64,000 bases of DNA from Desertivirga xinjiangensis (GTDB lineage Bacteria > Bacteroidota > Bacteroidia > Sphingobacteriales > Sphingobacteriaceae): positions 682,001 to 746,000 of the forward strand of contig NZ_JAFMZP010000001.1 of the NCBI RefSeq assembly GCF_024436435.1, given 5' to 3'. Shown here one piece after another: positions 1 to 64,000 of this stretch. Both the position numbers and the translations under genes were made by a program. The notes below the pieces were generated by a model. That model did not search any database. It had not been told where the DNA came from and saw only the letters and a list, made by a program, of their open reading frames with translations. The first letter of the stretch is position 1; every line of letters starts with the position of its first letter.

Positions 1-355
1 GCCCCTTCCTTCAAAGGCTCAGGATACGGCTAAACCTAAGCCTTTCTTATACGATGAGAAAAGAGACACCCCTGAACGCTATGAACCACAGTATAAAAAT
101 CCGTATAAGGAACCTATGGTTAAGCCCGCACTTAAAGAAGAAAGCTATCAGCGTATGCAGTCCGAAGTATACCCGGAAGCGGAACCCTATTACAGAGAAA
201 AACCCGCAGAGGAAACTATTAAAAACAGAAAGATTCATGCATCCCATAAACACGCTAATGCAAAGGTAAAGCACGAAGAAGAGCACCCGGCTTATGAGTT
301 TGATATGAAAGACGCAATAATTAAAGAAGCAATCCTAAACCGCCCGAAATTTTAA
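1..355 (+). CDS. C-terminal part of a hypothetical protein (5' end outside window)
   Basis: An open frame enters from the left edge (first full codon at position 2) and ends at the TAA at 353-355, giving about 117 visible residues. The visible part is very rich in Pro, Lys, Glu and Tyr (for example the segment RYEPQYKNPYKEP) and has no hydrophobic stretch, so it looks like a disordered, highly charged tail. I recognise no domain. An internal ATG at 116 exists, but the frame is open upstream with the same composition, so this is more likely a truncated longer gene than an 79-residue protein. Confidence 0.55.
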   Translation, partial: PLPSKAQDTAKPKPFLYDEKRDTPERYEPQYKNPYKEPMVKPALKEESYQRMQSEVYPEAEPYYREKPAEETIKNRKIHASHKHANAKVKHEEEHPAYEFDMKDAIIKEAILNRPKF

Positions 356-380
356 AATATTACTCAATTCATAATTCCTC

Positions 381-420
381 TGCTAACGCATGCATGCCAT
401 TGCTAGCGCACGCGTGCCGG
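381..420. repeat. Two diverged 20-bp tandem units ending in the GCACGCGTGC palindrome
   Basis: Positions 381-400 and 401-420 align at 15 of 20 bases, and nearly all differences are transitions. The second unit contains the 10-bp palindrome GCACGCGTGC, which recurs at 7102-7111 and 56709-56718 and in degenerate form near 31970. It lies 3' of the minus-strand gene that follows. Confidence 0.5.
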
Positions 421-447
421 GTGTGTTCCCAAGTATTCTTTCAATTA

Positions 448-1014
448 TCACTCAAAAAGCCTAAGCTCGTCTCCTTTCTGCAGGATAAATTCCGTCATCA
501 GGTTCCATTTTCGGCCGTCGTGCTTCAGCAAGCTTACTCTGTCTGCGATAAAGCTCCTTTTCAGCTTCCGGTTTTTGAATTCCAGCCAAAGCTGATCGAA
601 TACTTCTGGTTTTACATCCCTGAAGGCGACCGTAATGTGCGGATGGAACCGGTTATTTCCACTTAATTCTTCTCTGCAAACTTTGTTGGTGTTGAAAATT
701 CCCGAGATATCTTTTTGCAAAGCTTGTAGTAAAGGATTTTTTATGCAATGGACGAACAGCGTTTTGTTATTAAATGAATCAAAATTTTCAAGTTCAATAG
801 CAAAGGGTTTATGCAATAGTGTAATTGGCTTTAGCCACTTTATAAGATGCTTTTCAAGTGATGTTTCTACGTTTAGCGGCCTGAATAATGTAATGTGAAC
901 AGGGGGTTTTAGGGCCGAAAATACATTAAAACGTGCTGATATTTCCTTGCGGATATCGTCTATTTCTTCCGACAAAGCCGTAGGAGGAAGAATGGCGGTC
1001 AGGTATAAACTCAT
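448..1014 (-). CDS. 2'-5' RNA ligase family protein (2H phosphoesterase superfamily)
   Basis: A 188-residue protein carrying the two H-x-T motifs that define the 2H phosphoesterases: HIT at residues 40-42 (in PPVHITLFRPL) and HIT at 126-128 (in FHPHITVAFRD). The two histidines normally form the catalytic pair that acts on 2',3'-cyclic or 2'-5' linked phosphodiesters in RNA or nucleotides. The length fits the bacterial LigT/2'-5' RNA ligase type (about 180 residues). No membrane segment or signal peptide, so cytoplasmic. It is divergent from the GmhB-like gene with an 82-bp gap, and a -7 element ends 5 nt before its ATG. The real substrate cannot be told from sequence. Confidence 0.85.
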   Translation of the reverse strand: MSLYLTAILPPTALSEEIDDIRKEISARFNVFSALKPPVHITLFRPLNVETSLEKHLIKWLKPITLLHKPFAIELENFDSFNNKTLFVHCIKNPLLQALQKDISGIFNTNKVCREELSGNNRFHPHITVAFRDVKPEVFDQLWLEFKNRKLKRSFIADRVSLLKHDGRKWNLMTEFILQKGDELRLFE

Positions 1015-1019
1015 ACAAA

Positions 1020-1027
1020 CAAAGATA
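1020..1027 (-). promoter_or_regulatory. Bacteroidota -7 element for the 2H phosphoesterase gene
   Basis: TATCTTTG on the minus strand matches TAnnTTTG exactly. Only 5 nt separate it from the ATG at 1014, so a transcript starting at the usual distance would have almost no leader. I see no good -33 TTG at 17-21 bp. Confidence 0.5.
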
Positions 1028-1064
1028 TAAATTGCTAATTAATTTAGTTTTTCAATTGTTCTTA

Positions 1065-1091
1065 TTGAGCTAATTATTTTTTTTAAGTTTG
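1065..1091 (+). promoter_or_regulatory. Bacteroidota promoter for the GmhB-like gene
   Basis: TTG at 1065-1067, 16 bp, then TAAGTTTG at 1084-1091 (exact TAnnTTTG). The first ATG (1097) is 5 nt downstream, so the message may be leaderless, or may begin just before the second in-frame ATG at 1103. Confidence 0.5.
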
Positions 1092-1096
1092 GGACG

Positions 1097-1588
1097 ATGG
1101 ATATGAACAAAGCGGTATTCCTTGACAGGGACGGTGTCATTAATAAAGAACTGGGTGATTATGTGTGTACCTTTGAAGATTTTCATGTACTGGAGCACAA
1201 TTTCAAACCTTTAAAAGACCTACAGGACAGAGGCTATTTATTGATAGTCATAACAAATCAAGGCGGCGTAGCAAAAGGCTGGTACAGTGAAGAAACTCTT
1301 GGTAAGATGCATCATCATCTTAAAGATACTTATGCACAGCACGGTATTCGATTAGAAGATATCTATTACTGCCGCCATCACCCGGAATATAACGGTAAAT
1401 GTCTTTGCCGCAAACCCGGTTCTCTGATGCTTGAAAAGGCGATTGCCCGTTTTAACGTGGATAAGAAACAAGCTTACTTCATTGGCGATCGTGAACGGGA
1501 TGTTATTGCCGGCGAAGCTGCGGGCATTAAAGGAATTTTAATTGATTCAGATCAGCCATTAAGTGAAGTTTTGCATCTGATAGCTTAG
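1097..1588 (+). CDS. gmhB: D-glycero-D-manno-heptose 1,7-bisphosphate phosphatase-like HAD hydrolase
   Basis: A 163-residue HAD-IIIA phosphatase. Motif I is FLDRDGVIN (Asp10 nucleophile, Asp12 acid/base), motif II lies in VITNQGG (about 51-57), the motif III lysine is Lys106 in CRKP, and motif IV is GDRERD (Asp131, Asp135). The C-x-H...C-x-C zinc site typical of GmhB is present (Cys92, His94, Cys102, Cys104). GmhB removes the 7-phosphate (or the 1-phosphate in the GDP-heptose branch) in the heptose pathway feeding LPS core or S-layer glycans. Related histidinol-phosphate phosphatases share the fold, so the exact substrate is inferred. ATGs at 1097 and 1103 are both possible starts; the second gives the more usual N-terminus. 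Confidence 0.85.
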   Translation: MDMNKAVFLDRDGVINKELGDYVCTFEDFHVLEHNFKPLKDLQDRGYLLIVITNQGGVAKGWYSEETLGKMHHHLKDTYAQHGIRLEDIYYCRHHPEYNGKCLCRKPGSLMLEKAIARFNVDKKQAYFIGDRERDVIAGEAAGIKGILIDSDQPLSEVLHLIA

Positions 1589-1640
1589 TCTACAGCACAA
1601 AAAATACTTGTAGCACACACCAATCTGCTTGGCGCACACA

Positions 1641-1672
1641 AAAAAGCCGCTTTTCTTCAAAGCGGCTTTTTT
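1641..1672. terminator. Bidirectional intrinsic terminator between gmhB and an APC permease
   Basis: The stem AAAGCCGCTTT pairs with AAAGCGGCTTT around a short loop, with A and T runs on the two sides. It lies between convergent genes and can serve both. Confidence 0.85.
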
Positions 1673-1695
1673 ATTAACTTTAGGCTCTAAGCTCT

Positions 1696-3156
1696 TCAGT
1701 GTTCCGCCAGAGGCCCGCGCAGATCTTTTCCTACTTTACTATGGTGCCGGCTGTACGTAAAATAAATTATGATGCCGATGATCAGCCAAATGATCAATCG
1801 CTCCCAGGTATGCCATGGTAAACCTGCCATCAGGTAAAGACATACTAATATTCCGAAAATAGGTACCAGGGGGAATAACGGTGTTTTAAAAGGTCTTTTG
1901 ATCTCAGGATCTGTATATCGTAATACTAAAACTCCTGCACAAACAATCACAAATGCTAAAAGTGTTCCTATTGAAACTAATTCGCCCAGGAGATTGATTG
2001 GTCCGAAGCCGGCCAGTGCCATAGCTATAACTCCTGTGATGATGGTAGTGATGTAAGGTGTTTTAAATTTGGGGTGAATAGTACTGAAAAACTTTGGCAG
2101 TAAGCCATCATTCGACATCGAATAAAATATCCTTGGTTGCCCAAGCAGCATTACTAGTATCACCGAACTTAAACCTGCAATGGCTCCAATCTTTATCGGG
2201 AAACGTAACCAGAACAACCCTTCCCCGCCTGCATTTACCGCTACAGCTATCGGATCCGGTACATTTAATTCTGTATAATGAACCATGCCGGTCATTACAA
2301 TCCCAACCAGAATATAGATCACGGTGCAGATGATTAAAGATCCCAAGATCCCCCGCGGCATATCTCTTTGCGGGTTAACCGCTTCCTGTGCCGCCGTAGA
2401 AACAGCGTCGAATCCGATATAGGCGAAGAAAATAATTCCGGCGCCTCTGACAATGCCATCGAAACCGAATTGTCCGGGGCCTTGAGCTTCCGGGATGAAA
2501 GGTGTCAAGTTCGCAGAATCTATATGTGAGATTCCGAATCCGATAAACAAAAGGATAACAGTCACTTTTAAAACTACTATCACATTGTTGAATTTTGCCG
2601 ATTCACTGATACCAATTACAAGTAATGTCGTAATGATCGCAATGATGAACATGGCAGGGAAGTTTATCACGGCTCCGGTGGGAGTGAAGGCTCCCGTTGC
2701 AGAATCGTAGTTATATGGTGCCTGGGCGATACTTTCCGGAATGTGAATGTTAAAGTCCTTCAAAAAGCTTACCACATAGCCCGACCATGAAACAGCAACA
2801 GTCGACGATGCAAAAAGGTATTCAATTATGAGATCCCAGCCAATTATCCAAGCAATAAACTCGCCCATGGTTGCATAGGCATATGTATATGCGCTGCCAG
2901 CAATAGGTATCATAGAAGCAAATTCAGAATAGCATAATCCTGCAAAAGCGCAGGCTACGGCCGCAAGAACGAAGGATAACACCACGGCAGGTCCCGTGTG
3001 CAGAGCTGCAGCCGTTCCTGTAAGTGTGAAAATACCCGCACCTATTATAGCTCCTATGCCAAGTGAGATGAGATTGTTTGCTGTCAGAGTTCGCTTTAAT
3101 CCTCCTTCAAACTTGGATTCTTTGAAGAGTTGTTCCAGGGATTTTTTATAAAACAT
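1696..3156 (-). CDS. APC superfamily amino-acid permease (cationic amino-acid transporter-like)
   Basis: A 486-residue integral inner-membrane protein with about 12 hydrophobic segments spread over its length. The N-terminal motif GIGAIIGAGIF (residues 33-43) is the unwound TM1 substrate site of the amino acid-polyamine-organocation family, and EFASMIPIAGSAYTYAYATMGE follows in the TM3 region. The layout resembles the YfnA/CAT type proton-coupled amino-acid transporters. Substrate is not readable from sequence. It follows hppA on the same strand, about 107 bp downstream of that gene's stop, and has its own possible -7 element (TAGGTTTG at 3199-3206). The terminator at 1641-1672 closes it. Confidence 0.85.
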   Translation of the reverse strand: MFYKKSLEQLFKESKFEGGLKRTLTANNLISLGIGAIIGAGIFTLTGTAAALHTGPAVVLSFVLAAVACAFAGLCYSEFASMIPIAGSAYTYAYATMGEFIAWIIGWDLIIEYLFASSTVAVSWSGYVVSFLKDFNIHIPESIAQAPYNYDSATGAFTPTGAVINFPAMFIIAIITTLLVIGISESAKFNNVIVVLKVTVILLFIGFGISHIDSANLTPFIPEAQGPGQFGFDGIVRGAGIIFFAYIGFDAVSTAAQEAVNPQRDMPRGILGSLIICTVIYILVGIVMTGMVHYTELNVPDPIAVAVNAGGEGLFWLRFPIKIGAIAGLSSVILVMLLGQPRIFYSMSNDGLLPKFFSTIHPKFKTPYITTIITGVIAMALAGFGPINLLGELVSIGTLLAFVIVCAGVLVLRYTDPEIKRPFKTPLFPLVPIFGILVCLYLMAGLPWHTWERLIIWLIIGIIIYFTYSRHHSKVGKDLRGPLAEH

Positions 3157-3198
3157 AAATATTTAGATATTTTTTGCAGAAATGTGTCGCTTTTGCTT

Positions 3199-3206
3199 CA
3201 AACCTA
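3199..3206 (-). promoter_or_regulatory. Possible -7 element for the APC permease
   Basis: TAGGTTTG on the minus strand, exact TAnnTTTG, 42 nt upstream of the ATG at 3156. No clear -33 partner at 17-21 bp. Confidence 0.35.
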
Positions 3207-3263
3207 AAGAATTCCGCAATAAAACGAAAGGGTGTTTTGGTATAAAGCCTTCATTTGTCGTAT

Positions 3264-5483
3264 TTATTTGAATTTTCCACTGTTTTTTGTATCTACTACC
3301 ATTGTTTTAGCCGAAGTGGCCTTGATTTCTTTCTTAATTATACTGGTTGCCTCCATATGAGCAGGTACTACAGCAATATGTGGGGCTATGATCAATGACA
3401 CGATCGACATGAGCTTGATCAGGATATTCATCGACGGACCCGACGTATCCTTGAAGGGATCTCCAACGGTATCTCCGGTTACGGAAGCTTTATGCGGTTC
3501 TGAATTTTTGTAATAAGTTTCTCCATTGATATATGCCCCCTTCTCAAAGGATTTTTTTGCGTTATCCCAGGCTCCGCCTGCGTTTGATTGAAACATCCCC
3601 ATTAACACCCCTGATACAGTAACTCCGGCAAGTAAACCTCCAAGTACCTCGGGGCCGAAAGCGAAGCCTATGATCACCGGAACTATAAGTGCAATCGCCC
3701 CCGGTAACATCATCTCCTTTATGGATGCTTTAGTTGAAATGGCAACACACTTTTCGTACTCCGGTTTAGCCTTGTATTCCATTATACCCGGGATCTCATG
3801 AAACTGGCGGCGCACCTCCTGAACCATTTCCATAGCGGCTCTTCCGACAGCAGAAATTGCAAGGGATGAGAAAATGAAAGGGATCATCCCTCCAACAAAC
3901 AAGCCCGCCAGAACATTGGCTTTGTAAATGTCGATGCTGTCTATGCCAGCTACGCCTACAAATGCGGCAAACAACGCCAGCGACGTTAGGGCTGCTGATG
4001 CAATGGCGAAGCCTTTTCCAGTGGCAGCCGTAGTGTTGCCGACAGCATCCAGGTTATCTGTACGGTTCCTGACTTCTTTAGGCAGCTGGCTCATTTCAGC
4101 AATACCGCCTGCATTGTCAGCTATAGGTCCAAATGCATCTATGGCCAGCTGCATGGCCGTTGTTGCCATCATTCCCGCTGCGGCAATGGCAACCCCATAC
4201 AAACCCGCGAAATGATAAGAACCATAAATCCCTCCTGCAAGTACTAGTATTGGCAACATTGTTGATTCCATTCCTACGGCCAAACCTCCGATAATATTGG
4301 TAGCGTGTCCTGTTGAGGATTGGTTAACTATGGAAATTACCGGCCGCTTGCCCATTGCCGTATAATATTCGGTAATGATGCTCATGAGCGTACCCACGGT
4401 AAGCCCTACCAGAATAGAATAAAATACATCATGATTTCCAAAGGTATAACCCCTGATTTCCATCGTGTCCGGAAGCATCCAGGTCACGGCAAAATAAGAA
4501 GCTATGGCCGTTAGCACAATAGACGACCAGTTGCCCATGTTCAGCGCTGTTTGAACATTGTCTGTTTCATTTTTAATCCTTACAAAGAAGGTGGCAACAA
4601 TCGAGAATACCAGGCCTAGTCCTGCAATTAGCATGGGAAGCAAGATTGGTGCTATGCCTCCGAAATTGTCTTCTGAGCTGATTTCCCTGCCAAGTACCAT
4701 GGTTGCCAGGATAGTAGCCACATACGAGCCAAAAAGATCGGCACCCATTCCGGCCACATCACCAACATTGTCACCCACGTTATCGGCAATTGTTGCAGGG
4801 TTCCTCACATCATCTTCCGGAATTCCTGCCTCTACTTTCCCCACCAGGTCTGCACCAACATCCGCGGCTTTGGTATAGATACCCCCGCCAACACGGGCAA
4901 ACAAGGCAATTGACTCGGCTCCCAGCGAAAATCCGGCAAGCACCTCCAATGCTCTTTCCATCTGCGCCCCATTGACTGAAGCCCCGGTTTGAACTACATA
5001 AATGTTATAAAAAACGATAAAGAGCGAGCCTAAGCCTAAAACAGCGAGGCCTGCCACCCCAAGACCCATAACACTGCCCCCTGTAAAGGAGACTTTCAAA
5101 GCCTGCGCCAGGCTGGTTCGGGCTGCCTGGGTGGTCCTTACATTTGCCTTGGTAGCGATATTCATGCCGATATATCCTGCCAGTGCGGAAGTAAAAGCAC
5201 CAACAAGAAATGAAAGGGCAATTACAGGACTTGAAGTTTCAACCAAGGTTCCTGAATATGCCAGTATCAATGCGGCTATCACAGCAAAATAGGAGAGGAT
5301 CTTCCACTCGGCCTTCAGGAAAGCCATAGCTCCATCGGCAATATATCCGGCTAGGGTTTGCATATTCTCGTCGCCAGCATCCTGTTTGCTTACCCAGGCT
5401 GATTTATAAAGCATTACTGCGATGCCTGCCAGGCCAAATACCGGTATAAGGTAGATTAAATTGTTATGCAGAAAAAAATTCAT
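3264..5483 (-). CDS. hppA: Membrane-bound ion-translocating pyrophosphatase, K+-dependent type
   Basis: A 739-residue polytopic protein that couples PPi hydrolysis to export of H+ and/or Na+ across the inner membrane. The catalytic signature [18 protein letters not shown] starts at residue 208, followed by DNVGDNVGD at 234-242, and a second Asp-rich site [10 protein letters not shown] is at 451-460. The motif [10 protein letters not shown] (482-491) has Ala at residue 486, where K+-independent enzymes have Lys. By known family rules this makes it K+-dependent, the group that includes H+-, Na+- and dual pumps; which ion it moves I cannot say. It has a good promoter (5512-5542) and a leader of about 25 nt. 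Confidence 0.95.
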
Positions 5484-5511
5484 ACAGGGTTTTAGTTTAT
5501 AGTTAGTTTTT

Positions 5512-5542
5512 CAAATATAGAAGCGCAGATGGCTTAAGCAAA
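5512..5542 (-). promoter_or_regulatory. Bacteroidota promoter for hppA
   Basis: On the minus strand TTTG (5539-5542), 19 bp, then TATATTTG (5512-5519). Both elements match the Bacteroidota consensus. The -7 element ends 28 nt upstream of the hppA ATG. Confidence 0.65.
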
Positions 5543-5651
5543 TATTTGTTGGCTTATTTTAAGAAATAATTTACATTCAGGAAAAGTCATACTATTTAAT
5601 TCATTACATCGAAACATTTTTAAATATATTAGGAGAACTTTAAATCATTTA

Positions 5652-7067
5652 ATGGCTGAACCACAGGAAAACCTAACAATGAAACGCGAACTCGGTTTGC
5701 TTGATGGTACACTATTAGTCGCAGGAAGTATGATCGGGTCGGGTATTTTTATCGTAAGCGCAGATATTACGCGTAATGTGGGCTCTGCCGGCTGGCTTAT
5801 CGCAATCTGGCTGATCACCGGTTTTATGACATTGACAGCTGCCCTGAGTTATGGTGAATTGAGCGGAATGTTCCCCAAAGCTGGTGGCCAATATGTTTAT
5901 TTGAAGGAGGCTTACAATCCTTTAACCGGTTTTTTGTATGGCTGGAGTCTATTTGCTGTCATACAAACAGGAACCATTGCTGCGGTAGGAGTGGCCTTTT
6001 CAAAATTTACAGCCTATCTTATCCCGCAGGTTAGTGAAGACCTCATCTTACTTACTCTAGGAACATTTAAGGTTTCCGCAGCACAAATCCTGTCAATTGT
6101 ACTGATAGTTTTCCTCACGTTCATCAATACCAGGGGAGTTAAAACAGGAAAGATCATACAAACAGCCTTCACCCTGGCGAAAATACTAAGTCTTCTTGGG
6201 CTAATCGTATTCGGCTTTATTATGTTAAAGACAGATGTATGGGATGCCAATTGGTCAAATGCCTGGGATATCAGAAAGCTGAATAAAGATGGCTCTTTCG
6301 AAGATTATATTTCTATTGCTGTTTTGGGAGCTATTGCCGCCGGCATGGTAGGATCTATCTTTAGTAGCGACGCCTGGAACAATGTAACCTTTATTGCTGG
6401 TGAGGTGCATAACCCTAAAAGGAATATTGGCCTCAGCTTGTTCCTGGGAACACTTATTGTGACCGTGATCTATGTACTGGCCAATGTCGTTTATCTTGCT
6501 GTTTTGCCATTAAATGAAATAGCAGCTGCCGAAAAAGACAGGGTCGCCGTGGAAGCGTCCAAGGTGATCTTCGGGGGGCTTGGTACAACAATTATTGCGC
6601 TGATGATCATGGTATCGACATTTGGATGCAATAACGGACTAATATTATCAGGAGCCAGGGTGTACTATACCATGGCGAAAGACGGCTTGTTCTTTAGGAA
6701 AACAGCTCAGCTGAATGAAAATGCGGTGCCTGAGTTTGCGCTTTGGATTCAGTGTCTGGTAGCTTGTATCCTCTGTATTAGCGGAAAGTATGGCGATTTA
6801 TTAGATATGATATCTTTTGTGGCTGTGATTTTCTATATTCTCACTATTCTGGGAGTGTATTTACTCCGAAAGAAGATGCCGGCAGCTGAAAGACCTTACA
6901 AAGCAATTGGGTATCCCGTATTGCCGGCTTTATATATCATCATGGGCCTAAGCTTCTGCACGCTGCTCATTATTTTTAAGCCCTTATATACCTGGCCTGG
7001 ATTAATTATCGTCTTGATCGGTTTGCCGGTTTACTTTCTCTGGAAAGGAAAAAATAAAATCACATAG
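5652..7067 (+). CDS. APC superfamily amino-acid permease (LAT/SteT-like)
   Basis: A 471-residue polytopic membrane protein. It begins with a short polar stretch, then the TM1 motif LVAGSMIGSGIFIVSADI (the GSGIF substrate loop), then FPKAGGQYVYLKEAYNP, typical of the L-type amino-acid transporter branch of the APC family. It is clearly a different subfamily from the permease at 1696. AGGAG lies about 16 nt before the ATG. An internal Met at residue 10 (MKRELGLLDG) is a possible alternative start closer to the family's usual N-terminus. Substrate unknown. It is divergent from hppA, and its stop codon lies inside a long terminator stem. Confidence 0.85.
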   Translation: MAEPQENLTMKRELGLLDGTLLVAGSMIGSGIFIVSADITRNVGSAGWLIAIWLITGFMTLTAALSYGELSGMFPKAGGQYVYLKEAYNPLTGFLYGWSLFAVIQTGTIAAVGVAFSKFTAYLIPQVSEDLILLTLGTFKVSAAQILSIVLIVFLTFINTRGVKTGKIIQTAFTLAKILSLLGLIVFGFIMLKTDVWDANWSNAWDIRKLNKDGSFEDYISIAVLGAIAAGMVGSIFSSDAWNNVTFIAGEVHNPKRNIGLSLFLGTLIVTVIYVLANVVYLAVLPLNEIAAAEKDRVAVEASKVIFGGLGTTIIALMIMVSTFGCNNGLILSGARVYYTMAKDGLFFRKTAQLNENAVPEFALWIQCLVACILCISGKYGDLLDMISFVAVIFYILTILGVYLLRKKMPAAERPYKAIGYPVLPALYIIMGLSFCTLLIIFKPLYTWPGLIIVLIGLPVYFLWKGKNKIT

Positions 7068-7103
7068 AAAAGGACGGAGCAACGCTCCGTCCTTTTCTAT
7101 GTG
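7061..7103. terminator. 20-bp perfect-stem terminator overlapping the permease stop codon
   Basis: Positions 7061-7080 and 7084-7103 are perfect reverse complements around the 3-nt loop AAC. The stop codon TAG of the permease is at 7065-7067, inside the left arm. The T-rich right arm (CCTTTTCTATGTG) fits a terminator, and the symmetry lets it also serve the convergent gene ending at 7151. Confidence 0.75.
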
Positions 7104-7113
7104 CACGCGTGCC
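7101..7113. repeat. Copy of the GCACGCGTGCC motif
   Basis: GTGCACGCGTGCC, the same palindromic core as at 406-418 and 706 bp into the 56-kb spacer, again 3' of a minus-strand gene. It directly abuts the terminator stem. Confidence 0.4.
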
Positions 7114-7150
7114 GTGTGTGCAATAATCGTAATCTGGTTCCTGATTCCTG

Positions 7151-7873
7151 TTACTCTCTCATCCTGCCCGACTTTTTCAGATACCTCACAAAGAAGTACA
7201 CAATAAGCAGAAGTGCAAGGATTATTCCTACCACTGTGTTCCTGAAATCAGTGTCTGTGCTGATAATATCCGGGTAATTCAATAAGAGCAATAAAACGAT
7301 ACCTGTTAACCATATAAACTGGGTATTGTATTCTTTAAGGACCCAGCGTTTAGCATTAAAGCGCATACTTGCGAAAGTACTGCCAATACCCTTAAAACTT
7401 ATCATCCAACGGTTCACCCTGCTGCAATAAGCGTCAAATTGCTGTCCGAACTTGCCTCTAAGGAAGTTTTCTTCAGCAAGCACAATGGCCTGATAGATAA
7501 AAAGAAATAATGGCATCAATATTCCAACAAATAATAAAGAGTTTGCAAGTACTCCAACGCCAAGCAACATCAGGATATTACCTACATATAAAGGATTGCG
7601 GCAATGGTTAAATATACCTTCCGTTACCAGATTGTCAGCATAAACTTTTTTGTCTTTACCGCCGCGAACGATATACGCCAGCCCAATGGTTAAACCACGG
7701 ATAAGCTGCCCTGCCACAGTGATGATTAAACCAATGCTTATCGGCAAAATGTAGAACCGTTCACCAAAGTGGGCTTCTGTGAAGATCGGCGGAGAGGGAA
7801 TGAATAATGCCAGGTATAGGAACACAAAAAGAAAGTTCCTGTATTTGAAGAAAAAGTTTCCGATCGCAATCAT
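7151..7873 (-). CDS. Isoprenylcysteine carboxyl methyltransferase-like membrane methyltransferase
   Basis: A 240-residue membrane protein with hydrophobic segments near residues 10-25, 40-65, 95-130 and, C-terminally, two more at about 180-230. The central block FNHCRNPLYVGNILMLLGVG, followed by EENFLRGKFGQQFDAYCSRVNRW, is the SAM-binding signature of the ICMT/PEMT (phospholipid methyltransferase-like) family. Substrate cannot be given; bacterial members act on lipids or unknown targets. The gene starts 3 bp after the stop of the CmoA-like gene, so the two are surely cotranscribed. The extra C-terminal pair of membrane segments is not part of the core family fold. Confidence 0.75.
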   Translation of the reverse strand: MIAIGNFFFKYRNFLFVFLYLALFIPSPPIFTEAHFGERFYILPISIGLIITVAGQLIRGLTIGLAYIVRGGKDKKVYADNLVTEGIFNHCRNPLYVGNILMLLGVGVLANSLLFVGILMPLFLFIYQAIVLAEENFLRGKFGQQFDAYCSRVNRWMISFKGIGSTFASMRFNAKRWVLKEYNTQFIWLTGIVLLLLLNYPDIISTDTDFRNTVVGIILALLLIVYFFVRYLKKSGRMRE

Positions 7874-7876
7874 CTT

Positions 7877-8635
7877 TTATTTTTTAATGGCGATTATGCC
7901 GGTGAAATTATACCATTTAAAAAAGACCTCGCAATGTGAAAACCCTGCATCCCTTAGCATTACAATATTTTCACTAGTTCGGTACGGGATCAACACATTT
8001 TCCAGGGCCTCTCTTTTTTGAGAGATCTCCATTTCGCTGTAATTGTTCCGGCGTTTCATATCGTAATAATACTTAATAAAGTCTCTGTTGAACAGGCTCT
8101 CTTCCGTAAGGATCTTCTCCACTAAAATAAGTACACCACCTGAATTTAGTCCGTCATATATGCCTTTAAGAAGCTTTTCTCTGCTGATGGGGCGTATAAA
8201 CTGGAGTGTAAGGCATAATACCGCCACAGAAGCGTTTTCTATTTTCACCCCGGTTTGCAAGTCGGCGGTGATCAGATCATAAGGGCGTTTGAAGCCTGCT
8301 TCCTGCAACTTTTCGTCGCACTTTTTCAACATCTCGCCCGAGTCGTCAACTCCGATAAAACGGATGCCTTCAGAGATCATGGAATTCATGCCGATTAGAG
8401 TAGTGCCAGTAGAGCAGCCAAGGTCGTAAACATTTGTCCCTTCCTGGGCATGGTCTGCTGCCAGCTCTGCAATCATTCTTTGCATTTCTCCGTAAAAAGG
8501 GACCGAACGGTTAACCATATCATCAAAAACGTTGGCCACCTTAGATCCGAACTTGAAATCGGAAGCTTGCTTTATTTCTTCCCGGAAAAACTCGTCTTTC
8601 GGTTTTATATCGTTACCTGATACCTTGTCTGTCAT
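7877..8635 (-). CDS. CmoA-like carboxy-S-adenosyl-L-methionine synthase
   Basis: A 252-residue class I SAM-dependent methyltransferase fold with motif I VYDLGCSTGTT (about 69-79). It resembles E. coli CmoA along its length: VFDDMVNRSVPFYGEMQRMI, NASVAVLCLTLQFI, YSEMEISQKREALENV, and the C-terminal FNFTGIIAIKK-like end. CmoA converts SAM and prephenate to carboxy-SAM, which CmoB uses to modify wobble uridine 34 of tRNA. No cmoB is in this window; the partner gene is a membrane ICMT-like enzyme. So it is either a CmoA whose partner lies elsewhere or a methyltransferase repurposed for its neighbour. Confidence 0.75.
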   Translation of the reverse strand: MTDKVSGNDIKPKDEFFREEIKQASDFKFGSKVANVFDDMVNRSVPFYGEMQRMIAELAADHAQEGTNVYDLGCSTGTTLIGMNSMISEGIRFIGVDDSGEMLKKCDEKLQEAGFKRPYDLITADLQTGVKIENASVAVLCLTLQFIRPISREKLLKGIYDGLNSGGVLILVEKILTEESLFNRDFIKYYYDMKRRNNYSEMEISQKREALENVLIPYRTSENIVMLRDAGFSHCEVFFKWYNFTGIIAIKK

Positions 8636-8738
8636 ATTTAGTATATCCTGAAATAGTATGCTTGGAATTTGGGTTTAAAATAACGAATACTTTGAATAAA
8701 CTTGAAAATTTTGTGAATGTTCTATCAATTGCTTTAAC

Positions 8739-8746
8739 TATTTTTG
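8739..8746 (+). promoter_or_regulatory. -7 element for aguBA
   Basis: TATTTTTG, exact TAnnTTTG, ending 26 nt before the aguB ATG at 8773. No clear -33 TTG at 17-21 bp. Confidence 0.45.
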
Positions 8747-8772
8747 CAGCCGTTTAAACTCAGACCGAATTG

Positions 8773-9642
8773 ATGAAGAACGTAAAAGTAGGATTGGTGC
8801 AGACATCATGTACTGCAAACAAACAGGAAAACCTTGAAAAAGCAATTGCTAAGATAAGGGAGATTGCTGCAAAAGGGGCTCAGATCATTTGCTTGCAGGA
8901 ACTTTTTACCTCGCTTTACTTTTGCGATGTAGAAGATTATGATAATTTTAAACTTGCCGAAGCTATTCCGGGCCCTTCAAGCGATGCATTAAGTGCGGTT
9001 GCGAAAGAACTTGGAGTTGTAATTATTGCCTCCTTGTTTGAAAAAAGAGCTGAGGGATTATACCATAATACTACCGCTGTTCTGGATGCTGATGGATCTT
9101 ACCTCGGTAAATATCGCAAGATGCATATTCCTGATGATCCTGGTTATTATGAAAAATTTTATTTTACACCGGGCGATCTGGGATATAAAGTCTTTAAAAC
9201 CAAATTTGCAACCTTAGGTGTTCTGATCTGCTGGGATCAATGGTACCCCGAGGCATCGAGGATCACTGCATTAATGGGGGCTGAAATCCTTTTCTATCCT
9301 ACCGCCATTGGCTGGGCTTCATCACAGGATGTAGACACCAACACCGAACAATATAATGCATGGCAGACCATTCAACGCAGTCATGCTGTAGCCAATGGAG
9401 TGCATGTTGTAAGTGTAAACAGAATTGGAGACGAGGGACCTATGAAGTTCTGGGGCGGTTCTTTTGTTGCAAATCCTTTCGGAACCGTGCTTTATCAGGC
9501 TTCCCATACGGAGGAAGAACTGATCGTTCAGGATATAGACCTGTCCAAGTCAGACAGGTATCGTACCCACTGGCCATTCTTACGCGACCGAAGGATTGAC
9601 TCTTATTCGCCGATCACCAAACGTTACATAGACGAAGACTAA
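8773..9642 (+). CDS. aguB: N-carbamoylputrescine amidase
   Basis: A 289-residue nitrilase-superfamily enzyme that hydrolyses N-carbamoylputrescine to putrescine, CO2 and ammonia. The catalytic Glu-Lys-Cys triad is visible: Glu43 (LQELF), Lys116 (KYRKMHIPDD) and Cys153 (LICWDQWYPEASR). The length matches AguB (about 290-300). I take ATG 8773 as start; a TTG directly before it at 8770 is less likely. aguA begins 8 bp after its stop, and agmatine deiminase makes this enzyme's substrate, so the pair forms a complete two-step agmatine-to-putrescine pathway and the assignment is firm. Cytoplasmic. Confidence 0.95.
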   Translation: MKNVKVGLVQTSCTANKQENLEKAIAKIREIAAKGAQIICLQELFTSLYFCDVEDYDNFKLAEAIPGPSSDALSAVAKELGVVIIASLFEKRAEGLYHNTTAVLDADGSYLGKYRKMHIPDDPGYYEKFYFTPGDLGYKVFKTKFATLGVLICWDQWYPEASRITALMGAEILFYPTAIGWASSQDVDTNTEQYNAWQTIQRSHAVANGVHVVSVNRIGDEGPMKFWGGSFVANPFGTVLYQASHTEEELIVQDIDLSKSDRYRTHWPFLRDRRIDSYSPITKRYIDED

Positions 9643-9650
9643 CATTTTCA

Positions 9651-10745
9651 ATGACAGCATTTCAAACGGGAGAGTTAAAAGACTTTTCTACTAAAATAGA
9701 TCTTTCAAAAACACCGAAAGAGCTCGGCTATTCTTTTCCTGCCGAATTTGCAAGGCATGAAGCAACCTGGTTAAGCTGGCCGCACAAAGAAGCAAGCTGG
9801 CCGGGTAAATTGAATAGCATATATGCCAGCTACTGCCAGTTCATTAAAGTTCTCACTCAAAGTGAAAAGGTACGGATAAATGTCGCTGATGAGAGCTTAA
9901 AGGCTCTTGCCCTGGTTCATCTGCAGGCAGCAGGTGTCGACTTAAGTCAGGTTGAATTTTTCTTTCACTCCACAAATGATGCCTGGTGCAGGGATCATGG
10001 TCCGGCTTTTTTACTTAACCCGGCGGCCGGTGTTAAAAAGATTATTGTCGATTGGGGATACAATGCATGGGGCGGAAAATATCCTCCCTTCGATCTGGAT
10101 GATGTCATTCCTACATTAATCGGTAAACACTTTGATCTGCCTGTATTTCATCCCGGTATAGTAATGGAGGGTGGTTCAGTAGAGTTCAATGGAAAGGGTT
10201 CTGTCCTTACATCAAGCTGCTGTCTTTTGAATCAGAACCGGAATCCCCATCTTAATCAGACGCAGATAGAGCAGTACCTTTCCGATTATTATGGTATAGA
10301 CCAGGTATTATGGGTAGAGGAGGGGATCGTCGGCGATGATACCGATGGTCATATTGACGATACTATCCGTTTTGTAAATGAAGATACAGTTCTGTCTGTG
10401 GTAGAAACAAATGTAAAAGACGAAAACTTCGACTTACTCCAGCAGAACCTGAAATCGCTTAGTAAGATGCGGCTTCTGAATGGAAAGCAGCTTAATGTTG
10501 TTGAATTACCCATGCCTGAAGCCGTTATTTATGACGATATGCGCTTGCCTGCATCCTATGCAAACTTTTATATCAGCAATCAGCACGTGATCGTACCTAC
10601 ATACAGGTCACGGTTTGATCAGCAGGCTCTTGATATCATAGGAGGCTGCTTTCCTGATAGAGAAGTTGTCGGCATTGATTCAACAGATATCATATGGGGG
10701 CTGGGGAGTTTCCATTGCCTGAGTCAGCAGGAGCCGGCTGTTTAA
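9651..10745 (+). CDS. aguA: Agmatine deiminase
   Basis: A 364-residue protein of the peptidyl-arginine deiminase (guanidino-modifying) family, converting agmatine to N-carbamoylputrescine and ammonia. Visible signatures are WCRDHGP, MEGGSVEFNGKGSVLTSS, GDDTDGHIDDTIRF (Asp/His) and the C-terminal GLGSFHCLSQQEP with nucleophile Cys356. Length and C-terminal position of the cysteine agree with the family. It follows aguB by 8 bp and is closed by a terminator 24 bp after its stop. Arginine decarboxylase, the source of agmatine, is not in the window. Confidence 0.95.
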   Translation: MTAFQTGELKDFSTKIDLSKTPKELGYSFPAEFARHEATWLSWPHKEASWPGKLNSIYASYCQFIKVLTQSEKVRINVADESLKALALVHLQAAGVDLSQVEFFFHSTNDAWCRDHGPAFLLNPAAGVKKIIVDWGYNAWGGKYPPFDLDDVIPTLIGKHFDLPVFHPGIVMEGGSVEFNGKGSVLTSSCCLLNQNRNPHLNQTQIEQYLSDYYGIDQVLWVEEGIVGDDTDGHIDDTIRFVNEDTVLSVVETNVKDENFDLLQQNLKSLSKMRLLNGKQLNVVELPMPEAVIYDDMRLPASYANFYISNQHVIVPTYRSRFDQQALDIIGGCFPDREVVGIDSTDIIWGLGSFHCLSQQEPAV

Positions 10746-10768
10746 TAATCTTTCTGCTATTTTACAGG

Positions 10769-10803
10769 AAGTCCGGCTTAGTTTGTATGCCGGACTTTTT
10801 GTT
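10769..10803. terminator. Intrinsic terminator after aguA, before the end of folC
   Basis: AAGTCCGGC (10769-10777) pairs with GCCGGACTT (10789-10797), followed by a T run. It lies between convergent genes; the T run is on the plus strand, so it mainly serves aguBA. Confidence 0.85.
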
Positions 10804-10804
10804 T

Positions 10805-12130
10805 TTAGATGCTGGTAGGAACAATTTCGGCAACCACAAAAGTACTTCCTCCAATAAAAATCAGATCCCCTTTTGCGGCATTTCTCTTGGCCTCTTCTAA
10901 AGCAAGGGCTACAGAAGCATAAACATGGCCCTTCAAATTAAATGAAGAAGCCTCCGACGCCAGATCGGCTGCAGGCTTAGCTCTTTCAATCATCGGCTGG
11001 CAAAAGTAATAAATGGCGTTCGTGGGCAAAAGTGAAAGTACTTTCGAAACATCTTTATCTTTCACCATTCCTATCACTATATGAAGCTGCTCAAATGAAG
11101 TGGCCTCAATGTTCTTGATCACCTCTTTGATACCGTCTTCATTATGACCTGTATCGCAGATCACAAGTGGCCCTTCCTTACTGAGGGTTTGCCATCTGCC
11201 TTGCAGCCCGGTAAGCGTTTTGACCTGTTTTAATGCATTCAGAATACTTTCCTCACTTATCACATAACCTTTCTCCCTCAATACCTTCACACTGCTTAAA
11301 ACAGCTTTGACGTTTTTTAACTGGTAATAGCCGGTCAGGTCAAGTTCTATCTTAAATGAGCCTGAAGCTTGAAATTGATTGCCAATAGTCGAAACTTCGA
11401 TTTCTCTTAGTTCCAAACCAGGTTCAGCCTGCGGACCAATATCTTCAATTTGCCATTCATCAGAAGCAAAAATAATAGTAGAACCGCACTCTTTTGCTTT
11501 ATTGATAAACACATAGTCGGTAATCTCCTGCTTTTCACTGAGAACCACAGGAGTACCTGGCTTGATGATCCCAGCCTTTTCAAAGGCGATCTTAGGCAGC
11601 GTATCGCCCAGGATATTCATATGATCGAAACCAATGTTGGTGATCACCGAAAGCTCTGGCAAGATGATATTGGTGGAATCAAGTCTCCCTCCAAGGCCGG
11701 TTTCGATTACAGCGATATCAACTTGCTGCTCTGCGAAATGATTAAAGGCCATAGCCACCGTCACTTCAAAAAATGAAGGTTCTATTTGCTCAATTGAAGT
11801 TCTTTGACTTTCCACAAAGCGGATAACGGCCTCTTCGGTAATCATTTCACCATTAATGCGAATGCGCTCCCTGAAGTCGCGTAAATGCGGAGAGGTATAT
11901 AGGCCGGTTTTATATCCTGCAGATTGTAGAACCGCGGCCAGCATGTGCGAAACAGAGCCTTTTCCGTTTGTACCTGCAACATGAATGCTTTTAAATCGCC
12001 GGTGTGGATTACCAAGGCCATCGCAGAGCTGCTGGGTATTGGTGAGATCTTTTTTTATAGCCTGGGCTCCCATCTTACTGAACATGGGAAGCTTCGAATA
12101 AAGATAGTCGAGAGTCTCGGTATAAGTCAT
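10805..12130 (-). CDS. folC: Bifunctional folylpolyglutamate synthase / dihydrofolate synthase
   Basis: A 441-residue Mur-ligase-like enzyme that adds glutamate to dihydropteroate or to folates. The P-loop is GTNGKGS (53-59), followed by GLYTSPHLRDFRERI, the typical FolC omega-loop/folate site, and EVTVAMAFNHF, VIETGLGGRLDSTN and TNIGFDHMNILG with the metal-binding residues. The C-terminal domain carries ICDTGHNEDGI. It starts 39 bp downstream of the tonB-like gene and so can be the last gene of the envelope operon. pabB and a pabC-like gene elsewhere in the window supply p-aminobenzoate for the same pathway. Confidence 0.95.
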   Translation of the reverse strand: MTYTETLDYLYSKLPMFSKMGAQAIKKDLTNTQQLCDGLGNPHRRFKSIHVAGTNGKGSVSHMLAAVLQSAGYKTGLYTSPHLRDFRERIRINGEMITEEAVIRFVESQRTSIEQIEPSFFEVTVAMAFNHFAEQQVDIAVIETGLGGRLDSTNIILPELSVITNIGFDHMNILGDTLPKIAFEKAGIIKPGTPVVLSEKQEITDYVFINKAKECGSTIIFASDEWQIEDIGPQAEPGLELREIEVSTIGNQFQASGSFKIELDLTGYYQLKNVKAVLSSVKVLREKGYVISEESILNALKQVKTLTGLQGRWQTLSKEGPLVICDTGHNEDGIKEVIKNIEATSFEQLHIVIGMVKDKDVSKVLSLLPTNAIYYFCQPMIERAKPAADLASEASSFNLKGHVYASVALALEEAKRNAAKGDLIFIGGSTFVVAEIVPTSI

Positions 12131-12169
12131 CAGGATAGCTGAATGGGAAACCTTTCGGTCTGATTCAAT

Positions 12170-12988
12170 CTACTTCACTTTAAAGTTAAACACCACTGTT
12201 CCTATCTGAACATCAGGAGCCTTCTCGAGTGCATTGAACCTCGAACCCAACACTGCCTGTTCGCACTTTCTGTATAAGGCCTGGTCTGTTAAAGTGGTAC
12301 CTTTAACTCCTGCCCTGGCATAAACAACCTGGCCATTTTTATCAACACGGATCTCAACGGCAATTCTGCCCGAACTTTGTCCGTCATCCTGTACTGTTGG
12401 TCTGCTTACAAAACTCCTGTTCTTCAGATCAAGCTGTGTATTGCCAAAGCCAGATCCGCCCTGACCATAATTAGATGCCATAGGATCACCGTCGGGGTCT
12501 CCCTGGTTACCGGGAGTCGTTCCTGTACCATCGCCTGCACCCTTGCCGTCATTCTTTTTTCCCTTATACAGGGCATTCTGATTAACGGTGGGCTTACTGG
12601 GTTTCGCGGTCTCGGAAGTCGGGGCAACTGACTTACTGGTATTTGTTTTTGCTGTAGCTACTGCCGGAGCATCTTCCGCATCCTGCGTAACAACAGTTCT
12701 GTCGCTTGTTTCCGTAGCGGGAGTAGGTTCTGTTTCTGTAGGAGTAATCTCCGTAACAGGTGTGTTGTTAGGCACCGGAGCTACGGAAGGTTCATCGATA
12801 CTCATGAAGTCTTCGCCCATGCCTACCTCTGTTGTTCCATAATTCACTACAACTCCACCCATTCCTATCTCTTCCTCGGGTAAAGAAGCCGCAAATTTTA
12901 TCAGATAGCTGATCAGAAGGAACAGGATCATTGTTGCCGCCGAAAAAGCCAGTGCCTTGGGATAATTATTTTCTTCGCGGTACTGCAT
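12170..12988 (-). CDS. TonB/TolA-like energy transducer
   Basis: A 272-residue protein with one N-terminal membrane anchor (about residues 12-32, after MQYREENNYPKAL). A long periplasmic linker rich in Thr, Pro, Glu and Ala follows, then a Gly/Asp/Asn-rich stretch. The globular end (SSGRIAVEIRVDKNGQVVYARAGVKG) resembles the TonB C-terminal domain. I choose ATG 12988 because it puts the start 1 bp after the exbD stop and gives a proper anchor; an upstream in-frame start at 13084 would overlap exbD by about 95 bp and add a meaningless extension. With ExbB and ExbD it should carry proton-motive energy to the outer membrane. Confidence 0.85.
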   Translation of the reverse strand: MQYREENNYPKALAFSAATMILFLLISYLIKFAASLPEEEIGMGGVVVNYGTTEVGMGEDFMSIDEPSVAPVPNNTPVTEITPTETEPTPATETSDRTVVTQDAEDAPAVATAKTNTSKSVAPTSETAKPSKPTVNQNALYKGKKNDGKGAGDGTGTTPGNQGDPDGDPMASNYGQGGSGFGNTQLDLKNRSFVSRPTVQDDGQSSGRIAVEIRVDKNGQVVYARAGVKGTTLTDQALYRKCEQAVLGSRFNALEKAPDVQIGTVVFNFKVK

Positions 12989-12989
12989 T

Positions 12990-13385
12990 TTATTTTGGTT
13001 CTGTTGCAAGTACAAGTTTGATTCCCATCTTGTTTGAGATGTCCATAATTTGAACGACATCCTGTATAGCAACTGTCCGGTCAACCGAAAGTATTATGGT
13101 GAGTTCCGGAGCTTGCTGTTTGTAAGCAGTTAATCTTGGCTGGATGTCTTCCAGTCTGATTAATTGCTTGTCAAGATAATACTCAAGATCTTTGGTTACT
13201 GCTAAACTAACGGTTTTTTTCGAAACAGATTGTCCCGAATCAGACTTGGGTAACAATAATTTTATGATGTTAGGATTGGTAACAGTAGAAGCAATAAGAA
13301 AAAACAGCATCAGGAAAAACATAATGTCGTTCATCGCTGAAGTATGTACTTCCGCTGCGGGACGTTTTCGTTTTCTTAAATTCAT
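12990..13385 (-). CDS. exbD: ExbD/TolR family biopolymer transport protein
   Basis: A 131-residue protein with a cytoplasmic start MNLRKRKRPAAEVHTSAMNDI, one transmembrane helix (about 20-38: IMFFLMLFFLIASTV) carrying the conserved Asp near its N-terminal side (Asp20), and a periplasmic domain. This is the usual ExbD/TolR plan and length. It partners with the ExbB protein 66 bp upstream in the proton-channel motor that drives the TonB-like protein encoded 1 bp downstream. Confidence 0.92.
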   Translation of the reverse strand: MNLRKRKRPAAEVHTSAMNDIMFFLMLFFLIASTVTNPNIIKLLLPKSDSGQSVSKKTVSLAVTKDLEYYLDKQLIRLEDIQPRLTAYKQQAPELTIILSVDRTVAIQDVVQIMDISNKMGIKLVLATEPK

Positions 13386-13451
13386 TTGTAATATTTTGTA
13401 CGTTTATTAAAGCTTGCCCGGGTGTTAAGCTCATCCGTCAGGCTGCTTTAA

Positions 13452-14144
13452 TTACCTTCCTGGTTCCTCTAATAAATCAATAAATTCGATGGCATCTGTT
13501 TCCAGCTTCAGGATCACTTTATCTACCATGATGTTTAGAATATGATATCCCACATAGGCTATGATACCAATGATCAAACCAGCAGCAGAAGTGATCATCT
13601 TTTGATATAAACCATCTGCAATCAATCCCATACTAATATTATCAGATTGGGCGATATTATAGAATATGCGGATCACACCTGCGATAGTTCCAACGAAACC
13701 AAGCATCGGTGCAATACCCGCAACGATACCCAGGATGCTGATGTTTTTTTCAAGCTTCGAAACTTCAAGTTTTCCTATATTCTCAATTGCACCTTCAATA
13801 TCTTTAATCGGTCGGCCAATGCGCAGCAGTCCTTTTTGAAGCATGCGGCCAAGCGGAGTATTACTGTTCCTGCAAATAGCGATTGCTGAATCCAGTCTTC
13901 CGCTTAGTATATTTTGCTTTACCTGCACCATGAGGCTCGACTCATCGCGGGATGCTTTTCTGATTGTCATGTAACGTTCAATGAATATCACCAGGCCCAG
14001 GAAGAGCAGGATGGCAAGCGGAACCATAACCCAACCCCCTTTGATAAGCAGATCAATAAATCGCAAATCCTCTGCAGCTTGAACTGATTGGCTGGCCGCA
14101 GTAGCAACTGTATCAGGTAAAATGGTATCTTGTAATAAAAGCAT
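13452..14144 (-). CDS. exbB: MotA/TolQ/ExbB proton-channel protein
   Basis: A 230-residue inner-membrane protein with three helices: one near residues 35-55 (WVMVPLAILLFLGLVIFIERYM) and two later ones in the conserved block ISILGIVAGIAPMLGFVGTIAGVI and MITSAAGLIIGIIAYVGYHIL. This is the MotA/ExbB/TolQ signature. It forms the pentameric stator around ExbD. It starts 5 bp after the HU-SPOR gene's stop in the same operon. Confidence 0.93.
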   Translation of the reverse strand: MLLLQDTILPDTVATAASQSVQAAEDLRFIDLLIKGGWVMVPLAILLFLGLVIFIERYMTIRKASRDESSLMVQVKQNILSGRLDSAIAICRNSNTPLGRMLQKGLLRIGRPIKDIEGAIENIGKLEVSKLEKNISILGIVAGIAPMLGFVGTIAGVIRIFYNIAQSDNISMGLIADGLYQKMITSAAGLIIGIIAYVGYHILNIMVDKVILKLETDAIEFIDLLEEPGR

Positions 14145-14149
14145 GTGTG

Positions 14150-15301
14150 TTATTTGTTTTTTATGGTTAAAATCCAGGCATCCTTTGCTATCTTTTCCTG
14201 AATGCGTCTTCTCTCTTTTTGTGCCGCTTCATTGTCTTTAAAGCTGGCTAAACTTATTTTATATTTTGGCTTTCGTTCATCAACAACAATCCTGGCATCT
14301 ATTCCTTTCTGCCTGGTGATCCTCACAAATTCCTCGGCTTCCGATCGCCGGTGAAAGGCAGCACAAATAATTTCATATCTTACCCCCGGAACAGGCTGAA
14401 GAGTGTCCTGTGGAATAGGGGTAACCTTAGTACTGATGTCTATAGTATCTCTTGACTTCTCAACGGAGATCGCTTCGTCGTTTAGCTCCTCAAAATTCTT
14501 CTCCATAATACTATCAGCCTTCGCAATAGAATCCTTCAAAGTTACCGGTGCCGCAACACGTAACTGCTTCTTAACCGGAACAGCCACCGAATCAGACCTT
14601 CGGATCTGATTGAACACCTGAGGGTAGTAAAAATAAGAACCTACTACAATAGCTGCAGCAATCAGCAAAATAAGGACTATAATAATCCCTGTTTTGTATG
14701 ACCTGGTATCAGTATCGGTGTAAGTATTCACACCGCTATGTGTATTGCTGTCAAGAGTGCCTGGAGAGGCCTTCTGTGGTACAGGCACAACTTCAGGTTC
14801 AGCCGCTGCAATATCCTGTAGGATAACTTGCTCAGGTGTAATTTCGTCCCGTTTAACTTCCTCAGGTATAACTTTGTCAGCTGTCTTATATGGCCTGATT
14901 TCTTTCACCGGTCTCAATCCGAAAGCATGACCATTAGTTGCCGCAATGCTTTCTGATTCAAAGATAATACCGTTTTCACCCGACCGTATTTTGCCTATTG
15001 GTCCGATCTGCGCAAATCCCTTGATTTGCAGGGATTGTTTTATAGAATCTGTATATTTCTCTGTAAAGTACCTGGCTGAAGGCTCCGAGATATTTTTCTC
15101 CCGGCAGATAAGCTTAATTAAACCGGCGCTAACCTCTGCATCTCCATCTTCAAATACTACTTCTTCTGCCGGGGGGAAGAACAGGTCCTGGTTTTTATCA
15201 AAGAATGCAGGCGTCCTTTTTTTAGAAAACGTTCCTATTCCAGGTAAACTTACCTCATTAAGCTCATCAAGTAATTCAGAAACATACAGGCCTACATCCA
15301 T
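14150..15301 (-). CDS. HU-CCDC81-type domain plus SPOR domain membrane protein
   Basis: A 383-residue protein with three parts. Residues 1-115 look like the paired HU/CCDC81-type domains of Bacteroidota (LPGIGTFSKKRTPAFFDK, then a second HU-like unit ending in GFAQIGPIGKI). A transmembrane helix lies at about 205-226 (GIIIVLILLIAAAIVVGSYF). A C-terminal SPOR domain (about 308-380, RYEIICAAFHRRSEAEEFVR) should bind denuded septal peptidoglycan. The first part is cytoplasmic and SPOR periplasmic, so the protein could link something inside, perhaps DNA, to the division wall. It sits between an outer-membrane barrel gene and exbB. Confidence 0.8.
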   Translation of the reverse strand: MDVGLYVSELLDELNEVSLPGIGTFSKKRTPAFFDKNQDLFFPPAEEVVFEDGDAEVSAGLIKLICREKNISEPSARYFTEKYTDSIKQSLQIKGFAQIGPIGKIRSGENGIIFESESIAATNGHAFGLRPVKEIRPYKTADKVIPEEVKRDEITPEQVILQDIAAAEPEVVPVPQKASPGTLDSNTHSGVNTYTDTDTRSYKTGIIIVLILLIAAAIVVGSYFYYPQVFNQIRRSDSVAVPVKKQLRVAAPVTLKDSIAKADSIMEKNFEELNDEAISVEKSRDTIDISTKVTPIPQDTLQPVPGVRYEIICAAFHRRSEAEEFVRITRQKGIDARIVVDERKPKYKISLASFKDNEAAQKERRRIQEKIAKDAWILTIKNK

Positions 15302-15342
15302 CCCGGTAAAAATACTTTAAAAATTAATTTACGCAAAAACAA

Positions 15343-17028
15343 TCAGAACGAATAATTAAGACCCGCAATGGCGTTTATTCCGAACTTTGGATAATATAAA
15401 AATTGCTGGTACTCGTTTCCGAACAGATTGTTAACTCTTACGAATACACCAAACTTATCCTTGATCAAATATTCTGCACCTGCACTAAGGTCAAGGTAGC
15501 TCTTAATTGTGACAATACGACGTTGAGGATCCAAGCCCTCGACATATTCATAAGTGAGGGCATCGGTATCACCGTTTAACACTAGCTGACCGTCAATTCT
15601 GATCTTTTTGTTGATAGCTAAGCGCGCATTTGAGTGTAAACGAATACCTGGTTTCATCCAGGCTTTCTCCTCGGTGGCCATGTCATATTTGTTGATCTCA
15701 ACCTTTCCTGTCCAGGAGAGAACTTCCGATGCTTTTACATTTAATTCGCCTTCCAGGCCTATAACTTTACTATTACCACCATCGTATCGTATTTCAAAGC
15801 GTTCAAGGCCTTCGGGGCTGTTCGCATATAAAGGCATATTCTGGATGGTTTTGTAATAAACCATGGCCTTAAATCCGAAACCTGCTCCTGCATTACCTTT
15901 AACACCACCATATACATTGGCTTTTTCGATAGCATTTTCAATCAGGTTTTTTCTGAGGTAAGGGTTCTCATAGGCGAAGTTCCTCAGTGACGACTTTAGC
16001 ACATCGCCTGTGTAGCCTCCGAAAATGGTAGCATATCCGGGAACAACAGGAAGTTCAGCAATAACAACAGGAAGGATGTTAGTGCGGCTGTTTTCTCCAA
16101 ATTCCTGAACAAAGTTGACGCCCACGGATATTTTATAATTCTTACCCTGGAATTTAACATAGGGGTTAGCTCTGAAAATGTGGTTTCCAATATCCAGAGA
16201 GTCCTTCGTTTTTGTGAAGTCAATAGAACTGTTTACACCGATGTTAAACTGTTTGTAGGTATTGTTAAAAAAGCCGCTTAGTGCAAATGAGGTTTCTTTT
16301 GACCCATACCTGCTCGAAAGAGTGTAGGCATCAGCCTTTAAGGCATAGTCCAGTGAAGACTGAGTCTGCTCGTAGTTTTTCAGTAATTCACCTTTCAGGC
16401 TGATAGTGCTGAACCGTTGTTTTTTGGGGTCAGGATTGAAATTGGAAATATTTGGGTTGACCGCATAAAAATTGGTCGAAAGTCTGTCGAAACCCAGCTC
16501 ACCGTTCACCGTGATTTTGTCCATGATACTTTTACCATAGATACCCAGTTCCTGCCGGGTGCCCCTTTGCTTATTGAGGTCGCCGCTTTGCCCAAGGTGC
16601 TTCATAAAAAAGCCAGCCTGCAGGGCCTCATCATTACCGGTATTCAGGTAAAGTTCGCCTAGCGCGGTGCCATAGTTGCCGAAGCCGAGTTTAGCATAAT
16701 TATTTTCAAACAATGGCGCAGGAGCAGCATTTAATTCCTGCGCATCCAGCTGTCTTATATCGCTGTTCAGTTCCAGCCTTTTATCTAAGATAAGATAAGT
16801 TTGATTGGGCCTGAATGGCTTGTGATTATTCAGGTCGGGGCTTCTTCTGATCTTAGCAGCATCCGCCAAAACGGGCTTATAGGGGCGAACAACTTCAATT
16901 TCTTCAGTCAGTGTTCCTGAGGCCGGTTTAGCCGGATCAGTTTTTTTATCTTCTGGCTTGGTTTGCGCCTGAGCAGCAACAGTTAGCAGCAAGGAAAAGA
17001 TTGTATATGGAATATATCTGAATTTCAT
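15343..17028 (-). CDS. Outer-membrane beta-barrel protein (TonB-dependent receptor-like)
   Basis: A 561-residue protein with a Sec signal peptide (FRYIPYTIFSLLLTVAAQAQ) and alternating hydrophobic beta-strand patterns to a C-terminal aromatic end (NAIAGLNYSF), as expected of a BAM-assembled barrel. The last third resembles the barrel part of TonB-dependent receptors (GVFVRVNNLFGNEYQQF). It is short for a full receptor and I see no complete plug domain. The segment EEIEVVRPYKPVLADA after the signal peptide is typical of a Bacteroidota family coupled to ExbBD operons. I chose ATG 17028, 4 bp past the TPR gene's stop; an in-frame ATG at 17046 would add six residues and overlap that gene. Confidence 0.78.
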   Translation of the reverse strand: MKFRYIPYTIFSLLLTVAAQAQTKPEDKKTDPAKPASGTLTEEIEVVRPYKPVLADAAKIRRSPDLNNHKPFRPNQTYLILDKRLELNSDIRQLDAQELNAAPAPLFENNYAKLGFGNYGTALGELYLNTGNDEALQAGFFMKHLGQSGDLNKQRGTRQELGIYGKSIMDKITVNGELGFDRLSTNFYAVNPNISNFNPDPKKQRFSTISLKGELLKNYEQTQSSLDYALKADAYTLSSRYGSKETSFALSGFFNNTYKQFNIGVNSSIDFTKTKDSLDIGNHIFRANPYVKFQGKNYKISVGVNFVQEFGENSRTNILPVVIAELPVVPGYATIFGGYTGDVLKSSLRNFAYENPYLRKNLIENAIEKANVYGGVKGNAGAGFGFKAMVYYKTIQNMPLYANSPEGLERFEIRYDGGNSKVIGLEGELNVKASEVLSWTGKVEINKYDMATEEKAWMKPGIRLHSNARLAINKKIRIDGQLVLNGDTDALTYEYVEGLDPQRRIVTIKSYLDLSAGAEYLIKDKFGVFVRVNNLFGNEYQQFLYYPKFGINAIAGLNYSF

Positions 17029-17032
17029 TTTT

Positions 17033-20000
17033 TTATTTCTTCTCATTTAACTGATTAAGTTTTTCTTTAGCCGTGGGCAGAATGTCGTCTTTTCCTTCAT
17101 AATTGTCTATGACACTTTGAAGGGTACTCTTAGCCTGGAATGTATCCTTCATAGCAACATAATTATCGGCCAGAAGAATGAAGCTCTTAGCTACCCAGTA
17201 ATCGTGCGAAGGCATTTTGTTGATCAGCTCAAACGCAGTTTTTTCAGCAGCTTTATATTCTTTATGCTGGTGCTGGATAAGAGCTGTAAGATATTTAGCC
17301 TCGGCTCCATTAACGGTTGTAGTCTTGGTAGCCACTTCAGTCAGCTCCTTTAAAGCGGTAGTGGTATCGCCTTTTGCCAGATGGCTTTTCCCGGCATACA
17401 GACTTGCCCTGAACTTGTCTTCAGTAGAAGCCTTATCAAACGTTTTAATTAAGTTAACGTATTTGAACACATCATCATGCATCTCCATGTGGTAATATGC
17501 TTCCATCAGGTTGTTTACAGCAAAACCGTAGTTAGCTTTATATTCTGAAGTAAGTTCAAGCTTCTTAAGATAAACTATAGCCTCATTATATTTTTTCTGA
17601 GCCAGGTAAAGCTTTGAAATGCTGATCAGGGCCCGCTCTGTGTATTCGCTGGTCCAGTCGTTTAGAATAAAGGTATAATCAGGAATCGCTTCATCGGGAC
17701 GGTTCAGCTTCACAAGGCTTTCAGCACGAACAAACCTGGCATGTTTCTCATGTATCGGTTTGGGAAACTTGTCAAAATAGGCATTGATGGCTTCGAATGC
17801 ACCCTGGAAGTCACCTTTAAGGAAACGGTTGTTAGCTGCCTGGAAGGTGATATTATCCTGCTCCGCAGTGCTCAGGTTACCTATGCTGGTGGTGTTGGCA
17901 TAATTTAAAAATCCGTCGGCATCTGCTCTGTCGAGGTATATGTTCTTAATAGATTCAAGTGCAAGCTTTGCTTCATCCGTGGTAGAGTACTCTTTTACAA
18001 CGCGCTGGAAAGCAACCAGAGCTTCATCACTTTTATCCTGGTTATAATGTACCAGTCCGATGGTAACTAAGGCTCTTGGAATGTAGCTGCTACGCGGATA
18101 TTTTTCTACCAGGGCAGTTAAATCGGTCTTCGCGCGTTCCAGGTCTCCCTTTACAAAATAAGTATAAGCAATTTCGAAACCGGCGTCATCCGCATAGTTT
18201 GATTTAGGATACTGTGCAAGCAGGGACTGATGTGTATTAATTTTGGCATCATTCTGACCTTGCAAGCCCTGGATCATACCCCTCTGGAACAATGCGTAAT
18301 CTTCACCCGAAGCATTCCAGGCAATGATCTTATTATACTGCTGCATGGCTTTATCGTAGTGTTTTAATACGAAGTAAGAATCTGCCAGCCGGAGCGTAGC
18401 ATCGTTGACGGTGTTTTTGTCTTTATCATTACCAACAAGGAAGCGCTCATAGTAATTTGCCGCCTTTCCGAAATTGTCGTTTTGAAATGCCGAATAGCCC
18501 AAAGCATAATTTGCGAAGTTGTAGACGTCAGTTTTTTTCGCGCTGGGCATCGCCAGGAACTTTTCAAACTGATCAACCGATTCTCCATATTTTCTCACCT
18601 CAAACATAGCTTCAGCAAGCCAGTAGGTAGCAAGCGCTTCAATTTCTTCGTCCACAGCACTATTTTGTGAACGGATAAACATGGATATACTATTCTCAAA
18701 GGCACGTTCATTATAAAACTCCAAACCTCTGAAATAGGTTACACGCTGGTATACAGATTTCGTTTCAGTATTTTTGTTAGTGATTGTTTCAAGTATATTA
18801 ACAGCTTCCCGGTAGTTTTTTGTAGAAAGCAGTACTTCACCAAGGAGGGTCTTAGCTTCGTTAATTTTCGGCGATTTAGGATAGGTCTTAAGGAAATCCT
18901 GAACCGCGTCTAAGGCTACAGAGTGAAACTCCAGCTCATATGAAAGTTTGGCATAATTAAACAAGCCTTCTTCTTTCAGTTTGGGGTCAAATTCGAGCTT
19001 CGACGCACGGAAGAAAGCATTCCTTGCAGCTTGCTTATTACCATCCCTGATAAACGCATCGCCAAGGGTGATCATCCCATGCTGGTAGAAAACATCAGGA
19101 CTTCCCATTTTTTCCAGCTCCTTAACAGCCCTTTTATGATTACCCAGTTTCAGGTAAGCATAGCCAATCTGGTAATTATCCTGGTTGTTCTGCGTTTGAC
19201 CTCTGTCCAGGTCCTGGAACTTCTGGTAATAACTAACCGATGTTTTATAATCATTTTTTGCAAAATAAGTAGCGCCTACAATACGGTACATGTCGGCCTT
19301 ATATTTCTGATCGATAGTTTCTATCGCCGGTATGGTATAACTGATCACGTCATCATACCTTTTGTTAAGAAAATACAGGGCAGAGATATAATAAGGATAA
19401 CTTGATTTGTACGTTGCAGAGTTTTGCAGGCGCTCAAATTCCCTCAGAGCAGTGGTGTAATCCGCATCCAGGTAATTGAGGTACGCAAAATAATAGATTG
19501 ACGATTCGTTATAAGGACCTTTCTCATCCTTTAGTTTAGCAAACAGAGGCTCTGCCTCCTGGTACTTTTTGAGAGTAAAGTAAGAATACGCCAGTTTAAA
19601 CCGGTATTCTTCGCTTTCTTTAGCTGTCAGTCCGTTTGCATCAATTTGTTTAAACCACTCCAATGCTTTTTCATAGTTCTTTTTGTCGAAATAGGAGCGG
19701 CCTACATGAAAATATGCCGATTTGGTATTAGCGCTGGCAGGATATTCACGGATATATTTTAGGAACAAATTTTCAGCATTCATATTGCCTAGTTCCAGGG
19801 CGCATACAGCCACGTAGAATTGAGCGTTTTCTTTTAATAACGAAACCTGCCGGCTGTCTGCAGGCTGCGTGGAAGGCAGTGTGTGATAGTCTTCAACACG
19901 ACTGAATTGCTCGCTTGCTGCAGCAAACTTCCTCTTCTCCAGTAGCTCTAGACCCGATTTATACGAACGATTAAGGGTATACCATTCGGTGTGCTGGGCC

Positions 20001-20059
20001 TGGCTTATTATAATTGAGGATGAAAGTATAAATGTTGTAAGGATGTATTTCTTGAGCAT
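17033..20059 (-). CDS. Large periplasmic tetratricopeptide-repeat protein
   Basis: A 1008-residue protein with a signal peptide (MLKKYILTTFILSSSIIISQAQ) and tetratricopeptide-like repeats from about residue 40 to the end, recognisable by YFxxxxYxxA and the recurring pattern of small and aromatic residues (for example YFHVGRSYFDKKNYEKALEWF). TPR arrays scaffold protein complexes, here in the periplasm. It is the first gene of the envelope operon. Position and fold recall CpoB of the Tol-Pal system, but it is four times larger, so this is an analogy only. It has 146 bp of upstream DNA after pyrB's end. Confidence 0.8.
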   Translation of the reverse strand: MLKKYILTTFILSSSIIISQAQHTEWYTLNRSYKSGLELLEKRKFAAASEQFSRVEDYHTLPSTQPADSRQVSLLKENAQFYVAVCALELGNMNAENLFLKYIREYPASANTKSAYFHVGRSYFDKKNYEKALEWFKQIDANGLTAKESEEYRFKLAYSYFTLKKYQEAEPLFAKLKDEKGPYNESSIYYFAYLNYLDADYTTALREFERLQNSATYKSSYPYYISALYFLNKRYDDVISYTIPAIETIDQKYKADMYRIVGATYFAKNDYKTSVSYYQKFQDLDRGQTQNNQDNYQIGYAYLKLGNHKRAVKELEKMGSPDVFYQHGMITLGDAFIRDGNKQAARNAFFRASKLEFDPKLKEEGLFNYAKLSYELEFHSVALDAVQDFLKTYPKSPKINEAKTLLGEVLLSTKNYREAVNILETITNKNTETKSVYQRVTYFRGLEFYNERAFENSISMFIRSQNSAVDEEIEALATYWLAEAMFEVRKYGESVDQFEKFLAMPSAKKTDVYNFANYALGYSAFQNDNFGKAANYYERFLVGNDKDKNTVNDATLRLADSYFVLKHYDKAMQQYNKIIAWNASGEDYALFQRGMIQGLQGQNDAKINTHQSLLAQYPKSNYADDAGFEIAYTYFVKGDLERAKTDLTALVEKYPRSSYIPRALVTIGLVHYNQDKSDEALVAFQRVVKEYSTTDEAKLALESIKNIYLDRADADGFLNYANTTSIGNLSTAEQDNITFQAANNRFLKGDFQGAFEAINAYFDKFPKPIHEKHARFVRAESLVKLNRPDEAIPDYTFILNDWTSEYTERALISISKLYLAQKKYNEAIVYLKKLELTSEYKANYGFAVNNLMEAYYHMEMHDDVFKYVNLIKTFDKASTEDKFRASLYAGKSHLAKGDTTTALKELTEVATKTTTVNGAEAKYLTALIQHQHKEYKAAEKTAFELINKMPSHDYWVAKSFILLADNYVAMKDTFQAKSTLQSVIDNYEGKDDILPTAKEKLNQLNEKK

Positions 20060-20205
20060 ATCTTATTGATTGTCGCTAAGTTAACAGTAAAAGTCAGGGG
20101 ATCATCCTCGTTAGAAACTAACAAATGTGGAAAATCTGCCTAAAATAACGTTTAGAAAGGCTAAAAGGTATACCTTGTTGATAAGTATTAAGTATAAATT
20201 AAACT

Positions 20206-21141
20206 TTATCGCTGACCTGCAAGCAGATACAAAACAGCCATGCGAATAGCTACACCATTTTCGACCTGGTCAAGTATGATAGATTGTTTACTATCGGCTA
20301 CGTCACTGGTGATCTCTACGCCACGGTTGATCGGGCCGGGATGCATAATCGTAATCTCTTTATCCAGCGAATTCAGGATCTCCTTATTTAAGCCGTAAAG
20401 CATGGAATATTCACGAAGCGAAGGAAAGTACCTGATGTCTTGTCGCTCCAGCTGGATCCGAAGCATATTTGCCACATCACACCACTGCAAAGCTTTCATC
20501 AAATCATATTCAACCTTGACGTTTAAAGTCTTTATGTATTTAGGGATCAGGGTTGTTGGACCACAAACCATCACTTCTGCGCCTAACTTTTGAAGACAAA
20601 GAATGTTTGACAACGCTACCCGCGAATGCAGGATGTCGCCCACAATAGCCACTTTTTTCCCTGCAACATCCCCATATCGTTCCCGGATGGAAAAGGCATC
20701 CAGCAGGGCCTGGGTTGGGTGTTCATGTGCTCCGTCGCCCGCGTTTACAATCTGTGCATTCACCTTTTTACTCAGGAATATACCTGCTCCCGGATAGGGG
20801 TGACGCATTACTACCATGTCAACTTTCATGGCAAGGATGTTATTAACCGTGTCTATCAGAGTCTCGCCCTTACTTACGGAAGAGGATGAGGCTGCAAAAT
20901 TTATAGTATCGGCCGAAAGCCTTTTTTGTGCAAGTTCGAAGGATAACCGGGTCCTTGTTGAGTTTTCGAAAAAGACATTTGCGATAGTCACATCCCTTAA
21001 AGACGGAACTTTCTTTATTGGCCTGTTTAATACATCTTTAAATGTGTCCGCAGTTTCAAAAATCAGCTGAATATCTTTTTCATTCAAATCTTTTATACCC
21101 AAAAGATGCCTTGTGCCAAGAATCTGATTGTTATCTGCCAT
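20206..21141 (-). CDS. pyrB: Aspartate carbamoyltransferase catalytic subunit
   Basis: A 311-residue enzyme joining carbamoyl phosphate and aspartate in pyrimidine synthesis. The carbamoyl-phosphate site FENSTRTR is at residues 58-65 (STRTR loop), followed by SSSSVSKGETL, HPTQALLDAF and, near the end, HPGPINRGVEI. Length matches the PyrB family. It follows pyrR by 78 bp on the same strand, as in many pyr operons. No pyrI regulatory subunit is present next to it. Confidence 0.95.
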   Translation of the reverse strand: MADNNQILGTRHLLGIKDLNEKDIQLIFETADTFKDVLNRPIKKVPSLRDVTIANVFFENSTRTRLSFELAQKRLSADTINFAASSSSVSKGETLIDTVNNILAMKVDMVVMRHPYPGAGIFLSKKVNAQIVNAGDGAHEHPTQALLDAFSIRERYGDVAGKKVAIVGDILHSRVALSNILCLQKLGAEVMVCGPTTLIPKYIKTLNVKVEYDLMKALQWCDVANMLRIQLERQDIRYFPSLREYSMLYGLNKEILNSLDKEITIMHPGPINRGVEITSDVADSKQSIILDQVENGVAIRMAVLYLLAGQR

Positions 21142-21219
21142 TGTATATTTTATTCTGCCGGATGTGTAATTGTTTCGTGATTACCCTTATTATAATTGCC
21201 CTATTAATTTCCTTCTCTG

Positions 21220-21762
21220 CTATTTTCCAGATAGCAATATTACTTTATCCTCCTGGTCTGTTTCTTTCCAGCTCACAAGCACTTTCTGTGAATTAATAGA
21301 ATCCACTTGAATGCCGATATAATCAGGCTCAATAGGCAGATGTCTCGAAAAACGTCTGTCTACAAGCACCAGCAGCTCCACTTTTTCGGGACGGCCAAAG
21401 GCCATCATGGCATCCATTGCAGAACGGATCGTTCTCCCGGTCCATAATACATCGTCCACCAAGATCACTTTTTTGCCTTCAATAATGAAGTCGATCTTTG
21501 TGGTGTTAGGTACCAGCGGCGATTCACGCCGTCTAAAATCATCCCTAAAAAAAGTTATATCCAGATTTCCGTTCAGAATATTGGCCTGAGGCAGAATACT
21601 TTTTAGCTCAGACGCAATTCTGTCAGCCAGATAAATGCCGCGAGGCTGTATACCTAAAATTACCGAATTAGAAAAATCAGTGTGGTTTTCAATAAGCTGA
21701 TGGCAAAGTCGTTTAATTGTTATCTGGAATTTCGGACCGTCTAAGAGTGTTAAGTTCTGCAT
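21220..21762 (-). CDS. pyrR: Bifunctional pyr operon regulator / uracil phosphoribosyltransferase
   Basis: A 180-residue type I phosphoribosyltransferase with the PRPP motif VILVDDVLWTGRTIRSA and the PyrR-like ILGIQPRGIYLADRIA and DITFFRDDFRR segments. PyrR binds pyr mRNA to control attenuation in Firmicutes and can have uracil phosphoribosyltransferase activity; RNA binding here is assumed from family only. The reading frame stays open to 21927, but a start there would lie inside the rpsA terminator and add 55 residues without family similarity, so ATG 21762 (MQNLTLLDG) is correct. It precedes pyrB. Confidence 0.92.
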   Translation of the reverse strand: MQNLTLLDGPKFQITIKRLCHQLIENHTDFSNSVILGIQPRGIYLADRIASELKSILPQANILNGNLDITFFRDDFRRRESPLVPNTTKIDFIIEGKKVILVDDVLWTGRTIRSAMDAMMAFGRPEKVELLVLVDRRFSRHLPIEPDYIGIQVDSINSQKVLVSWKETDQEDKVILLSGK

Positions 21763-21777
21763 CAGTTTTGATTTGAG

Positions 21778-21785
21778 CAAAGGTA
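21778..21785 (-). promoter_or_regulatory. -7 element for pyrR-pyrB
   Basis: TACCTTTG on the minus strand, exact TAnnTTTG, 15 nt before the pyrR ATG. It supports the start at 21762. No clear -33 element. Confidence 0.45.
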
Positions 21786-21886
21786 AAAAAAGAATGTTTG
21801 ATTGAAAAACATAAAAGTCGCTAAAAGCCTGCGTAGATTTTAGAAACCGTGACACGTGCGTTTGCTGATTATAAGAATCATACCAC

Positions 21887-21919
21887 AAAAAAAGCCCCGC
21901 TATTTGCATAGCGGGGCTT
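21887..21919 (-). terminator. Intrinsic terminator of rpsA
   Basis: AAGCCCCGCTA pairs with TAGCGGGGCTT around a 6-nt loop. On the minus strand the stem is followed by seven T. It starts 17 nt after the rpsA stop. Confidence 0.92.
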
Positions 21920-21935
21920 GATGACATTGAATTAA

Positions 21936-23891
21936 TTATTCAGAATCTTCTTCTTTTGATTTTTTGGCTTTGCTTTCAGCACCTTCCATTTGCTCTTTTA
22001 ATTGAGCCAACACGCCTAGATCACCTAAAGTTGATTTTTCAACTGAGTCTTTAACTTTCTTAACTGCGCTTGTTGTAGCTTTAACGTCTTTTTGTTTCTG
22101 AGATCTCTCTTCGTTACGAGCTTCAGCTTTAGCCTCTTCCCAGATACGAGAGTGAGAAACAACGATACGTTTAGATTCTTTGTTGAATTCAATGATCTTG
22201 AACTCAGCAGTTTCCTCAGCTTTCAACGTTTTGCCGTCTTCTTTTACAGTGTGTTTGCTTGGAGCAAATCCTTCAACACCATAAGGAAGAGCAATGATCG
22301 CACCTTTATCAGTTACTTTTAATACTGTTCCTTCATGGATAGAATCCATAGTGAAGATAGTTTCAAAAGTTTCCCAAGGGTTTTCTTCTAATTGTTTGTG
22401 TCCTAAGCTAAGCTTACGGTTCTCCTCATCAAGTTCAAGAACAACTACATCTAATTCTTCACCAACTTTAGTGAATTCATTAGGGTGGTTGATCTTTTTA
22501 GACCATGAAAGGTCAGAGATGTGGATCAATCCGTCGATGCCTTCTTCGATTTCAACAAATACACCGAAGTTAGTCATGTTTTTAACAACAGCTTTGTATT
22601 TGCTTCCAACAGGATATTTAGCAGCGATATCTTTCCATGGATCAGGAGTTAGTTGTTTGATACCAAGGCTCATCTTGCGCTCATCGCGGTCAAGAGTTAA
22701 TACCTGAGCTTCAACTTCGTCTCCAACTTTAAGGAATTCCTGAGGATTACGCAGGTTTTGAGACCATGACATTTCTGATACGTGGATCAAACCTTCAACA
22801 CCTGAGGTGATTTCAAGGAATGCACCGTAGTCAGCAACAGTAACGATCTTGCCTTTTACTTTTGAACCTACCTCGATAGTTGTATCAAGAGATTCCCAAG
22901 GATGAGATGTAAGTTGTTTTAAGCCAAGTGCGATACGTTTTTTCTCGTCATCGAAGTCAAGAACAACCACGTTGATTTTTTGATCAAGTGATAATACTTC
23001 TTTCGGATGCTCGATACGGCCCCATGAAATATCAGTGATGTGAAGTAATCCGTCAACACCGCCAAGATCGATAAATACACCGAAGTCTGTGATGTTTTTA
23101 ACGGTTCCTTCAAGAACCTGTCCTTTTTCAAGTTTAGCAACGATCTCAGTTTTTTGGTTTTCAAGATCGTCTTCGATAAGAACTTTATGTGAAACCACAA
23201 CGTTTTTGAACTCGTGATTGATTTTAACCACTTTGAATTCCATTGTTTTACCAACGTAAACGTCGTAATCGCGGATAGGCTTAATATCGATTTGAGAGCC
23301 TGGCAAGAATGCCTCAACACCCATAATGTCAACAATAAGACCACCTTTAGTACGGCTTTTAACAAAACCAGTGATGATTTTATCTTGTTCTAAAGCTTCA
23401 TTGATAAGCTCCCATGACTTCTGAGTTTTAGCACGTTTACGTGAAAGAACCAATTGACCATTAGCGTCTTCTTGTGATTCTACGAAAACATCTACCGTGT
23501 CGCCTACCTTAAGATCAGGAGTGTCACGGAATTCAGATAATGATACCATACCATCAGACTTAAATCCAATGTTTAATACCACATCCTTGTTGTTGATGTT
23601 AACAACAGTACCGGTGATGATCTCACCTTTGTTAATCTGGTTGAAAGTTCCGGCATACAGTTCTTCAAGCTTTGCGCGCTCTTCATTGCTGTAGTTTCCG
23701 AATCCTTTTTCGTTGTTGTCCCAATCGAAATCACCTGAAGGTGTTACCAGGGTTTTAGACTTAATGTCTTCAATTGACAATGAATCAGCTTCTGACTCAA
23801 TGCTTTCTTTTGTAACCGTGTTGGTTTCTTCGCCATGGAGTTCTGCTGATTTAGCAAGTAGCTCCTTTTCTGCTTCTTGTTTTTTGGCCAT
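21936..23891 (-). CDS. rpsA: 30S ribosomal protein S1
   Basis: A 651-residue protein with six S1 (OB-fold) RNA-binding domains in a row, seen as repeated G-x-V-x-x-x-x-x-G-x-x-V/I-x-x-G and G-L-I/L-H-I/V-S motifs (VDGLLHITDISW, VEGLIHVSEMSW, IDGLIHISDLSW). An acidic N-terminal extension of about 60 residues and a Lys/Glu-rich C-terminal tail flank them. S1 unfolds and holds mRNA on the small subunit. Unlike most genes here it has a good Shine-Dalgarno (AGGAG at 23904-23908, minus strand) 12 nt before the ATG, a strong promoter, and a small hairpin in its leader. Confidence 0.95.
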   Translation of the reverse strand: MAKKQEAEKELLAKSAELHGEETNTVTKESIESEADSLSIEDIKSKTLVTPSGDFDWDNNEKGFGNYSNEERAKLEELYAGTFNQINKGEIITGTVVNINNKDVVLNIGFKSDGMVSLSEFRDTPDLKVGDTVDVFVESQEDANGQLVLSRKRAKTQKSWELINEALEQDKIITGFVKSRTKGGLIVDIMGVEAFLPGSQIDIKPIRDYDVYVGKTMEFKVVKINHEFKNVVVSHKVLIEDDLENQKTEIVAKLEKGQVLEGTVKNITDFGVFIDLGGVDGLLHITDISWGRIEHPKEVLSLDQKINVVVLDFDDEKKRIALGLKQLTSHPWESLDTTIEVGSKVKGKIVTVADYGAFLEITSGVEGLIHVSEMSWSQNLRNPQEFLKVGDEVEAQVLTLDRDERKMSLGIKQLTPDPWKDIAAKYPVGSKYKAVVKNMTNFGVFVEIEEGIDGLIHISDLSWSKKINHPNEFTKVGEELDVVVLELDEENRKLSLGHKQLEENPWETFETIFTMDSIHEGTVLKVTDKGAIIALPYGVEGFAPSKHTVKEDGKTLKAEETAEFKIIEFNKESKRIVVSHSRIWEEAKAEARNEERSQKQKDVKATTSAVKKVKDSVEKSTLGDLGVLAQLKEQMEGAESKAKKSKEEDSE

Positions 23892-23911
23892 TAATTAATT
23901 TATCTCCTTTT

Positions 23912-23930
23912 TCCCAACTTCTAATTGGGA
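23912..23930 (-). promoter_or_regulatory. Short hairpin in the rpsA leader
   Basis: TCCCAA and TTGGGA pair around a 7-nt loop. It lies between the predicted transcription start and the Shine-Dalgarno of rpsA, where a protein-binding site for autoregulation could sit. The stem is only 6 bp. Confidence 0.35.
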
Positions 23931-23933
23931 CTG

Positions 23934-23963
23934 CAAAGGTATGCAAATTCATTCTAATCAAAA
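23934..23963 (-). promoter_or_regulatory. Bacteroidota promoter for rpsA
   Basis: On the minus strand TTTTG (23959-23963), 17 bp, then TACCTTTG (23934-23941). Both match the consensus. The predicted leader is about 35-40 nt. Confidence 0.65.
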
Positions 23964-24070
23964 GAAAAATATCCAATTATTTTATTGATATATAGCGCAT
24001 TTACAATAATATGTTTACTGAAACTATATAAGTTAGACTATGTTATACTATTCAAGCAAAAACTACTTAT

Positions 24071-24259
24071 ATGGAAAACCAAACAAAAGGAAACAGGGAA
24101 CCAAACGAAAATGAGATGGATGCGAATGCAGCCGACAACAGGGTTAAGGAGAATCCAGTTGACGATGCCTTTAAAACAGCTAACAGAAAGCATAAATTGG
24201 AATGGCAGCAGCCGCAGGATGAACAGATGTTTGATAGAATGGACTCTGAGGAAGAGTAA
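24071..24259 (+). CDS. Small acidic hypothetical protein
   Basis: A 62-residue, very hydrophilic protein (starts MENQTKGNREPNENEMD, ends in DRMDSEEE), probably disordered, with no hydrophobic segment or domain I recognise. I keep it because it stands alone on the plus strand in the space between rpsA and a convergent glycosyltransferase gene, has an ATG start, and is followed within 10 nt by a strong hairpin. Nothing in the neighbourhood suggests a role. Confidence 0.5.
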   Translation: MENQTKGNREPNENEMDANAADNRVKENPVDDAFKTANRKHKLEWQQPQDEQMFDRMDSEEE

Positions 24260-24267
24260 GTTGTAAG

Positions 24268-24308
24268 TTATAAGTTATAAGTTGTCCCCCGCAACTTATA
24301 ACTTATAA
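24268..24308. terminator. 17-bp A/T-rich perfect hairpin between convergent genes
   Basis: Positions 24268-24284 and 24292-24308 are perfect reverse complements around a 7-nt C-rich loop. The arms are built of repeated TTATAAG. The flanks lack a clean T run, but the position between two convergent 3' ends suggests a shared terminator. Part of the arm sequence recurs at 38766-38779. Confidence 0.5.
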
Positions 24309-24312
24309 TTCA

Positions 24313-25545
24313 TCACTCCTCAACCGCCCGTTCGATCAGATCCACTGCATTCTCTACTCCATTTTCTGTGGATATACGCAAAGCCATTTCTTCACAATTC
24401 TTTATAAGTCCCGGCTCATTTAGCTGGAAGATCCTTTCCCTGAATATGGATGCTGTTAAACGGTGCAGGGGTATTGGCTTTACAGCGAGGTTCTTTTTAT
24501 ATGCAAGGTCGCCCCAGAAGAACTGATCTCCTACAGGGTAGAGCACAGGGCATACAAACATAGGTTTTCCTGCACGCAGGGATTCGGCTGTTGTGCCAAT
24601 GCCACCGTGATGGACAATGGCTTTTACCTTCGGGAACAATTGCTCGAATGGAGCATTTGGAATGATCATCACACCCTTGCCGGCCGTTTCGATATCTGTC
24701 TGCCAGTCACTCCAGCATGAAACGATAAGGAAGCGGTCTGGCATCTCACAGGCGGTGTGTATGATCATAGACACGACTTCTTTTTTTACTTGCATGCTTC
24801 CGAATGTAATAAGCACAGGAGGCTCGCCTTCATCCAAAAAGCGGCTTAGTTCTGGTGAAAGTGTATTCTGCTTACGTTTTGGGAACCAGAAACCCGTTAG
24901 CTGATGGTCAGCAGACCAGTCTTTAGGTCTTTCCAGGAAATGTTCGCTTATGCCGTAAAGAGATAGTTCGTTAGTGTTTTTTTGCGGTTTGTATTCTGCC
25001 AATCCGTTCTGCTGATAGAATTGGTTCAAAGGTTTGCTCAATAACTTGTATCTGAAACTGTTCAATTTGTAGCTCCATTTATTAAGGAACTGTGGAAGCC
25101 AGAAACCGCTGAAAATTGGGTTAACAAAGGCTGCTGTTTCTTCCATTGCAGGCACTACGGCGGCTCTGATCGATTTAGTTTTAAGCCGGCCTGTAAAAAC
25201 GTCTGATAAGGTTTTAGGCCTGTAGATATAAAGGTCGCTGCTCTGAGCCAGCTGATAACATTCGTTGAGTGATTTTTCTATCAGAGGATAGATCAGGCGA
25301 TCTAGATTTCGCTGGATAGCAAAAATGTTAACCTTCAGGATCTTACTTCCTTCTTCCGAATTCAATATTTCCTGGTAATCGACATTGACGGGATGAAAAT
25401 CGATATTATAACTCCGCACCAGTTCTTCAAAATTTTTAGACGTAGAAAGTGTTACCTGGTGCCCCCTGGCTGCAAGGGCTTCTCCTAGTATAGCATAGGG
25501 TTGTACATCGCCTCGTGTTCCAATGGTAGAAATGGATATTTTCAT
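24313..25545 (-). CDS. Glycosyltransferase family 1 (UDP-glycosyltransferase/MGT-like)
   Basis: A 410-residue GT-B fold enzyme. The N-terminus MKISISTIGTRGDVQPYAILGEAL is typical of sterol/macrolide glycosyltransferases, and the C-terminal nucleotide-sugar site is HHGGIGTTAESLRAGKPM followed by PVGDQFFWGDLAYKK. It transfers a sugar from a nucleotide donor to a hydrophobic acceptor, possibly a lipid or small molecule; acceptor unknown. No signal peptide, so cytoplasmic or membrane-associated. It stands alone, with 314 bp of quiet DNA upstream. Confidence 0.85.
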   Translation of the reverse strand: MKISISTIGTRGDVQPYAILGEALAARGHQVTLSTSKNFEELVRSYNIDFHPVNVDYQEILNSEEGSKILKVNIFAIQRNLDRLIYPLIEKSLNECYQLAQSSDLYIYRPKTLSDVFTGRLKTKSIRAAVVPAMEETAAFVNPIFSGFWLPQFLNKWSYKLNSFRYKLLSKPLNQFYQQNGLAEYKPQKNTNELSLYGISEHFLERPKDWSADHQLTGFWFPKRKQNTLSPELSRFLDEGEPPVLITFGSMQVKKEVVSMIIHTACEMPDRFLIVSCWSDWQTDIETAGKGVMIIPNAPFEQLFPKVKAIVHHGGIGTTAESLRAGKPMFVCPVLYPVGDQFFWGDLAYKKNLAVKPIPLHRLTASIFRERIFQLNEPGLIKNCEEMALRISTENGVENAVDLIERAVEE

Positions 25546-25859
25546 CAGAGTAATTTGTTTTTCATCGGGTTAATTTGTTTAAAGGCGATGAGCTCATCAT
25601 GCATAGCATTATTTGTTCATTCCGGTTATATGTATAGTACATGACGGTTTCATTGTTCAAAAACTTCACAACAGATCAAGAACTATCAGCAAATAAAGTG
25701 CTAAAGATTATTCACGATCTATAGTATACAGTAAGAACAATAACGGGATTGAAAGAACAAAGTTTTTACTTTAAGGAAATTGACAGATATATGTATGTAT
25801 GCATTTGAACTCACATCATATACCTGACAAATTTTTTCTAAGAACCGGCGGGATGGTAC
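25546..25859. other. Spacer with no gene seen
   Basis: 314 bp of A/T-rich DNA between the start of the glycosyltransferase gene and the end of cmk. I find no convincing reading frame, RNA gene, terminator or copy of the dispersed repeats. It must hold the glycosyltransferase promoter, but I see no clear TAnnTTTG at a useful place. Confidence 0.5.
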
Positions 25860-26552
25860 TTATTCCAGGTGATTTTCCAGCAGGAAACGTTTGATCTTTT
25901 CGAGGATGAAATTAAGCTGTTCCTCTTCTGTAAGATCTGTATTGTCCAGAATAATAGCGTCGTCGGCACGGGTGAGCGGACTTTCTTTCCTGGTAGTATC
26001 CTGGTAATCTCTGTGTGCGATGTTTTCAAAAACCTCTTCAAGCGTCACGACCTCTCCCTTGCCTTCCAGTTCCTTAAAACGCCTTTCTGCACGGATCTTC
26101 GGATCTGCCGTCATAAAGATTTTGATCTGTGCGTCAGGGAAAACAGTAGTACCGATGTCACGCCCGTCCATAACTACATGTTTAGATTTTCCCATTCGTT
26201 GCTGCTGTTTAACCATTTCCCGGCGAACAGCTTTTATAGCACTCACTTCACTTACCTGTTCAGAAACCGACATCTGTCTGATTTCTTCAGAAACCTCTTC
26301 GCCGTTTAAGGTAATATGGCTTTGATAATCGCGTGAGTGAAAGTTCAGATGGATGTCATTCAGAGCTTGTTCTACTTTTTCCACATCCTCAAAGTTGATG
26401 CGATTACGTTGAAGATAAAGCGTTACTGCCCGGTACATCGCTCCTGTATCTATATATATGAAATGAAGTTTTTTAGCCAGTGCTTTGGCTAAAGTACTTT
26501 TGCCACAGGACGAATATCCATCTATAGCAATAACGATATTTTTTGACCTCAC
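25860..26552 (-). CDS. cmk: Cytidylate kinase
   Basis: A 230-residue P-loop kinase that phosphorylates CMP and dCMP. The Walker A site GYSSCGKST is at residues 12-20, followed by HFIYIDTGAMYRAV, MDGRDIGTTVFPDA and RAERRF, all diagnostic of Cmk. The start is GTG (26550-26552); no later ATG would leave the P-loop intact. A -7 element ends 4 nt before this GTG, so the mRNA is probably leaderless. It is divergent from arfB. Confidence 0.95.
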   Translation of the reverse strand: MRSKNIVIAIDGYSSCGKSTLAKALAKKLHFIYIDTGAMYRAVTLYLQRNRINFEDVEKVEQALNDIHLNFHSRDYQSHITLNGEEVSEEIRQMSVSEQVSEVSAIKAVRREMVKQQQRMGKSKHVVMDGRDIGTTVFPDAQIKIFMTADPKIRAERRFKELEGKGEVVTLEEVFENIAHRDYQDTTRKESPLTRADDAIILDNTDLTEEEQLNFILEKIKRFLLENHLE

Positions 26553-26556
26553 CTGA

Positions 26557-26589
26557 CAAAGGTATAATTTCGGGATGATTTTTAAACAA
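26557..26589 (-). promoter_or_regulatory. Promoter for cmk, directly at the start codon
   Basis: On the minus strand TTG (26587-26589), 22 bp, then TACCTTTG (26557-26564). Only 4 nt remain before the GTG start of cmk. Confidence 0.5.
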
Positions 26590-26617
26590 GCTATGCATAT
26601 TTCGGTTATTTTGTCAG

Positions 26618-27031
26618 ATGATTTTCTCCAGAGAAGACTTGCTTCCTTACATTAGTTTCAAAACATCCCGAAGTGGAGGGAAGGGGGGACAGCATGTAAA
26701 TAAAGTTTCAAGCAAAGCGGAGCTTAACTTCGATTTTCATTCGGCAGACCTGTTTACTGAAGAGCAAAAGGAACGTATCGCTGAAAAACTTAATAACAGA
26801 ATGACTGCCAACGGATCAATCCAGGTTATTAGCGATGAGGCACGTAGTCAGTTACAAAACAAAGAGAGGGCGTTAGATAAGTTATATGTTATTTTACGTG
26901 CAGCACTGGTTGTCCAAAAGCCTCGAAAAGCTACCAAACCACACAGATCTGCCGTTGAACAAAGACTCCTGAACAAACAGAAACAAGCTTTTAAAAAGCT
27001 GGGCCGGAAGGGGAATTGGGGAGCCGAATAA
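26618..27031 (+). CDS. arfB: Alternative ribosome-rescue factor / peptidyl-tRNA hydrolase
   Basis: A 137-residue release-factor-like protein with the GGQ motif at residues 23-25 within SRSGGKGGQHVNKVSSKAEL. This releases the peptide from tRNA on stalled ribosomes. The basic C-terminal tail (RKATKPHRSAVEQRLLNKQKQAFKK) is the segment that enters the empty mRNA channel in ArfB/YaeJ and ICT1. Length fits ArfB and there is no codon-recognition domain. It ends 7 bp from the convergent LpxR-like gene. Confidence 0.93.
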   Translation: MIFSREDLLPYISFKTSRSGGKGGQHVNKVSSKAELNFDFHSADLFTEEQKERIAEKLNNRMTANGSIQVISDEARSQLQNKERALDKLYVILRAALVVQKPRKATKPHRSAVEQRLLNKQKQAFKKLGRKGNWGAE

Positions 27032-27038
27032 AAAACGA

Positions 27039-27983
27039 TCAGTTGAACCTATAGAAAATACTGGCCGATCCGTATTGGTGAGCCTTTCTTTGTTCTTTAA
27101 GTTCTTTGCTCTGAAAAATTACAGAGAAGTTAAGCGACCAGCGGTTCTTCGCATACATCACGCCCAGTTCCTGTGCAAAGAGCAAGCGGTTAGGAGTGAA
27201 AACCACAGGCCCTTTATCTTCTTTAAACATACCGCCTTGCAGGCTTGCATTATATGCTATGAAGTTTAACATCGGCCTTGCGTAAAAAAAAGCTTCCTTC
27301 CGGGGAATACTATCGTTCAATGAATTACTTATCCGGCTATTATCGCTAACCGATTTGAAAAACTTATTTATATTGCCTGTTCTGTATAATAAACCTGCAC
27401 CAGCACCCGTGAAAGTGTTTCCCAGATTTGCATAAGTTCGAAGGCTCAGGTCGTTATTCCCTCCTCTAACAAGCAGTTTGTTGAAGCCAAATGAAGAGTT
27501 TATCCCAACCTCATTTTTTACCTGGTATTCCCATCCCCGTATCTCGTAAAAACCAACGATGTCATGAAGCGTCTGCTGAATTTCCCGTCCATATGCAGCC
27601 GGTCCTATAGTTCCTATCTGAAGACCAGCCTGAAAATGATCTTCATTGCCTTTAAACCAGTTCATTTTAAACCCGGTATATAAATATGCTGCAAATGGCC
27701 TGTCTACCAGGTTAAGAGATGGAATGTTCCCGCTTACAGCGTTATACAGGTATTGCCCCAATTCAGCTTCCCATATTTTTTTTGCTCCTTCCTGGTACTT
27801 TTCCCTTAAAGCATGCCGGAAAGTGATAAATAGTCCGTTAGTATAATATCTATCCTGCCCCATTGCGAGATAGGCATCGTTATCACTTCTGAAACCAAAT
27901 TCATTTCTAAAATTTTCCTGCTGTGAATAGGATAGACCGGGTAAGAGAAGGAAGATAGTTAGATAGAAATAAATGATTTTCAT
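27039..27983 (-). CDS. Lipid A deacylase LpxR-like outer-membrane protein
   Basis: A 314-residue protein with a signal peptide (IIYFYLTIFLLLPGLSYSQ) and a beta-barrel pattern ending in an aromatic-rich strand (YGSASIFYRFN). The N-terminal mature part FGFRSDNDAYLAMGQDRYYTNGLFITFRHAL matches the start of the LpxR (DUF2219) family, including the ND...DRYYTNG block with catalytic residues; LpxR removes the 3'-acyloxyacyl group of lipid A. The frame is open up to 28076, but those 31 extra codons (QEILKQVQDD) are just the dispersed cloverleaf repeat read through; ATG 27983 directly before the signal peptide is right. Confidence 0.82.
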   Translation of the reverse strand: MKIIYFYLTIFLLLPGLSYSQQENFRNEFGFRSDNDAYLAMGQDRYYTNGLFITFRHALREKYQEGAKKIWEAELGQYLYNAVSGNIPSLNLVDRPFAAYLYTGFKMNWFKGNEDHFQAGLQIGTIGPAAYGREIQQTLHDIVGFYEIRGWEYQVKNEVGINSSFGFNKLLVRGGNNDLSLRTYANLGNTFTGAGAGLLYRTGNINKFFKSVSDNSRISNSLNDSIPRKEAFFYARPMLNFIAYNASLQGGMFKEDKGPVVFTPNRLLFAQELGVMYAKNRWSLNFSVIFQSKELKEQRKAHQYGSASIFYRFN

Positions 27984-28023
27984 AGTAGTGTTAGCATGAG
28001 GGTTTCCAGAAATGGTTAGTTCT

Positions 28024-28130
28024 TCGTCATCCTGAACTTGTTTCAGGATCTCTTGTCTAAAAAGTGCTTCATACATTATTCAAGAGTCGCTGGATCGTCC
28101 TCCTAAGCTTGATTCAGGATGGGCCTGACG
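28024..28130 (+). repeat. Dispersed cloverleaf repeat, complete left half and decayed right half
   Basis: It contains GTCATCCTGAACTTG, the hairpin TTTCAGGA, the central CTCTTG...CAAGAG stem and a changed right arm ending in TGACG. It lies just upstream of the LpxR-like gene, between its start codon and a gene remnant. Confidence 0.7.
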
Positions 28131-28182
28131 ACCTCAGGCTTTTTGGATTACCCTCTCAGGTTTCAAGCTTGCAATGTACAAC

Positions 28183-28311
28183 TTAAAAACTGTACCCGAA
28201 GCCTAAACCAGCGAAAGGCACAAAGGACCCATATCCGAAAAGAGGATTAAAGCTAGCCCTGAAGCTGAAACCACCGTCTGTGGGCTACAGTCTGTAACCG
28301 AGTTGAATTTC
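28183..28311 (-). pseudogene. Remnant of an outer-membrane beta-barrel protein gene
   Basis: On the minus strand the last codons before TAA (28183-28185) read GFSFRASFNPLFGYGSFVPF then AGLGFGYSF, a typical barrel C-terminus ending in Phe. Upstream in the same frame, after an in-frame TAG at 28285-28287 (one transition from CAG), lies EIQLGYRL, which fits as the strand before. Just beyond, at 28314, a cloverleaf repeat begins and the homology stops. So this looks like a gene cut by repeat insertion or recombination, leaving about 42 codons. The parent family (outer-membrane barrel) is inferred from pattern only. Confidence 0.6.
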
Positions 28312-28313
28312 TT

Positions 28314-28400
28314 CGTCATCCTGAACTTGTTTCAGGAACTCTTGCCAGACAATGTGCTCCATACCTTATTCAAGAGATGCCGAATGAATTCAGCAAGACG
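28314..28400 (+). repeat. Dispersed cloverleaf repeat, nearly complete copy
   Basis: CGTCATCCTGAAC and its hairpin partner, the central ACTCTTG...CAAGAGA stem with a 28-nt loop, and a weakened right hairpin (TGCCGAATGAATTCAGCA) ending in GACG. It abuts the outer-membrane gene remnant on one side; lon ends 57 bp further on. Confidence 0.75.
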
Positions 28401-28456
28401 CCTTGAAACGCTTTTTGGTCTCCTTAATATTGTGAATGATTATTCCAAAAGCTACC

Positions 28457-30919
28457 TTAAATAACCTCAGAAAGGTCCTTTATCGTCAGATCAATAGGGT
28501 CCTTCACTCTTTCGTTTGTCAGGGCGATATCGATCACCTCTTTCATTTCGCTCACATAGTGAAAAGTAAGGTCCGCAATATAATCCTCCTTAATTTCCAG
28601 GATGTCTTTCTGATTAGACTTCGACAAAATAATCTCCTTGATATTGGCACGCTTGGCAGCCAGTATCTTTTCTTTGATACCACCTACAGGCAGAACTTTC
28701 CCTCTAAGGGTGATCTCTCCGGTCATTGCCAGGTGCTGCTTAACCCTGCGCTGCGTAAAAGCCGATGTCAGAGCAGTAAGCATCGTAATACCGGCAGAAG
28801 GGCCGTCTTTCGGAGTAGCCCCTGCCGGGACGTGCACATGGACGTCCCATTTGTCAAACAACCTGAAATCAATGCCAAACTTTTCTGAGTGCGCACGCAG
28901 GTAAGCCATAGCAATACTGGCCGATTCCTTCATCACATCACCAAGGTTACCGGTTAATGATAATTTTCCTTTTCCCGGACTAATACTCGATTCAATAAAA
29001 AGGATATCACCACCTACCTGTGTCCAGGCTAAACCTGTAACAACTCCGGCAACATCGTTGCCTTCGTACAGATCTTTATCAAATACGGGTGCTCCAAGAA
29101 TAGCTTCAACCTCAGCCTTGTTTAGGTTTGAATTATATTCATCTTCCATTGCAATTTTGGTAGCTATGCCACGGACCACAGATCCAATCTTTTTTTCAAG
29201 GCCCCGTACACCCGATTCGCGTGTATAATCCTCAATGATCTTTTCAATGACATTAGGTTTTAGGGCAACATCCTTTTTCTTCAAACCGTGCTGTTCGATC
29301 TGCTTTGGAAGCAAATGCTGTTTAGCAATTTCAATCTTTTCTTCAATGGTATAACCATTTACTTCAATGATCTCCATCCGGTCTAACAGCGCAGGCTGAA
29401 TACTACTGAGCGAATTGGCAGTTGCAATGAACATCACCTTTGAAAGATCGTAGTCAAGTTCTACATAGTGATCGTAAAAAGCATTATTTTGCTCCGGATC
29501 AAGTACCTCAAGCAGCGCCGAAGATGGATCACCCCTGAAGTCATTGCCAACTTTATCAATTTCGTCCAGCACAAAGATGGGATTGGACGCTCCTGCCTTT
29601 TTCAGGGACTGGATTATTCTGCCGGGCATGGCGCCGATATATGTTTTACGGTGCCCGCGAATTTCAGCCTCGTCGCGTATGCCACCAAGTGCGATACGTA
29701 CATATTTTCTGCCAAGGGCTTTTGCTATGGATTTACCCAAGGAGGTTTTACCAACTCCCGGGGGGCCCGCAAGGCACAGGATAGGGGCCTTCATATTGTT
29801 TTTCAGCTTTAATACAGCTAAATATTCAATAATACGGCGTTTAACCTTATCTAGTCCGTAATGTTCTTTGTCAAGGACCTTTTCAGCCCTTTTAAGATCA
29901 AAGTTATCTTTGGTTACTTCATTCCATGGAAGATCCAATAATAATTCGAGGTAGTTAACCTGAACAGAGTAATCCGCTGCAGCCGGATTCATGCGGGCAA
30001 GTTTATCTAGCTCTTTATTAAAATGTATTCCGGTATCCTTGCTCCATCCCTTCTTTTCAGACCTGGCTCTTAAGCTCTCAAGTTCAAGATCCGGTGTATT
30101 TCCGCCTAACTCTTCCTGAATAGTTTTCAACTGCTGATTCAGAAAATACTCCCGCTGTTGCTTGTCAAGGTCAGTCCTTACTTTAGACTGGATCTGATTC
30201 TTCAGCTCAAGCATCTGCAGGTCGGTGGTCAGGTGTTCCAGAACCATTTTGGCCCTGTCATGCAAATTGGCAACTTCCAGCATTTGCTGCTTGACCGGTA
30301 CGTCAGCATTCATGTTGGAAGAAATGAAGTTTATAAGAAAAGAAGTGCTTTCAATATTTTTAATTGCAATGGCAGCTTCACTCGGAATGTTTGGCGAAAA
30401 CTGAATGATCTGCATGGCCATCTCCTTAATAGAAGCCACCATGGCTTTAAATTCCCTATCAGCCTTCGGCCTGATTTCTTCAAACTTATCGATCGTAGCC
30501 TTAATATAGGGGTCGGATTGGACCTCTTCCCGTAAGCGGAAACGTTGCTTCCCCTGGATAATTACGGTAGTACTTCCATCGGGCATTTGAAGCATCTTGA
30601 TGATGAGAGCAACTGTTCCAACCGAATTCAATTGTTCGAAGGTAGGGTCTTCAATAGCCACATCACGTTGCGAAACTACCCCAATGGTACGATCTCCTTT
30701 ATACGCATCCTTTATAAGTTTGATGGACTTATCCCTGCCGACAGTAATTGGAATAACCACGCCAGGAAACAGTACTGTGTTACGTAAAGGGAGAATGGAT
30801 AAAATTTCAGGAGTTTCTTCCTTATTCATTTCCTCTTCGTCTTCCTGCGACATCAGGGGAAAGAACTCAGTATCTTCATTTATTATGGGTAACGATTGAT
30901 TAAAATCAAAATTAGTCAT
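28457..30919 (-). CDS. lon: ATP-dependent protease Lon
   Basis: An 820-residue AAA+ serine protease. The N-terminal substrate-binding domain starts at about residue 40 ([19 protein letters not shown]), the AAA+ module has Walker [16 protein letters not shown] and Walker [13 protein letters not shown], and the C-terminal protease domain has the catalytic Ser in [11 protein letters not shown] and Lys in [14 protein letters not shown]. Length matches bacterial LonA. It degrades misfolded and regulatory proteins in the cytoplasm. I find no heat-shock-type operator by eye in the 325 bp upstream. Confidence 0.97.
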
Positions 30920-31244
30920 TCATGTCCTTTCTCAACGTCATACTGACAGTTGAACTTTTAGTACGTGTAAATTATATAGAAAATCGAATATCGCAATGGT
31001 TGTGCCAATTACATATAAACGGTCAAAATGCGAAAGTACTTACAATTTTGTCTGTTAAAAAGTCAGCCGTGTTAAATAATATACCGGCCTTGTCGAATTC
31101 TTTAAACAAAACTTAGTAAAAGCTGTTCTAGAATGCTTAATACTCATCATATCTTTGAGGGAGCGTAATATTTAAATATACCAAATAATTGGAAATAATA
31201 TTACCTTTCGACCGTTATAGGTGAGTTCATTATAAAATTCTCAG
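30920..31244. other. Spacer between lon and a TPR lipoprotein-like gene; nothing firm
   Basis: 325 bp, A/T-rich, between two divergent genes, so it must carry both promoters. Near-matches to TAnnTTTG exist (TACCTTTC at about 31200 for the plus-strand gene), but none is exact. No small gene or repeat copy is seen. Confidence 0.45.
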
Positions 31245-31886
31245 ATGAAATTAAGTACATCAATCTTATTTGTTTTATTGTTAGTAACAGGTCTTTCGAA
31301 TGCTCAGCAAAAGACCGAGAATCAAAACAGCTACGTCAGTTTAGGACAAAAAGCGGTGATGGACGGGAAGTTCAAACAGGCAGTTATTCATTTAGAGAAA
31401 GCTATGCCAGCCGAAAAAAGCAATCCGCAGGTACTGTATATGTTAGCTTATTCATATTATCATTCAGGTGAATATGCAAAAGCAGTCAGCACGTTCGGGC
31501 AGGTAGTTTCTATTCGTCCGAATGAAACATCCGCTTATTATTACCGCGGAAAGGCACGGAATGTTTTGGGAGCACAAATGAACAGTACGCTCACCCCGGT
31601 CGAGCGCGAAAAGCTCTTGTCGGCCGCTATACGCGATTTTAGCAAAGCCATCGAGCTTAGTCCTGACGACATAAAAGTATACCAGAACAGGGCTATCGCT
31701 TACAGGGACTACGGGATATTAAAAGGTCAGAAAATACCCAAGTTATATGACAAAGCCGCTGCGGTAAGTTCCTTCAAGGCATGCATTAATGATTTGCAGC
31801 GCTTGCTGGACGTCAACCCGGCCCGCAAAGATATTGCCGATGAAATGAAGAAAGCAAAAGTATATATGGCTAACCTGGATAATTAG
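31245..31886 (+). CDS. Tetratricopeptide-repeat protein, exported
   Basis: A 213-residue protein with a signal peptide (MKLSTSILFVLLLVTGLSNAQ) and three to four TPR units: about 30-65 (QKAVMDGKFKQAVIHLEKAM), 66-99 (YMLAYSYYHSGEYAKAVSTF), and a further one around 125-160 (AAIRDFSKAIELSPDDIKVY). Probably a periplasmic scaffold protein; specific role unknown. It is monocistronic, with a strong terminator 7 bp after the stop codon. Confidence 0.8.
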   Translation: MKLSTSILFVLLLVTGLSNAQQKTENQNSYVSLGQKAVMDGKFKQAVIHLEKAMPAEKSNPQVLYMLAYSYYHSGEYAKAVSTFGQVVSIRPNETSAYYYRGKARNVLGAQMNSTLTPVEREKLLSAAIRDFSKAIELSPDDIKVYQNRAIAYRDYGILKGQKIPKLYDKAAAVSSFKACINDLQRLLDVNPARKDIADEMKKAKVYMANLDN

Positions 31887-31892
31887 TCGCTA

Positions 31893-31939
31893 GTAAACAA
31901 AAAAGGGTGTCAATTTTTTTGACGCCCTTTTTTGTTTAC
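31893..31939 (+). terminator. Long intrinsic terminator after the TPR gene
   Basis: GTAAACAAAAAAGGG...CCCTTTTTTGTTTAC forms a stem of about 21 bp around a T-rich loop. A degenerate left half of the cloverleaf repeat (GTCATACCGAACTTATTTTA) starts 3 nt further on. Confidence 0.85.
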
Positions 31940-32000
31940 TCGTCATACCGAACTTATTTTAAATCCCTTGCTGGCGAACACGTGCCGCGTGCCCTCGACC

Positions 32001-32561
32001 TCACCGCCTGGCCGAATTCTTACTAAAAGGATTCCTTGCACCAAAGTCCTGTACCCAATAGGAGTTTACCACCGCAATTCCAACTTCTTTAAAATCAGGG
32101 TTCATCAGGTTTTTACAATGTTTCTCACTGCCAATCCAGCCGTCCATCACCTCTCTTATAGAGCGTTGTCCCATCGCAATATTCTCACCAATAAAATAAC
32201 TTTGGTAACCGTTGTAAGTATAGCCGGTCTCAAATATGCGGTCTTTCAGGGTTTTTCCGTTTTTGCTCACATGGTCAAAATATTTCTTCCGGCTCATGTC
32301 TTGGGCATGACCCAACGCTGCCATTTCAAGCTGACTGTTCCAGTTTAAAGCTGGCACTGGTGGCATATAGGTTTTGCCGCAATTACAACCCCTTGCCCTC
32401 AGTTGATTGATCCTGTCCAGGAACTCATATTGAAAACTGGATAGCCCGGCCTTACTTTTGTTTACCGAAACCAGGGGGCTGCCGGAAGCAGACCTGCCAG
32501 TGTAGCAGGACGACAATGTTAAAAAAACGATCAAACCATACACAAAACTCTTCATATTCAT
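32001..32561 (-). CDS. CAP (SCP/PR1) domain lipoprotein
   Basis: A 186-residue protein with a lipobox (LSSC, Cys19) and one CAP domain from about residue 45 to the end. The domain hallmarks are visible: LRARGCNCG, HAQDMSRKKYFDHVSKNG, YFIGENIAMG with the conserved Glu, and GWIGSEKHCKNLMNPDFKEVGIAVV. CAP proteins are secreted or surface proteins of varied, mostly unknown function in bacteria. It is probably lipid-anchored in the envelope. An operon link to the lipoprotein gene upstream at 32681 is possible but the 119-bp gap contains a repeat. Confidence 0.85.
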   Translation of the reverse strand: MNMKSFVYGLIVFLTLSSCYTGRSASGSPLVSVNKSKAGLSSFQYEFLDRINQLRARGCNCGKTYMPPVPALNWNSQLEMAALGHAQDMSRKKYFDHVSKNGKTLKDRIFETGYTYNGYQSYFIGENIAMGQRSIREVMDGWIGSEKHCKNLMNPDFKEVGIAVVNSYWVQDFGARNPFSKNSARR

Positions 32562-32607
32562 CTTACATCTTATCTAAAAAACAGAAGTGAACGATACTCA
32601 AATGGAG

Positions 32608-32655
32608 TTCTTCATCATCCTGAACTTAATCCAGCACTCTTGCTCCTCAAGAACC
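32608..32655 (+). repeat. Degenerate copy of the cloverleaf repeat
   Basis: TTCATCATCCTGAACTTAAT...CTCTTGCTCCTCAAGAA keeps the left arm and a short central stem; the right arm is missing. Confidence 0.55.
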
Positions 32656-32680
32656 TTAGACGTAGATAATAATTAGAAGT

Positions 32681-33220
32681 TTAGTTTTTTTTAAATTTTC
32701 CTGAGATGATGTAGGTATTTGCACCCAATAAGCTGACTTTTTGGTGCTTGATTATTTGGTAAAGAGAATCAGGGTAGTAGTTTAATTCCTCCTCAGAGGA
32801 ATATAAAAAGTTCGAATTTTCATTCAGGATATAGATATGATCGATCTCTCCGGACGCAGATTTGCTGATGCAGATCTTTCTGGTGCGTAATTTATCCTCT
32901 TTTGCCGAGTACTCAATTAAAAACTTACTCTTCTCAGCAATATTGTAGCTGTTTTTCCAGGATGGTTTATTAAGATCCGACTCGCTGAACAGTGCAAACT
33001 CATTCGGCCAGTCCGCAATGATCAGCTGCTGCGTCTCTGACTTCCCGTTATGAGAAACCGTTTTATAAAGATAAGAGTTCTGCTGTGTTAATCTGACTGC
33101 CTCCGATTTAAAAAAGCCCCTGATGTCGAAATAAATACCGGCATCAGAAGCTTTTTGCTCATTGGAGCAAGCCGTCAGTAAATAAAGGCTTGTTAAAAGA
33201 AGATAGATAAAGATCCTCAT
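32681..33220 (-). CDS. Hypothetical lipoprotein
   Basis: A 179-residue protein with a lipobox (LLTAC, Cys18), followed by SNEQKASDAGIYFDIRGFFKSEAVRL and a beta-rich body with no motif I recognise. The alternation of polar and aromatic residues suggests a single beta-sandwich or lipocalin-like fold, but this is a guess. Its ATG is 1 bp after the gpmI stop, so it is cotranscribed with gpmI, though no functional link is apparent. Confidence 0.7.
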   Translation of the reverse strand: MRIFIYLLLTSLYLLTACSNEQKASDAGIYFDIRGFFKSEAVRLTQQNSYLYKTVSHNGKSETQQLIIADWPNEFALFSESDLNKPSWKNSYNIAEKSKFLIEYSAKEDKLRTRKICISKSASGEIDHIYILNENSNFLYSSEEELNYYPDSLYQIIKHQKVSLLGANTYIISGKFKKN

Positions 33221-33221
33221 G

Positions 33222-34742
33222 TTAAACGAGCACGTCGCCTGTCATTTTCTCGGGGATCGGGACATTTAAGATTTGCAATACAGTAGGAGCAATATCTCCA
33301 AGCTTGCCATTGTTAATATGCTTATAGTCTTTGTCCACTAAAATACAAGGTACCAGATTGGTGGTATGTGCTGTATTTGGCGAGCCATCTTCGTTCAGCA
33401 TATAATCCGCGTTTCCGTGGTCGGCAATTACAATGAACGAGTAGCCCAGGGAAAGTCCTGTTTCAACTACCTTTTGCAGACAACTATCAACAGTTTCTAC
33501 CGCTTTGACTACAGCCTCAAACACACCAGTATGTCCTACCATGTCAGGATTTGCAAAGTTCAGACACACAAAATCGGGCTTTCCTTCCGGCAAATAGGCA
33601 CAGATAGAGTCGCGAATACCCTCAGCACTCATTTCTGGTTTAAGGTCGTAGGTGGCAACCTTTGGTGAAGGAACAAGGAGTCGTTTTTCGCCCACAAACT
33701 CTTTCTCCCGGCCGCCCGAAAAGAAAAATGTAACATGCGGGTATTTTTCAGTTTCGGCTATTCTCACCTGCGTTTTTCCATGTCTTTCAAGAACTTCGCC
33801 AAGCGTATCAGATAGGTCATCTTTTCTGAAAACCACTTTCACACCTTTAAATGTATCATCATAACTTGTCATGGTGATGTAGTTCAAAGCAAGAGGCTCC
33901 ATGTTATATTCCGGGAACGCTTTTTGAGTAAGTGCCAGGGTGATTTCACGCCCCCTGTCGGTGCGGAAATTGAAGCAGATCACTACATCGCCCGGTTCGA
34001 TAACTGCCAGGGGCTTACCGTCCTCATCCACTCTGATAACCGGTTTCATAAATTCATCTGTAACGCCTTCTTTATATGATTGCTCTATACTAGAAACCAG
34101 GTCGGTGGCAGGTGTGCCGGCACCAAGTACCATCAGATCGTAAGCAAGCTTTACGCGTTCCCAGCGATTGTCGCGATCCATGGCATAATACCGGCCAATT
34201 AAGGATGCTACCTTCGCAGGCGATCCGGCGATCTGCGCTTCGAGGTTGGCGATGAACCCTTTTCCCGAGTTTGGGTCTGTATCCCTGCCATCAAGAAAAG
34301 CGTGAATATATACGTTACTTACCTGGTGTGCTTTCGCAGCATCACATAGGCCATAGATGTGTTTTATATGTGAATGTACGCCGCCATCGGAGACCAGCCC
34401 GATCAGATGGACATTTTTATTTTCACTTTTAGCATAATCAAAAGCTTCCTTCAGAATAGGGTTTGATATTAGTTCCCCGTCGTCAACAGCTTTATGGATC
34501 CTTCCCAGCTCCTGGTAAACCACGCGTCCCGCACCAAGGTTCATGTGCCCTACTTCCGAATTTCCCATTTGCCCTTCAGGTAGTCCAACTGCCATACCCG
34601 AGGCTTCAAGTTTCGAATTGGGATACGAAGCTATCAGGCTGTCAAAAAAAGGAGTTTTCGCTGCAACGATTGCATTAGACTTGTCGGCTCTGCCATAACC
34701 CCAACCGTCTAATATGATAAGTGCTAATTTTTTATTTTCCAC
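33222..34742 (-). CDS. gpmI: 2,3-bisphosphoglycerate-independent phosphoglycerate mutase
   Basis: A 506-residue alkaline-phosphatase-superfamily enzyme interconverting 3- and 2-phosphoglycerate in glycolysis with two Mn ions. The first metal site ILDGWGYG has Asp12, the phosphoserine nucleophile is Ser62 in QMGNSEVGHMNLGAGR, and VIADHGNADYM and NTAHTTNLVP carry later metal ligands. Length is usual for GpmI. The start is GTG 34742; the next codons give MENKKLALIILDGWG, the family's normal N-terminus. Promoter elements end 5 nt before it, so it is likely leaderless. Confidence 0.96.
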   Translation of the reverse strand: MENKKLALIILDGWGYGRADKSNAIVAAKTPFFDSLIASYPNSKLEASGMAVGLPEGQMGNSEVGHMNLGAGRVVYQELGRIHKAVDDGELISNPILKEAFDYAKSENKNVHLIGLVSDGGVHSHIKHIYGLCDAAKAHQVSNVYIHAFLDGRDTDPNSGKGFIANLEAQIAGSPAKVASLIGRYYAMDRDNRWERVKLAYDLMVLGAGTPATDLVSSIEQSYKEGVTDEFMKPVIRVDEDGKPLAVIEPGDVVICFNFRTDRGREITLALTQKAFPEYNMEPLALNYITMTSYDDTFKGVKVVFRKDDLSDTLGEVLERHGKTQVRIAETEKYPHVTFFFSGGREKEFVGEKRLLVPSPKVATYDLKPEMSAEGIRDSICAYLPEGKPDFVCLNFANPDMVGHTGVFEAVVKAVETVDSCLQKVVETGLSLGYSFIVIADHGNADYMLNEDGSPNTAHTTNLVPCILVDKDYKHINNGKLGDIAPTVLQILNVPIPEKMTGDVLV

Positions 34743-34747
34743 GAAGG

Positions 34748-34777
34748 CAAATATACACCGAATTAATAAACAGCAAA
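34748..34777 (-). promoter_or_regulatory. Strong Bacteroidota promoter for gpmI, at the start codon
   Basis: On the minus strand TTTG (34774-34777), 18 bp, then TATATTTG (34748-34755), both consensus. Just 5 nt separate it from the GTG start. Confidence 0.65.
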
Positions 34778-34867
34778 TGTTCTAAGTCACATTCCATTCT
34801 TTAATTCACTTCTTAAAATTTGAACAATACCATAATATTTTATGTATTTGTTATTTTAGCAGCGTTT

Positions 34868-35719
34868 ATGGAAGAAAAAGACTTACTTCAAAAATTTATA
34901 AAAGATGCCCTACTTGAAGATATCGGCGACGGGGATCATACATCCCTTTCCACAATTCCGGCGGGTATGGAGGGCGAAGCTCAGCTGCTTATCAAGGAAG
35001 AAGGAATTCTGGCAGGCCTCGGGGTCGGGCTCGAGATCTTCAAAGCCGTTGATCCCGAATTGCAGATTGAGGTGCTGATAAACGATGGAGCAGAAGTAAA
35101 ACCAGGAGATGTAGCATTGAAGGTAAAAGGTAGTGTCTATTCCATACTTACTTCCGAACGCCTGGTTTTGAACACCATGCAGCGTATGAGCGGCATCGCT
35201 ACTACTACCCGGCGTATCACTAAGCTGCTCGGCAGCACCGGTACAAAAGTACTTGATACCAGGAAAACCACCCCAAATATGCGTTTTCTCGAGAAAGCTG
35301 CTGTAAAGATAGGGGGAGGGGTTAATCATCGTTTCGGCCTGTATGATATGATCCTGATTAAAGATAATCATGTAGACTATGCCGGAGGTATCAAACAGGC
35401 CCTGGATGCTGCAAAGAACTACATAAAGCAAAAGAATAAAAATATTCAGATAGAAATCGAAGTACGGAATCTGGGCGAGTTACAGGAAGTTATAGCGTCA
35501 GGACAGGTGGACCGGATATTGCTTGATAATTTCGATTTTGAAACACTAAAAGAGGCTGTTCGCCTGGTAGCTGGAAAGTTTGTTACAGAGGCTTCAGGCG
35601 GCATAACTGAAGAAAATGTGCTCGAATATGCCAGATGTGGCGTCGACTACATTTCTATGGGGGCATTAACCCATTCGGTTAAAAGCCTGGACATGAGTCT
35701 TAAAGCCGTCAGAAACTAA
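34868..35719 (+). CDS. nadC: Nicotinate-nucleotide pyrophosphorylase (carboxylating)
   Basis: A 283-residue quinolinate phosphoribosyltransferase that makes nicotinate mononucleotide from quinolinate and PRPP in NAD synthesis. Diagnostic segments: ALLEDIGDGDHTS at the N-terminus, ERLVLNTMQRMSGIAT, LDTRKTTPNMRFLEKAAVKIGG, and the C-terminal barrel ASGGITEENVLEYARCGVDYIS. ATG 34868 (MEEKDLLQKF) gives the family start; an in-frame ATG at 34820 would add 16 hydrophobic residues with no counterpart. plsY follows 57 bp downstream. Confidence 0.95.
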   Translation: MEEKDLLQKFIKDALLEDIGDGDHTSLSTIPAGMEGEAQLLIKEEGILAGLGVGLEIFKAVDPELQIEVLINDGAEVKPGDVALKVKGSVYSILTSERLVLNTMQRMSGIATTTRRITKLLGSTGTKVLDTRKTTPNMRFLEKAAVKIGGGVNHRFGLYDMILIKDNHVDYAGGIKQALDAAKNYIKQKNKNIQIEIEVRNLGELQEVIASGQVDRILLDNFDFETLKEAVRLVAGKFVTEASGGITEENVLEYARCGVDYISMGALTHSVKSLDMSLKAVRN

Positions 35720-35776
35720 GTTTTCAAATTCTTACATTGATCTGACCTTTCTTTTTTTAGTATACTTGCAAGCTAA

Positions 35777-36439
35777 ATGATATCAATATATTCAATTGGA
35801 GCACTTATAGCGGCGTATTTGTGTGGGTCGATACCAAGTGCCGTCTGGATAGGACAGGCCTTTTATGGTATTGATGTACGCGAATATGGCAGCGGGAATG
35901 CTGGCGCTACCAATACCTTCAGGGTACTGGGAAAGAAGCCGGGAATAGCTGTGATGTTGATCGACATTGTTAAAGGCTGGACCGCGACTAATTTTGTTTA
36001 TTTCATTGGACTTTCCGTAACTGGTCCCCTGCATTCTGTTCAGTTTACCAATTATCAGCTGGCTTTAGGGATCACCGCCGTTATGGGACACCTGTTCCCT
36101 GTATTTGCAGGTTTCAGAGGTGGAAAAGGAATTGCAACGCTTTGTGGAATGATCCTGGCTGTTCATACACATGCAGCATTGTTATGCATACTGGTCTTTA
36201 TGGTGGTGCTTCTTATCTCTAAATACGTATCCCTGAGCTCCATTATGGCAGGGTTTACTTTCCCGCTAAGCATTATATTTATATTTCACTCACCTCTGAG
36301 ATCAATAGTGCTTTATGGAATGTGTATCTGTGTTCTGATATTAGTTACGCATCAGAAGAACATAGAGAGATTACTTAAGGGAAAAGAAAACCGTGTTAAT
36401 TTTTTCAAGAAAAAAACAGCCGACTCAGAAAACTGTTAA
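35777..36439 (+). CDS. plsY: Acyl-phosphate:glycerol-3-phosphate acyltransferase
   Basis: A 220-residue membrane protein with five to six helices, transferring an acyl group from acyl phosphate to glycerol 3-phosphate, the first step of phospholipid synthesis. The conserved motif GSGNAGATN is at residues 38-46, and the later motifs GHLFPVFAGFRGGKGIAT and, near the end, VTHQKNIERLLKGKENR match PlsY. The next gene, a M48 lipoprotein, starts 22 bp after its stop. Confidence 0.95.
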   Translation: MISIYSIGALIAAYLCGSIPSAVWIGQAFYGIDVREYGSGNAGATNTFRVLGKKPGIAVMLIDIVKGWTATNFVYFIGLSVTGPLHSVQFTNYQLALGITAVMGHLFPVFAGFRGGKGIATLCGMILAVHTHAALLCILVFMVVLLISKYVSLSSIMAGFTFPLSIIFIFHSPLRSIVLYGMCICVLILVTHQKNIERLLKGKENRVNFFKKKTADSENC

Positions 36440-36461
36440 GCAAGAATAAAAACACATACTA

Positions 36462-37250
36462 ATGAAATCAAAACGTCTGAAAATAATCGGTACAGCAATT
36501 TGTATTGCTATAATCGCTGCTTGTACGACCGTTCCTCTTACAGGCCGCCGTCAGTTAAACCTCGCCAACTCAGAGGCCATCCAGCAAGAAGCAGAACAAG
36601 CTTACAGGCAATTCTTATCCGATCCTTCCACGAAAGTTGTCACCAGTGGGGCGGATGTACAACGTGTAAGGAACGTTGGGAATAAAATAGCCAGGGCGAT
36701 CGAAACCTACCTGAATCAAAATGGCTATGCCAACCAATATAACTTTAAATGGGAGTTTAACGTAGTACAAAGCAAAGATATTAATGCCTGGTGTATGCCA
36801 GGTGGTAAGGTAGCGGTATATACCGGCATACTTCCCGTAACTCAAACCGATGCAGGCTTAGCTACCGTAATGGGCCACGAGATCGCTCATGCTATTGCAA
36901 GGCACTCCGAAGAACGCTATTCACAAACAATGGGGGCGCAGGCTATCGGTGGAGTAGTTGGCGCGGCAACCGGCTCTCAGACTGTCTCTCAGTTATACGG
37001 TTTAGGTGGTCAGCTCGCTTTACTAAAATATGGTCGTAACCAGGAATCAGAAGCAGACAGGCTTGGCTTGATCTTTATGGCTATGGCAGGATACAACCCT
37101 GATAATGCTGTTTCTTTCTGGCAAAGAATGGCCTCATCAAAAGAAAGTAATGGTACTCCTCCCGAGTTTCTGAGTACTCACCCCAGCGATCAGACCCGGA
37201 TCTCCAATATCCAGAAAAATCTGCCAGAGGCAAGGAGATACTTTAAATAA
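36462..37250 (+). CDS. M48-family zinc metalloprotease lipoprotein
   Basis: A 262-residue protein with a signal and lipobox (IIAAC, Cys21). The zinc motif HEIAH is at residues 139-143 (MGHEIAHAIARHSEERY) and the third ligand is in ESEAD (Glu197). The order and spacing match the LoiP/YcaL-type M48 peptidases that act on envelope proteins in the periplasm. Start and length are normal for that group. Probably cotranscribed with plsY. Confidence 0.9.
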   Translation: MKSKRLKIIGTAICIAIIAACTTVPLTGRRQLNLANSEAIQQEAEQAYRQFLSDPSTKVVTSGADVQRVRNVGNKIARAIETYLNQNGYANQYNFKWEFNVVQSKDINAWCMPGGKVAVYTGILPVTQTDAGLATVMGHEIAHAIARHSEERYSQTMGAQAIGGVVGAATGSQTVSQLYGLGGQLALLKYGRNQESEADRLGLIFMAMAGYNPDNAVSFWQRMASSKESNGTPPEFLSTHPSDQTRISNIQKNLPEARRYFK

Positions 37251-37279
37251 TTAAACTATATTTATTAGGCACAACCCTG

Positions 37280-37338
37280 TCCGTAGAGTTCCCGCAGGGG
37301 TCTCTACGGATTCATCAATAAAAAAGAGTCTCCGACTC
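37280..37338 (-). repeat. Double-hairpin repeat, copy A
   Basis: Stem 1 TCCGTAGAG / CTCTACGGA (37280-37288, 37302-37310) and stem 2 GAGTC / GACTC (37326-37330, 37334-37338) joined by an A-rich linker that reads as a T run on the minus strand. It lies 3' of pabB and may act as its terminator, though 122 bp away. Confidence 0.7.
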
Positions 37339-37460
37339 GCTAGCTATCTTGCCGCCGAATCGAGTCAGAGCTCGCCTTTATTAGATAATTCGTAGTCCGC
37401 CACGGCACGGCCCATCTCACAAGACTCCAGACAGTGCTTCGAACCACTTACGAAAGCACC

Positions 37461-38726
37461 TTACGACAACACCTTCATTATCGCCTCAGCCTTAACCAAA
37501 CACTCCTTATACTCCTCTTCCGCTACTGAAGCAAAAGTTATAGCACTTCCTACCTGAAAAGACAGATATTCCTTTCCAGCATTATACAAAATGCTCCTGA
37601 TAACCACATTAAAGTCAAAGTCACCCTCAGGATCAAAATACCCCAACGCTCCTGAAAATACCCCTCTTTTTGTTCTTTCAAACTGCTCAATCAGCTCCAT
37701 GGCCCTGATCTTAGGTGCCCCCGTCATGGATCCCATTGGAAACGTATGTTTAATGATATCCGGATTAGGCATCCCCGGATCAGCTTCGGAAACCACCGTC
37801 GAGATCATTTGATGCACCTGGCTGAAGCTGTATATCCCGAAAAGCTCCTCTACACTTACGCTGCCGGGCACAGAACACTTCGTAAGATCATTCCGTACCA
37901 GGTCAACGATCATGACATTCTCAGCCTGCTCTTTAATATTATCCCTTAGATCCTGTTTTAGTCGCTGATCTTCTTCCTCAACCGGGCTCCGTCTTACAGT
38001 TCCTTTAATGGGCTGCGAGATCAGTTTTATACCCCGCCTGCTTAAAAACCTCTCGGGGGAAGCAGAAAGGATAAATTTTTCCTGATGTTTAAAAAAGGAA
38101 GAAAAAGGAGTAGGGGAGATTTTAGTAAGCGCTCTAAAGAGAGCTAATGCATTTACAGACGTCTTCTCTGAATAGAACTCCTGGCAGAAATTCATTTCAT
38201 AGATGTCTCCGCGACGGATATGCTCCCTGATACGGTTAACCGTATCAACATATTCTTCTTGGGTAAAACGGGGTTTTATCTGATTTTGAAATACCGGCAC
38301 TTCCTTTTCGAGTTCTACACTATCAATCCGCCTGATAACATCCTTGTCGGCACTCGAGATCTCAGCTATACCGCCCCTGATCCTGATAACATGCTGCGGC
38401 TTGAAAAAAAACAGATCTGGAAACAGCAGACCATCAAAGTTCCCTGAACTAAGATCTTCAATGCCGTTCTTTAAATCATAGCTCAAATAACCTATAGCCC
38501 AGCTCTTTTCTTCTAAAAACGAGCTAAGTTCAGAGAAAGCATTTTGTGAACTTGTACTGATAAACGAGCTGACGCCCGCCGCAATCAAAACATCAAAGGC
38601 CGAATAAGGATCGTGGTAGGAATTGGAATCAAAACAACAGGCTGTCCCGAAAGAGGCAGCCCATTGCAATGCTTTATTTCTGAAAAGAGTAATGTCATCC
38701 GGAGAATGTTTAATTGTTTCCAACAC
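37461..38726 (-). CDS. pabB: Aminodeoxychorismate synthase component I
   Basis: A 421-residue chorismate-binding enzyme making 4-amino-4-deoxychorismate for folate. The motif PIKGTVRR (Lys, where anthranilate synthase TrpE has Ala) marks it as PabB rather than TrpE, and GSMTGAPKIRAMELIEQFERTKRG and YFDPEGDFDFNVVIRS are the family's C-terminal signatures. The start is GTG 38726 followed by MLETIKHSPDD; a TTG next to it is an alternative. No glutaminase PabA is seen here. The pabC-like gene at 49698 would do the next step. Confidence 0.9.
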   Translation of the reverse strand: MLETIKHSPDDITLFRNKALQWAASFGTACCFDSNSYHDPYSAFDVLIAAGVSSFISTSSQNAFSELSSFLEEKSWAIGYLSYDLKNGIEDLSSGNFDGLLFPDLFFFKPQHVIRIRGGIAEISSADKDVIRRIDSVELEKEVPVFQNQIKPRFTQEEYVDTVNRIREHIRRGDIYEMNFCQEFYSEKTSVNALALFRALTKISPTPFSSFFKHQEKFILSASPERFLSRRGIKLISQPIKGTVRRSPVEEEDQRLKQDLRDNIKEQAENVMIVDLVRNDLTKCSVPGSVSVEELFGIYSFSQVHQMISTVVSEADPGMPNPDIIKHTFPMGSMTGAPKIRAMELIEQFERTKRGVFSGALGYFDPEGDFDFNVVIRSILYNAGKEYLSFQVGSAITFASVAEEEYKECLVKAEAIMKVLS

Positions 38727-38774
38727 TGAACTTTAAACTCTCAACCCAGAACGTATAACTCAAAAACTTATAAC

Positions 38775-40046
38775 TTATAAAGTCAGCGTCTGTACCCTGT
38801 CAGGTCCAACAGATAGATACCTAACCGGTACGCCAACCTGTTCTTCCAGGTACTTAACGTAAGCGTTTAGTTTTTCAGGAATCTCGCCGATGGTCTTAAT
38901 GCCTGTCAGGTCTTCATTCCATCCAGCAATCTCCTCATATACCGGTTTAGCTTCTACCGAGCAGATATCGTAAGGCATGTAATCGATCTTTTCGCCATTA
39001 TACTGATAATGAGTACAAGCATAGATCTTTTCAAAGCCACTCAATACGTCAGCTTTTGTCATTACCAGTTCAGTTACGCCGTTAAGCATGATCGCATACT
39101 TTAAAGCAGGAAGATCGATCCAGCCGGTACGACGGGCACGACCAGTAGTAGCCCCAAACTCATGACCGATCTTACGCAGTTCTTCGCCGGTCTCATCAAA
39201 AAGTTCAGTAGGGAAGGGGCCACCACCAACACGCGTGCAATAAGCCTTAAAAATACCGATAACCGCACCGATCTTATTCGGGGCAACTCCTAAACCTGTA
39301 CAGGCTCCGGCAGCAGTAGTGTTCGATGATGTAACAAAGGGGTAAGATCCGAAATCTACATCAAGCATAGCTCCCTGAGCACCCTCTGCTAAAACAGATT
39401 TTCCTTCACGCAGGTATTGATTAACAAAATGTTCGCTGTCGACCTGAGGAATGCTCTTCAGGTATTCTATTGCTTCAAAAAATGCCTGCTCTTTTTCAGA
39501 GAAATCAGGGATTTCGCCGTAATGGCTAAGAATTGATTTATGCTTATTAACCAGACGATCGTATTTTTCCTTGAAGTCGACCAGCAGCGTATCGCCAACA
39601 CGTAATCCGTTACGGCCTGTTTTGTCCATATAGGTTGGACCTATACCTTTTAAGGTAGATCCAATCTTACCTTCACCCATTTTACTTTCGGATGCCGCAT
39701 CTAAAAGCTGGTGGGTAGGTAATATCAGGTGAGCTTTACGACCGATAACCAGCTTACCGTCGGCTACAGGGTCAAACCCGCTTTTCTTTAAGTTATCCAG
39801 TTCACGTTTCAGGATAATAGGATCGATCACTACACCATTACCGATCAGGTTCATGGTTTTATCGTTGAAGATCCCTGAAGGAATAGTATTTAAAACATAC
39901 TTCTGATTGTCGAACTCAAGGGTATGCCCTGCATTTGGTCCCCCCTGGAACCGGGCAATTAAGTCGTACTTCGGACTTAATACATCAACAATTTTTCCTT
40001 TACCTTCATCGCCCCACTGGAGCCCTAAGAGTACATCAACAGCCAT
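38775..40046 (-). CDS. purA: Adenylosuccinate synthetase
   Basis: A 423-residue GTP-dependent enzyme joining IMP and aspartate on the way to AMP. The N-terminal P-loop-like GDEGKGK (residues 12-18, with catalytic Asp13) is exact, and GPNAGHTLE, GNGVVIDP, KGIGPTYMDKTGRNGLRVGD, QGAMLDVDFGSYPFVTSSNTTA and the GTP-binding KADVLSGFEKIYAC match PurA. Length is normal. Fur lies 16 bp upstream, so the two share a transcript. Confidence 0.97.
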   Translation of the reverse strand: MAVDVLLGLQWGDEGKGKIVDVLSPKYDLIARFQGGPNAGHTLEFDNQKYVLNTIPSGIFNDKTMNLIGNGVVIDPIILKRELDNLKKSGFDPVADGKLVIGRKAHLILPTHQLLDAASESKMGEGKIGSTLKGIGPTYMDKTGRNGLRVGDTLLVDFKEKYDRLVNKHKSILSHYGEIPDFSEKEQAFFEAIEYLKSIPQVDSEHFVNQYLREGKSVLAEGAQGAMLDVDFGSYPFVTSSNTTAAGACTGLGVAPNKIGAVIGIFKAYCTRVGGGPFPTELFDETGEELRKIGHEFGATTGRARRTGWIDLPALKYAIMLNGVTELVMTKADVLSGFEKIYACTHYQYNGEKIDYMPYDICSVEAKPVYEEIAGWNEDLTGIKTIGEIPEKLNAYVKYLEEQVGVPVRYLSVGPDRVQTLTL

Positions 40047-40062
40047 TATAATTTAGGAATTA

Positions 40063-40536
40063 TTAATTTTTTAAATATGATTCACAGTGTCCTGCTTTAA
40101 GTCTGCTGCAGTTACCGTAAAGGTTTAGAGAGTGGTGTTTAATTTCGAATTTCAAGAGCTCGCCCATCATGCTTTGGATCTGTCCTACGCGCGGGTCGCA
40201 AAACTCTACTACCTTACCGCAATCAATGCAGATAATATGGTCGTGCTGCTTGTATCCGTAGGATTTCTCAAACTGGGCCATGTTCTTGCCAAACTGGTGT
40301 TTGGTCACCAGATCACATGAAACCAACAGCTCCAGGGTATTATAGACCGTTGCCCGGCTTACCCGGTACTTTTTATTTTTCATATGGATATACAAAGATT
40401 CCACATCAAAATGGTCTGTCCTGGAATAGATTTCTTCAAGTATAGCGAAACGTTCGGGAGTTTTTCTAAGACTCTTATTTTCAAGGTAAGCCTCGAAAAT
40501 CTTCTTAACCATTGCTATTGTTTCTTGTACGGGCAT
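40063..40536 (-). CDS. Fur-family transcriptional repressor
   Basis: A 157-residue metal-dependent regulator. The N-terminal winged helix ([19 protein letters not shown], then [21 protein letters not shown]) is the Fur/PerR/Zur type, and the C-terminal domain has [18 protein letters not shown] with CxxC and a later [13 protein letters not shown], the structural zinc site. Whether it senses iron, peroxide or zinc is not readable. ATG 40536 ([14 protein letters not shown]) is chosen: an upstream TTG at 40557 lies inside the -7 element and cannot be a start. It lies upstream of purA. Confidence 0.9.
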
Positions 40537-40554
40537 AAGCTTGTTAACAGCCTC

Positions 40555-40587
40555 CAAATTTATCCAAAAAAATAAGAATAAATCAAA
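40555..40587 (-). promoter_or_regulatory. Promoter of the fur-like gene
   Basis: On the minus strand TTTG (40584-40587), 21 bp, then TAAATTTG (40555-40562). Both match the consensus, and the -7 element fixes the true start codon at 40536 by excluding the upstream TTG. Confidence 0.6.
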
Positions 40588-40637
40588 CTAAATGAATTTG
40601 CTGCCATTAATATGACGCCGCTCCCTCTCAAAATAGC

Positions 40638-42869
40638 TTAAGAGGCCTTTACCAGGCCCTTCGGTTCTGAATCAAAACGGGTAACAGAAGTAACACCTTT
40701 AATTTGCCTTAATCTTTTGATCAGGTTTTCCAGGTGGAGTGTATCATTCACATAAACCATGATCGAACCCTCAAAGATACCCTCATTGCTGTCAACTATT
40801 ATAGAACGCATATTTACCTTGAAGTCGTTTGAAATAACCGTTGTAAGTTTATTGATCAATCCCACTTCATCAATGCCGGTTATACGTAGCCCCGTTAAGA
40901 ATGCAAGTTCTTTTTGCGAAGTCCATTTCGCCTTCACTACCCTGTAACCATAATTTGCCATTAATTTAGTGGCATTAGGGCAGTTGGTACGATGGATCTT
41001 AATACCGTCGTTGATGGTAATGAAGCCGAAAACGTCATCGCCCGGAATAGGATTACAACAAGTAGAAAGTTTGTAATCTATCTTTTGAAGGTCTTCGCCG
41101 ATCAGCAGGGTATCGCTGTCTTTGGTTTTAACCTTGTTAATAATACCTTCCAGCTGATTGGCCTCGATACGTTCAGGACTGCGGTTCTCGGGTATTTTAT
41201 CCGCGGCCTGGAAATCCTTCAGGTCTTTCAGGTCAATTTTGCCGATAGCTACATTATAGAACAGATCAAGCGTATTATGGAACTTGAAGTGAAAGGCAAT
41301 CTTGTTTATATTGTCTGAATTGTAGGTGATCTTGAGTGATTTAAGTTTTCTCTCCAGGATCTCCTTACCTTCTTCAGCTACTCTTCTCTTTTCTTCCTTT
41401 AAGCTCGACTTGATCTTAGACTTCGCCTTGGCCGTTACCACGAAGTTCAGCCAGTCTTCCTTAGGAGTTTGTTTGCTGGAGGTGATGATCTCCACCTGGT
41501 CGCCATTTTGAAGCTTATGCGCCAGGGGAACCAGCTTATGGTTCACTTTTGCACCGATACATTTAGCACCAAGGTCTGAGTGGATCTCGAAAGCAAAATC
41601 GAGGGCAGTAGCATCCGTAGGCAGCTGCATAAGTGCTCCTTTCGGTGTAAAAATGAAGATCTCGTCAGAGAAGAGGTTCATTTTAAAATCGTCAAGGAAG
41701 TCGAGGGCATTCGACTCAGGGTTTTTCAGCATCTCCCTAACTTTCTGGATCCACTGGTCCAGTCCGCTGTCTGAGGATGATTCTTTGTATTTCCAATGCG
41801 CAGCAAAGCCTTTTTCAGCGATTTCATTCATGCGTTGCGTACGGATCTGCACCTCTACCCATTGTCCCTTAGGTCCCATAACCGTAGTATGCAAAGATTC
41901 GTAGCCATTCGCTTTAGGCGATGACACCCAGTCGCGAAGCCTGTCAGGATTTGGCCGGTACAGGTCTGTCACAATAGAATACGCTTTCCAGCAGTCGGCT
42001 TTCTCATTCTCAATCTTACTGTCGAGTATGATACGGATCGCAAAAAGGTCGTACACCTCTTCGAATGGAATTCCTTTTTTGCGCATCTTATTCCATATAG
42101 AATGGATAGATTTTGGCCTTCCATAGACTTCCGCATGCAATCCCTGTTCTTTTAAAATGTCCTTTATCGGCTCAACGAAAGTCTTTACATATAATTCACG
42201 TTCCGCTTTTTTCTCATTCAGTTTGCGGGCAATGAATTTGTAGGTTTCCGTTTCCATGTATTTCATGGAAAGGTCTTCCAGTTCAGACTTCATTGCGTAT
42301 AGTCCCAGGCGGTGCGCCAGAGGAGCGTACAAGTATACCGTTTCGGAAGATATCTTAAGCTGCTTGTCGCGGGGCATGAACTCCATGGTCCGCATATTAT
42401 GCAGTCTGTCGGCCAGTTTAATCAGGATCACCCTTACATCATCTGCAAGCGTAAGCAGCATTTTTCTGAAGTTCTCTGCCTGCAGGGAGCTGTTATAGTC
42501 AAATACGCCGGAGATCTTTGTAAGTCCATCGATGATCCGGGCTACCTTTTTCCCAAATTCCCGTTCAATGTCATCCAATGTAATGGCAGTGTCTTCAACC
42601 ACATCATGCAGCAACGCGCATACAATAGAGGTGGTTCCAAGGCCAATCTCTTCCGCTGCGATCTGAGCTACGGCAATAGGATGATATATATATGGCTCAC
42701 CCGATTTACGGCGCATGTCTTTATGGCTATCGAGCGACATGTCGAAAGCCTGCCTGATCATGCGTTTGTCGCCTTTTTGTAAGGTGGCTTTGCTTGCTTT
42801 AAGTAAGGCGCGGTACCGTTTAAGTATTTCTTTCTTCTCCGCTTCAAGATCAATCACTAATTCCTTCAT
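40638..42869 (-). CDS. rel: Bifunctional (p)ppGpp synthetase/hydrolase (RelA/SpoT family)
   Basis: A 743-residue long RSH enzyme. The hydrolase domain carries the HD motif (His88-Asp89, in CALLHDVVEDT) and looks intact; the synthetase domain follows (LYRPNPDRLRDWVSSPKANGYESLHTTV, then VEVQIRTQRMNEIAEKGFAAHWKYK), then TGS (IFTPKGALMQLPTDATALDFAFEIHS), zinc-finger-like CCNPIPGDDVFGF, and a C-terminal ACT domain. So it can both make and degrade the alarmone. ATG 42869 is taken; a TTG two codons upstream is unlikely. The divergent spacer holds two palindromes. Confidence 0.95.
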   Translation of the reverse strand: MKELVIDLEAEKKEILKRYRALLKASKATLQKGDKRMIRQAFDMSLDSHKDMRRKSGEPYIYHPIAVAQIAAEEIGLGTTSIVCALLHDVVEDTAITLDDIEREFGKKVARIIDGLTKISGVFDYNSSLQAENFRKMLLTLADDVRVILIKLADRLHNMRTMEFMPRDKQLKISSETVYLYAPLAHRLGLYAMKSELEDLSMKYMETETYKFIARKLNEKKAERELYVKTFVEPIKDILKEQGLHAEVYGRPKSIHSIWNKMRKKGIPFEEVYDLFAIRIILDSKIENEKADCWKAYSIVTDLYRPNPDRLRDWVSSPKANGYESLHTTVMGPKGQWVEVQIRTQRMNEIAEKGFAAHWKYKESSSDSGLDQWIQKVREMLKNPESNALDFLDDFKMNLFSDEIFIFTPKGALMQLPTDATALDFAFEIHSDLGAKCIGAKVNHKLVPLAHKLQNGDQVEIITSSKQTPKEDWLNFVVTAKAKSKIKSSLKEEKRRVAEEGKEILERKLKSLKITYNSDNINKIAFHFKFHNTLDLFYNVAIGKIDLKDLKDFQAADKIPENRSPERIEANQLEGIINKVKTKDSDTLLIGEDLQKIDYKLSTCCNPIPGDDVFGFITINDGIKIHRTNCPNATKLMANYGYRVVKAKWTSQKELAFLTGLRITGIDEVGLINKLTTVISNDFKVNMRSIIVDSNEGIFEGSIMVYVNDTLHLENLIKRLRQIKGVTSVTRFDSEPKGLVKAS

Positions 42870-42937
42870 AGTCAATTCTTAAGTTTCCTGTCATAAAAAA
42901 TCTGAAACTTAAATTTCTTATATCCTTTAGGGTTACA

Positions 42938-42988
42938 ATTTCGTATATTGGATATTAATTATATACGAAATAAGGTGTAATATTACAC
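42938..42988. promoter_or_regulatory. Two adjacent palindromes between rel and a DUF4294 gene
   Basis: An 11-bp perfect inverted repeat ATTTCGTATAT / ATATACGAAAT (42938-42948, 42961-42971, 12-bp spacer) is followed 3 bp on by the 14-bp palindrome GTGTAATATTACAC (42975-42988). It lies between divergent start codons, where an operator for one or both genes could sit; the second palindrome is 10 bp from the DUF4294 start. Confidence 0.5.
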
Positions 42989-42998
42989 TTTCTAAATT

Positions 42999-43628
42999 AT
43001 GAAAAATTATTTGCTGTTAGCTATTTTCTCTTTGTTTTTCAGCTTTTCCCTGTCTGCCCAGGATACTGCGGATACATTCGATCCAAAAGTTAAGGGCAAA
43101 AACGATACCATTCGTGTGGCCGTGACACGTGATGAATTTGGAAATTTAATGCCCTGGATTCCTTTAAGAGATGTCAATATCTATGGAAGGCGAACTTTTG
43201 CAAGTACTGAGGCACGTATGAAATATAACAGGCTTCGTTATAATGTACTTAAAGTTTTGCCTTATGCAAGATTTGCCCGCGAGCGGTATCAGCGATTGAA
43301 CGAAGAGCTTACCAAAACCAGCAACCGCAAAGAACAGAAAAAATTGGTTAAAGCTTGCGAAAAAGAAATAAAAGACATGTTTAACCGCGAAATTAAGAAC
43401 ATGTCGATCACTCAGGGCGAGATCCTGATCAAGCTGATAGACCGCGAGACCGGAAACAGTACCTATGATCTGGTGAAAGATCTGAAGGGCGGATTCACAG
43501 CGTTTTTCTACCAGTCTGTAGCCCGTGTAGCAGGTCACAACCTCAAACAGCACTACGATCCTAACCAGGAGAGGGACATCGAGAACATCATACAGATGTA
43601 TGGTTACTACGCCGCCGCACGAATGTAA
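42999..43628 (+). CDS. DUF4294 domain-containing exported protein
   Basis: A 209-residue protein with a signal peptide (MKNYLLLAIFSLFFSFSLSAQ) and the DUF4294 block typical of Bacteroidota (YGRRTFASTEARMKYNRLRYNVLKVLPYARFARERY, followed by a charged helical stretch and LIKLIDRETGNSTYDLVKDLKGGFTAFFYQSVARVAG). Function is unknown. It is not in an obvious operon; bshB1 begins 133 bp downstream. Its start region overlaps the palindromes described for this spacer. Confidence 0.85.
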   Translation: MKNYLLLAIFSLFFSFSLSAQDTADTFDPKVKGKNDTIRVAVTRDEFGNLMPWIPLRDVNIYGRRTFASTEARMKYNRLRYNVLKVLPYARFARERYQRLNEELTKTSNRKEQKKLVKACEKEIKDMFNREIKNMSITQGEILIKLIDRETGNSTYDLVKDLKGGFTAFFYQSVARVAGHNLKQHYDPNQERDIENIIQMYGYYAAARM

Positions 43629-43761
43629 TAAACTTGTAATATCCCAATCACTTCTTCGTTTTATCTTTTCATGACATTCTAGCAGCTGGCAATAGCTATG
43701 TTTGCGACTGAAAATGTTGAGCAGTAATTCATAACTCATCATTCATAACTCATCATTCTAA

Positions 43762-44487
43762 ATGAAATTAGACATATTAGTCATCGCCGCTCATCCTGAT
43801 GACGCAGAACTAGGATGTTCAGGTACATTACTTAAATATAAGGCCCAGGGAAAAAAGATTGGTATAATTGATCTGACCAGGGGAGAACTGGGAACCCGTG
43901 GCACGGCCGACACCCGGAAAGAAGAAGCCGCCGCTGCTGCAGATATCTTGAATCTCGACATCCGCGAAAACTTAGGTATGCGTGATGCTTTTTTTAAAAA
44001 CGATGAAGAACATCAGCTGCAGCTGATCAAAAAGATCCGCCAGTACCAACCGGAGATCATTCTTGGCAACGCTCCGTTCGACCGCCATCCGGATCATGGT
44101 AAGGCTGGGGCTTTAATTAACGACGCTGCTTTTTTATCAGGCTTGCCAAAGATCGAAACAAACCTGGATGGCGAAAATCAGAAAGCATGGAGGCCCCGTT
44201 TACTGCTGCAGTTTATTCAGGATGCCTATATCAAACCAGACATTGTAATAGACGTTACCGACTTCTGGGATCAGAAAATGGCTTCCATCCAGGCTTACAA
44301 AACTCAATTCTACAGTCCCGGCAACGAAGAAACAGGAGAGGAGCAGACCTATATATCCACTCCCGCATTTGTTAAAGTTGTTGAAGGCCGTGCCCGCGAA
44401 TTCGGCAAACACATAGGAGTTACCTTTGCTGAAGGTTTCGTCTCCAAAAAGATCTTAGGGGTGGATGATCTGTTTAATCTGAGGTAG
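43762..44487 (+). CDS. bshB1: Bacillithiol biosynthesis deacetylase BshB1
   Basis: A 241-residue PIG-L/LmbE-family zinc hydrolase. The metal motif HPDD is at residues 11-14 (AAHPDDAELGCSGTLL), with RGELGTRGTADTRKEEA and NAPFDRHPDHGKAGALI carrying further ligands. The BshB1 subgroup deacetylates N-acetylglucosaminyl-malate in bacillithiol synthesis, used by many Bacteroidota. The product YISTPAFVKVVEGRAREFGK near the end fits this subgroup. The genes bshA and bshC are not nearby. Tandem copies of ATTCATAACTCATC lie just before the start. Downstream is the 14-bp tandem array. Confidence 0.92.
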   Translation: MKLDILVIAAHPDDAELGCSGTLLKYKAQGKKIGIIDLTRGELGTRGTADTRKEEAAAAADILNLDIRENLGMRDAFFKNDEEHQLQLIKKIRQYQPEIILGNAPFDRHPDHGKAGALINDAAFLSGLPKIETNLDGENQKAWRPRLLLQFIQDAYIKPDIVIDVTDFWDQKMASIQAYKTQFYSPGNEETGEEQTYISTPAFVKVVEGRAREFGKHIGVTFAEGFVSKKILGVDDLFNLR

Positions 44488-44550
44488 TAGAATTAATAAA
44501 ATGGCTCACAGAATATCGCGGTGAACTTTTAAAGGTCTTGATCAGCTTAT

Positions 44551-44774
44551 CACTAGCCCGTCGTCACTAGCCCGTCATCACTAGCACGACGTCGCTAGCC
44601 CGTCATCACTAGCACGTCATCACTAGCACGACGTCACTAGCCCGTCGTCACTAGCCCCTCATCACTAGCCCGTCATCACTAGCACGACGTCGCTAGCTCG
44701 TCATCACTAGCCCGTCATCACTAGCACGGCGTCGCTAGCACGACGTCACTAGCTCGTCGTCACTAGCCCGTCAT
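44551..44774. repeat. Tandem array of 16 perfect-length 14-bp units
   Basis: Sixteen consecutive 14-bp units with no indel, consensus CACTAGCCCGTCAT. Variation is limited to a few positions (C/G at 2, C/A/T at 8, TCAT/TCGT/ACGT endings). The last unit flows directly into the GTCAT start of a half cloverleaf repeat. It lies between the convergent bshB1 and lat genes. No spacers, so not CRISPR. Confidence 0.97.
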
Positions 44775-44799
44775 GCCGAATTTATTTCGGCACCTCTTG
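44769..44799 (-). repeat. Half cloverleaf repeat (right arm, inverted orientation)
   Basis: CGTCATGCCGAATTTATTTC followed by GGCACCTCTTG is the reverse complement of the right half of the element. Its first 6 bp are shared with the last unit of the 14-bp array. Confidence 0.8.
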
Positions 44800-44817
44800 C
44801 CCCTAACTCACTCGCTG

Positions 44818-44869
44818 TCCGGAGTTTTCAACTCCGGATCCACAAATAAAAGCGAGTCTCCAGACTCGC
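44818..44869 (-). repeat. Double-hairpin repeat, copy B (lat terminator)
   Basis: Stem 1 TCCGGAGTT / AACTCCGGA with loop TTC (44818-44838), stem 2 GCGAGTC / GACTCGC with loop TCCA (44852-44869). On the minus strand stem 2 is followed by TTTTATTT, so it reads as the intrinsic terminator of lat, whose stop is 2 bp away. Confidence 0.8.
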
Positions 44870-44871
44870 CA

Positions 44872-46206
44872 CTAACCCAATTCCCCCAACACCCTCTCCA
44901 TCACCTCAATACCCTTATCAATATCACCCTCCTGTAGAATCAGCGCAGGCCGAAACCGTATCGTACTAACGCCACAACCAATAAACATAACATCATTCTC
45001 AAAACCCTTCCTGATAAACTTATCTCTCTTAATCTTATCCGGAAAATCAAAAGCAGTCAGCAATCCCCGGCCCCGCACGTTAGATATCAGCCCATACTTC
45101 TCAGAAAGCTCAGTCAGCCTGGCCTGCAGGTACGCACCCACCTTCGCAGCATGCTCAACAAGCCCATCTTTTTGCACGATGCGCAGTATCTGCGATGCCC
45201 TCACCATATCCACCAGATTCCCGCCCCAGGTAGAATTAAGCCTCGACGGCACCTGGAAAACATTATGTTCAATCTCCTCTACTTTTCTCCCCACCAGGAT
45301 TCCGCAAACCTGCATCTTCTTTCCAAACACCAGAATATCAGGCCGTGCCTGTTCCCCGAAATGCTCATGACACCAGAATTTGCCCGATAATCCCACACCA
45401 GTCTGCACCTCATCGTAGATCAGGAAGCATTCATTTTCGTCAGCTAACACTCGCAGCTGCTCCAGAAACTCCTTACGGACATGTTTGTCTCCACCTTCAG
45501 CCTGTACTGGTTCAATAATTATCGCACAGATATCATCTTTGTTATCAGCGAAAGCCTGTCTGATCTGTGCGAGCGAAGCCTCCTCCCGTTGAATCAAAGA
45601 TGCAGTATTTGCATCCGTAAGTGGAAACTCAATTGCCGGAATACTTATCCTTGGCCAGTCAAACTTAGCAAACCATTTCGTTTTGTCAGGATGAGTATTG
45701 GTAAGGCTCAGCGTATATCCCGTACGACCATGAAACGCATGTTCGAAGTGTATCACCTTAAACCCTCGTTCCCGAGTATAGCCCTTGCGGAAGTTCTTCT
45801 GAACTTTCCAGTCCATAGCAGTCTTCAGGGCATTTTCTATAGCCAGACCGCCTCCGGCAATAAAAAAGGCATGAGGTAAATAGTCCGGGATACCGATTTG
45901 TGCAAAGGTCTCAACAAATTCGGCATACTGCTGAGTGTAGATATCAGAATTTGAAGGATTAGCAAGAGCAGCCAGCAACAGGTTCTTCTTAAACTCTTCA
46001 TCATTCAGCATATCCGGGTGATTGTAGCCCAGAGGAACCGAAGCAAAGCAGGTGAAGAAGTCGAGAAGATTCTTTTTGTTTTTAGAATCGTACATGTATA
46101 CGCCTCTGCTTTTCTCAATGTCGTAAGTAAGGTTGTAGCCATCGGCGAGAATATGTTTGCCCAATACTTTATGAACATCCTGAGCAGAAACAGATAACTT
46201 GTACAT
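44872..46206 (-). CDS. lat: L-lysine 6-transaminase
   Basis: A 444-residue class III PLP aminotransferase that moves the epsilon-amino group of lysine to 2-oxoglutarate, giving 2-aminoadipate 6-semialdehyde. The sequence follows the Lat subgroup closely (FDFFTCFASVPLGYNHP-like LLDFFTCFASVPLGYNHP; FIAGGGLAIENALKTAMDWKVQ; HFEHAFHGRTGYTLSLTNT). The PLP lysine is in DILVFGKKMQVCG, and FLIYDEVQTGVG has the PLP-ring Asp/Glu. It is not next to other lysine catabolic genes. Closed by a double-hairpin repeat. Confidence 0.93.
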   Translation of the reverse strand: MYKLSVSAQDVHKVLGKHILADGYNLTYDIEKSRGVYMYDSKNKKNLLDFFTCFASVPLGYNHPDMLNDEEFKKNLLLAALANPSNSDIYTQQYAEFVETFAQIGIPDYLPHAFFIAGGGLAIENALKTAMDWKVQKNFRKGYTRERGFKVIHFEHAFHGRTGYTLSLTNTHPDKTKWFAKFDWPRISIPAIEFPLTDANTASLIQREEASLAQIRQAFADNKDDICAIIIEPVQAEGGDKHVRKEFLEQLRVLADENECFLIYDEVQTGVGLSGKFWCHEHFGEQARPDILVFGKKMQVCGILVGRKVEEIEHNVFQVPSRLNSTWGGNLVDMVRASQILRIVQKDGLVEHAAKVGAYLQARLTELSEKYGLISNVRGRGLLTAFDFPDKIKRDKFIRKGFENDVMFIGCGVSTIRFRPALILQEGDIDKGIEVMERVLGELG

Positions 46207-46228
46207 GGGTGCTTTTATTTATTTAATA

Positions 46229-46236
46229 CAAAAATA
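46229..46236 (-). promoter_or_regulatory. Possible -7 element for lat
   Basis: TATTTTTG on the minus strand, exact TAnnTTTG, 22 nt before the ATG. No -33 partner is evident because a half cloverleaf repeat begins 12 bp further upstream. Confidence 0.4.
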
Positions 46237-46248
46237 AGTATGTCCGGG

Positions 46249-46279
46249 CGTCATGCCGAATTTATTTCGGCAACACTTA
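46249..46279 (-). repeat. Half cloverleaf repeat (right arm, inverted) upstream of lat
   Basis: CGTCATGCCGAATTTATTTC followed by GGCAACACTTA, nearly identical to the copy at 44769 on the other side of lat, so lat is bracketed by two half elements in the same orientation. The other 166 bp of this spacer, to 46445, hold nothing I recognise. Confidence 0.8.
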
Positions 46280-46445
46280 AGAAATGTATGGCAAGACATT
46301 CTATATGTATTCTGAAGACAAAGACATGGTACAGGTGTTGGGTGTTATTCAACAAGATAGAGGATGTACTGAGAGGTGTAGCTAACCTGCATTTTAAGAA
46401 ACAAGCTTTTTTGGGCCCCTCTAATTAAGTTCTGAAAACATATCC

Positions 46446-47351
46446 TCAAGCCAGCTTAAACTTCTCCTTCATTCCCAGCAAACCAAACAAGCCACCGGTA
46501 TGAACAGCCAGAACCGAAGTTCCGGAAGGAAACCTGTCTTTCTCAATCAGATCAAAAACCGCATACATCATTTTGCCTGTATATACCGGATCAAGCAAGA
46601 TACCCGTAGAAGCACTAAATCCCCGAATAAAATCCAACAGCCCTGGTGTGGTCTTTGCATAACCACCAAAGTGATAATCCAGGTGTAGATGATACTCCGG
46701 ATGATAGTCCTGCTCTTTAAGCAATAACTTATCAATCTCATCCCGTAAAAATCCAGCTCCTTTCAACACCGGAACCACATGCACCTCAGCTTCAGCTTGT
46801 CCCAACGCAGCTCCATTAATAATGCCTGCCGCTGTAGTGCCGGTGCCTGCTGCACAAAAGAGATGATCAAAAGGCCGGTCTAGTTCTTCAATCAGTTCGG
46901 CACATCCTTTTGCCGCTTCAGCACCTGCTCCGCCTTCATCAATAAAAAAAGCCTGCAGATCATTTGCAAAGTGACCCTCAAAAAGCCTTCGTTTATCACG
47001 ATAGCTTTCCCGATCGCAAAACCGAAGCTCCATGCCAAACATCCGGCACAAAAAGAGTACTTCGTTATTTACATCTTCACCCCTCACAAATGCGGTGCTC
47101 TTAAAGCCATAGCTTGCCGCTGCACAGGCTGTTGCCAATAGATGATTAGACCAGGCACCGCCGAAAGTAACCAGATTTGTTTTTTCTTCCTGCTCAGCCT
47201 TGATCAGGTTAAACTTTAGCTTTCTCCATTTATTACCCGAAATAAAGGGATGGATCATGTCATCCCTTTTTAAGAATAACCTGATTTTTTTTTCTGAAAG
47301 CAGCGGAGTGGAAATCTCGTCTACTGGGCTGTGGATCTTGAAGCTGTGCAT
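46446..47351 (-). CDS. 1-aminocyclopropane-1-carboxylate deaminase/D-cysteine desulfhydrase-like PLP enzyme
   Basis: A 301-residue fold type II PLP enzyme. The PLP lysine lies in HPFISGNKWRKLKFNL, phosphate binding in GGAWSNHLLATACAAA, and CAAGTGTTAAG is the glycine loop. The set matches the ACC deaminase/D-cysteine desulfhydrase family. Most bacterial members act as D-cysteine desulfhydrase rather than on ACC, so the substrate is uncertain. Slightly shorter than the typical 330 residues. It stands alone between terminators. Confidence 0.85.
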   Translation of the reverse strand: MHSFKIHSPVDEISTPLLSEKKIRLFLKRDDMIHPFISGNKWRKLKFNLIKAEQEEKTNLVTFGGAWSNHLLATACAAASYGFKSTAFVRGEDVNNEVLFLCRMFGMELRFCDRESYRDKRRLFEGHFANDLQAFFIDEGGAGAEAAKGCAELIEELDRPFDHLFCAAGTGTTAAGIINGAALGQAEAEVHVVPVLKGAGFLRDEIDKLLLKEQDYHPEYHLHLDYHFGGYAKTTPGLLDFIRGFSASTGILLDPVYTGKMMYAVFDLIEKDRFPSGTSVLAVHTGGLFGLLGMKEKFKLA

Positions 47352-47377
47352 TTCCCTTGAAATTGAACGTTCACAAA

Positions 47378-47401
47378 AAAAGCTCCTTTTCAGGAGCTTT
47401 T
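47378..47401 (-). terminator. Intrinsic terminator of the DUF6588 gene
   Basis: AAAAGCTCCT and AGGAGCTTTT (10 bp) around TTTC, followed by seven T on the minus strand (forward A run at 47375-47381). It ends 27 nt before the stop of the upstream gene at 47429 and 27 nt before the next start codon. Confidence 0.88.
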
Positions 47402-47428
47402 AAAATACCTAGATAGATAAAAAATACT

Positions 47429-48505
47429 TTATTTTCCGAAACCAATACCTAAGCCTACGTTAACATAGTTGTACGTTGAAACGTTATATGAACCGTAGAT
47501 ATGTAAAAGGAATAAGTTGATCCCAAAACCAGCACTTGCTCTTAAGTTGTTTACATATTTTTGGTCAATGCTTACTGGGTTGGTGTAAACCTCGTAAGTT
47601 TTAGAAACACCGTTGAAACCAGTAGTAACTGGGTAATTACCTCTCAAACCTAAATCAGTTGTAGATGTCATGTATCCAACAGAAACAAAGGGAACGAAGA
47701 ATAATAATTTTTTAGATACGATTGCTTCTGCATTGATACCAGAAAAAGTTGCTTCAAACTTTTGGTTTGAAAAATCTTTAGTAACGTCAGTCGGGTTTTT
47801 AGCGATAGCGTCTTCCGGCTGTACATCAAGGTTGTAAGAGTATTTCAGCTTACTATATCCTAAAGCTACTGCAAGGTCAAACGGCATTGCTTTATTTAAT
47901 TTTTTAGAAATCAGGCGTAAAGGCTGGAATTTAACGCTTCCACCTACCATGCTTATCTTTCCGAAATCGTCACCTCCATCAATTTCAGGTACATACCTGG
48001 CAGTTACCTCGAATCCCTTGATCAAACCAATCGATGCTTGCAATTGTGGAGCTGGAATTGCAGGAGGGTTCAAGCCCTGAGGAAGTTTAAATTCAGTTCC
48101 TTCGACTGGTGAGCCATCCTTATAGAGGACCATTTCTGGACCATCTACTTCTTCACCTGCTACTGTTGGTGCTATAACATTGCTTGATGAAGTTGGTCTC
48201 AGAGAAGTTAAGCCCAATTTTGTGACATCGAACGACTTTGCACTGTTAGGAACCAAAGCGCCGGTTGCTCCCACACGAATTTCAAAACGTCCCAATTTTT
48301 TTGTTGTTCCGGTATTAGTCCAGCCAGAGTTTAAGCCCAAGCCAAATCCTTTGAAGAAAGGTTCCAGGTATGCTTTAGTCAAAAGGGTTGCATCGTCTTT
48401 TGATCCAACTAGCAATTCCCCTATCTCATCCTGGGCAAAAGTGGCGTTAGAAAACGTCATTCCACCCACTAAAAATAATGCACTTAATTTTGTAAAAATC
48501 CTCAT
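47429..48505 (-). CDS. DUF6588-like outer-membrane protein
   Basis: A 358-residue protein with a signal peptide (FTKLSALFLVGGMTFSNATFAQ) and a predicted beta-barrel ending in VGLGIGFGK. The mature start DEIGELLVGSKDDATLLTKAY, then FFKGFGLGLNSGWTNT, matches what I know as DUF6588 of Bacteroidota. Function unknown. Base composition near the gene is plain; a possible -7 element (TATTTTTG, 48553-48560) lies 47 nt before the ATG. Confidence 0.7.
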   Translation of the reverse strand: MRIFTKLSALFLVGGMTFSNATFAQDEIGELLVGSKDDATLLTKAYLEPFFKGFGLGLNSGWTNTGTTKKLGRFEIRVGATGALVPNSAKSFDVTKLGLTSLRPTSSSNVIAPTVAGEEVDGPEMVLYKDGSPVEGTEFKLPQGLNPPAIPAPQLQASIGLIKGFEVTARYVPEIDGGDDFGKISMVGGSVKFQPLRLISKKLNKAMPFDLAVALGYSKLKYSYNLDVQPEDAIAKNPTDVTKDFSNQKFEATFSGINAEAIVSKKLLFFVPFVSVGYMTSTTDLGLRGNYPVTTGFNGVSKTYEVYTNPVSIDQKYVNNLRASAGFGINLFLLHIYGSYNVSTYNYVNVGLGIGFGK

Positions 48506-48618
48506 ATGTCTGTTTTATTTCAATTTTTAAAATTGTGAAAAAATAATCAAAACAAAAATACCTATTTCTGGGTATTCTGCTGAATTGTAAAATTGTGTAT
48601 AATTCAAAAATGAAAGAT

Positions 48619-48626
48619 TAATTTTG
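48619..48626 (+). promoter_or_regulatory. -7 element at the start of the rluD-like gene
   Basis: TAATTTTG, exact TAnnTTTG, ending 5 nt before the ATG at 48632; a TTG at 48593-48595 is 23 bp upstream. This predicts a leaderless or nearly leaderless mRNA. Confidence 0.5.
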
Positions 48627-48631
48627 CAGGC

Positions 48632-49672
48632 ATGTCAAAAGATACAGGCATCCTTGAGCAGGAAGAACAAGATTTATACGAACATTTACGGTTGGTGGTA
48701 GATAAAGGGCAGTCCCTGCTTCGTATAGACAAGTTTTTGATGACCCGTGTCGAAAATGCTACCCGTAACCGCATACAAAACGCTATCGAAGCCGGAAGCG
48801 TCCTGGTAAATGAAAAACCCATCAAGTCAAGCTATAAAGTCAAGCCTTTTGATGTGATCTCTGTCGTGCTTCCGCACCCGCCCCGCGATACGGAAGTTTA
48901 TCCGGAAGACATTCCCATCGATATAGTATACGAAGATCAGGATGTGCTGGTAGTGAATAAACCCGCGGGCATGGTTGTTCATCCGGGGTATAACAATTAT
49001 ACCGGTACCCTGGTGAATGCACTGGTATTTCACTTCCAGCAATTGCCCCAATTGCCAGGGAACGACGGTCGCCCCGGTTTAGTCCATCGTATAGATAAGG
49101 ACACTTCCGGCCTGCTTCTGATCAGCAAGAATGAACGTTCGATGGCTTACCTCGCTAAGCAGTTCTACGAACATACCATTGCCCGGAAATATATTGCACT
49201 CGCTTGGGGCGATATTACAGAAGACGGCACTGTGACAGGGTATATCGGCAGGAGTGTACGGGATCGCAAGGTAATGGACATTTATGATGATGAGACCAGG
49301 GGTAAGTGGTCTGTTACCCACTACAAAGTGTTGGAACGGCTCGGTTATGTTACTTTGATTGAATGCCAGTTAGAGACAGGACGCACGCACCAGATCAGGG
49401 CGCATATGCAGCATATCGGACATCCTTTGTTTAATGATGCAACCTATGGGGGAGACAAGATCTTAAAAGGAACCGTATTCAGCAAATACAGGCAGTTCGT
49501 AGATAATTGCTTTGAGATCATGCCGCGCCAGTCGCTGCATGCCTTGTCGCTTGGTTTCGAACATCCTACAACGAAAAAGCATATCTACTTTGAATCGAGC
49601 CTGCCCGACGATTTCAGCGGGGTGCTCGAAAAATGGCGCAATTACGTTAAGCAAACAAGCCCGATAATTTAA
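48632..49672 (+). CDS. RluA-family pseudouridine synthase (RluD-like)
   Basis: A 346-residue enzyme with an N-terminal S4 RNA-binding domain (about 27-78, SLLRIDKFLMTRVENATRNRI) and a pseudouridine synthase catalytic domain. The catalytic Asp155 lies in GLVHRIDKDTSGLLLI, and GRTHQIRAHMQHIGHPL is the second RluA motif. The layout and length fit RluD (23S rRNA positions 1911, 1915 and 1917 in E. coli), but RluC-type targets are also possible. The pabC-like gene begins 25 bp downstream. Confidence 0.9.
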   Translation: MSKDTGILEQEEQDLYEHLRLVVDKGQSLLRIDKFLMTRVENATRNRIQNAIEAGSVLVNEKPIKSSYKVKPFDVISVVLPHPPRDTEVYPEDIPIDIVYEDQDVLVVNKPAGMVVHPGYNNYTGTLVNALVFHFQQLPQLPGNDGRPGLVHRIDKDTSGLLLISKNERSMAYLAKQFYEHTIARKYIALAWGDITEDGTVTGYIGRSVRDRKVMDIYDDETRGKWSVTHYKVLERLGYVTLIECQLETGRTHQIRAHMQHIGHPLFNDATYGGDKILKGTVFSKYRQFVDNCFEIMPRQSLHALSLGFEHPTTKKHIYFESSLPDDFSGVLEKWRNYVKQTSPII

Positions 49673-49697
49673 GGTTATAAAATTCTGTACAACATCT

Positions 49698-50537
49698 ATG
49701 AATTTCATTAATTATAACGGTGACATCCTGCCGGCAAATCAGGCGGTATTGACAGTGGGCAACCGTGGTTTCAAATATGGCGATGGACTTTTTGAGTCGA
49801 TGCGCTTAAAGGATGGGAAGCTGATGTTTGCAGATCTGCATGCCGACAGGCTTAAACGCGGAATGGAAGCTTTAAAGATTGATGGAGCTGCCGCAATTAA
49901 TGAAAATTTCCTGAGGACAAAAGCTGCGGAACTTTTACACCGTAACCAATATAGAAATAATGCCCGTTTGCGCTTAACAGTGTTCAGGGATGCTGAAGGC
50001 TTATACAGCCCTTCAGGTAACCGGGCGGGTTATGCATTTGAGATGAGCGAACTGCAGGAGTCGCAGTACTTAAGTAATGCCAAGGGACTGATCGTTGATG
50101 TTTTTGATGAACTGACTAAGCCGGTAAATTACCTTTCCAATCTCAAAACTTGCAACTCCCTGTTATTCGTTATGGCAGGGATATACCGCAAGCAGAATAA
50201 TCTCGATGAGGTTTTTCTCCTTAACCAGCATGGTTTTTTATGCGAGTCCATGAGTTCGAACGTTTTTGTGCTCTATAATAACACGCTGTACACCCCCGCT
50301 TTAAGTGAAGGTTGTATAGAAGGGGTAATGCGAACCGTAGTCATGAACCTGGCAGAAGAAAACGGGCTCCCCATTGTTGAAGCCCAAATAAACCCCGATA
50401 TCCTGAATATAGCGGAAGAAGTGTTCCTAACCAATACCAGCCGCGGAATACAGTGGGTGATGGGATTTAATAACAAACGTTATTTCAACGAAACCTCAAA
50501 AATGCTGCTTGATAAGCTGAACAGTATTATCGTTTAA
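49698..50537 (+). CDS. Class IV aminotransferase, probable aminodeoxychorismate lyase
   Basis: A 279-residue fold type IV PLP enzyme. The PLP lysine is in NYLSNLKTCNSLL, with GNRGFKYGDGLFESMRLKDG and the phosphate-binding LTNTSRGIQWV around it. The family includes D-amino-acid aminotransferase, branched-chain aminotransferase and PabC; the presence of pabB and folC in the window makes 4-amino-4-deoxychorismate lyase (p-aminobenzoate formation) the best guess. Ends 4 bp before a terminator. Confidence 0.75.
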   Translation: MNFINYNGDILPANQAVLTVGNRGFKYGDGLFESMRLKDGKLMFADLHADRLKRGMEALKIDGAAAINENFLRTKAAELLHRNQYRNNARLRLTVFRDAEGLYSPSGNRAGYAFEMSELQESQYLSNAKGLIVDVFDELTKPVNYLSNLKTCNSLLFVMAGIYRKQNNLDEVFLLNQHGFLCESMSSNVFVLYNNTLYTPALSEGCIEGVMRTVVMNLAEENGLPIVEAQINPDILNIAEEVFLTNTSRGIQWVMGFNNKRYFNETSKMLLDKLNSIIV

Positions 50538-50541
50538 AACA

Positions 50542-50575
50542 TAGTAAAAGTGCCCTGAAGAGGGTATTTTTACTA
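50542..50575 (+). terminator. Terminator after the pabC-like gene
   Basis: TAGTAAAAGTGCCCT and AGGGTATTTTTACTA pair over 15 bp with two G-U pairs in RNA, loop GAAG, followed by ATAATT. It lies 4 bp after the stop codon. Confidence 0.75.
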
Positions 50576-50707
50576 TAATTCCCTCAAGCCCGCTGAAACT
50601 TCCAGTTCCTAAATTTGATCCACGATCCACAGATGGTTTCCTTGTCATATTAAACTTGTTTCTTCGTAATTCTGAACTTGTTCTTTGTCATCCTGAACTT
50701 GTTTCCT

Positions 50708-50781
50708 CGTCATCCTGAACTTGTTTCAGGACCTCTTGCCTAAGCATAGTTCAAGAGGTGCCGAAATACTTCGGCATGACG
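50708..50781 (+). repeat. Cloverleaf repeat, full copy 1
   Basis: The reference copy: CGTCAT, left hairpin CCTGAA-CTTG-TTTCAGG, central stem CCTCTTG/CAAGAGG with a 13-nt loop, right hairpin TGCCGAA-ATAC-TTCGGCA, then TGACG. Outer CGTCA and TGACG pair, so the whole can fold as a cloverleaf. Confidence 0.9.
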
Positions 50782-50865
50782 TGGAGCATAGATAAGATTA
50801 GTTTGTCCGTCATCTGAACTTGTTCATCCCGAACTTGTTTCCTCGTCATCCCGAACTTGTTTCCT

Positions 50866-50940
50866 TGTCATCCTGAACTTGTTTCAGGACCTCTTGCCTA
50901 AGCATAGTTCAAGAGGTGCCGAAATCCTTCGGCATGACGT
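50866..50940 (+). repeat. Cloverleaf repeat, full copy 2
   Basis: Differs from copy 1 in the outer stem (TGTCA against TGACG, one pair weaker) and in the right-hairpin loop (ATCC for ATAC); stems are intact. It belongs to the tandem duplication with copy 1. Confidence 0.9.
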
Positions 50941-51047
50941 GGAGCATAGATAAGATTAGTTTGTCCGTCATCTGAACTTGTTCATCCCGAACTTGTTTCT
51001 TCATCATCCTGAACTTGTTCTTTGTCGTCATCCTGAACTTGTTTCCT

Positions 51048-51084
51048 CGTCATCCTGAACTTGTTTCAGGACCTCTTGCCTAAG
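51048..51084 (+). repeat. Cloverleaf left half next to the GIY-YIG gene
   Basis: CGTCATCCTGAACTTGTTTC...CTCTTGCCTAAG is identical to the left half of copy 1; in place of the right half comes the 3' flank of the GIY-YIG gene. Confidence 0.85.
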
Positions 51085-51123
51085 TGGGCGTCACTCTAAG
51101 TATCTCAGTCGGTTTATCGAGCT

Positions 51124-51411
51124 TCAAACCTCCTCGTACAAATCCCTCATATCTGGATTCATAGACTTTATCAAGTTTATTTTCCAGTTTCGATGCCAGT
51201 TCTTCAACTGCTTCTCTCGCTCTATCGCGAAACTTATGTCCCCAAGGATTTCATAATAAACAAGATAAGTGCATCTGTATTTAGAAGTGAATTTTGAGCC
51301 TTTTTCCTCCTTATGCTCAAATATTCGCTGCCTTAGGTCACTGGTAACACCTATGTAAAAAACACTCCTTTGAATGTTGGAAACTATGTAAACGTATCCT
51401 ACTTTTGTCAT
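51124..51411 (-). CDS. Single-domain GIY-YIG nuclease, surrounded by cloverleaf repeats
   Basis: A 95-residue protein that is one GIY-YIG domain and little else. The GIY part is YVYIV (Tyr6, Tyr8), the YIG part is VFYIGVTSDLRQRIFEH (Tyr19-Ile-Gly21, Arg27, Arg29, His33), and the metal-binding glutamate lies in FAIEREKQLKNW (Glu64/Glu66), so the active site looks intact. Such small YhbQ/UPF0213-like proteins are common in Bacteroidota and their substrates are mostly unknown. This gene sits inside a 1-kb repeat cluster: a half copy 39 bp from its stop and a full copy 134 bp from its start. An association with repeat spread is my inference. Confidence 0.88.
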   Translation of the reverse strand: MTKVGYVYIVSNIQRSVFYIGVTSDLRQRIFEHKEEKGSKFTSKYRCTYLVYYEILGDISFAIEREKQLKNWHRNWKINLIKSMNPDMRDLYEEV

Positions 51412-51545
51412 AATTGGGATCTAGCGATTCAAAGTAAGGATGTTTCTTACGACCAGTCAATGACGTAGAAGGGTATCTTTCAGCCGGTATAAAATCAAAT
51501 GATGAATGGTGAACTTGTTACTTCGTCATCCTCAACTTGTTTCTC

Positions 51546-51632
51546 CGTCATCCTGAACTTGTTTCAGGACCTCTTGCCTAACAATGTTTCTATGGATAGC
51601 TCAAGAGGTGCCGAAATAAATTCGGCATGACG
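51546..51632 (+). repeat. Cloverleaf repeat, full copy with 26-nt central loop
   Basis: Complete element with all three hairpins and the outer CGTCA/TGACG pair. It is preceded by a left-half fragment (51523-51540) and its right end runs straight into a 26-bp tandem repeat. The rest of the spacer 51412-51757 holds only these repeats and the hairpin at 51723. Confidence 0.9.
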
Positions 51633-51701
51633 ACCAGGAGACTGAATTCGGGATGACGACCAGGATACTGAATCCGGCATGACGACCAGGAGACTGAATT
51701 C
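51624..51701. repeat. Three 26-bp tandem units growing from the end of a cloverleaf repeat
   Basis: Units at 51624-51649, 51650-51675 and 51676-51701, consensus GGCATGACGACCAGGAGACT followed by GAATTC, with two to three differences. A partial fourth unit (GGGATGGGG) follows. The first 9 bp are the right end of the element itself. Confidence 0.92.
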
Positions 51702-51722
51702 GGGATGGGGAGCCCGGTTGAT

Positions 51723-51754
51723 ATATTAGCCAGTAATAGGTTACTGGCTAATAT
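51723..51754. terminator. 14-bp perfect hairpin 3' of aroC
   Basis: ATATTAGCCAGTAA and TTACTGGCTAATAT pair around TAGG. It ends 4 bp from the aroC stop. There is no U run beyond it on the aroC side, so it may be a 3'-end stabilising hairpin rather than an intrinsic terminator. Confidence 0.55.
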
Positions 51755-51757
51755 TAC

Positions 51758-52849
51758 TTACAAATAACTGTTCTGCCTCAAATAATGATCAGCAATGGTC
51801 AATGCAGCCATGGCTTCAACTATCGCTACTGCCCTTGGTACAACACATGGATCGTGCCTGCCTTTACCTTTAATTTCTGCAGCATTACCTGTCTTATCAA
51901 CAGTATCCTGGTTATGCATGATGGTGGCAACAGGCTTGAACGCTACCTTAAACGTTATATCCATTCCATTTGAAATACCACCCTGTATCCCTCCGGAGAA
52001 GTTGCTTAAAGTACTAACACCTTTTCCTTCAGATGCCGGCACAAAAACATCATTATGCTGTGTACCCCGCATTTCCGAACCGGCAAAACCAGAGCCATAC
52101 TCAAAACCGTGTACGGCATTGATGCTAAGCATAGCCTTGCCCAGATCAGCATGAAGTTTATCAAACACCGGTTCACCCAGGCCAACCGGACAGTTGCGGA
52201 TCACACACGAAACCTTCCCGCCAACAGTATCCCCGGCTTTCCGAACCGAATCAATGAAGTCGATCATTTCATTCGCCGTCGCCGGATCCGCACAGCGCGC
52301 AATATTACTCTCCCGAACTTCCAGCAATTCACCTAATGCGCTGGTATCGATATTAGGAGCATCAATAGTTCCAACAGAAGAAACATGAGCAAAGATCTCA
52401 ACGCCTTTCTGCTTAAGGAAAAGCTTCGCTACAGCACCCGCAGCCACCCGAGCCGCAGTTTCACGAGCGGAAGAGCGGCCTCCGCCACGATGATCCCGGA
52501 TGCCGTATTTCGACTGGTAGGTATAATCAGCATGAGAAGGACGGAAAATATCTTTGTTATGATCGTAATCTTTCGACTTCTGATCTTCGTTAGGGATCAG
52601 CAAAGCGATCGGCGTACCGGTACTTCTGCCTTCGAAAACCCCCGACAAGATCTGAGCGCTATCACTCTCCTTACGCTGGGTAGTGATCTTCGACTGACCT
52701 GGCTTACGTTTATCCAGCTCGCTCTGAATAAATTCCAGATCAAGATCAACATTAGGAGGGCAACCATCAATGATCACACCGATAGCCACACCGTGTGATT
52801 CTCCGAAAGTTGTAATGCGGAACAATTGTCCGAATGAGTTACCTGCCAT
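51758..52849 (-). CDS. aroC: Chorismate synthase
   Basis: A 363-residue FMN-dependent enzyme for the last step of the shikimate pathway. The N-terminus [20 protein letters not shown] is the AroC signature 1, with [30 protein letters not shown] (signature 2) and [15 protein letters not shown] and [19 protein letters not shown] later. Length is typical. It is the last gene of the aromatic group, 80 bp downstream of aroA; the gap has no terminator. Confidence 0.97.
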
Positions 52850-52929
52850 TATAGAGTTTAAATTCTAAGTATTATTATGTTTAGCGTTGGAAGTTCAGAG
52901 TCAAAAATTCATCACTCATCATTCGTCAC

Positions 52930-54192
52930 TCAAAAAACGAAGCCTGCTTTCCTAAGATCTTCCCAGAATGAAGGGTAGGATTTTCCTACAACTTCAGGTT
53001 CTTCAATTTCGAGCTGATTGATCTTCAAAGCCAGAGGGGCAAAAGCCATCGCCATTCTGTGGTCTTCGTAAGTTTTGATAGTGATCTTATCAGGAAAATG
53101 AAGCCCGGAACAATCCAGATGGTATAGCTCATTTTCTTCGATCAGTTTCACCCCGATCTTAGCCAGCTCATTTTGCAAAGCCGCTACACGGTCGGTTTCC
53201 TTGATCTTCAAAGTCTCCAGGCCTGTAAACGTAGCATTGTGACCTAATGCTGCACTTACAACGATCACGGTCTGGGCCAGATCAGGACAATCTTTCAGAT
53301 CAAAGAAGTCACCATTGATTTCTGAAGCTGATTTCACCAGGACCAATCCCTCATCCGTAAATGCGGTGGTTATGCCGAAGCTTGTCATGATGTTGCTGAT
53401 GCGGCTGTCGCCCTGCAAACTGTTTTGCTTTAAGAAGGGAAGGTTTATCTCACTTTTATCAGACAATGCAGCAATAGCATACCAGTACGAAGCAGCACTC
53501 CAGTCTGGTTCTACCGTAATCACTGAAGGTTGAAACGCCTGCGCCGGTATCGAGATCACAGATCCATCCCAGGTGTGATTAATGCCTGCTTCAGCCAGCA
53601 TAGCCAGGGTCATTTGAACATACGGACTGGAAGTAAGCTCACCTTCGATCGTAAGTTCCAATCCCTGAGGCAGGGAAGGGGCAACCAACAGCAGGGCAGT
53701 GATAAACTGCGAACTGATGTTTCCTTTAATGCTTACCTTGTTGGTCTTTTGCTCAAAAGAAGGCTTGAACTTTAACGGAGGGAAACCCTCTTTTTCAACA
53801 TATTCAATTTCTGCACCCAATTGCTTCACCGCATCTACCAGGATCCCTATCGGACGTTGCTTCATCCTTTCCGTTCCCGTAAGAATTACCTCCTGCCCGG
53901 TTGTGGCAAAATAAGCAGTAAGAAAACGCATGGCTGTTCCGGCAGGACCGATATTGACAGTAGGTACTTCAGAAACCGAAGCAACCGCAGCCCCATTTAC
54001 CGGTCTTAGCCCTTCCAGTATCCCGTTAAGGGTAACCGTATCATCAGCAGAGGAAAGGTTTCTAACCTCAACCTTTCCTTTGCTGGAGGCATTTAAGATC
54101 AAAGCCCTGTTGCTTTCACTTTTCGAACCAGTAAGCTGTATGGTGCAAGAAGTGTCTTTAATGGGCTTTGAAAGGATTAATGCTTCCGCCAT
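52930..54192 (-). CDS. aroA: 3-phosphoshikimate 1-carboxyvinyltransferase (EPSP synthase)
   Basis: A 420-residue two-domain enzyme adding PEP to shikimate 3-phosphate. LTGSKSESNRALILNA is the N-terminal substrate loop, NIGPAGTAMRFLTAYFA the conserved LxNAGTAxR-like site (here GPAGTAMR), and LKIKETDRVAALQNEL and EDHRMAMAFAPLAL are C-terminal signatures. I choose ATG 54192 (MAEALILSKP), 1 bp after the stop of the preceding gene; the ATG at 54204 would overlap it by 11 bp. Confidence 0.95.
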   Translation of the reverse strand: MAEALILSKPIKDTSCTIQLTGSKSESNRALILNASSKGKVEVRNLSSADDTVTLNGILEGLRPVNGAAVASVSEVPTVNIGPAGTAMRFLTAYFATTGQEVILTGTERMKQRPIGILVDAVKQLGAEIEYVEKEGFPPLKFKPSFEQKTNKVSIKGNISSQFITALLLVAPSLPQGLELTIEGELTSSPYVQMTLAMLAEAGINHTWDGSVISIPAQAFQPSVITVEPDWSAASYWYAIAALSDKSEINLPFLKQNSLQGDSRISNIMTSFGITTAFTDEGLVLVKSASEINGDFFDLKDCPDLAQTVIVVSAALGHNATFTGLETLKIKETDRVAALQNELAKIGVKLIEENELYHLDCSGLHFPDKITIKTYEDHRMAMAFAPLALKINQLEIEEPEVVGKSYPSFWEDLRKAGFVF

Positions 54193-54193
54193 C

Positions 54194-55297
54194 TTACTGA
54201 ACAACTTGTTTAGCGTTCATGATAGCAGTTTGTTTCTTGATCGATTCAGCGTGAATCAGCTCTAAGAACTTAGTAGTGAACTCTTCATCTAAGCTTAATG
54301 CTTTTGCAAAGCTGGCACGTTTCTGAATGATCTCGTCCCAACGGTTAAGCTGAAGGATAGTAATATCGTTATCCCTTTTGTACTCACCAATCTTCTCCAC
54401 GATCTTCAATCTTTCAGAAAGTTTCTGGATCAATTGATCGTCAATTTTATCGATCTGCTTACGAAGTTCAGCCAGTTTATCAGACACCGCAGGGTTAGTA
54501 GCCTCCGGGTGACGAACAGTAAGGTTGTCGATCAGGTCGGATAAAGCAGCAGGAGTAACCTGTTGTTTCGCATCAGTCCACGCTACAGATGGGTCAATAT
54601 GCGACTCGATCATTAATCCGTCGATCTCTAAGTCTAATGCTTTTTGAGAAATGTAAGGAATTAATTCGCGGTTTCCGCAGATGTGACTTGGATCGCAGAT
54701 CACGGGTAAGTGAGGCAATAAAGTTTTAAGCTGAATAGTAAGTTCCCACATTGGTTCGTTACGGAAAGCAGACTTTTCGTAAGATGAGAAACCACGTGAT
54801 ATAGCAGCCAGTTTAGTGATACCAGCACCATTGAAACGCTCTAATGCACCAACCCATAGTTGAAGATCAGGGTTTACAGGGTTTTTAACCATTACAGGGA
54901 TATCAACACCTTTAAGAGCGTCAGCAATTTCCTGAACGGTAAAAGGGTTAACTGTTGAACGTGCTCCAACCCAAAGGATATCCACACCAGCTTTTAAAGC
55001 TTCTTCAACATGTTTTGCGTTAGCAACCTCTACAGTTGTAGGTAAGCCGGTTTCAGTTTTCGCACGTTTTAACCATTCCAATCCGATGCTTCCGATACCT
55101 TCAAATTCTCCCGGACGGGTACGTGGTTTCCAGATACCTGCACGTAAAACAGATACTTTGCCTGTTTTAGCAAGAAGGTGTGCAGTAGACAATAACTGGT
55201 CTTCTGTTTCAGCGCTGCAAGGACCAGCAATTACTAAAGGCTGATGAGATGCTTTTAACCACGCGCTTAATGGCTCTATATTCAAGTTCAGTTTCAT
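54194..55297 (-). CDS. Bifunctional DAHP synthase / chorismate mutase
   Basis: A 367-residue fusion. Residues about 1-250 are a class I DAHP synthase of the short (KDO8P-synthase-like) group, with PLVIAGPCSAETEDQ, LRAGIWKPRTRPGEFEGIG and ICDPSHICGNRELIPY; it joins PEP and erythrose 4-phosphate. Residues about 270-360 are an AroQ-type chorismate mutase (KLAELRKQIDKIDDQLIQKLSERLKIVEKIGEYKRDN). The mutase part can confer feedback inhibition, and it makes prephenate for PheA. aroA begins directly after. A good promoter lies just upstream. Confidence 0.93.
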   Translation of the reverse strand: MKLNLNIEPLSAWLKASHQPLVIAGPCSAETEDQLLSTAHLLAKTGKVSVLRAGIWKPRTRPGEFEGIGSIGLEWLKRAKTETGLPTTVEVANAKHVEEALKAGVDILWVGARSTVNPFTVQEIADALKGVDIPVMVKNPVNPDLQLWVGALERFNGAGITKLAAISRGFSSYEKSAFRNEPMWELTIQLKTLLPHLPVICDPSHICGNRELIPYISQKALDLEIDGLMIESHIDPSVAWTDAKQQVTPAALSDLIDNLTVRHPEATNPAVSDKLAELRKQIDKIDDQLIQKLSERLKIVEKIGEYKRDNDITILQLNRWDEIIQKRASFAKALSLDEEFTTKFLELIHAESIKKQTAIMNAKQVVQ

Positions 55298-55320
55298 ACT
55301 ATTTTATTCTATTTAATGTG

Positions 55321-55347
55321 CAAAATTAATGTTCTTATATATTTCAA
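55321..55347 (-). promoter_or_regulatory. Promoter of the DAHP synthase-aroA-aroC unit
   Basis: On the minus strand TTG (55345-55347), 16 bp, then TAATTTTG (55321-55328), ending 23 nt before the ATG at 55297. It means the group after pheA need not depend on the pheA attenuator. Confidence 0.5.
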
Positions 55348-55436
55348 TGAAGCTTTCCAAATCCGGTTTTTCGTCACTCTGACTTTGTTTCTTCGTCATC
55401 CTGAACTCCGGTTCGTCATCCCCAACTCGCTTTCTT

Positions 55437-55530
55437 CGTCATCCTGAACTTGTTTCAGGACCTCTTGAGTTAAACATAGTTCAAGAGATGCCGAAATGTC
55501 GTCCTGAACTTGATTCAGGACGGCATGACG
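55437..55530 (+). repeat. Cloverleaf repeat with an extra hairpin nested in the right arm
   Basis: Normal left half and central stem, but the right hairpin is opened by an extra segment CGTCCTGAACTTGATTCAGG-ACG, a second left-type hairpin, before GGCATGACG. Left fragments precede it (55392-55410). It lies between pheA and the DAHP synthase promoter. Confidence 0.85.
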
Positions 55531-55578
55531 GTCGTGTTACCGCTTAACCTAACGACCGTGTTACAACTTACAACTTCC

Positions 55579-56409
55579 TTACACAGTATCATTCTTCAGA
55601 TACTCTCCCAGTATCGTAAAATTCACCGTGTGCCTAAGTACTTTCCGGATCGCCTCTTCATAATTCTTGTGATTATCCCACTCAATATCTACATAGAAAT
55701 TATACTGGTTCCGTTTCCCTAACACCGGCATTGACTGGATTTTACTCAGGTTCACCTCATGTTCTGCAAACACCGTAAGCACTTTAGAAAGTGAACCCAC
55801 CTCGTCGCTTACCTGGAAAGAAAGAGAAGCCTTATTGGCATTTTCGATCGCCAGGTCTTTATTATCGCTGAGTATCAGGAAACGCGTATAATTCTTTTTA
55901 TTCGTTTCAATACGGCGCTCCATAATCTCCAGTCCGTATAGTTGGGCCGCAAGCTTATTCGCAATTGCAGCAGTATCAGTTAATTGCCCGTCGCGAATCT
56001 TTTTAGCACAAGCCGCAGTATCCGTGCTCTCCACTACATTCAAATGTGGATACTCGTTAAAAAAGTCATCGCACTGGCGGATAGCGATCGGGTGTGATTC
56101 CACCTTTTTGATCTGGTCAAACCTAACACCTGGCAAAGCAAGCAGGTTCAGCTGAATATGCAGGTAAACCTCACCAATAATGCAAAACTGGTAGTCGCGC
56201 AGTAGCGTATAGTTAGGAAGCAGGCTGCCGGCAATGGAATTTTCAATAGCCATCACTACGAAGTCAGCTTTCTTATTTTTAAGCACTTCGCAAGTTTCTT
56301 TAAAGGAGTTACATTCTGTCGTCTCGATGTCCACTCCAAAAAACTTCAAGGCAGCTTCTTCGTGAAACGAAGCCTTAATTCCCTGTATTGCTACTCTTTT
56401 CTTCTCCAT
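55579..56409 (-). CDS. pheA: Prephenate dehydratase with ACT domain
   Basis: A 276-residue enzyme making phenylpyruvate from prephenate. The catalytic part (about 1-185) begins RVAIQGIKASFHEEAAL and has the TRF motif in KKNYTRFLILSDN; the C-terminal ACT domain (about 195-270, SLSFQVSDEVGSLSKVLTVFAEHEVNLSKIQSMPV) binds phenylalanine for feedback inhibition. No chorismate mutase domain; that activity lies in the DAHP synthase fusion. It is directly preceded by a leader peptide and terminator arranged as an attenuator. Confidence 0.95.
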   Translation of the reverse strand: MEKKRVAIQGIKASFHEEAALKFFGVDIETTECNSFKETCEVLKNKKADFVVMAIENSIAGSLLPNYTLLRDYQFCIIGEVYLHIQLNLLALPGVRFDQIKKVESHPIAIRQCDDFFNEYPHLNVVESTDTAACAKKIRDGQLTDTAAIANKLAAQLYGLEIMERRIETNKKNYTRFLILSDNKDLAIENANKASLSFQVSDEVGSLSKVLTVFAEHEVNLSKIQSMPVLGKRNQYNFYVDIEWDNHKNYEEAIRKVLRHTVNFTILGEYLKNDTV

Positions 56410-56413
56410 TGGT

Positions 56414-56448
56414 TAAAAAAAAAGTCCCGGCTTTTGGGCCGGGACTTT
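56414..56448 (-). terminator. Attenuator terminator in front of pheA
   Basis: Stem AAAGTCCCGGC / GCCGGGACTTT (56421-56431 with 56438-56448 on the plus strand) around a 6-nt loop, followed on the minus strand by nine T (56415-56423 region). It lies only 5 nt upstream of the pheA start, so it cannot belong to an upstream gene's 3' end; aroB ends on the other side of a 320-bp spacer. Confidence 0.9.
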
Positions 56449-56479
56449 ATATATGAGTTCTTTTTGTCAAAACATATTC

Positions 56480-56487
56480 GTCCCGGC
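56480..56487 (-). promoter_or_regulatory. Antiterminator strand after the leader-peptide stop codon
   Basis: On the minus strand GCCGGGAC, two nt after the leader's TAA, is identical to the 3' arm of the pheA terminator and so complementary to its 5' arm (GTCCCGGC). ATATG just after it can also pair with CATAT before the 5' arm. A ribosome at the leader's stop codon would cover this strand. Confidence 0.75.
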
Positions 56488-56489
56488 TC

Positions 56490-56540
56490 TTACTGATAGT
56501 AGTAAAAGTAACCGAACCAATATGTAGTGTTTTTTGTCAT
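56490..56540 (-). CDS. pheA leader peptide, aromatic-rich (attenuation)
   Basis: A 16-codon frame on the minus strand reads MTKNTTYWFGYFYYYQ, then TAA. Eight of 16 residues are aromatic (five Tyr, two Phe, one Trp), clustered in eight of the last ten codons. Purines (AAAAAGAA) lie before the ATG, and a -7 element is 15 nt upstream. The stop is followed within 2 nt by an antiterminator strand, and a terminator stands 41 nt further on, before pheA. This is the arrangement of a ribosome-stalling amino-acid attenuator: charged aromatic tRNAs let the ribosome reach the stop and the terminator forms; shortage stalls it and lets pheA be read. Confidence 0.85.
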   Translation of the reverse strand: MTKNTTYWFGYFYYYQ

Positions 56541-56555
56541 TTCTTTTTGCTGTTC

Positions 56556-56563
56556 CAAAAGTA
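56556..56563 (-). promoter_or_regulatory. -7 element of the pheA leader
   Basis: TACTTTTG on the minus strand, exact TAnnTTTG, ending 15 nt before the leader ATG. No clear TTG 17-21 bp upstream. Upstream DNA to 56640 is A/T-rich. Confidence 0.5.
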
Positions 56564-56705
56564 AGATTCTGAAACTGAATTTTAAAATTAATTTTTAAAA
56601 TAATTTTCGAGCCGGGTTCTTTACATGTTGGTTTCGCAAGTTGATGTACAGAACTAAAGCACACGGCGCGCGTGCGCTAGCATTCGCTAACATAGCCCCG
56701 CTGCT

Positions 56706-56719
56706 GGCGCACGCGTGCC
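56706..56719. repeat. Copy of the GGCGCACGCGTGCC motif
   Basis: GGCGCACGCGTGCC with CTGCT before it, matching TGCTAGCGCACGCGTGCC at 401-418. It is preceded at 56664-56680 by a related CGCGCGTGCGCTAGC stretch. It lies in the spacer 3' of aroB. Confidence 0.45.
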
Positions 56720-56786
56720 AGTTAACTAGTTTTCCAGACCACTCATTGCTGACGAACCCATCTTGTCCGTCGAGTTCCCCATCCTG

Positions 56787-56847
56787 TCCGTCGAGTTCGC
56801 CCCAGCGGCTCTACGGATTCCCAAATAAAAGAGAGTCTCCGACTCTC
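56787..56847 (-). repeat. Double-hairpin repeat, copy C (aroB terminator)
   Basis: Stem 1 TCCGTCGAG / CTCTACGGA (one mismatch), stem 2 GAGAGTC / GACTCTC with loop TCC (56831-56847). On the minus strand stem 2 is followed by TTTTATTT. It lies 13 bp from the aroB stop. A 25-bp tandem duplication of its outer flank (CATC-TGTCCGTCGAGTTC) lies at 56759-56798. Confidence 0.75.
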
Positions 56848-56860
56848 CGCTCGCCTTTAC

Positions 56861-57925
56861 CTAAGCAACAAGCTCCCGGTAAAAATCCAAACTCTCCACA
56901 ATCTTATCCTCCTCCAGGTAATTGTTGTAATCACATTCCCCCAATCGCTTCAACAAAGCAAAGCCGATATTCCCCGACGTGTTCTTCTTATCATTCTTCA
57001 TAAACTCAATAAGCGCAGGATACATCGAAGGTGATAACTTATAATCCGGAAAGATGCCCCTAACAATCTCAACCAGCTCATTCAGCCCCTCTTCACTAAG
57101 CGAATTATATTTATGCGATAAATAAGCCTCGCAGATCATTCCAATAGCGATAGCCTCGCCATGCAGTAAGGGATTCTTGTCATTCTTCAGCGAATAGCTC
57201 TCCACAGCATGGCCAATGGTATGACCGAAATTCAGCGTTTTCCGTAATCCTTTTTCAAACGGATCAGTGGTTACCACATGGTTTTTTATCTCAATTGAAT
57301 GATAAATGATCTCAGCAGGAATATTCTCCGGACTAACGCCCTTTAATTTATCGAGGTAATCTTTATCCGCTATAAATCCATGTTTTACGATCTCCGCAAA
57401 ACCTGAAACCAGTTGCCTCTGATCAAGCGTTTGCAAAAACTCCGTAGAAATGAAAACCGCTTTTGGCTGTGCAAACGTTCCAACAATGTTTTTAACGCTA
57501 CCCAGATCGATACCCGTTTTCCCGCCTACCGATGCATCCACCTGCGATAATAACGTGGTTGGGATCTGAACAAAGTCAATCCCCCGCTTAAAAGTAGAAG
57601 CAGCAAAGCCCCCAAGGTCGGTGACCACACCTCCACCAAGGTTTATCATCAAACTATTGCGGTCGGCCCCAAAATCCAGCAAGTTCTGCCATACCCCGAT
57701 ACAGTAGTCAATGTTCTTATTTTCCTCACCCGGATCAACCTCAATGATGTCATAAGTGTCAAGTTCAGGCAAGTACTTCTTAATTACCGGCAAACAGTGT
57801 TCAGAAGTGTTAATATCAGTAAGGAAAAAGATCTTCGTATAGTTTGACTCAGCCAATAGAGTTTTAAGGCCGCCAAGATCAGTATCGAAAAATACAGAAT
57901 AGCCGTTGCTTTGTATAGGAAGCAT
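56861..57925 (-). CDS. aroB: 3-dehydroquinate synthase
   Basis: A 354-residue NAD- and metal-dependent enzyme making 3-dehydroquinate from DAHP. The NAD motif is in LMINLGGGVVTDLGGFAASTFKRGIDFVQIPTTLLSQVDASVGGKTGIDLG, the hallmark of AroB, and the metal histidines are in KHGFIAD and LNFGHTIGHAVE, with LLHGEAIAIGM after. It begins 2 bp after the S4 gene's stop. It is on the same strand as pheA, but the pheA leader with its own -7 element lies between them. Confidence 0.96.
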   Translation of the reverse strand: MLPIQSNGYSVFFDTDLGGLKTLLAESNYTKIFFLTDINTSEHCLPVIKKYLPELDTYDIIEVDPGEENKNIDYCIGVWQNLLDFGADRNSLMINLGGGVVTDLGGFAASTFKRGIDFVQIPTTLLSQVDASVGGKTGIDLGSVKNIVGTFAQPKAVFISTEFLQTLDQRQLVSGFAEIVKHGFIADKDYLDKLKGVSPENIPAEIIYHSIEIKNHVVTTDPFEKGLRKTLNFGHTIGHAVESYSLKNDKNPLLHGEAIAIGMICEAYLSHKYNSLSEEGLNELVEIVRGIFPDYKLSPSMYPALIEFMKNDKKNTSGNIGFALLKRLGECDYNNYLEEDKIVESLDFYRELVA

Positions 57926-57927
57926 AA

Positions 57928-58134
57928 TTATTTAACCAAAATTTTATTGTTATCGAATTCCACTATGTCTCCGCTCTTTACTTTCAAGCGCTTCCGGGTA
58001 TCCACCTTGCCATTGTATTTTACAAGCCCTTCAGTAACCACAATCTGAGCATGACCACCCGTCTCCACAAGATTTGTCGCCTTCAGCAGCTGGATCAAAG
58101 GAATGTACTCACCCTCAAGCTTAAATTCAATCAT
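57928..58134 (-). CDS. Small S4-domain RNA-binding protein
   Basis: A 68-residue protein that is a single S4 domain (YIPLIQLLKATNLVETGGHAQIVVTEG... KYNGKVDTRKRLKVKSGDIVEF), like YbcJ/YaaA-type RNA-binding proteins. Its target RNA is unknown. It lies 2 bp upstream of aroB and must be cotranscribed, without an evident functional link. Confidence 0.85.
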   Translation of the reverse strand: MIEFKLEGEYIPLIQLLKATNLVETGGHAQIVVTEGLVKYNGKVDTRKRLKVKSGDIVEFDNNKILVK

Positions 58135-58228
58135 GCCGCGAAGTTACTAAAGAAATTTGTTTCTGCTATAGGACGGCCCATACATGTAAGGGGCACATGA
58201 ATTGAAAGTGACATCCAAAATTCGTTTC

Positions 58229-58320
58229 CGTCCTCATCCTGAACTTGTTCCGTCCTCCTCCAAAATTCGTTTCCGTCGTCATCCTGAACTTGTTTCGTCG
58301 TCATCCTGAACTTGTTTCGT
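58229..58320 (+). repeat. Tandem left-half fragments of the cloverleaf repeat
   Basis: At least three copies of CGTCATCCTGAACTTGTTTC-type sequence with a 22-bp period for the last two, directly abutting the full copy at 58321. Together with that copy they fill most of the 58135-58471 spacer. Confidence 0.85.
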
Positions 58321-58407
58321 CGTCATCCTGAACTTGTTTCAGGACCTCTTGCCTGAACTTGTCTTGCAAGCATACTTCAAGAGATGCCGAACCAGTTCGG
58401 CATGACG
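58321..58407 (+). repeat. Cloverleaf repeat, full copy upstream of the proline dehydrogenase gene
   Basis: Complete element: left hairpin, central CTCTTG/CAAGAG stem with an enlarged loop of about 30 nt that itself contains CTTGTCTTGCAAG, and right hairpin ATGCCGAA-CCAG-TTCGGCAT, ending TGACG. Confidence 0.88.
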
Positions 58408-58437
58408 ACAGCTCAACCCGGCTCTGCCCCTGCCTCA

Positions 58438-58467
58438 TTGAATCCTCTTCAATTTTCCTTAAGTTTG
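58438..58467 (+). promoter_or_regulatory. Promoter of the proline dehydrogenase gene, at the start codon
   Basis: TTG (58438-58440), 19 bp, then TAAGTTTG (58460-58467), both consensus. The ATG at 58472 is 4 nt further on, so the mRNA is probably leaderless. Confidence 0.65.
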
Positions 58468-58471
58468 CTTA

Positions 58472-59674
58472 ATGGCAGAAAAGACGGGCGAATTCCATAC
58501 TAACAGCACTTTGCTGGATTTTGATAATACAGAAATTGCATTCAAAGGCAAAACCGATGCAGAGCTAAAAGCCTCTTACCGGCTCTTTAAGCTGATGAGC
58601 AATAGTACGCTCGCCAAAATAGGACCATCCATCACCCAGTCCGCTTTAAAAATAGGCCTGCCTGTAAGCGCCCTCATCAAAAGAACCTTATTTAAGCAGT
58701 TTTGCGGCGGCGAAACCATCGAAGAATGCGAAACCACCATTGAAGCGCTTGCCAAAGCCTATGTAGGCACCATTCTCGATTATTCCGTAGAAGGAGCCCT
58801 CAACAGCAACGCCTATACCCATACCGCAGAAGAAGTTGTGCGGACCATCACCAGGGCCAAAGACGATCCCAGGGTTCCCTTTGCCGTGTTCAAACCCAGC
58901 GGAGTAGCCCGGTTTAAGTTACTGGAAAAGGTCAGCTTAGGGAAAATACTTGATAATGCAGAACAGGTAGAGTGGTTCAAAGTAAAAGGACGGGTAAATC
59001 ATATTTGCAAAACCGCTTATGATATGGATGTGCCCCTCATGATTGATGCTGATGAATCCTGGATTCAACCCGCTGTCGACAACCTGGCGCTGGAAATGAT
59101 GCGGATGTACAACCGCGACAAGGCCATCGTCTATAACACCTACCAGCTTTACCGCGAGGGCATGTTGTCATCCCTGCAATCGCATTATTACCGCTCCCAG
59201 TCCGAAGGGTTCATTATGGGAGCCAAACTGGTAAGAGGCGCCTATATGGATAAAGAACGGGCACGGGCCGCGAGGTTAAATTACCCTTCGCCCATTCAGG
59301 AAAACAAAGACACCACCGATAAAGCCTATAATGACGCGCTTGAATTTTGTCTGGAAAATATCAATGACCTTGCTATTGTAGCAGGTACGCATAATGAAGC
59401 CAGCTGCATGATCCTGACAGAGCTGATGAAAAAACAGCAGCTGCCTGAAGATCATCCGCATATTTACTTTGCTCAGCTTCTGGGCATGAGCGATAACCTC
59501 AGTTTTAACCTTTCGTATTTCGGCTATAACGTGGTAAAATACGTACCATACGGCCCAGTGAAGCAGGTATTGCCTTATCTTTTCAGAAGGGCAGAAGAAA
59601 ACACAGCTATTGCCGGACACATGGGACGTGAACTTAGCCTGCTGGCTGCTGAGAGAAAAAGGAGGGGAATTTGA
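58472..59674 (+). CDS. Proline dehydrogenase
   Basis: A 400-residue FAD enzyme oxidising proline to delta-1-pyrroline-5-carboxylate. The beta-alpha barrel signatures are visible: VPLMIDADESWIQPAVDNLA, FIMGAKLVRGAYMDKERARA (proline-site Arg), AIVAGTHNEAS and, near the end, YVPYGPVKQVLPYLFRRAEEN, where the double Arg binds the substrate carboxylate. It is a stand-alone ProDH, without the P5C dehydrogenase domain of PutA. Ends at a long hairpin. Confidence 0.93.
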   Translation: MAEKTGEFHTNSTLLDFDNTEIAFKGKTDAELKASYRLFKLMSNSTLAKIGPSITQSALKIGLPVSALIKRTLFKQFCGGETIEECETTIEALAKAYVGTILDYSVEGALNSNAYTHTAEEVVRTITRAKDDPRVPFAVFKPSGVARFKLLEKVSLGKILDNAEQVEWFKVKGRVNHICKTAYDMDVPLMIDADESWIQPAVDNLALEMMRMYNRDKAIVYNTYQLYREGMLSSLQSHYYRSQSEGFIMGAKLVRGAYMDKERARAARLNYPSPIQENKDTTDKAYNDALEFCLENINDLAIVAGTHNEASCMILTELMKKQQLPEDHPHIYFAQLLGMSDNLSFNLSYFGYNVVKYVPYGPVKQVLPYLFRRAEENTAIAGHMGRELSLLAAERKRRGI

Positions 59675-59714
59675 TTTCCCATTACGAGAAAAAACTAGTC
59701 CCGCTCAGAACTAC

Positions 59715-59768
59715 CACTCACAACTTGAATACCAATCACAATGATTTTACGTATTCAACTTGTGAGTG
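59715..59768. terminator. 18-bp hairpin between convergent genes
   Basis: Positions 59715-59732 and 59751-59768 are reverse complements with one mismatch, and the loop has a further short AATCA/TGATT stem. It lies between two 3' ends. There is no clear U run, so its role as terminator is inferred from position. Confidence 0.5.
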
Positions 59769-59795
59769 ATCACTTTTCACTTTTAACTCCCAAAC

Positions 59796-60101
59796 CTACC
59801 CTGGAGTATTCAGTTTTTTAAGCAATTCTTCAGAAATATCGTCCGAATACACCCCATAAGCATTAACAAATACCCCTTTTACATTATATTTGTCAGATTC
59901 TATTCCATACACAATAGAATTATCTCCGGGATCAGACATGCCTTCAAATCTGTACAGTTCCGAAATGGTAAAATCGTCAGGTTGAAGATATATATTTTCT
60001 GAGCTGCTATGTAATACCCCGTTTGCAAGATTAAAATCCAAATTGAAGCCACGATTCTTTAGATCGGTTAGAGCTTCTGATACTGTTTGATAGTTCTCCA
60101 T
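59796..60101 (-). CDS. Small conserved Bacteroidota protein of unknown function
   Basis: A 101-residue soluble protein (MENYQTVSEALTDLKNRGFNLDFNL..., then DFTISELYRFEGMSDPGDNSIVYGIES and KGVFVNAYGVYSDDISEELLKKL). It resembles a small family in Bacteroidota that databases sometimes call 'phosphoribosylpyrophosphate synthetase', but it has no PRPP or ATP site and is far too short, so I would not use that name. No function is suggested by neighbours. Confidence 0.7.
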   Translation of the reverse strand: MENYQTVSEALTDLKNRGFNLDFNLANGVLHSSSENIYLQPDDFTISELYRFEGMSDPGDNSIVYGIESDKYNVKGVFVNAYGVYSDDISEELLKKLNTPG

Positions 60102-60203
60102 GACAAAATAACATCGCTTGAAGGAAATTTGTTTATCACTCGTTCAAATCAAGCAGCAAAGACCTCCACATTATCTGGGAGTCTTTCAGTTCACTGAAGA
60201 CAA

Positions 60204-60842
60204 TCAGCTTGTTAACAATCCTTCACGGTACATGTATTTTTCAAGACTATCATCCTTTGTCATCAAATAAGTATTGAAACCCATCTCTTGAGCAGTTTTT
60301 AAATGCTGCGGACTATCGTCAATATAAAGGGTTTCTTCAGGAATCAGATTACTGTCCCTTGCAACAAACTCAAAGATCTCGCGGTCGGGTTTGCGCATTC
60401 GGATAAGATGAGAGTAGTAAACCTTTTCAAAAAATACATCGTTCGACTCAATATGATATTCCCGGTTCAGGTAATCATTAATATAATCCATATGGATCTC
60501 ATTGATATTGCTTAACAGGAAGGTGCGGTATTGCTTTTTGGCTTTCAGCAAAATTTCATGGTTAACAGGAGGCACCCCAATCAGCAGCGTGTTCCAGGCA
60601 TTGTCGATTTGATCGTCAGTTAAACCGGGCTCCCCACTTATGCGCCTCACACCATCCCTGAACTCAGCCGAAGATATATTGCCCTTCTCAAATTCATTAA
60701 AAATAGGATCATGGCCTGCATGAGCAAAGAAACGTTCCACATTTTTAATACCCAATTCAGTAAAAGAATGCTGTGTTTTATTGAAGTCTATGTTAAAGAT
60801 TACGTTCCCATAATCGAAGATGATGTTTTTAATGAAATTCAT
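60204..60842 (-). CDS. HAD-superfamily hydrolase (YihX-like, subfamily IA)
   Basis: A 212-residue HAD phosphatase. Motif I is FDYGNVIFNIDF (Asp10; the DxGNV form seen in the YihX alpha-glucose-1-phosphatase group), motif II lies in FLLSNINEIH, motif III lysine in RKPDREIFEF, and motif IV is YIDDSPQHL. A cap domain sits between I and II. Substrate not determinable. A -7 element (TACCTTTG) ends 5 nt before the ATG, so it is probably leaderless. Confidence 0.85.
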   Translation of the reverse strand: MNFIKNIIFDYGNVIFNIDFNKTQHSFTELGIKNVERFFAHAGHDPIFNEFEKGNISSAEFRDGVRRISGEPGLTDDQIDNAWNTLLIGVPPVNHEILLKAKKQYRTFLLSNINEIHMDYINDYLNREYHIESNDVFFEKVYYSHLIRMRKPDREIFEFVARDSNLIPEETLYIDDSPQHLKTAQEMGFNTYLMTKDDSLEKYMYREGLLTS

Positions 60843-60847
60843 AACGG

Positions 60848-60855
60848 CAAAGGTA
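60848..60855 (-). promoter_or_regulatory. -7 element at the start of the HAD gene
   Basis: TACCTTTG on the minus strand, exact TAnnTTTG, ending 5 nt before the ATG at 60842. No -33 TTG is apparent. Confidence 0.45.
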
Positions 60856-60962
60856 GGGGGGAAGTTGAGGTTTAAAGCTAAATTTTAAAGTTAAATTTTA
60901 AATTTAGCCCGGTCTCACCCTTGTCTCACCCCCTGTCCTCGTTGTTCCTCACTTAAACCCTG

Positions 60963-61023
60963 TCCTTAGACTTCAGCGCAGCGGTGTCTAAGGATTCTTA
61001 AATGAAAGGAGTCTCCAGACTCC
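60963..61023 (-). repeat. Double-hairpin repeat, copy D (ATPase terminator)
   Basis: Stem 1 TCCTTAGAC / GTCTAAGGA (9 bp, 60963-60971 and 60986-60994), stem 2 GGAGTC / GACTCC with loop TCCA (61008-61023). On the minus strand stem 2 is followed by TTTCATTT. It lies 20 bp from the stop of the ATPase gene. Confidence 0.78.
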
Positions 61024-61043
61024 CTGGCACTTCAACACCCTCC

Positions 61044-62240
61044 TCAGCCCAACATCCCAAATAGCCAGAGCGGAATCTTATTCGATATTCCAGCCTCTAT
61101 ATCATCCGCAACAATAAACGACTCTTCAATGCCATTGATTTGGTTGCCTGATTTTGCCTTTCCTCCAATTTCAAAAGTATATTTATCATCAACCAAAAAG
61201 TCCCCTTTTGAAGGAAGTTTTATATCGTGTTTGGAGTTCTTAAGCTGCCCCATAAAAAAAGCCTCGCGGATTGTTCCCCTGTCTGCATTTTCAGGTGTTA
61301 ACGCATAAGAAAGATTTGTATTTTCCAGGAATACCTTATCTGGCTTCTGTAAAATACTTGTACTACGCCCGGCAGCAGATAGCGTATTAATTAAACGAGC
61401 ACCTTCCAGGTAGTACAAATACTCTACAATGATATTCCGGCTCATACCGGTCTTTTCTGCCAGTTTCGAGATATTTGGTTTAAAAGGAACGTTGGTAGCC
61501 AGAATATATAAAAGTTGATAGACTTTCCTGGAGTGGTGGGGGTTAAAGCCACTTATAAACTGCAGATCCTCTTCAATGATCAATCGTACCACCCTTTCAA
61601 TACGCATGTGATAAGTGTGAATGTTTTCAATAAAGAAAGGATAATAGCCAAATTTGAGATAGTCGCCGAAATGTTTCAGAGGCTTAAAATCCTTCATGAG
61701 TTCATGGGCGATCTCCACATGGTGTTTCAGAAGGTCAGTTAAAGAGCTCCTTTTAGGAGCGGCGATTCCGGAAAACTGTAAAAATTCACGGTATGAAAGA
61801 CCTGTTAATTCATACTGGACAGCACGTCTGCTTAAATCAGCATTTTTCCTCGATATGTCAATCACCGAAGAGCCTGTAAATACAATTTTCAGATCCCGGT
61901 AGAAGTCGTAAATGTTTTTAATTTCTTTCGCCCAGTCGGGGTATTTATGTACCTCGTCAATAAATAGTATTTTCCCTCCTTGTTGCCTGAACGTAACAGC
62001 GAGGTCAGACAAAGTATGGGAAGTGAAATATATATCATCCATTGTGATATATAAAGCTTCCTTGTTAAAGCCGTATTGTTCTTTAAGGCGCTGCAACATC
62101 AGCGTAGTCTTGCCGGTACCTCTCGCGCCCACAATGCCGATTAAACGGTCATTCCAGTCTATTAGCCGGCCCTGTTCCCGGATAATATCCATTGACTGAT
62201 CCTGAATTACAATATTAGATTTAATTTGCAATGTCTCCAT
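61044..62240 (-). CDS. AAA-family ATPase (AAA_14/DUF4143-like)
   Basis: A 398-residue ATPase. Walker A GARGTGKTT is at residues 38-46 and Walker B KILFIDEVHKY at 90-100, with a sensor-like IVFTGSSVIDISR after. The middle has a winged-helix stretch (LAEKTGMSRNIIVEYLYYLEGARLI), and the C-terminal part (FEIGGKAKSGNQINGIEESFIVADDIE) resembles the DUF4143 nuclease-like fold. Such proteins are widespread, often mobile accessory genes of unclear function. A possible -7 element (TATTTTTG, 62258-62265) lies 17 nt before the ATG. It stands alone. Confidence 0.8.
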   Translation of the reverse strand: METLQIKSNIVIQDQSMDIIREQGRLIDWNDRLIGIVGARGTGKTTLMLQRLKEQYGFNKEALYITMDDIYFTSHTLSDLAVTFRQQGGKILFIDEVHKYPDWAKEIKNIYDFYRDLKIVFTGSSVIDISRKNADLSRRAVQYELTGLSYREFLQFSGIAAPKRSSLTDLLKHHVEIAHELMKDFKPLKHFGDYLKFGYYPFFIENIHTYHMRIERVVRLIIEEDLQFISGFNPHHSRKVYQLLYILATNVPFKPNISKLAEKTGMSRNIIVEYLYYLEGARLINTLSAAGRSTSILQKPDKVFLENTNLSYALTPENADRGTIREAFFMGQLKNSKHDIKLPSKGDFLVDDKYTFEIGGKAKSGNQINGIEESFIVADDIEAGISNKIPLWLFGMLG

Positions 62241-62374
62241 TTTGCATTTATTTCGTGCAAAAATACAGTAAAATTGAATTAAATAAGTGCAAAATAATGA
62301 ATGCTTTATTTGAGCAAGTCCTTGCCCCTTGAACGTCTTTACCTCGCAGGCCTATACATTTTAAGCTTTTAAAC

Positions 62375-62407
62375 AAGAACGGGCCCCTTATTCAGGCGCC
62401 CGTTCTT
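62375..62407. terminator. Intrinsic terminator of the lipocalin-like gene
   Basis: AAGAACGGGC and GCCCGTTCTT (10 bp) around a 13-nt loop. On the minus strand it is followed by TTTAAAAG. It lies 31 bp after the stop of the gene at 62439. Confidence 0.75.
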
Positions 62408-62438
62408 TGTCATTATTATCTATAAATAATTTAATCAA

Positions 62439-62864
62439 TTACTTTTCCATAACGTACTGATACACCTCTTTTATCTTATCATTACCCTCGGTATACTCAT
62501 CACTTTCAGATATAACAAGTTTCGAAGAGGTTAGTTCTTCAATCGTATAAACATCCGTATCATCATCTTCAATAAGCGTTAATTTGTTCCCATCAACACG
62601 GTAAGAATAAATTTCCGGATCAGATCCATCGTCATTCCAATCCACAGTACCGTTGCTTTTAAACTCTACATAAGCTCCAGCTTCATAAGAATACTCATCA
62701 GTTTCGATTAACTGACCGTTCTTATACTCTTTCTCAACCTCTTTCTTAAGGTTCCACTTTCCAACGATTTTCGCACTGTTATTTTCATCGTCATCTTTTT
62801 TGCAAGAAGAGAAAGCCACCGTCACGGCAACAAACATCAGAAATAGGAAATTCTGTTTTTTCAT
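62439..62864 (-). CDS. Lipocalin-like lipoprotein
   Basis: A 141-residue protein with a lipobox (FSSC, Cys21) after a hydrophobic signal, an acidic linker, then a beta-rich domain starting IVGKWNLKKEVEKEYKNG and continuing with YVEFKSNGTVDW, GNKLTLIEDDDTDVYTIEELTSSKLVI. This is the pattern of Bacteroidota lipocalin-like (DUF4923/DUF5004-type) proteins. Ligand unknown. Very acidic overall. Confidence 0.8.
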   Translation of the reverse strand: MKKQNFLFLMFVAVTVAFSSCKKDDDENNSAKIVGKWNLKKEVEKEYKNGQLIETDEYSYEAGAYVEFKSNGTVDWNDDGSDPEIYSYRVDGNKLTLIEDDDTDVYTIEELTSSKLVISESDEYTEGNDKIKEVYQYVMEK

Positions 62865-63041
62865 TGTGTTTTTTAGTTAAAAATTATCATTCTAAAACGA
62901 AGGTGCAATGATACACCATTATTCCCGCTTTCTATATACCCACATTTCGGTATTTTCACGTCAATTCACGACAAAGTTCACCTCAAACAATCAACAGAAT
63001 TAGCACAACCAACAGAACAAACAGCACTAACATACCCCCGG

Positions 63042-64000
63042 TTAGGTGTATTCTTTTAAGAAAATAATGAATTCAGTTCCTTCACCGGGACTTGACAACA
63101 CTTCCACATAGCCGCCGTTCCTTTCAATCATTCTTTTGATCAGGCTTAAACCCAGACCGGTTCCCGAAGCCTGGTTAGTGAAGCGTTTAAAGGGATTGAA
63201 TAATTTGTCCATATTCTTTTTCAGGTCAATTCCTATCCCATTATCTTTGACACTCAATACTACGTATCCTTTCTCCTGACGCGTTTTAAACACTATCCGC
63301 AACTGTCTTTCTGCGCTCCGGTATTTTACCGCATTGCTCAACATATTGCTGATCAGGCTTTTTAAATGAGCTTCCAGGTAGATTATTTCTTCGCGACCCG
63401 AAAAGTCGTATACCACTTCTGCGTTTATTTCCTGCAGCAGATCTTCATATTGCTTCATTATAAAAAGCAGCTCGTCTTCAAACTTTAAGTGTTCAAGCTT
63501 ATCAGAGGGAACGCGTTTGGTATCGATAAGCACTATCAGCCCCTGTAGCAGAGCTTTCAGGTTATCAGATGACTGTCTGATCTTCTTAATAAACTCAAGT
63601 TGTTTTTCCTGGGGCATGCCCCCTTTTAAGATAAGTTCAGTTAACAGAGATATGGACGTGATCGGTGTTTTGAAATCGTGCGACACCACATTGATAAACT
63701 GCTCCATATCCTGGTTTGCAATTTCGAGCAGGTTTATCCGCTCGTGTAGTTTTTGTTCCGTCAGTCTCTTATCGGTGAGATCGTTAAGAAGCATAATGTT
63801 AAAGCGTTCCTTGTTTTCATCACTAAATGAGGTTACTTTAATATCCAGGAACCTGCCGTTGATCTCCACTGGTTCATACTGCCCGGGATTGGCTTTATCC
63901 TGGTTTACAGACAAAAACTCATGTAAATAATGTTTGTCCGAATGGGTTAAATGTTTCCCTAATACCTCTTTAGCACACGAGTTTAAACTTAGAATCACCT
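63042..64000 (-). CDS. Sensor histidine kinase, 3' part (5' end outside window)
   Basis: The frame continues past the right edge, so only the last 319 residues are seen. In order: a PAS-like end (about 1-75), a short coiled linker, the HisKA domain with phospho-acceptor His107 in VVSHDFKTPITSISLLTELIL, and a HATPase domain with N-box LISNMLSNAVKYR, G1 DNGIGID, F and G2 boxes (FKRFTNQASGTGLGLSLIK). It autophosphorylates and passes phosphate to a response regulator not seen here. A GTG at 63998 is internal Val, not the start. Confidence 0.9.
   Translation of the reverse strand, partial: VILSLNSCAKEVLGKHLTHSDKHYLHEFLSVNQDKANPGQYEPVEINGRFLDIKVTSFSDENKERFNIMLLNDLTDKRLTEQKLHERINLLEIANQDMEQFINVVSHDFKTPITSISLLTELILKGGMPQEKQLEFIKKIRQSSDNLKALLQGLIVLIDTKRVPSDKLEHLKFEDELLFIMKQYEDLLQEINAEVVYDFSGREEIIYLEAHLKSLISNMLSNAVKYRSAERQLRIVFKTRQEKGYVVLSVKDNGIGIDLKKNMDKLFNPFKRFTNQASGTGLGLSLIKRMIERNGGYVEVLSSPGEGTEFIIFLKEYT

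Follow-up and report, generated by a model that had tools for sequence, protein, structure and literature searches.

A putative aromatic amino-acid attenuator ahead of pheA in Desertivirga xinjiangensis and related Bacteroidia

The pheA locus and the parts of its leader

The stretch of the Desertivirga xinjiangensis genome analysed here (64 000 nucleotides, referred to as the window) carries pheA, the sole gene in the genome with a PF00800 match, together with further genes of aromatic amino-acid biosynthesis (Table 1). Another such gene, aroB, lies upstream of the pheA leader on the same strand and ends at 56861. Among the relatives with enough flanking sequence for gene order to be compared, the gene for DAHP synthase–chorismate mutase comes next after pheA in all Sphingobacteriaceae inspected, and in most relatives inspected it follows pheA either directly or after an aminotransferase gene and usually tyrA.

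Table 1. Coordinates of the pheA leader elements and of the genes downstream, numbered along the window
Feature	Position	Strand	Basis or remark
−7 promoter element, Bacteroidota type, TACTTTTG (TAnnTTTG)	56556..56563	−	exact match
Leader frame MTKNTTYWFGYFYYYQ, stop TAA	56490..56540	−	16 codons, 8/16 aromatic
Strand 1 ACATATTGGTTCGG, Tyr-Trp-Phe-Gly codons	56512..56525	−	partner: strand 2 and bases beyond
1:2 inner helix, 5′ side CTTTTACT, aromatic codons	56501..56508	−	alignment fold, pair counts
1:2 inner helix, 3′ side AGTAAGAG	56487..56494	−	alignment fold, pair counts
Strand 2, antiterminator 5′ arm GCCGGGAC	56480..56487	−	two nt 3′ of leader stop
Strand 3 GTCCCGGC	56438..56445	−	partner: strand 2 or strand 4
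Intrinsic terminator hairpin, strands 3:4	56421..56448	−	fold; covariation in 7/11 pairs
Terminator nine-T tract	56415..56423	−	read from sequence
pheA, prephenate dehydratase with ACT domain	55579..56409	−	PF00800 (4.2e-55), PF01842
DAHP synthase–chorismate mutase fusion, common aromatic pathway	54194..55297	−	PF00793, PF01817
aroA, EPSP synthase	52930..54204	−	profile match
aroC, chorismate synthase	51758..52849	−	profile match

All parts of the leader lie on the minus strand, from 56563 to 56409, within 150 nt upstream of pheA, in a region that is single-copy in the 5.5-Mb genome. The −7 element is separated from the leader ATG by 15 A-rich bases that lack a Shine–Dalgarno sequence; such sequences are largely absent in Bacteroidota. 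Strand 2 is followed, after a 34-base spacer, by strand 3 and the terminator, whose arms (56448–56438 and 56431–56421) combine an 8-bp G+C-rich core with three A–U pairs, to which the T tract contributes three of its nine bases. The order of elements is GTCCCGGC-CCAAAA-GCCGGGAC, nine T, AACCA and the pheA ATG at 56409, the terminator ending 5 nt (AACCA) ahead of this start codon. The −7 element, aromatic frame, antiterminator arm and terminator of the original prediction were all recovered on this strand base for base; its description of an 11-bp terminator followed by nine T was right as to the stem and the T tract but not as to the count, in which three bases had been entered twice. The architecture of the leader is real and confirmed to lie far beyond chance; the folding energy is −40.9 kcal/mol, compared with −21.6 ± 3.5 for dinucleotide shuffles (z −5.6).

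Several other elements were noted around the operon. A gap of 281 bases (55298–55578) separates pheA from the DAHP synthase gene and contains repeats, among them copies of CGTCATCCTGA, of which there are 11 on the plus strand of the window (at 28025, 51026, 55394, 55437 and 58277, for example). It also contains an exact match to the −7 element, TAATTTTG at 55321–55328, which is a possible second promoter within the operon. A GC-rich palindromic element, CACGCGTGC, is found at 56650–56720 and again at 409, 7104 and 39230 of the window, with similar sequences upstream of hisG and hom on other contigs; by its sequence, it is a dispersed REP-like intergenic repeat.

Three helices and their covariation

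The two exclusive folds originally proposed for this leader, 2:3 and 3:4, are both borne out by the comparative data, but that inventory was incomplete, as a third helix, 1:2, had been overlooked. In this helix, ACATATTGGTTCGG pairs with GCCGGG..AATATGT and encloses the inner hairpin CTTTTACT/AGTAAGAG. The pairing of aromatic codons with the antiterminator arm completes the classical 1:2, 2:3 and 3:4 logic of the trp and phe attenuators.

Among the 57 family sequences, 96.1% of the cells of helices 1:2 and 3:4 taken together were paired and 11 pairs had changed on both sides, and none of 500 shuffles was as good on any of the five measures, none of which corrects for kinship among the sequences. 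Sliding the partners out of register brought pairing in these helices down to 38–50%. The pair at the base of helix 1:2 is A–U in 20 genomes and G–C in 18. Compared with versions of the same peptides recoded by synonymous codons, the natural sequences have the more stable 1:2 fold (mean z −1.53), significantly so (p < 0.05) in 26 of the 57, where about three would be expected.

Helix 2:3 was paired in 92.3% of its cells within the family. Its arm is nearly invariant there, which made column-wise covariation uninformative, and permutation between species was used instead; because the arm is too conserved within the family, the covariation support for 2:3 comes from species of other families. 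Over 73 species, the fit of strand 2 to its own terminator arm was 1391, versus 1134 ± 22 for the arms of others, in a statistic that likewise ignores kinship. The corresponding values were 263.5 versus 186.6 ± 13.2 in Flavobacteriaceae alone and 435.5 versus 366.9 ± 12.9 in the other families, neither of which was reached in 5000 permutations. Examples of such matched strands include CGAGGCTT with AAGCCTCG, CGAGACCT with AGGTCTCG and GTCAGGATT with AATCCTGAT.

Distribution in the Bacteroidia

Leaders were sought with a detector that called for at least six Phe, Tyr or Trp residues in twelve, a hairpin that folds at −8 kcal/mol or lower and has a T run, and a stop codon located 5–140 nt ahead of the hairpin; only one of 1200 shuffled upstream regions was positive. 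In an even sample of Sphingobacteriaceae with pheA (window included), an aromatic leader and terminator were present in 57 of 57 genomes. Loss of the frame or of the competing pairing in relatives, which the original prediction had named as evidence against itself, was thus not encountered in this family. In a further even sample, drawn from the whole phylum and sharing a few members with the other genome samples, the device was found in 30 of the 34 other genomes of the class, 28 of them by the detector and two by eye. The detector misses L098 and L103, in which leader and terminator are visible and the T runs are too short. The device is absent from four genomes (L094, L106, L110 and L113), in which pheA lies directly behind another gene. 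Only two of 26 genomes from the other classes of the phylum (L135 and L140) were positive by the detector. In those public genomes whose proteins are most similar, the device is present in all Sphingobacteriaceae and in many Bacteroidales, Marinilabiliales and Cytophagales, and most Prolixibacteraceae are devoid of it. Where pheA is the first gene of its transcription unit, almost every sampled member of the Bacteroidia has the device.

The motif TAnnTTTG occurs within 75 nt upstream of 36 of the 73 leaders, compared with 7% of shuffles, and is most often positioned 26 nt ahead of the leader start. Together with an upstream TTG it was seen in 30 of the 73 (0.8% of shuffles); the window's own leader promoter has a weak −33 element.

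Across the class, Phe codons are found in all 73 leaders, Tyr codons in 72 and Trp codons in 38, so that the mixed aromatic content, at first regarded as unusual for a pheA leader, proved to be the rule. The leader peptide is fairly conserved within Sphingobacteriaceae (AY[WYF]FGYFYF); between families, aromatic residues interchange freely, and the sequence and length of the leader vary widely. In most relatives strand 2 lies inside the leader frame (..SRD stop), where a ribosome finishing translation would sit on it. In the genus represented by the window, the leader stop is two bases ahead of strand 2, which the ribosome is predicted still to cover.

The proposed switch, its alternatives and related leaders

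The leader has an aromatic frame, an intrinsic terminator, an exclusive 2:3 helix and a 1:2 helix over the regulatory codons, as do leader-peptide attenuators. From these parts, their conservation and the covariation of the three pairings we infer that the promoter is used, that the leader is translated, and that stalling on starvation leads to read-through; ribosome-mediated attenuation, as originally proposed, remains the best-supported reading. It is highly likely, judging from sequence and modelling, that the leader is a classical ribosome-mediated transcription attenuator of the pheA operon which senses scarcity of aromatic amino acids. Transcription would start about 10 nt ahead of the leader ATG, with the ribosome trailing RNA polymerase through the frame. 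Were Tyr-, Trp- or Phe-tRNA scarce, the ribosome would pause on the aromatic codons and open the 1:2 helix; the freed strand 2 would then take strand 3 before strand 4 exists, no terminator would form, and pheA and the downstream genes would be transcribed. With all three aminoacyl-tRNAs in ample supply, the ribosome at the stop codon would cover strand 2, allowing 3:4 to form and transcription to stop just ahead of pheA. Such a combined Tyr, Trp and Phe signal would be reasonable because DAHP synthase/chorismate mutase usually follows pheA.

Stalling-dependent antitermination was modelled solely by constrained folding, in which strand 4 was not yet made and a ribosome footprint of assumed size was blocked out. 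The probability of 2:3 was about 1.0 for stalls up to Tyr14, 0.75 at Tyr15, 0.35 at Gln16 and 0.00 at the stop codon; within the assumed footprint, this last value agrees with the original suggestion that a ribosome at the stop covers strand 2. With no ribosome present and strand 4 yet to be transcribed, 2:3 is predicted to be slightly more stable than 1:2. In the equilibrium fold of the full leader the terminator is always favoured and, therefore, the switch would have to be kinetic, as it is in known attenuators.

Three other readings were weighed against attenuation. The hairpin could be an ordinary terminator of aroB, which does lie upstream on the same strand, with the short frame arising by chance. 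This is exceedingly unlikely, as aroB is followed by a hairpin and T-rich tail of its own, directly 3′ of its stop codon (GGAGAGTCGGAGACTCTCTTTTATTT, 56848–56823), and the layout of frame and terminator recurs throughout the family sample and hardly ever in shuffled sequence. The fair conservation of the peptide in Sphingobacteriaceae could instead indicate a TnaC-type arrest peptide, whose nascent sequence senses a free aromatic amino acid in the ribosome. We regard such a peptide as very improbable, given that the aromatic residues are interchangeable and that peptide sequence and length differ so widely between families. Moreover, the conserved Gly codon sits in strand 1, where RNA pairing may account for its conservation, synonymous codon choice is under selection for structure, and the location of the stop or frame end on strand 2 fits the geometry of starvation control.

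A structured leader conserved ahead of an amino-acid operon is also what would be expected if a protein or metabolite bound the RNA (a riboswitch, a T-box or the target of an RNA-binding regulator) and the frame were secondary. However, neither the window nor the pheA leaders of 20 sampled genomes yielded any Rfam match at the gathering score, and the codons and three helices explain the conserved bases, with no aptamer-like core apparent; binding of this kind is most unlikely to be the basis of control. GcvB scored 35.7 bits on the plus strand, short of its gathering score of 42; this match and other Rfam matches below threshold reflect the terminator palindrome and were rejected. The one hit in the search of the sampled genomes, a Flavo-1 RNA (RF01705, 78.6 bits) at L095 436–513, lies outside the attenuator, with some 240 bases between it and the Flavobacteriaceae pheA leader downstream.

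Ribosome-mediated attenuation is a known kind of control, and it is the pheA leader family of Bacteroidia that is without an Rfam model. The trp, his and ilv leader-peptide attenuators of Proteobacteria have the same mechanism and three-helix logic but belong to another lineage; here, strand 2 is often within the end of the leader frame. The enterobacterial pheL–pheA leader (Phe_leader, RF01859) shares the short aromatic frame, the 1:2, 2:3 and 3:4 folds and the terminator before pheA. Its composition is Phe only, whereas the leader in the window has mixed Phe, Tyr and Trp codons, a Bacteroidota promoter and an operon that adds DAHP synthase/chorismate mutase. Comparison of RF01859 with the window (32.0 bits, E 0.015, gathering score 55) gave no sign of sequence kinship. 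Bacteroid-trp (RF01692), which, as its name also suggests, lies ahead of trp genes and has a leader frame with Trp, differs from the pheA leader in operon and sequence; it had no match in the whole genome, the genome's own trpE leader included, and did match the control, Bacteroides ihuae. Vitreschak (2004) reportedly mentions Bacteroidetes/Chlorobi in passing.

In the published record, Weinberg et al. (2010; PMC2864571) list Bacteroid-trp among candidate cis-regulatory RNAs, assigning it to Bacteroidetes, and B. thetaiotaomicron has sORFs reminiscent of leader peptides (PMC7366714). A 2010 survey, which itself added Firmicutes, gave Proteobacteria and Actinobacteria as the sole groups in which leader-peptide attenuation had until then been shown (PMC2965389). 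A transcriptome study of Flavobacterium psychrophilum (PMC9723704, 2021) named structured 5′ elements ahead of pheA and hisG and suggested leader-peptide attenuation for amino-acid operons. That account concerns Flavobacteriaceae only and gives no sequence detail in its main text; here the pheA device is followed across the class and with covariation. Beyond these papers we found little on leader peptides or coupling in Bacteroidota, and in the openly accessible literature no description of a class-wide pheA leader family with three helices and mixed codons. The view that such leaders are little described in Bacteroidota holds as to the scarcity of records, with Bacteroid-trp and the F. psychrophilum elements as precedents.

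We lean towards the view that this is a class-wide, probably ancestral attenuator of the Bacteroidia, in which a single leader would integrate the supply of Phe, Tyr and, in many species, Trp for the aromatic pathway, and that ribosomes starting without Shine–Dalgarno sequences would follow RNA polymerase closely enough to control termination. The pheA leader could serve as a ready reporter for the tightness of transcription–translation coupling in Bacteroidota, and alignments of the present kind could bring the family into Rfam.

Similar leaders, each inspected at a single locus, were seen elsewhere in the same genome. The trpE gene is preceded by a Trp-Trp-Trp leader, MLKVIHTKNWWWQAIACAG, and by a terminator that ends just ahead of trpE (L084 1306–1432, G000:C20, plus strand), which by its sequence is the layout of a classical trp attenuator, and ilvD by a frame rich in Ile, Val and Leu, MNPRLRRRLSITVTSLVPVINVIVVLLIASHSKVS, and a terminator (L085, G000:C21, minus strand). 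A His-rich frame, MTSVFTHHMHFHHRH, with 6 His among 15 residues, precedes hisG (L083, G000:C24, minus strand); no clear intrinsic terminator follows it, and the mechanism of hisG control may differ. Together with the pheA device, the trpE and ilvD leaders (and, for hisG, the frame only) suggest that a large class of bacteria uses such devices as a main mode of amino-acid control. No leader was seen ahead of the two homoserine dehydrogenase genes (hom/thrA). A SAM riboswitch (RF00162, 69.6 bits) is located upstream of a homoserine dehydrogenase gene, at L087 2664–2780 on the minus strand.
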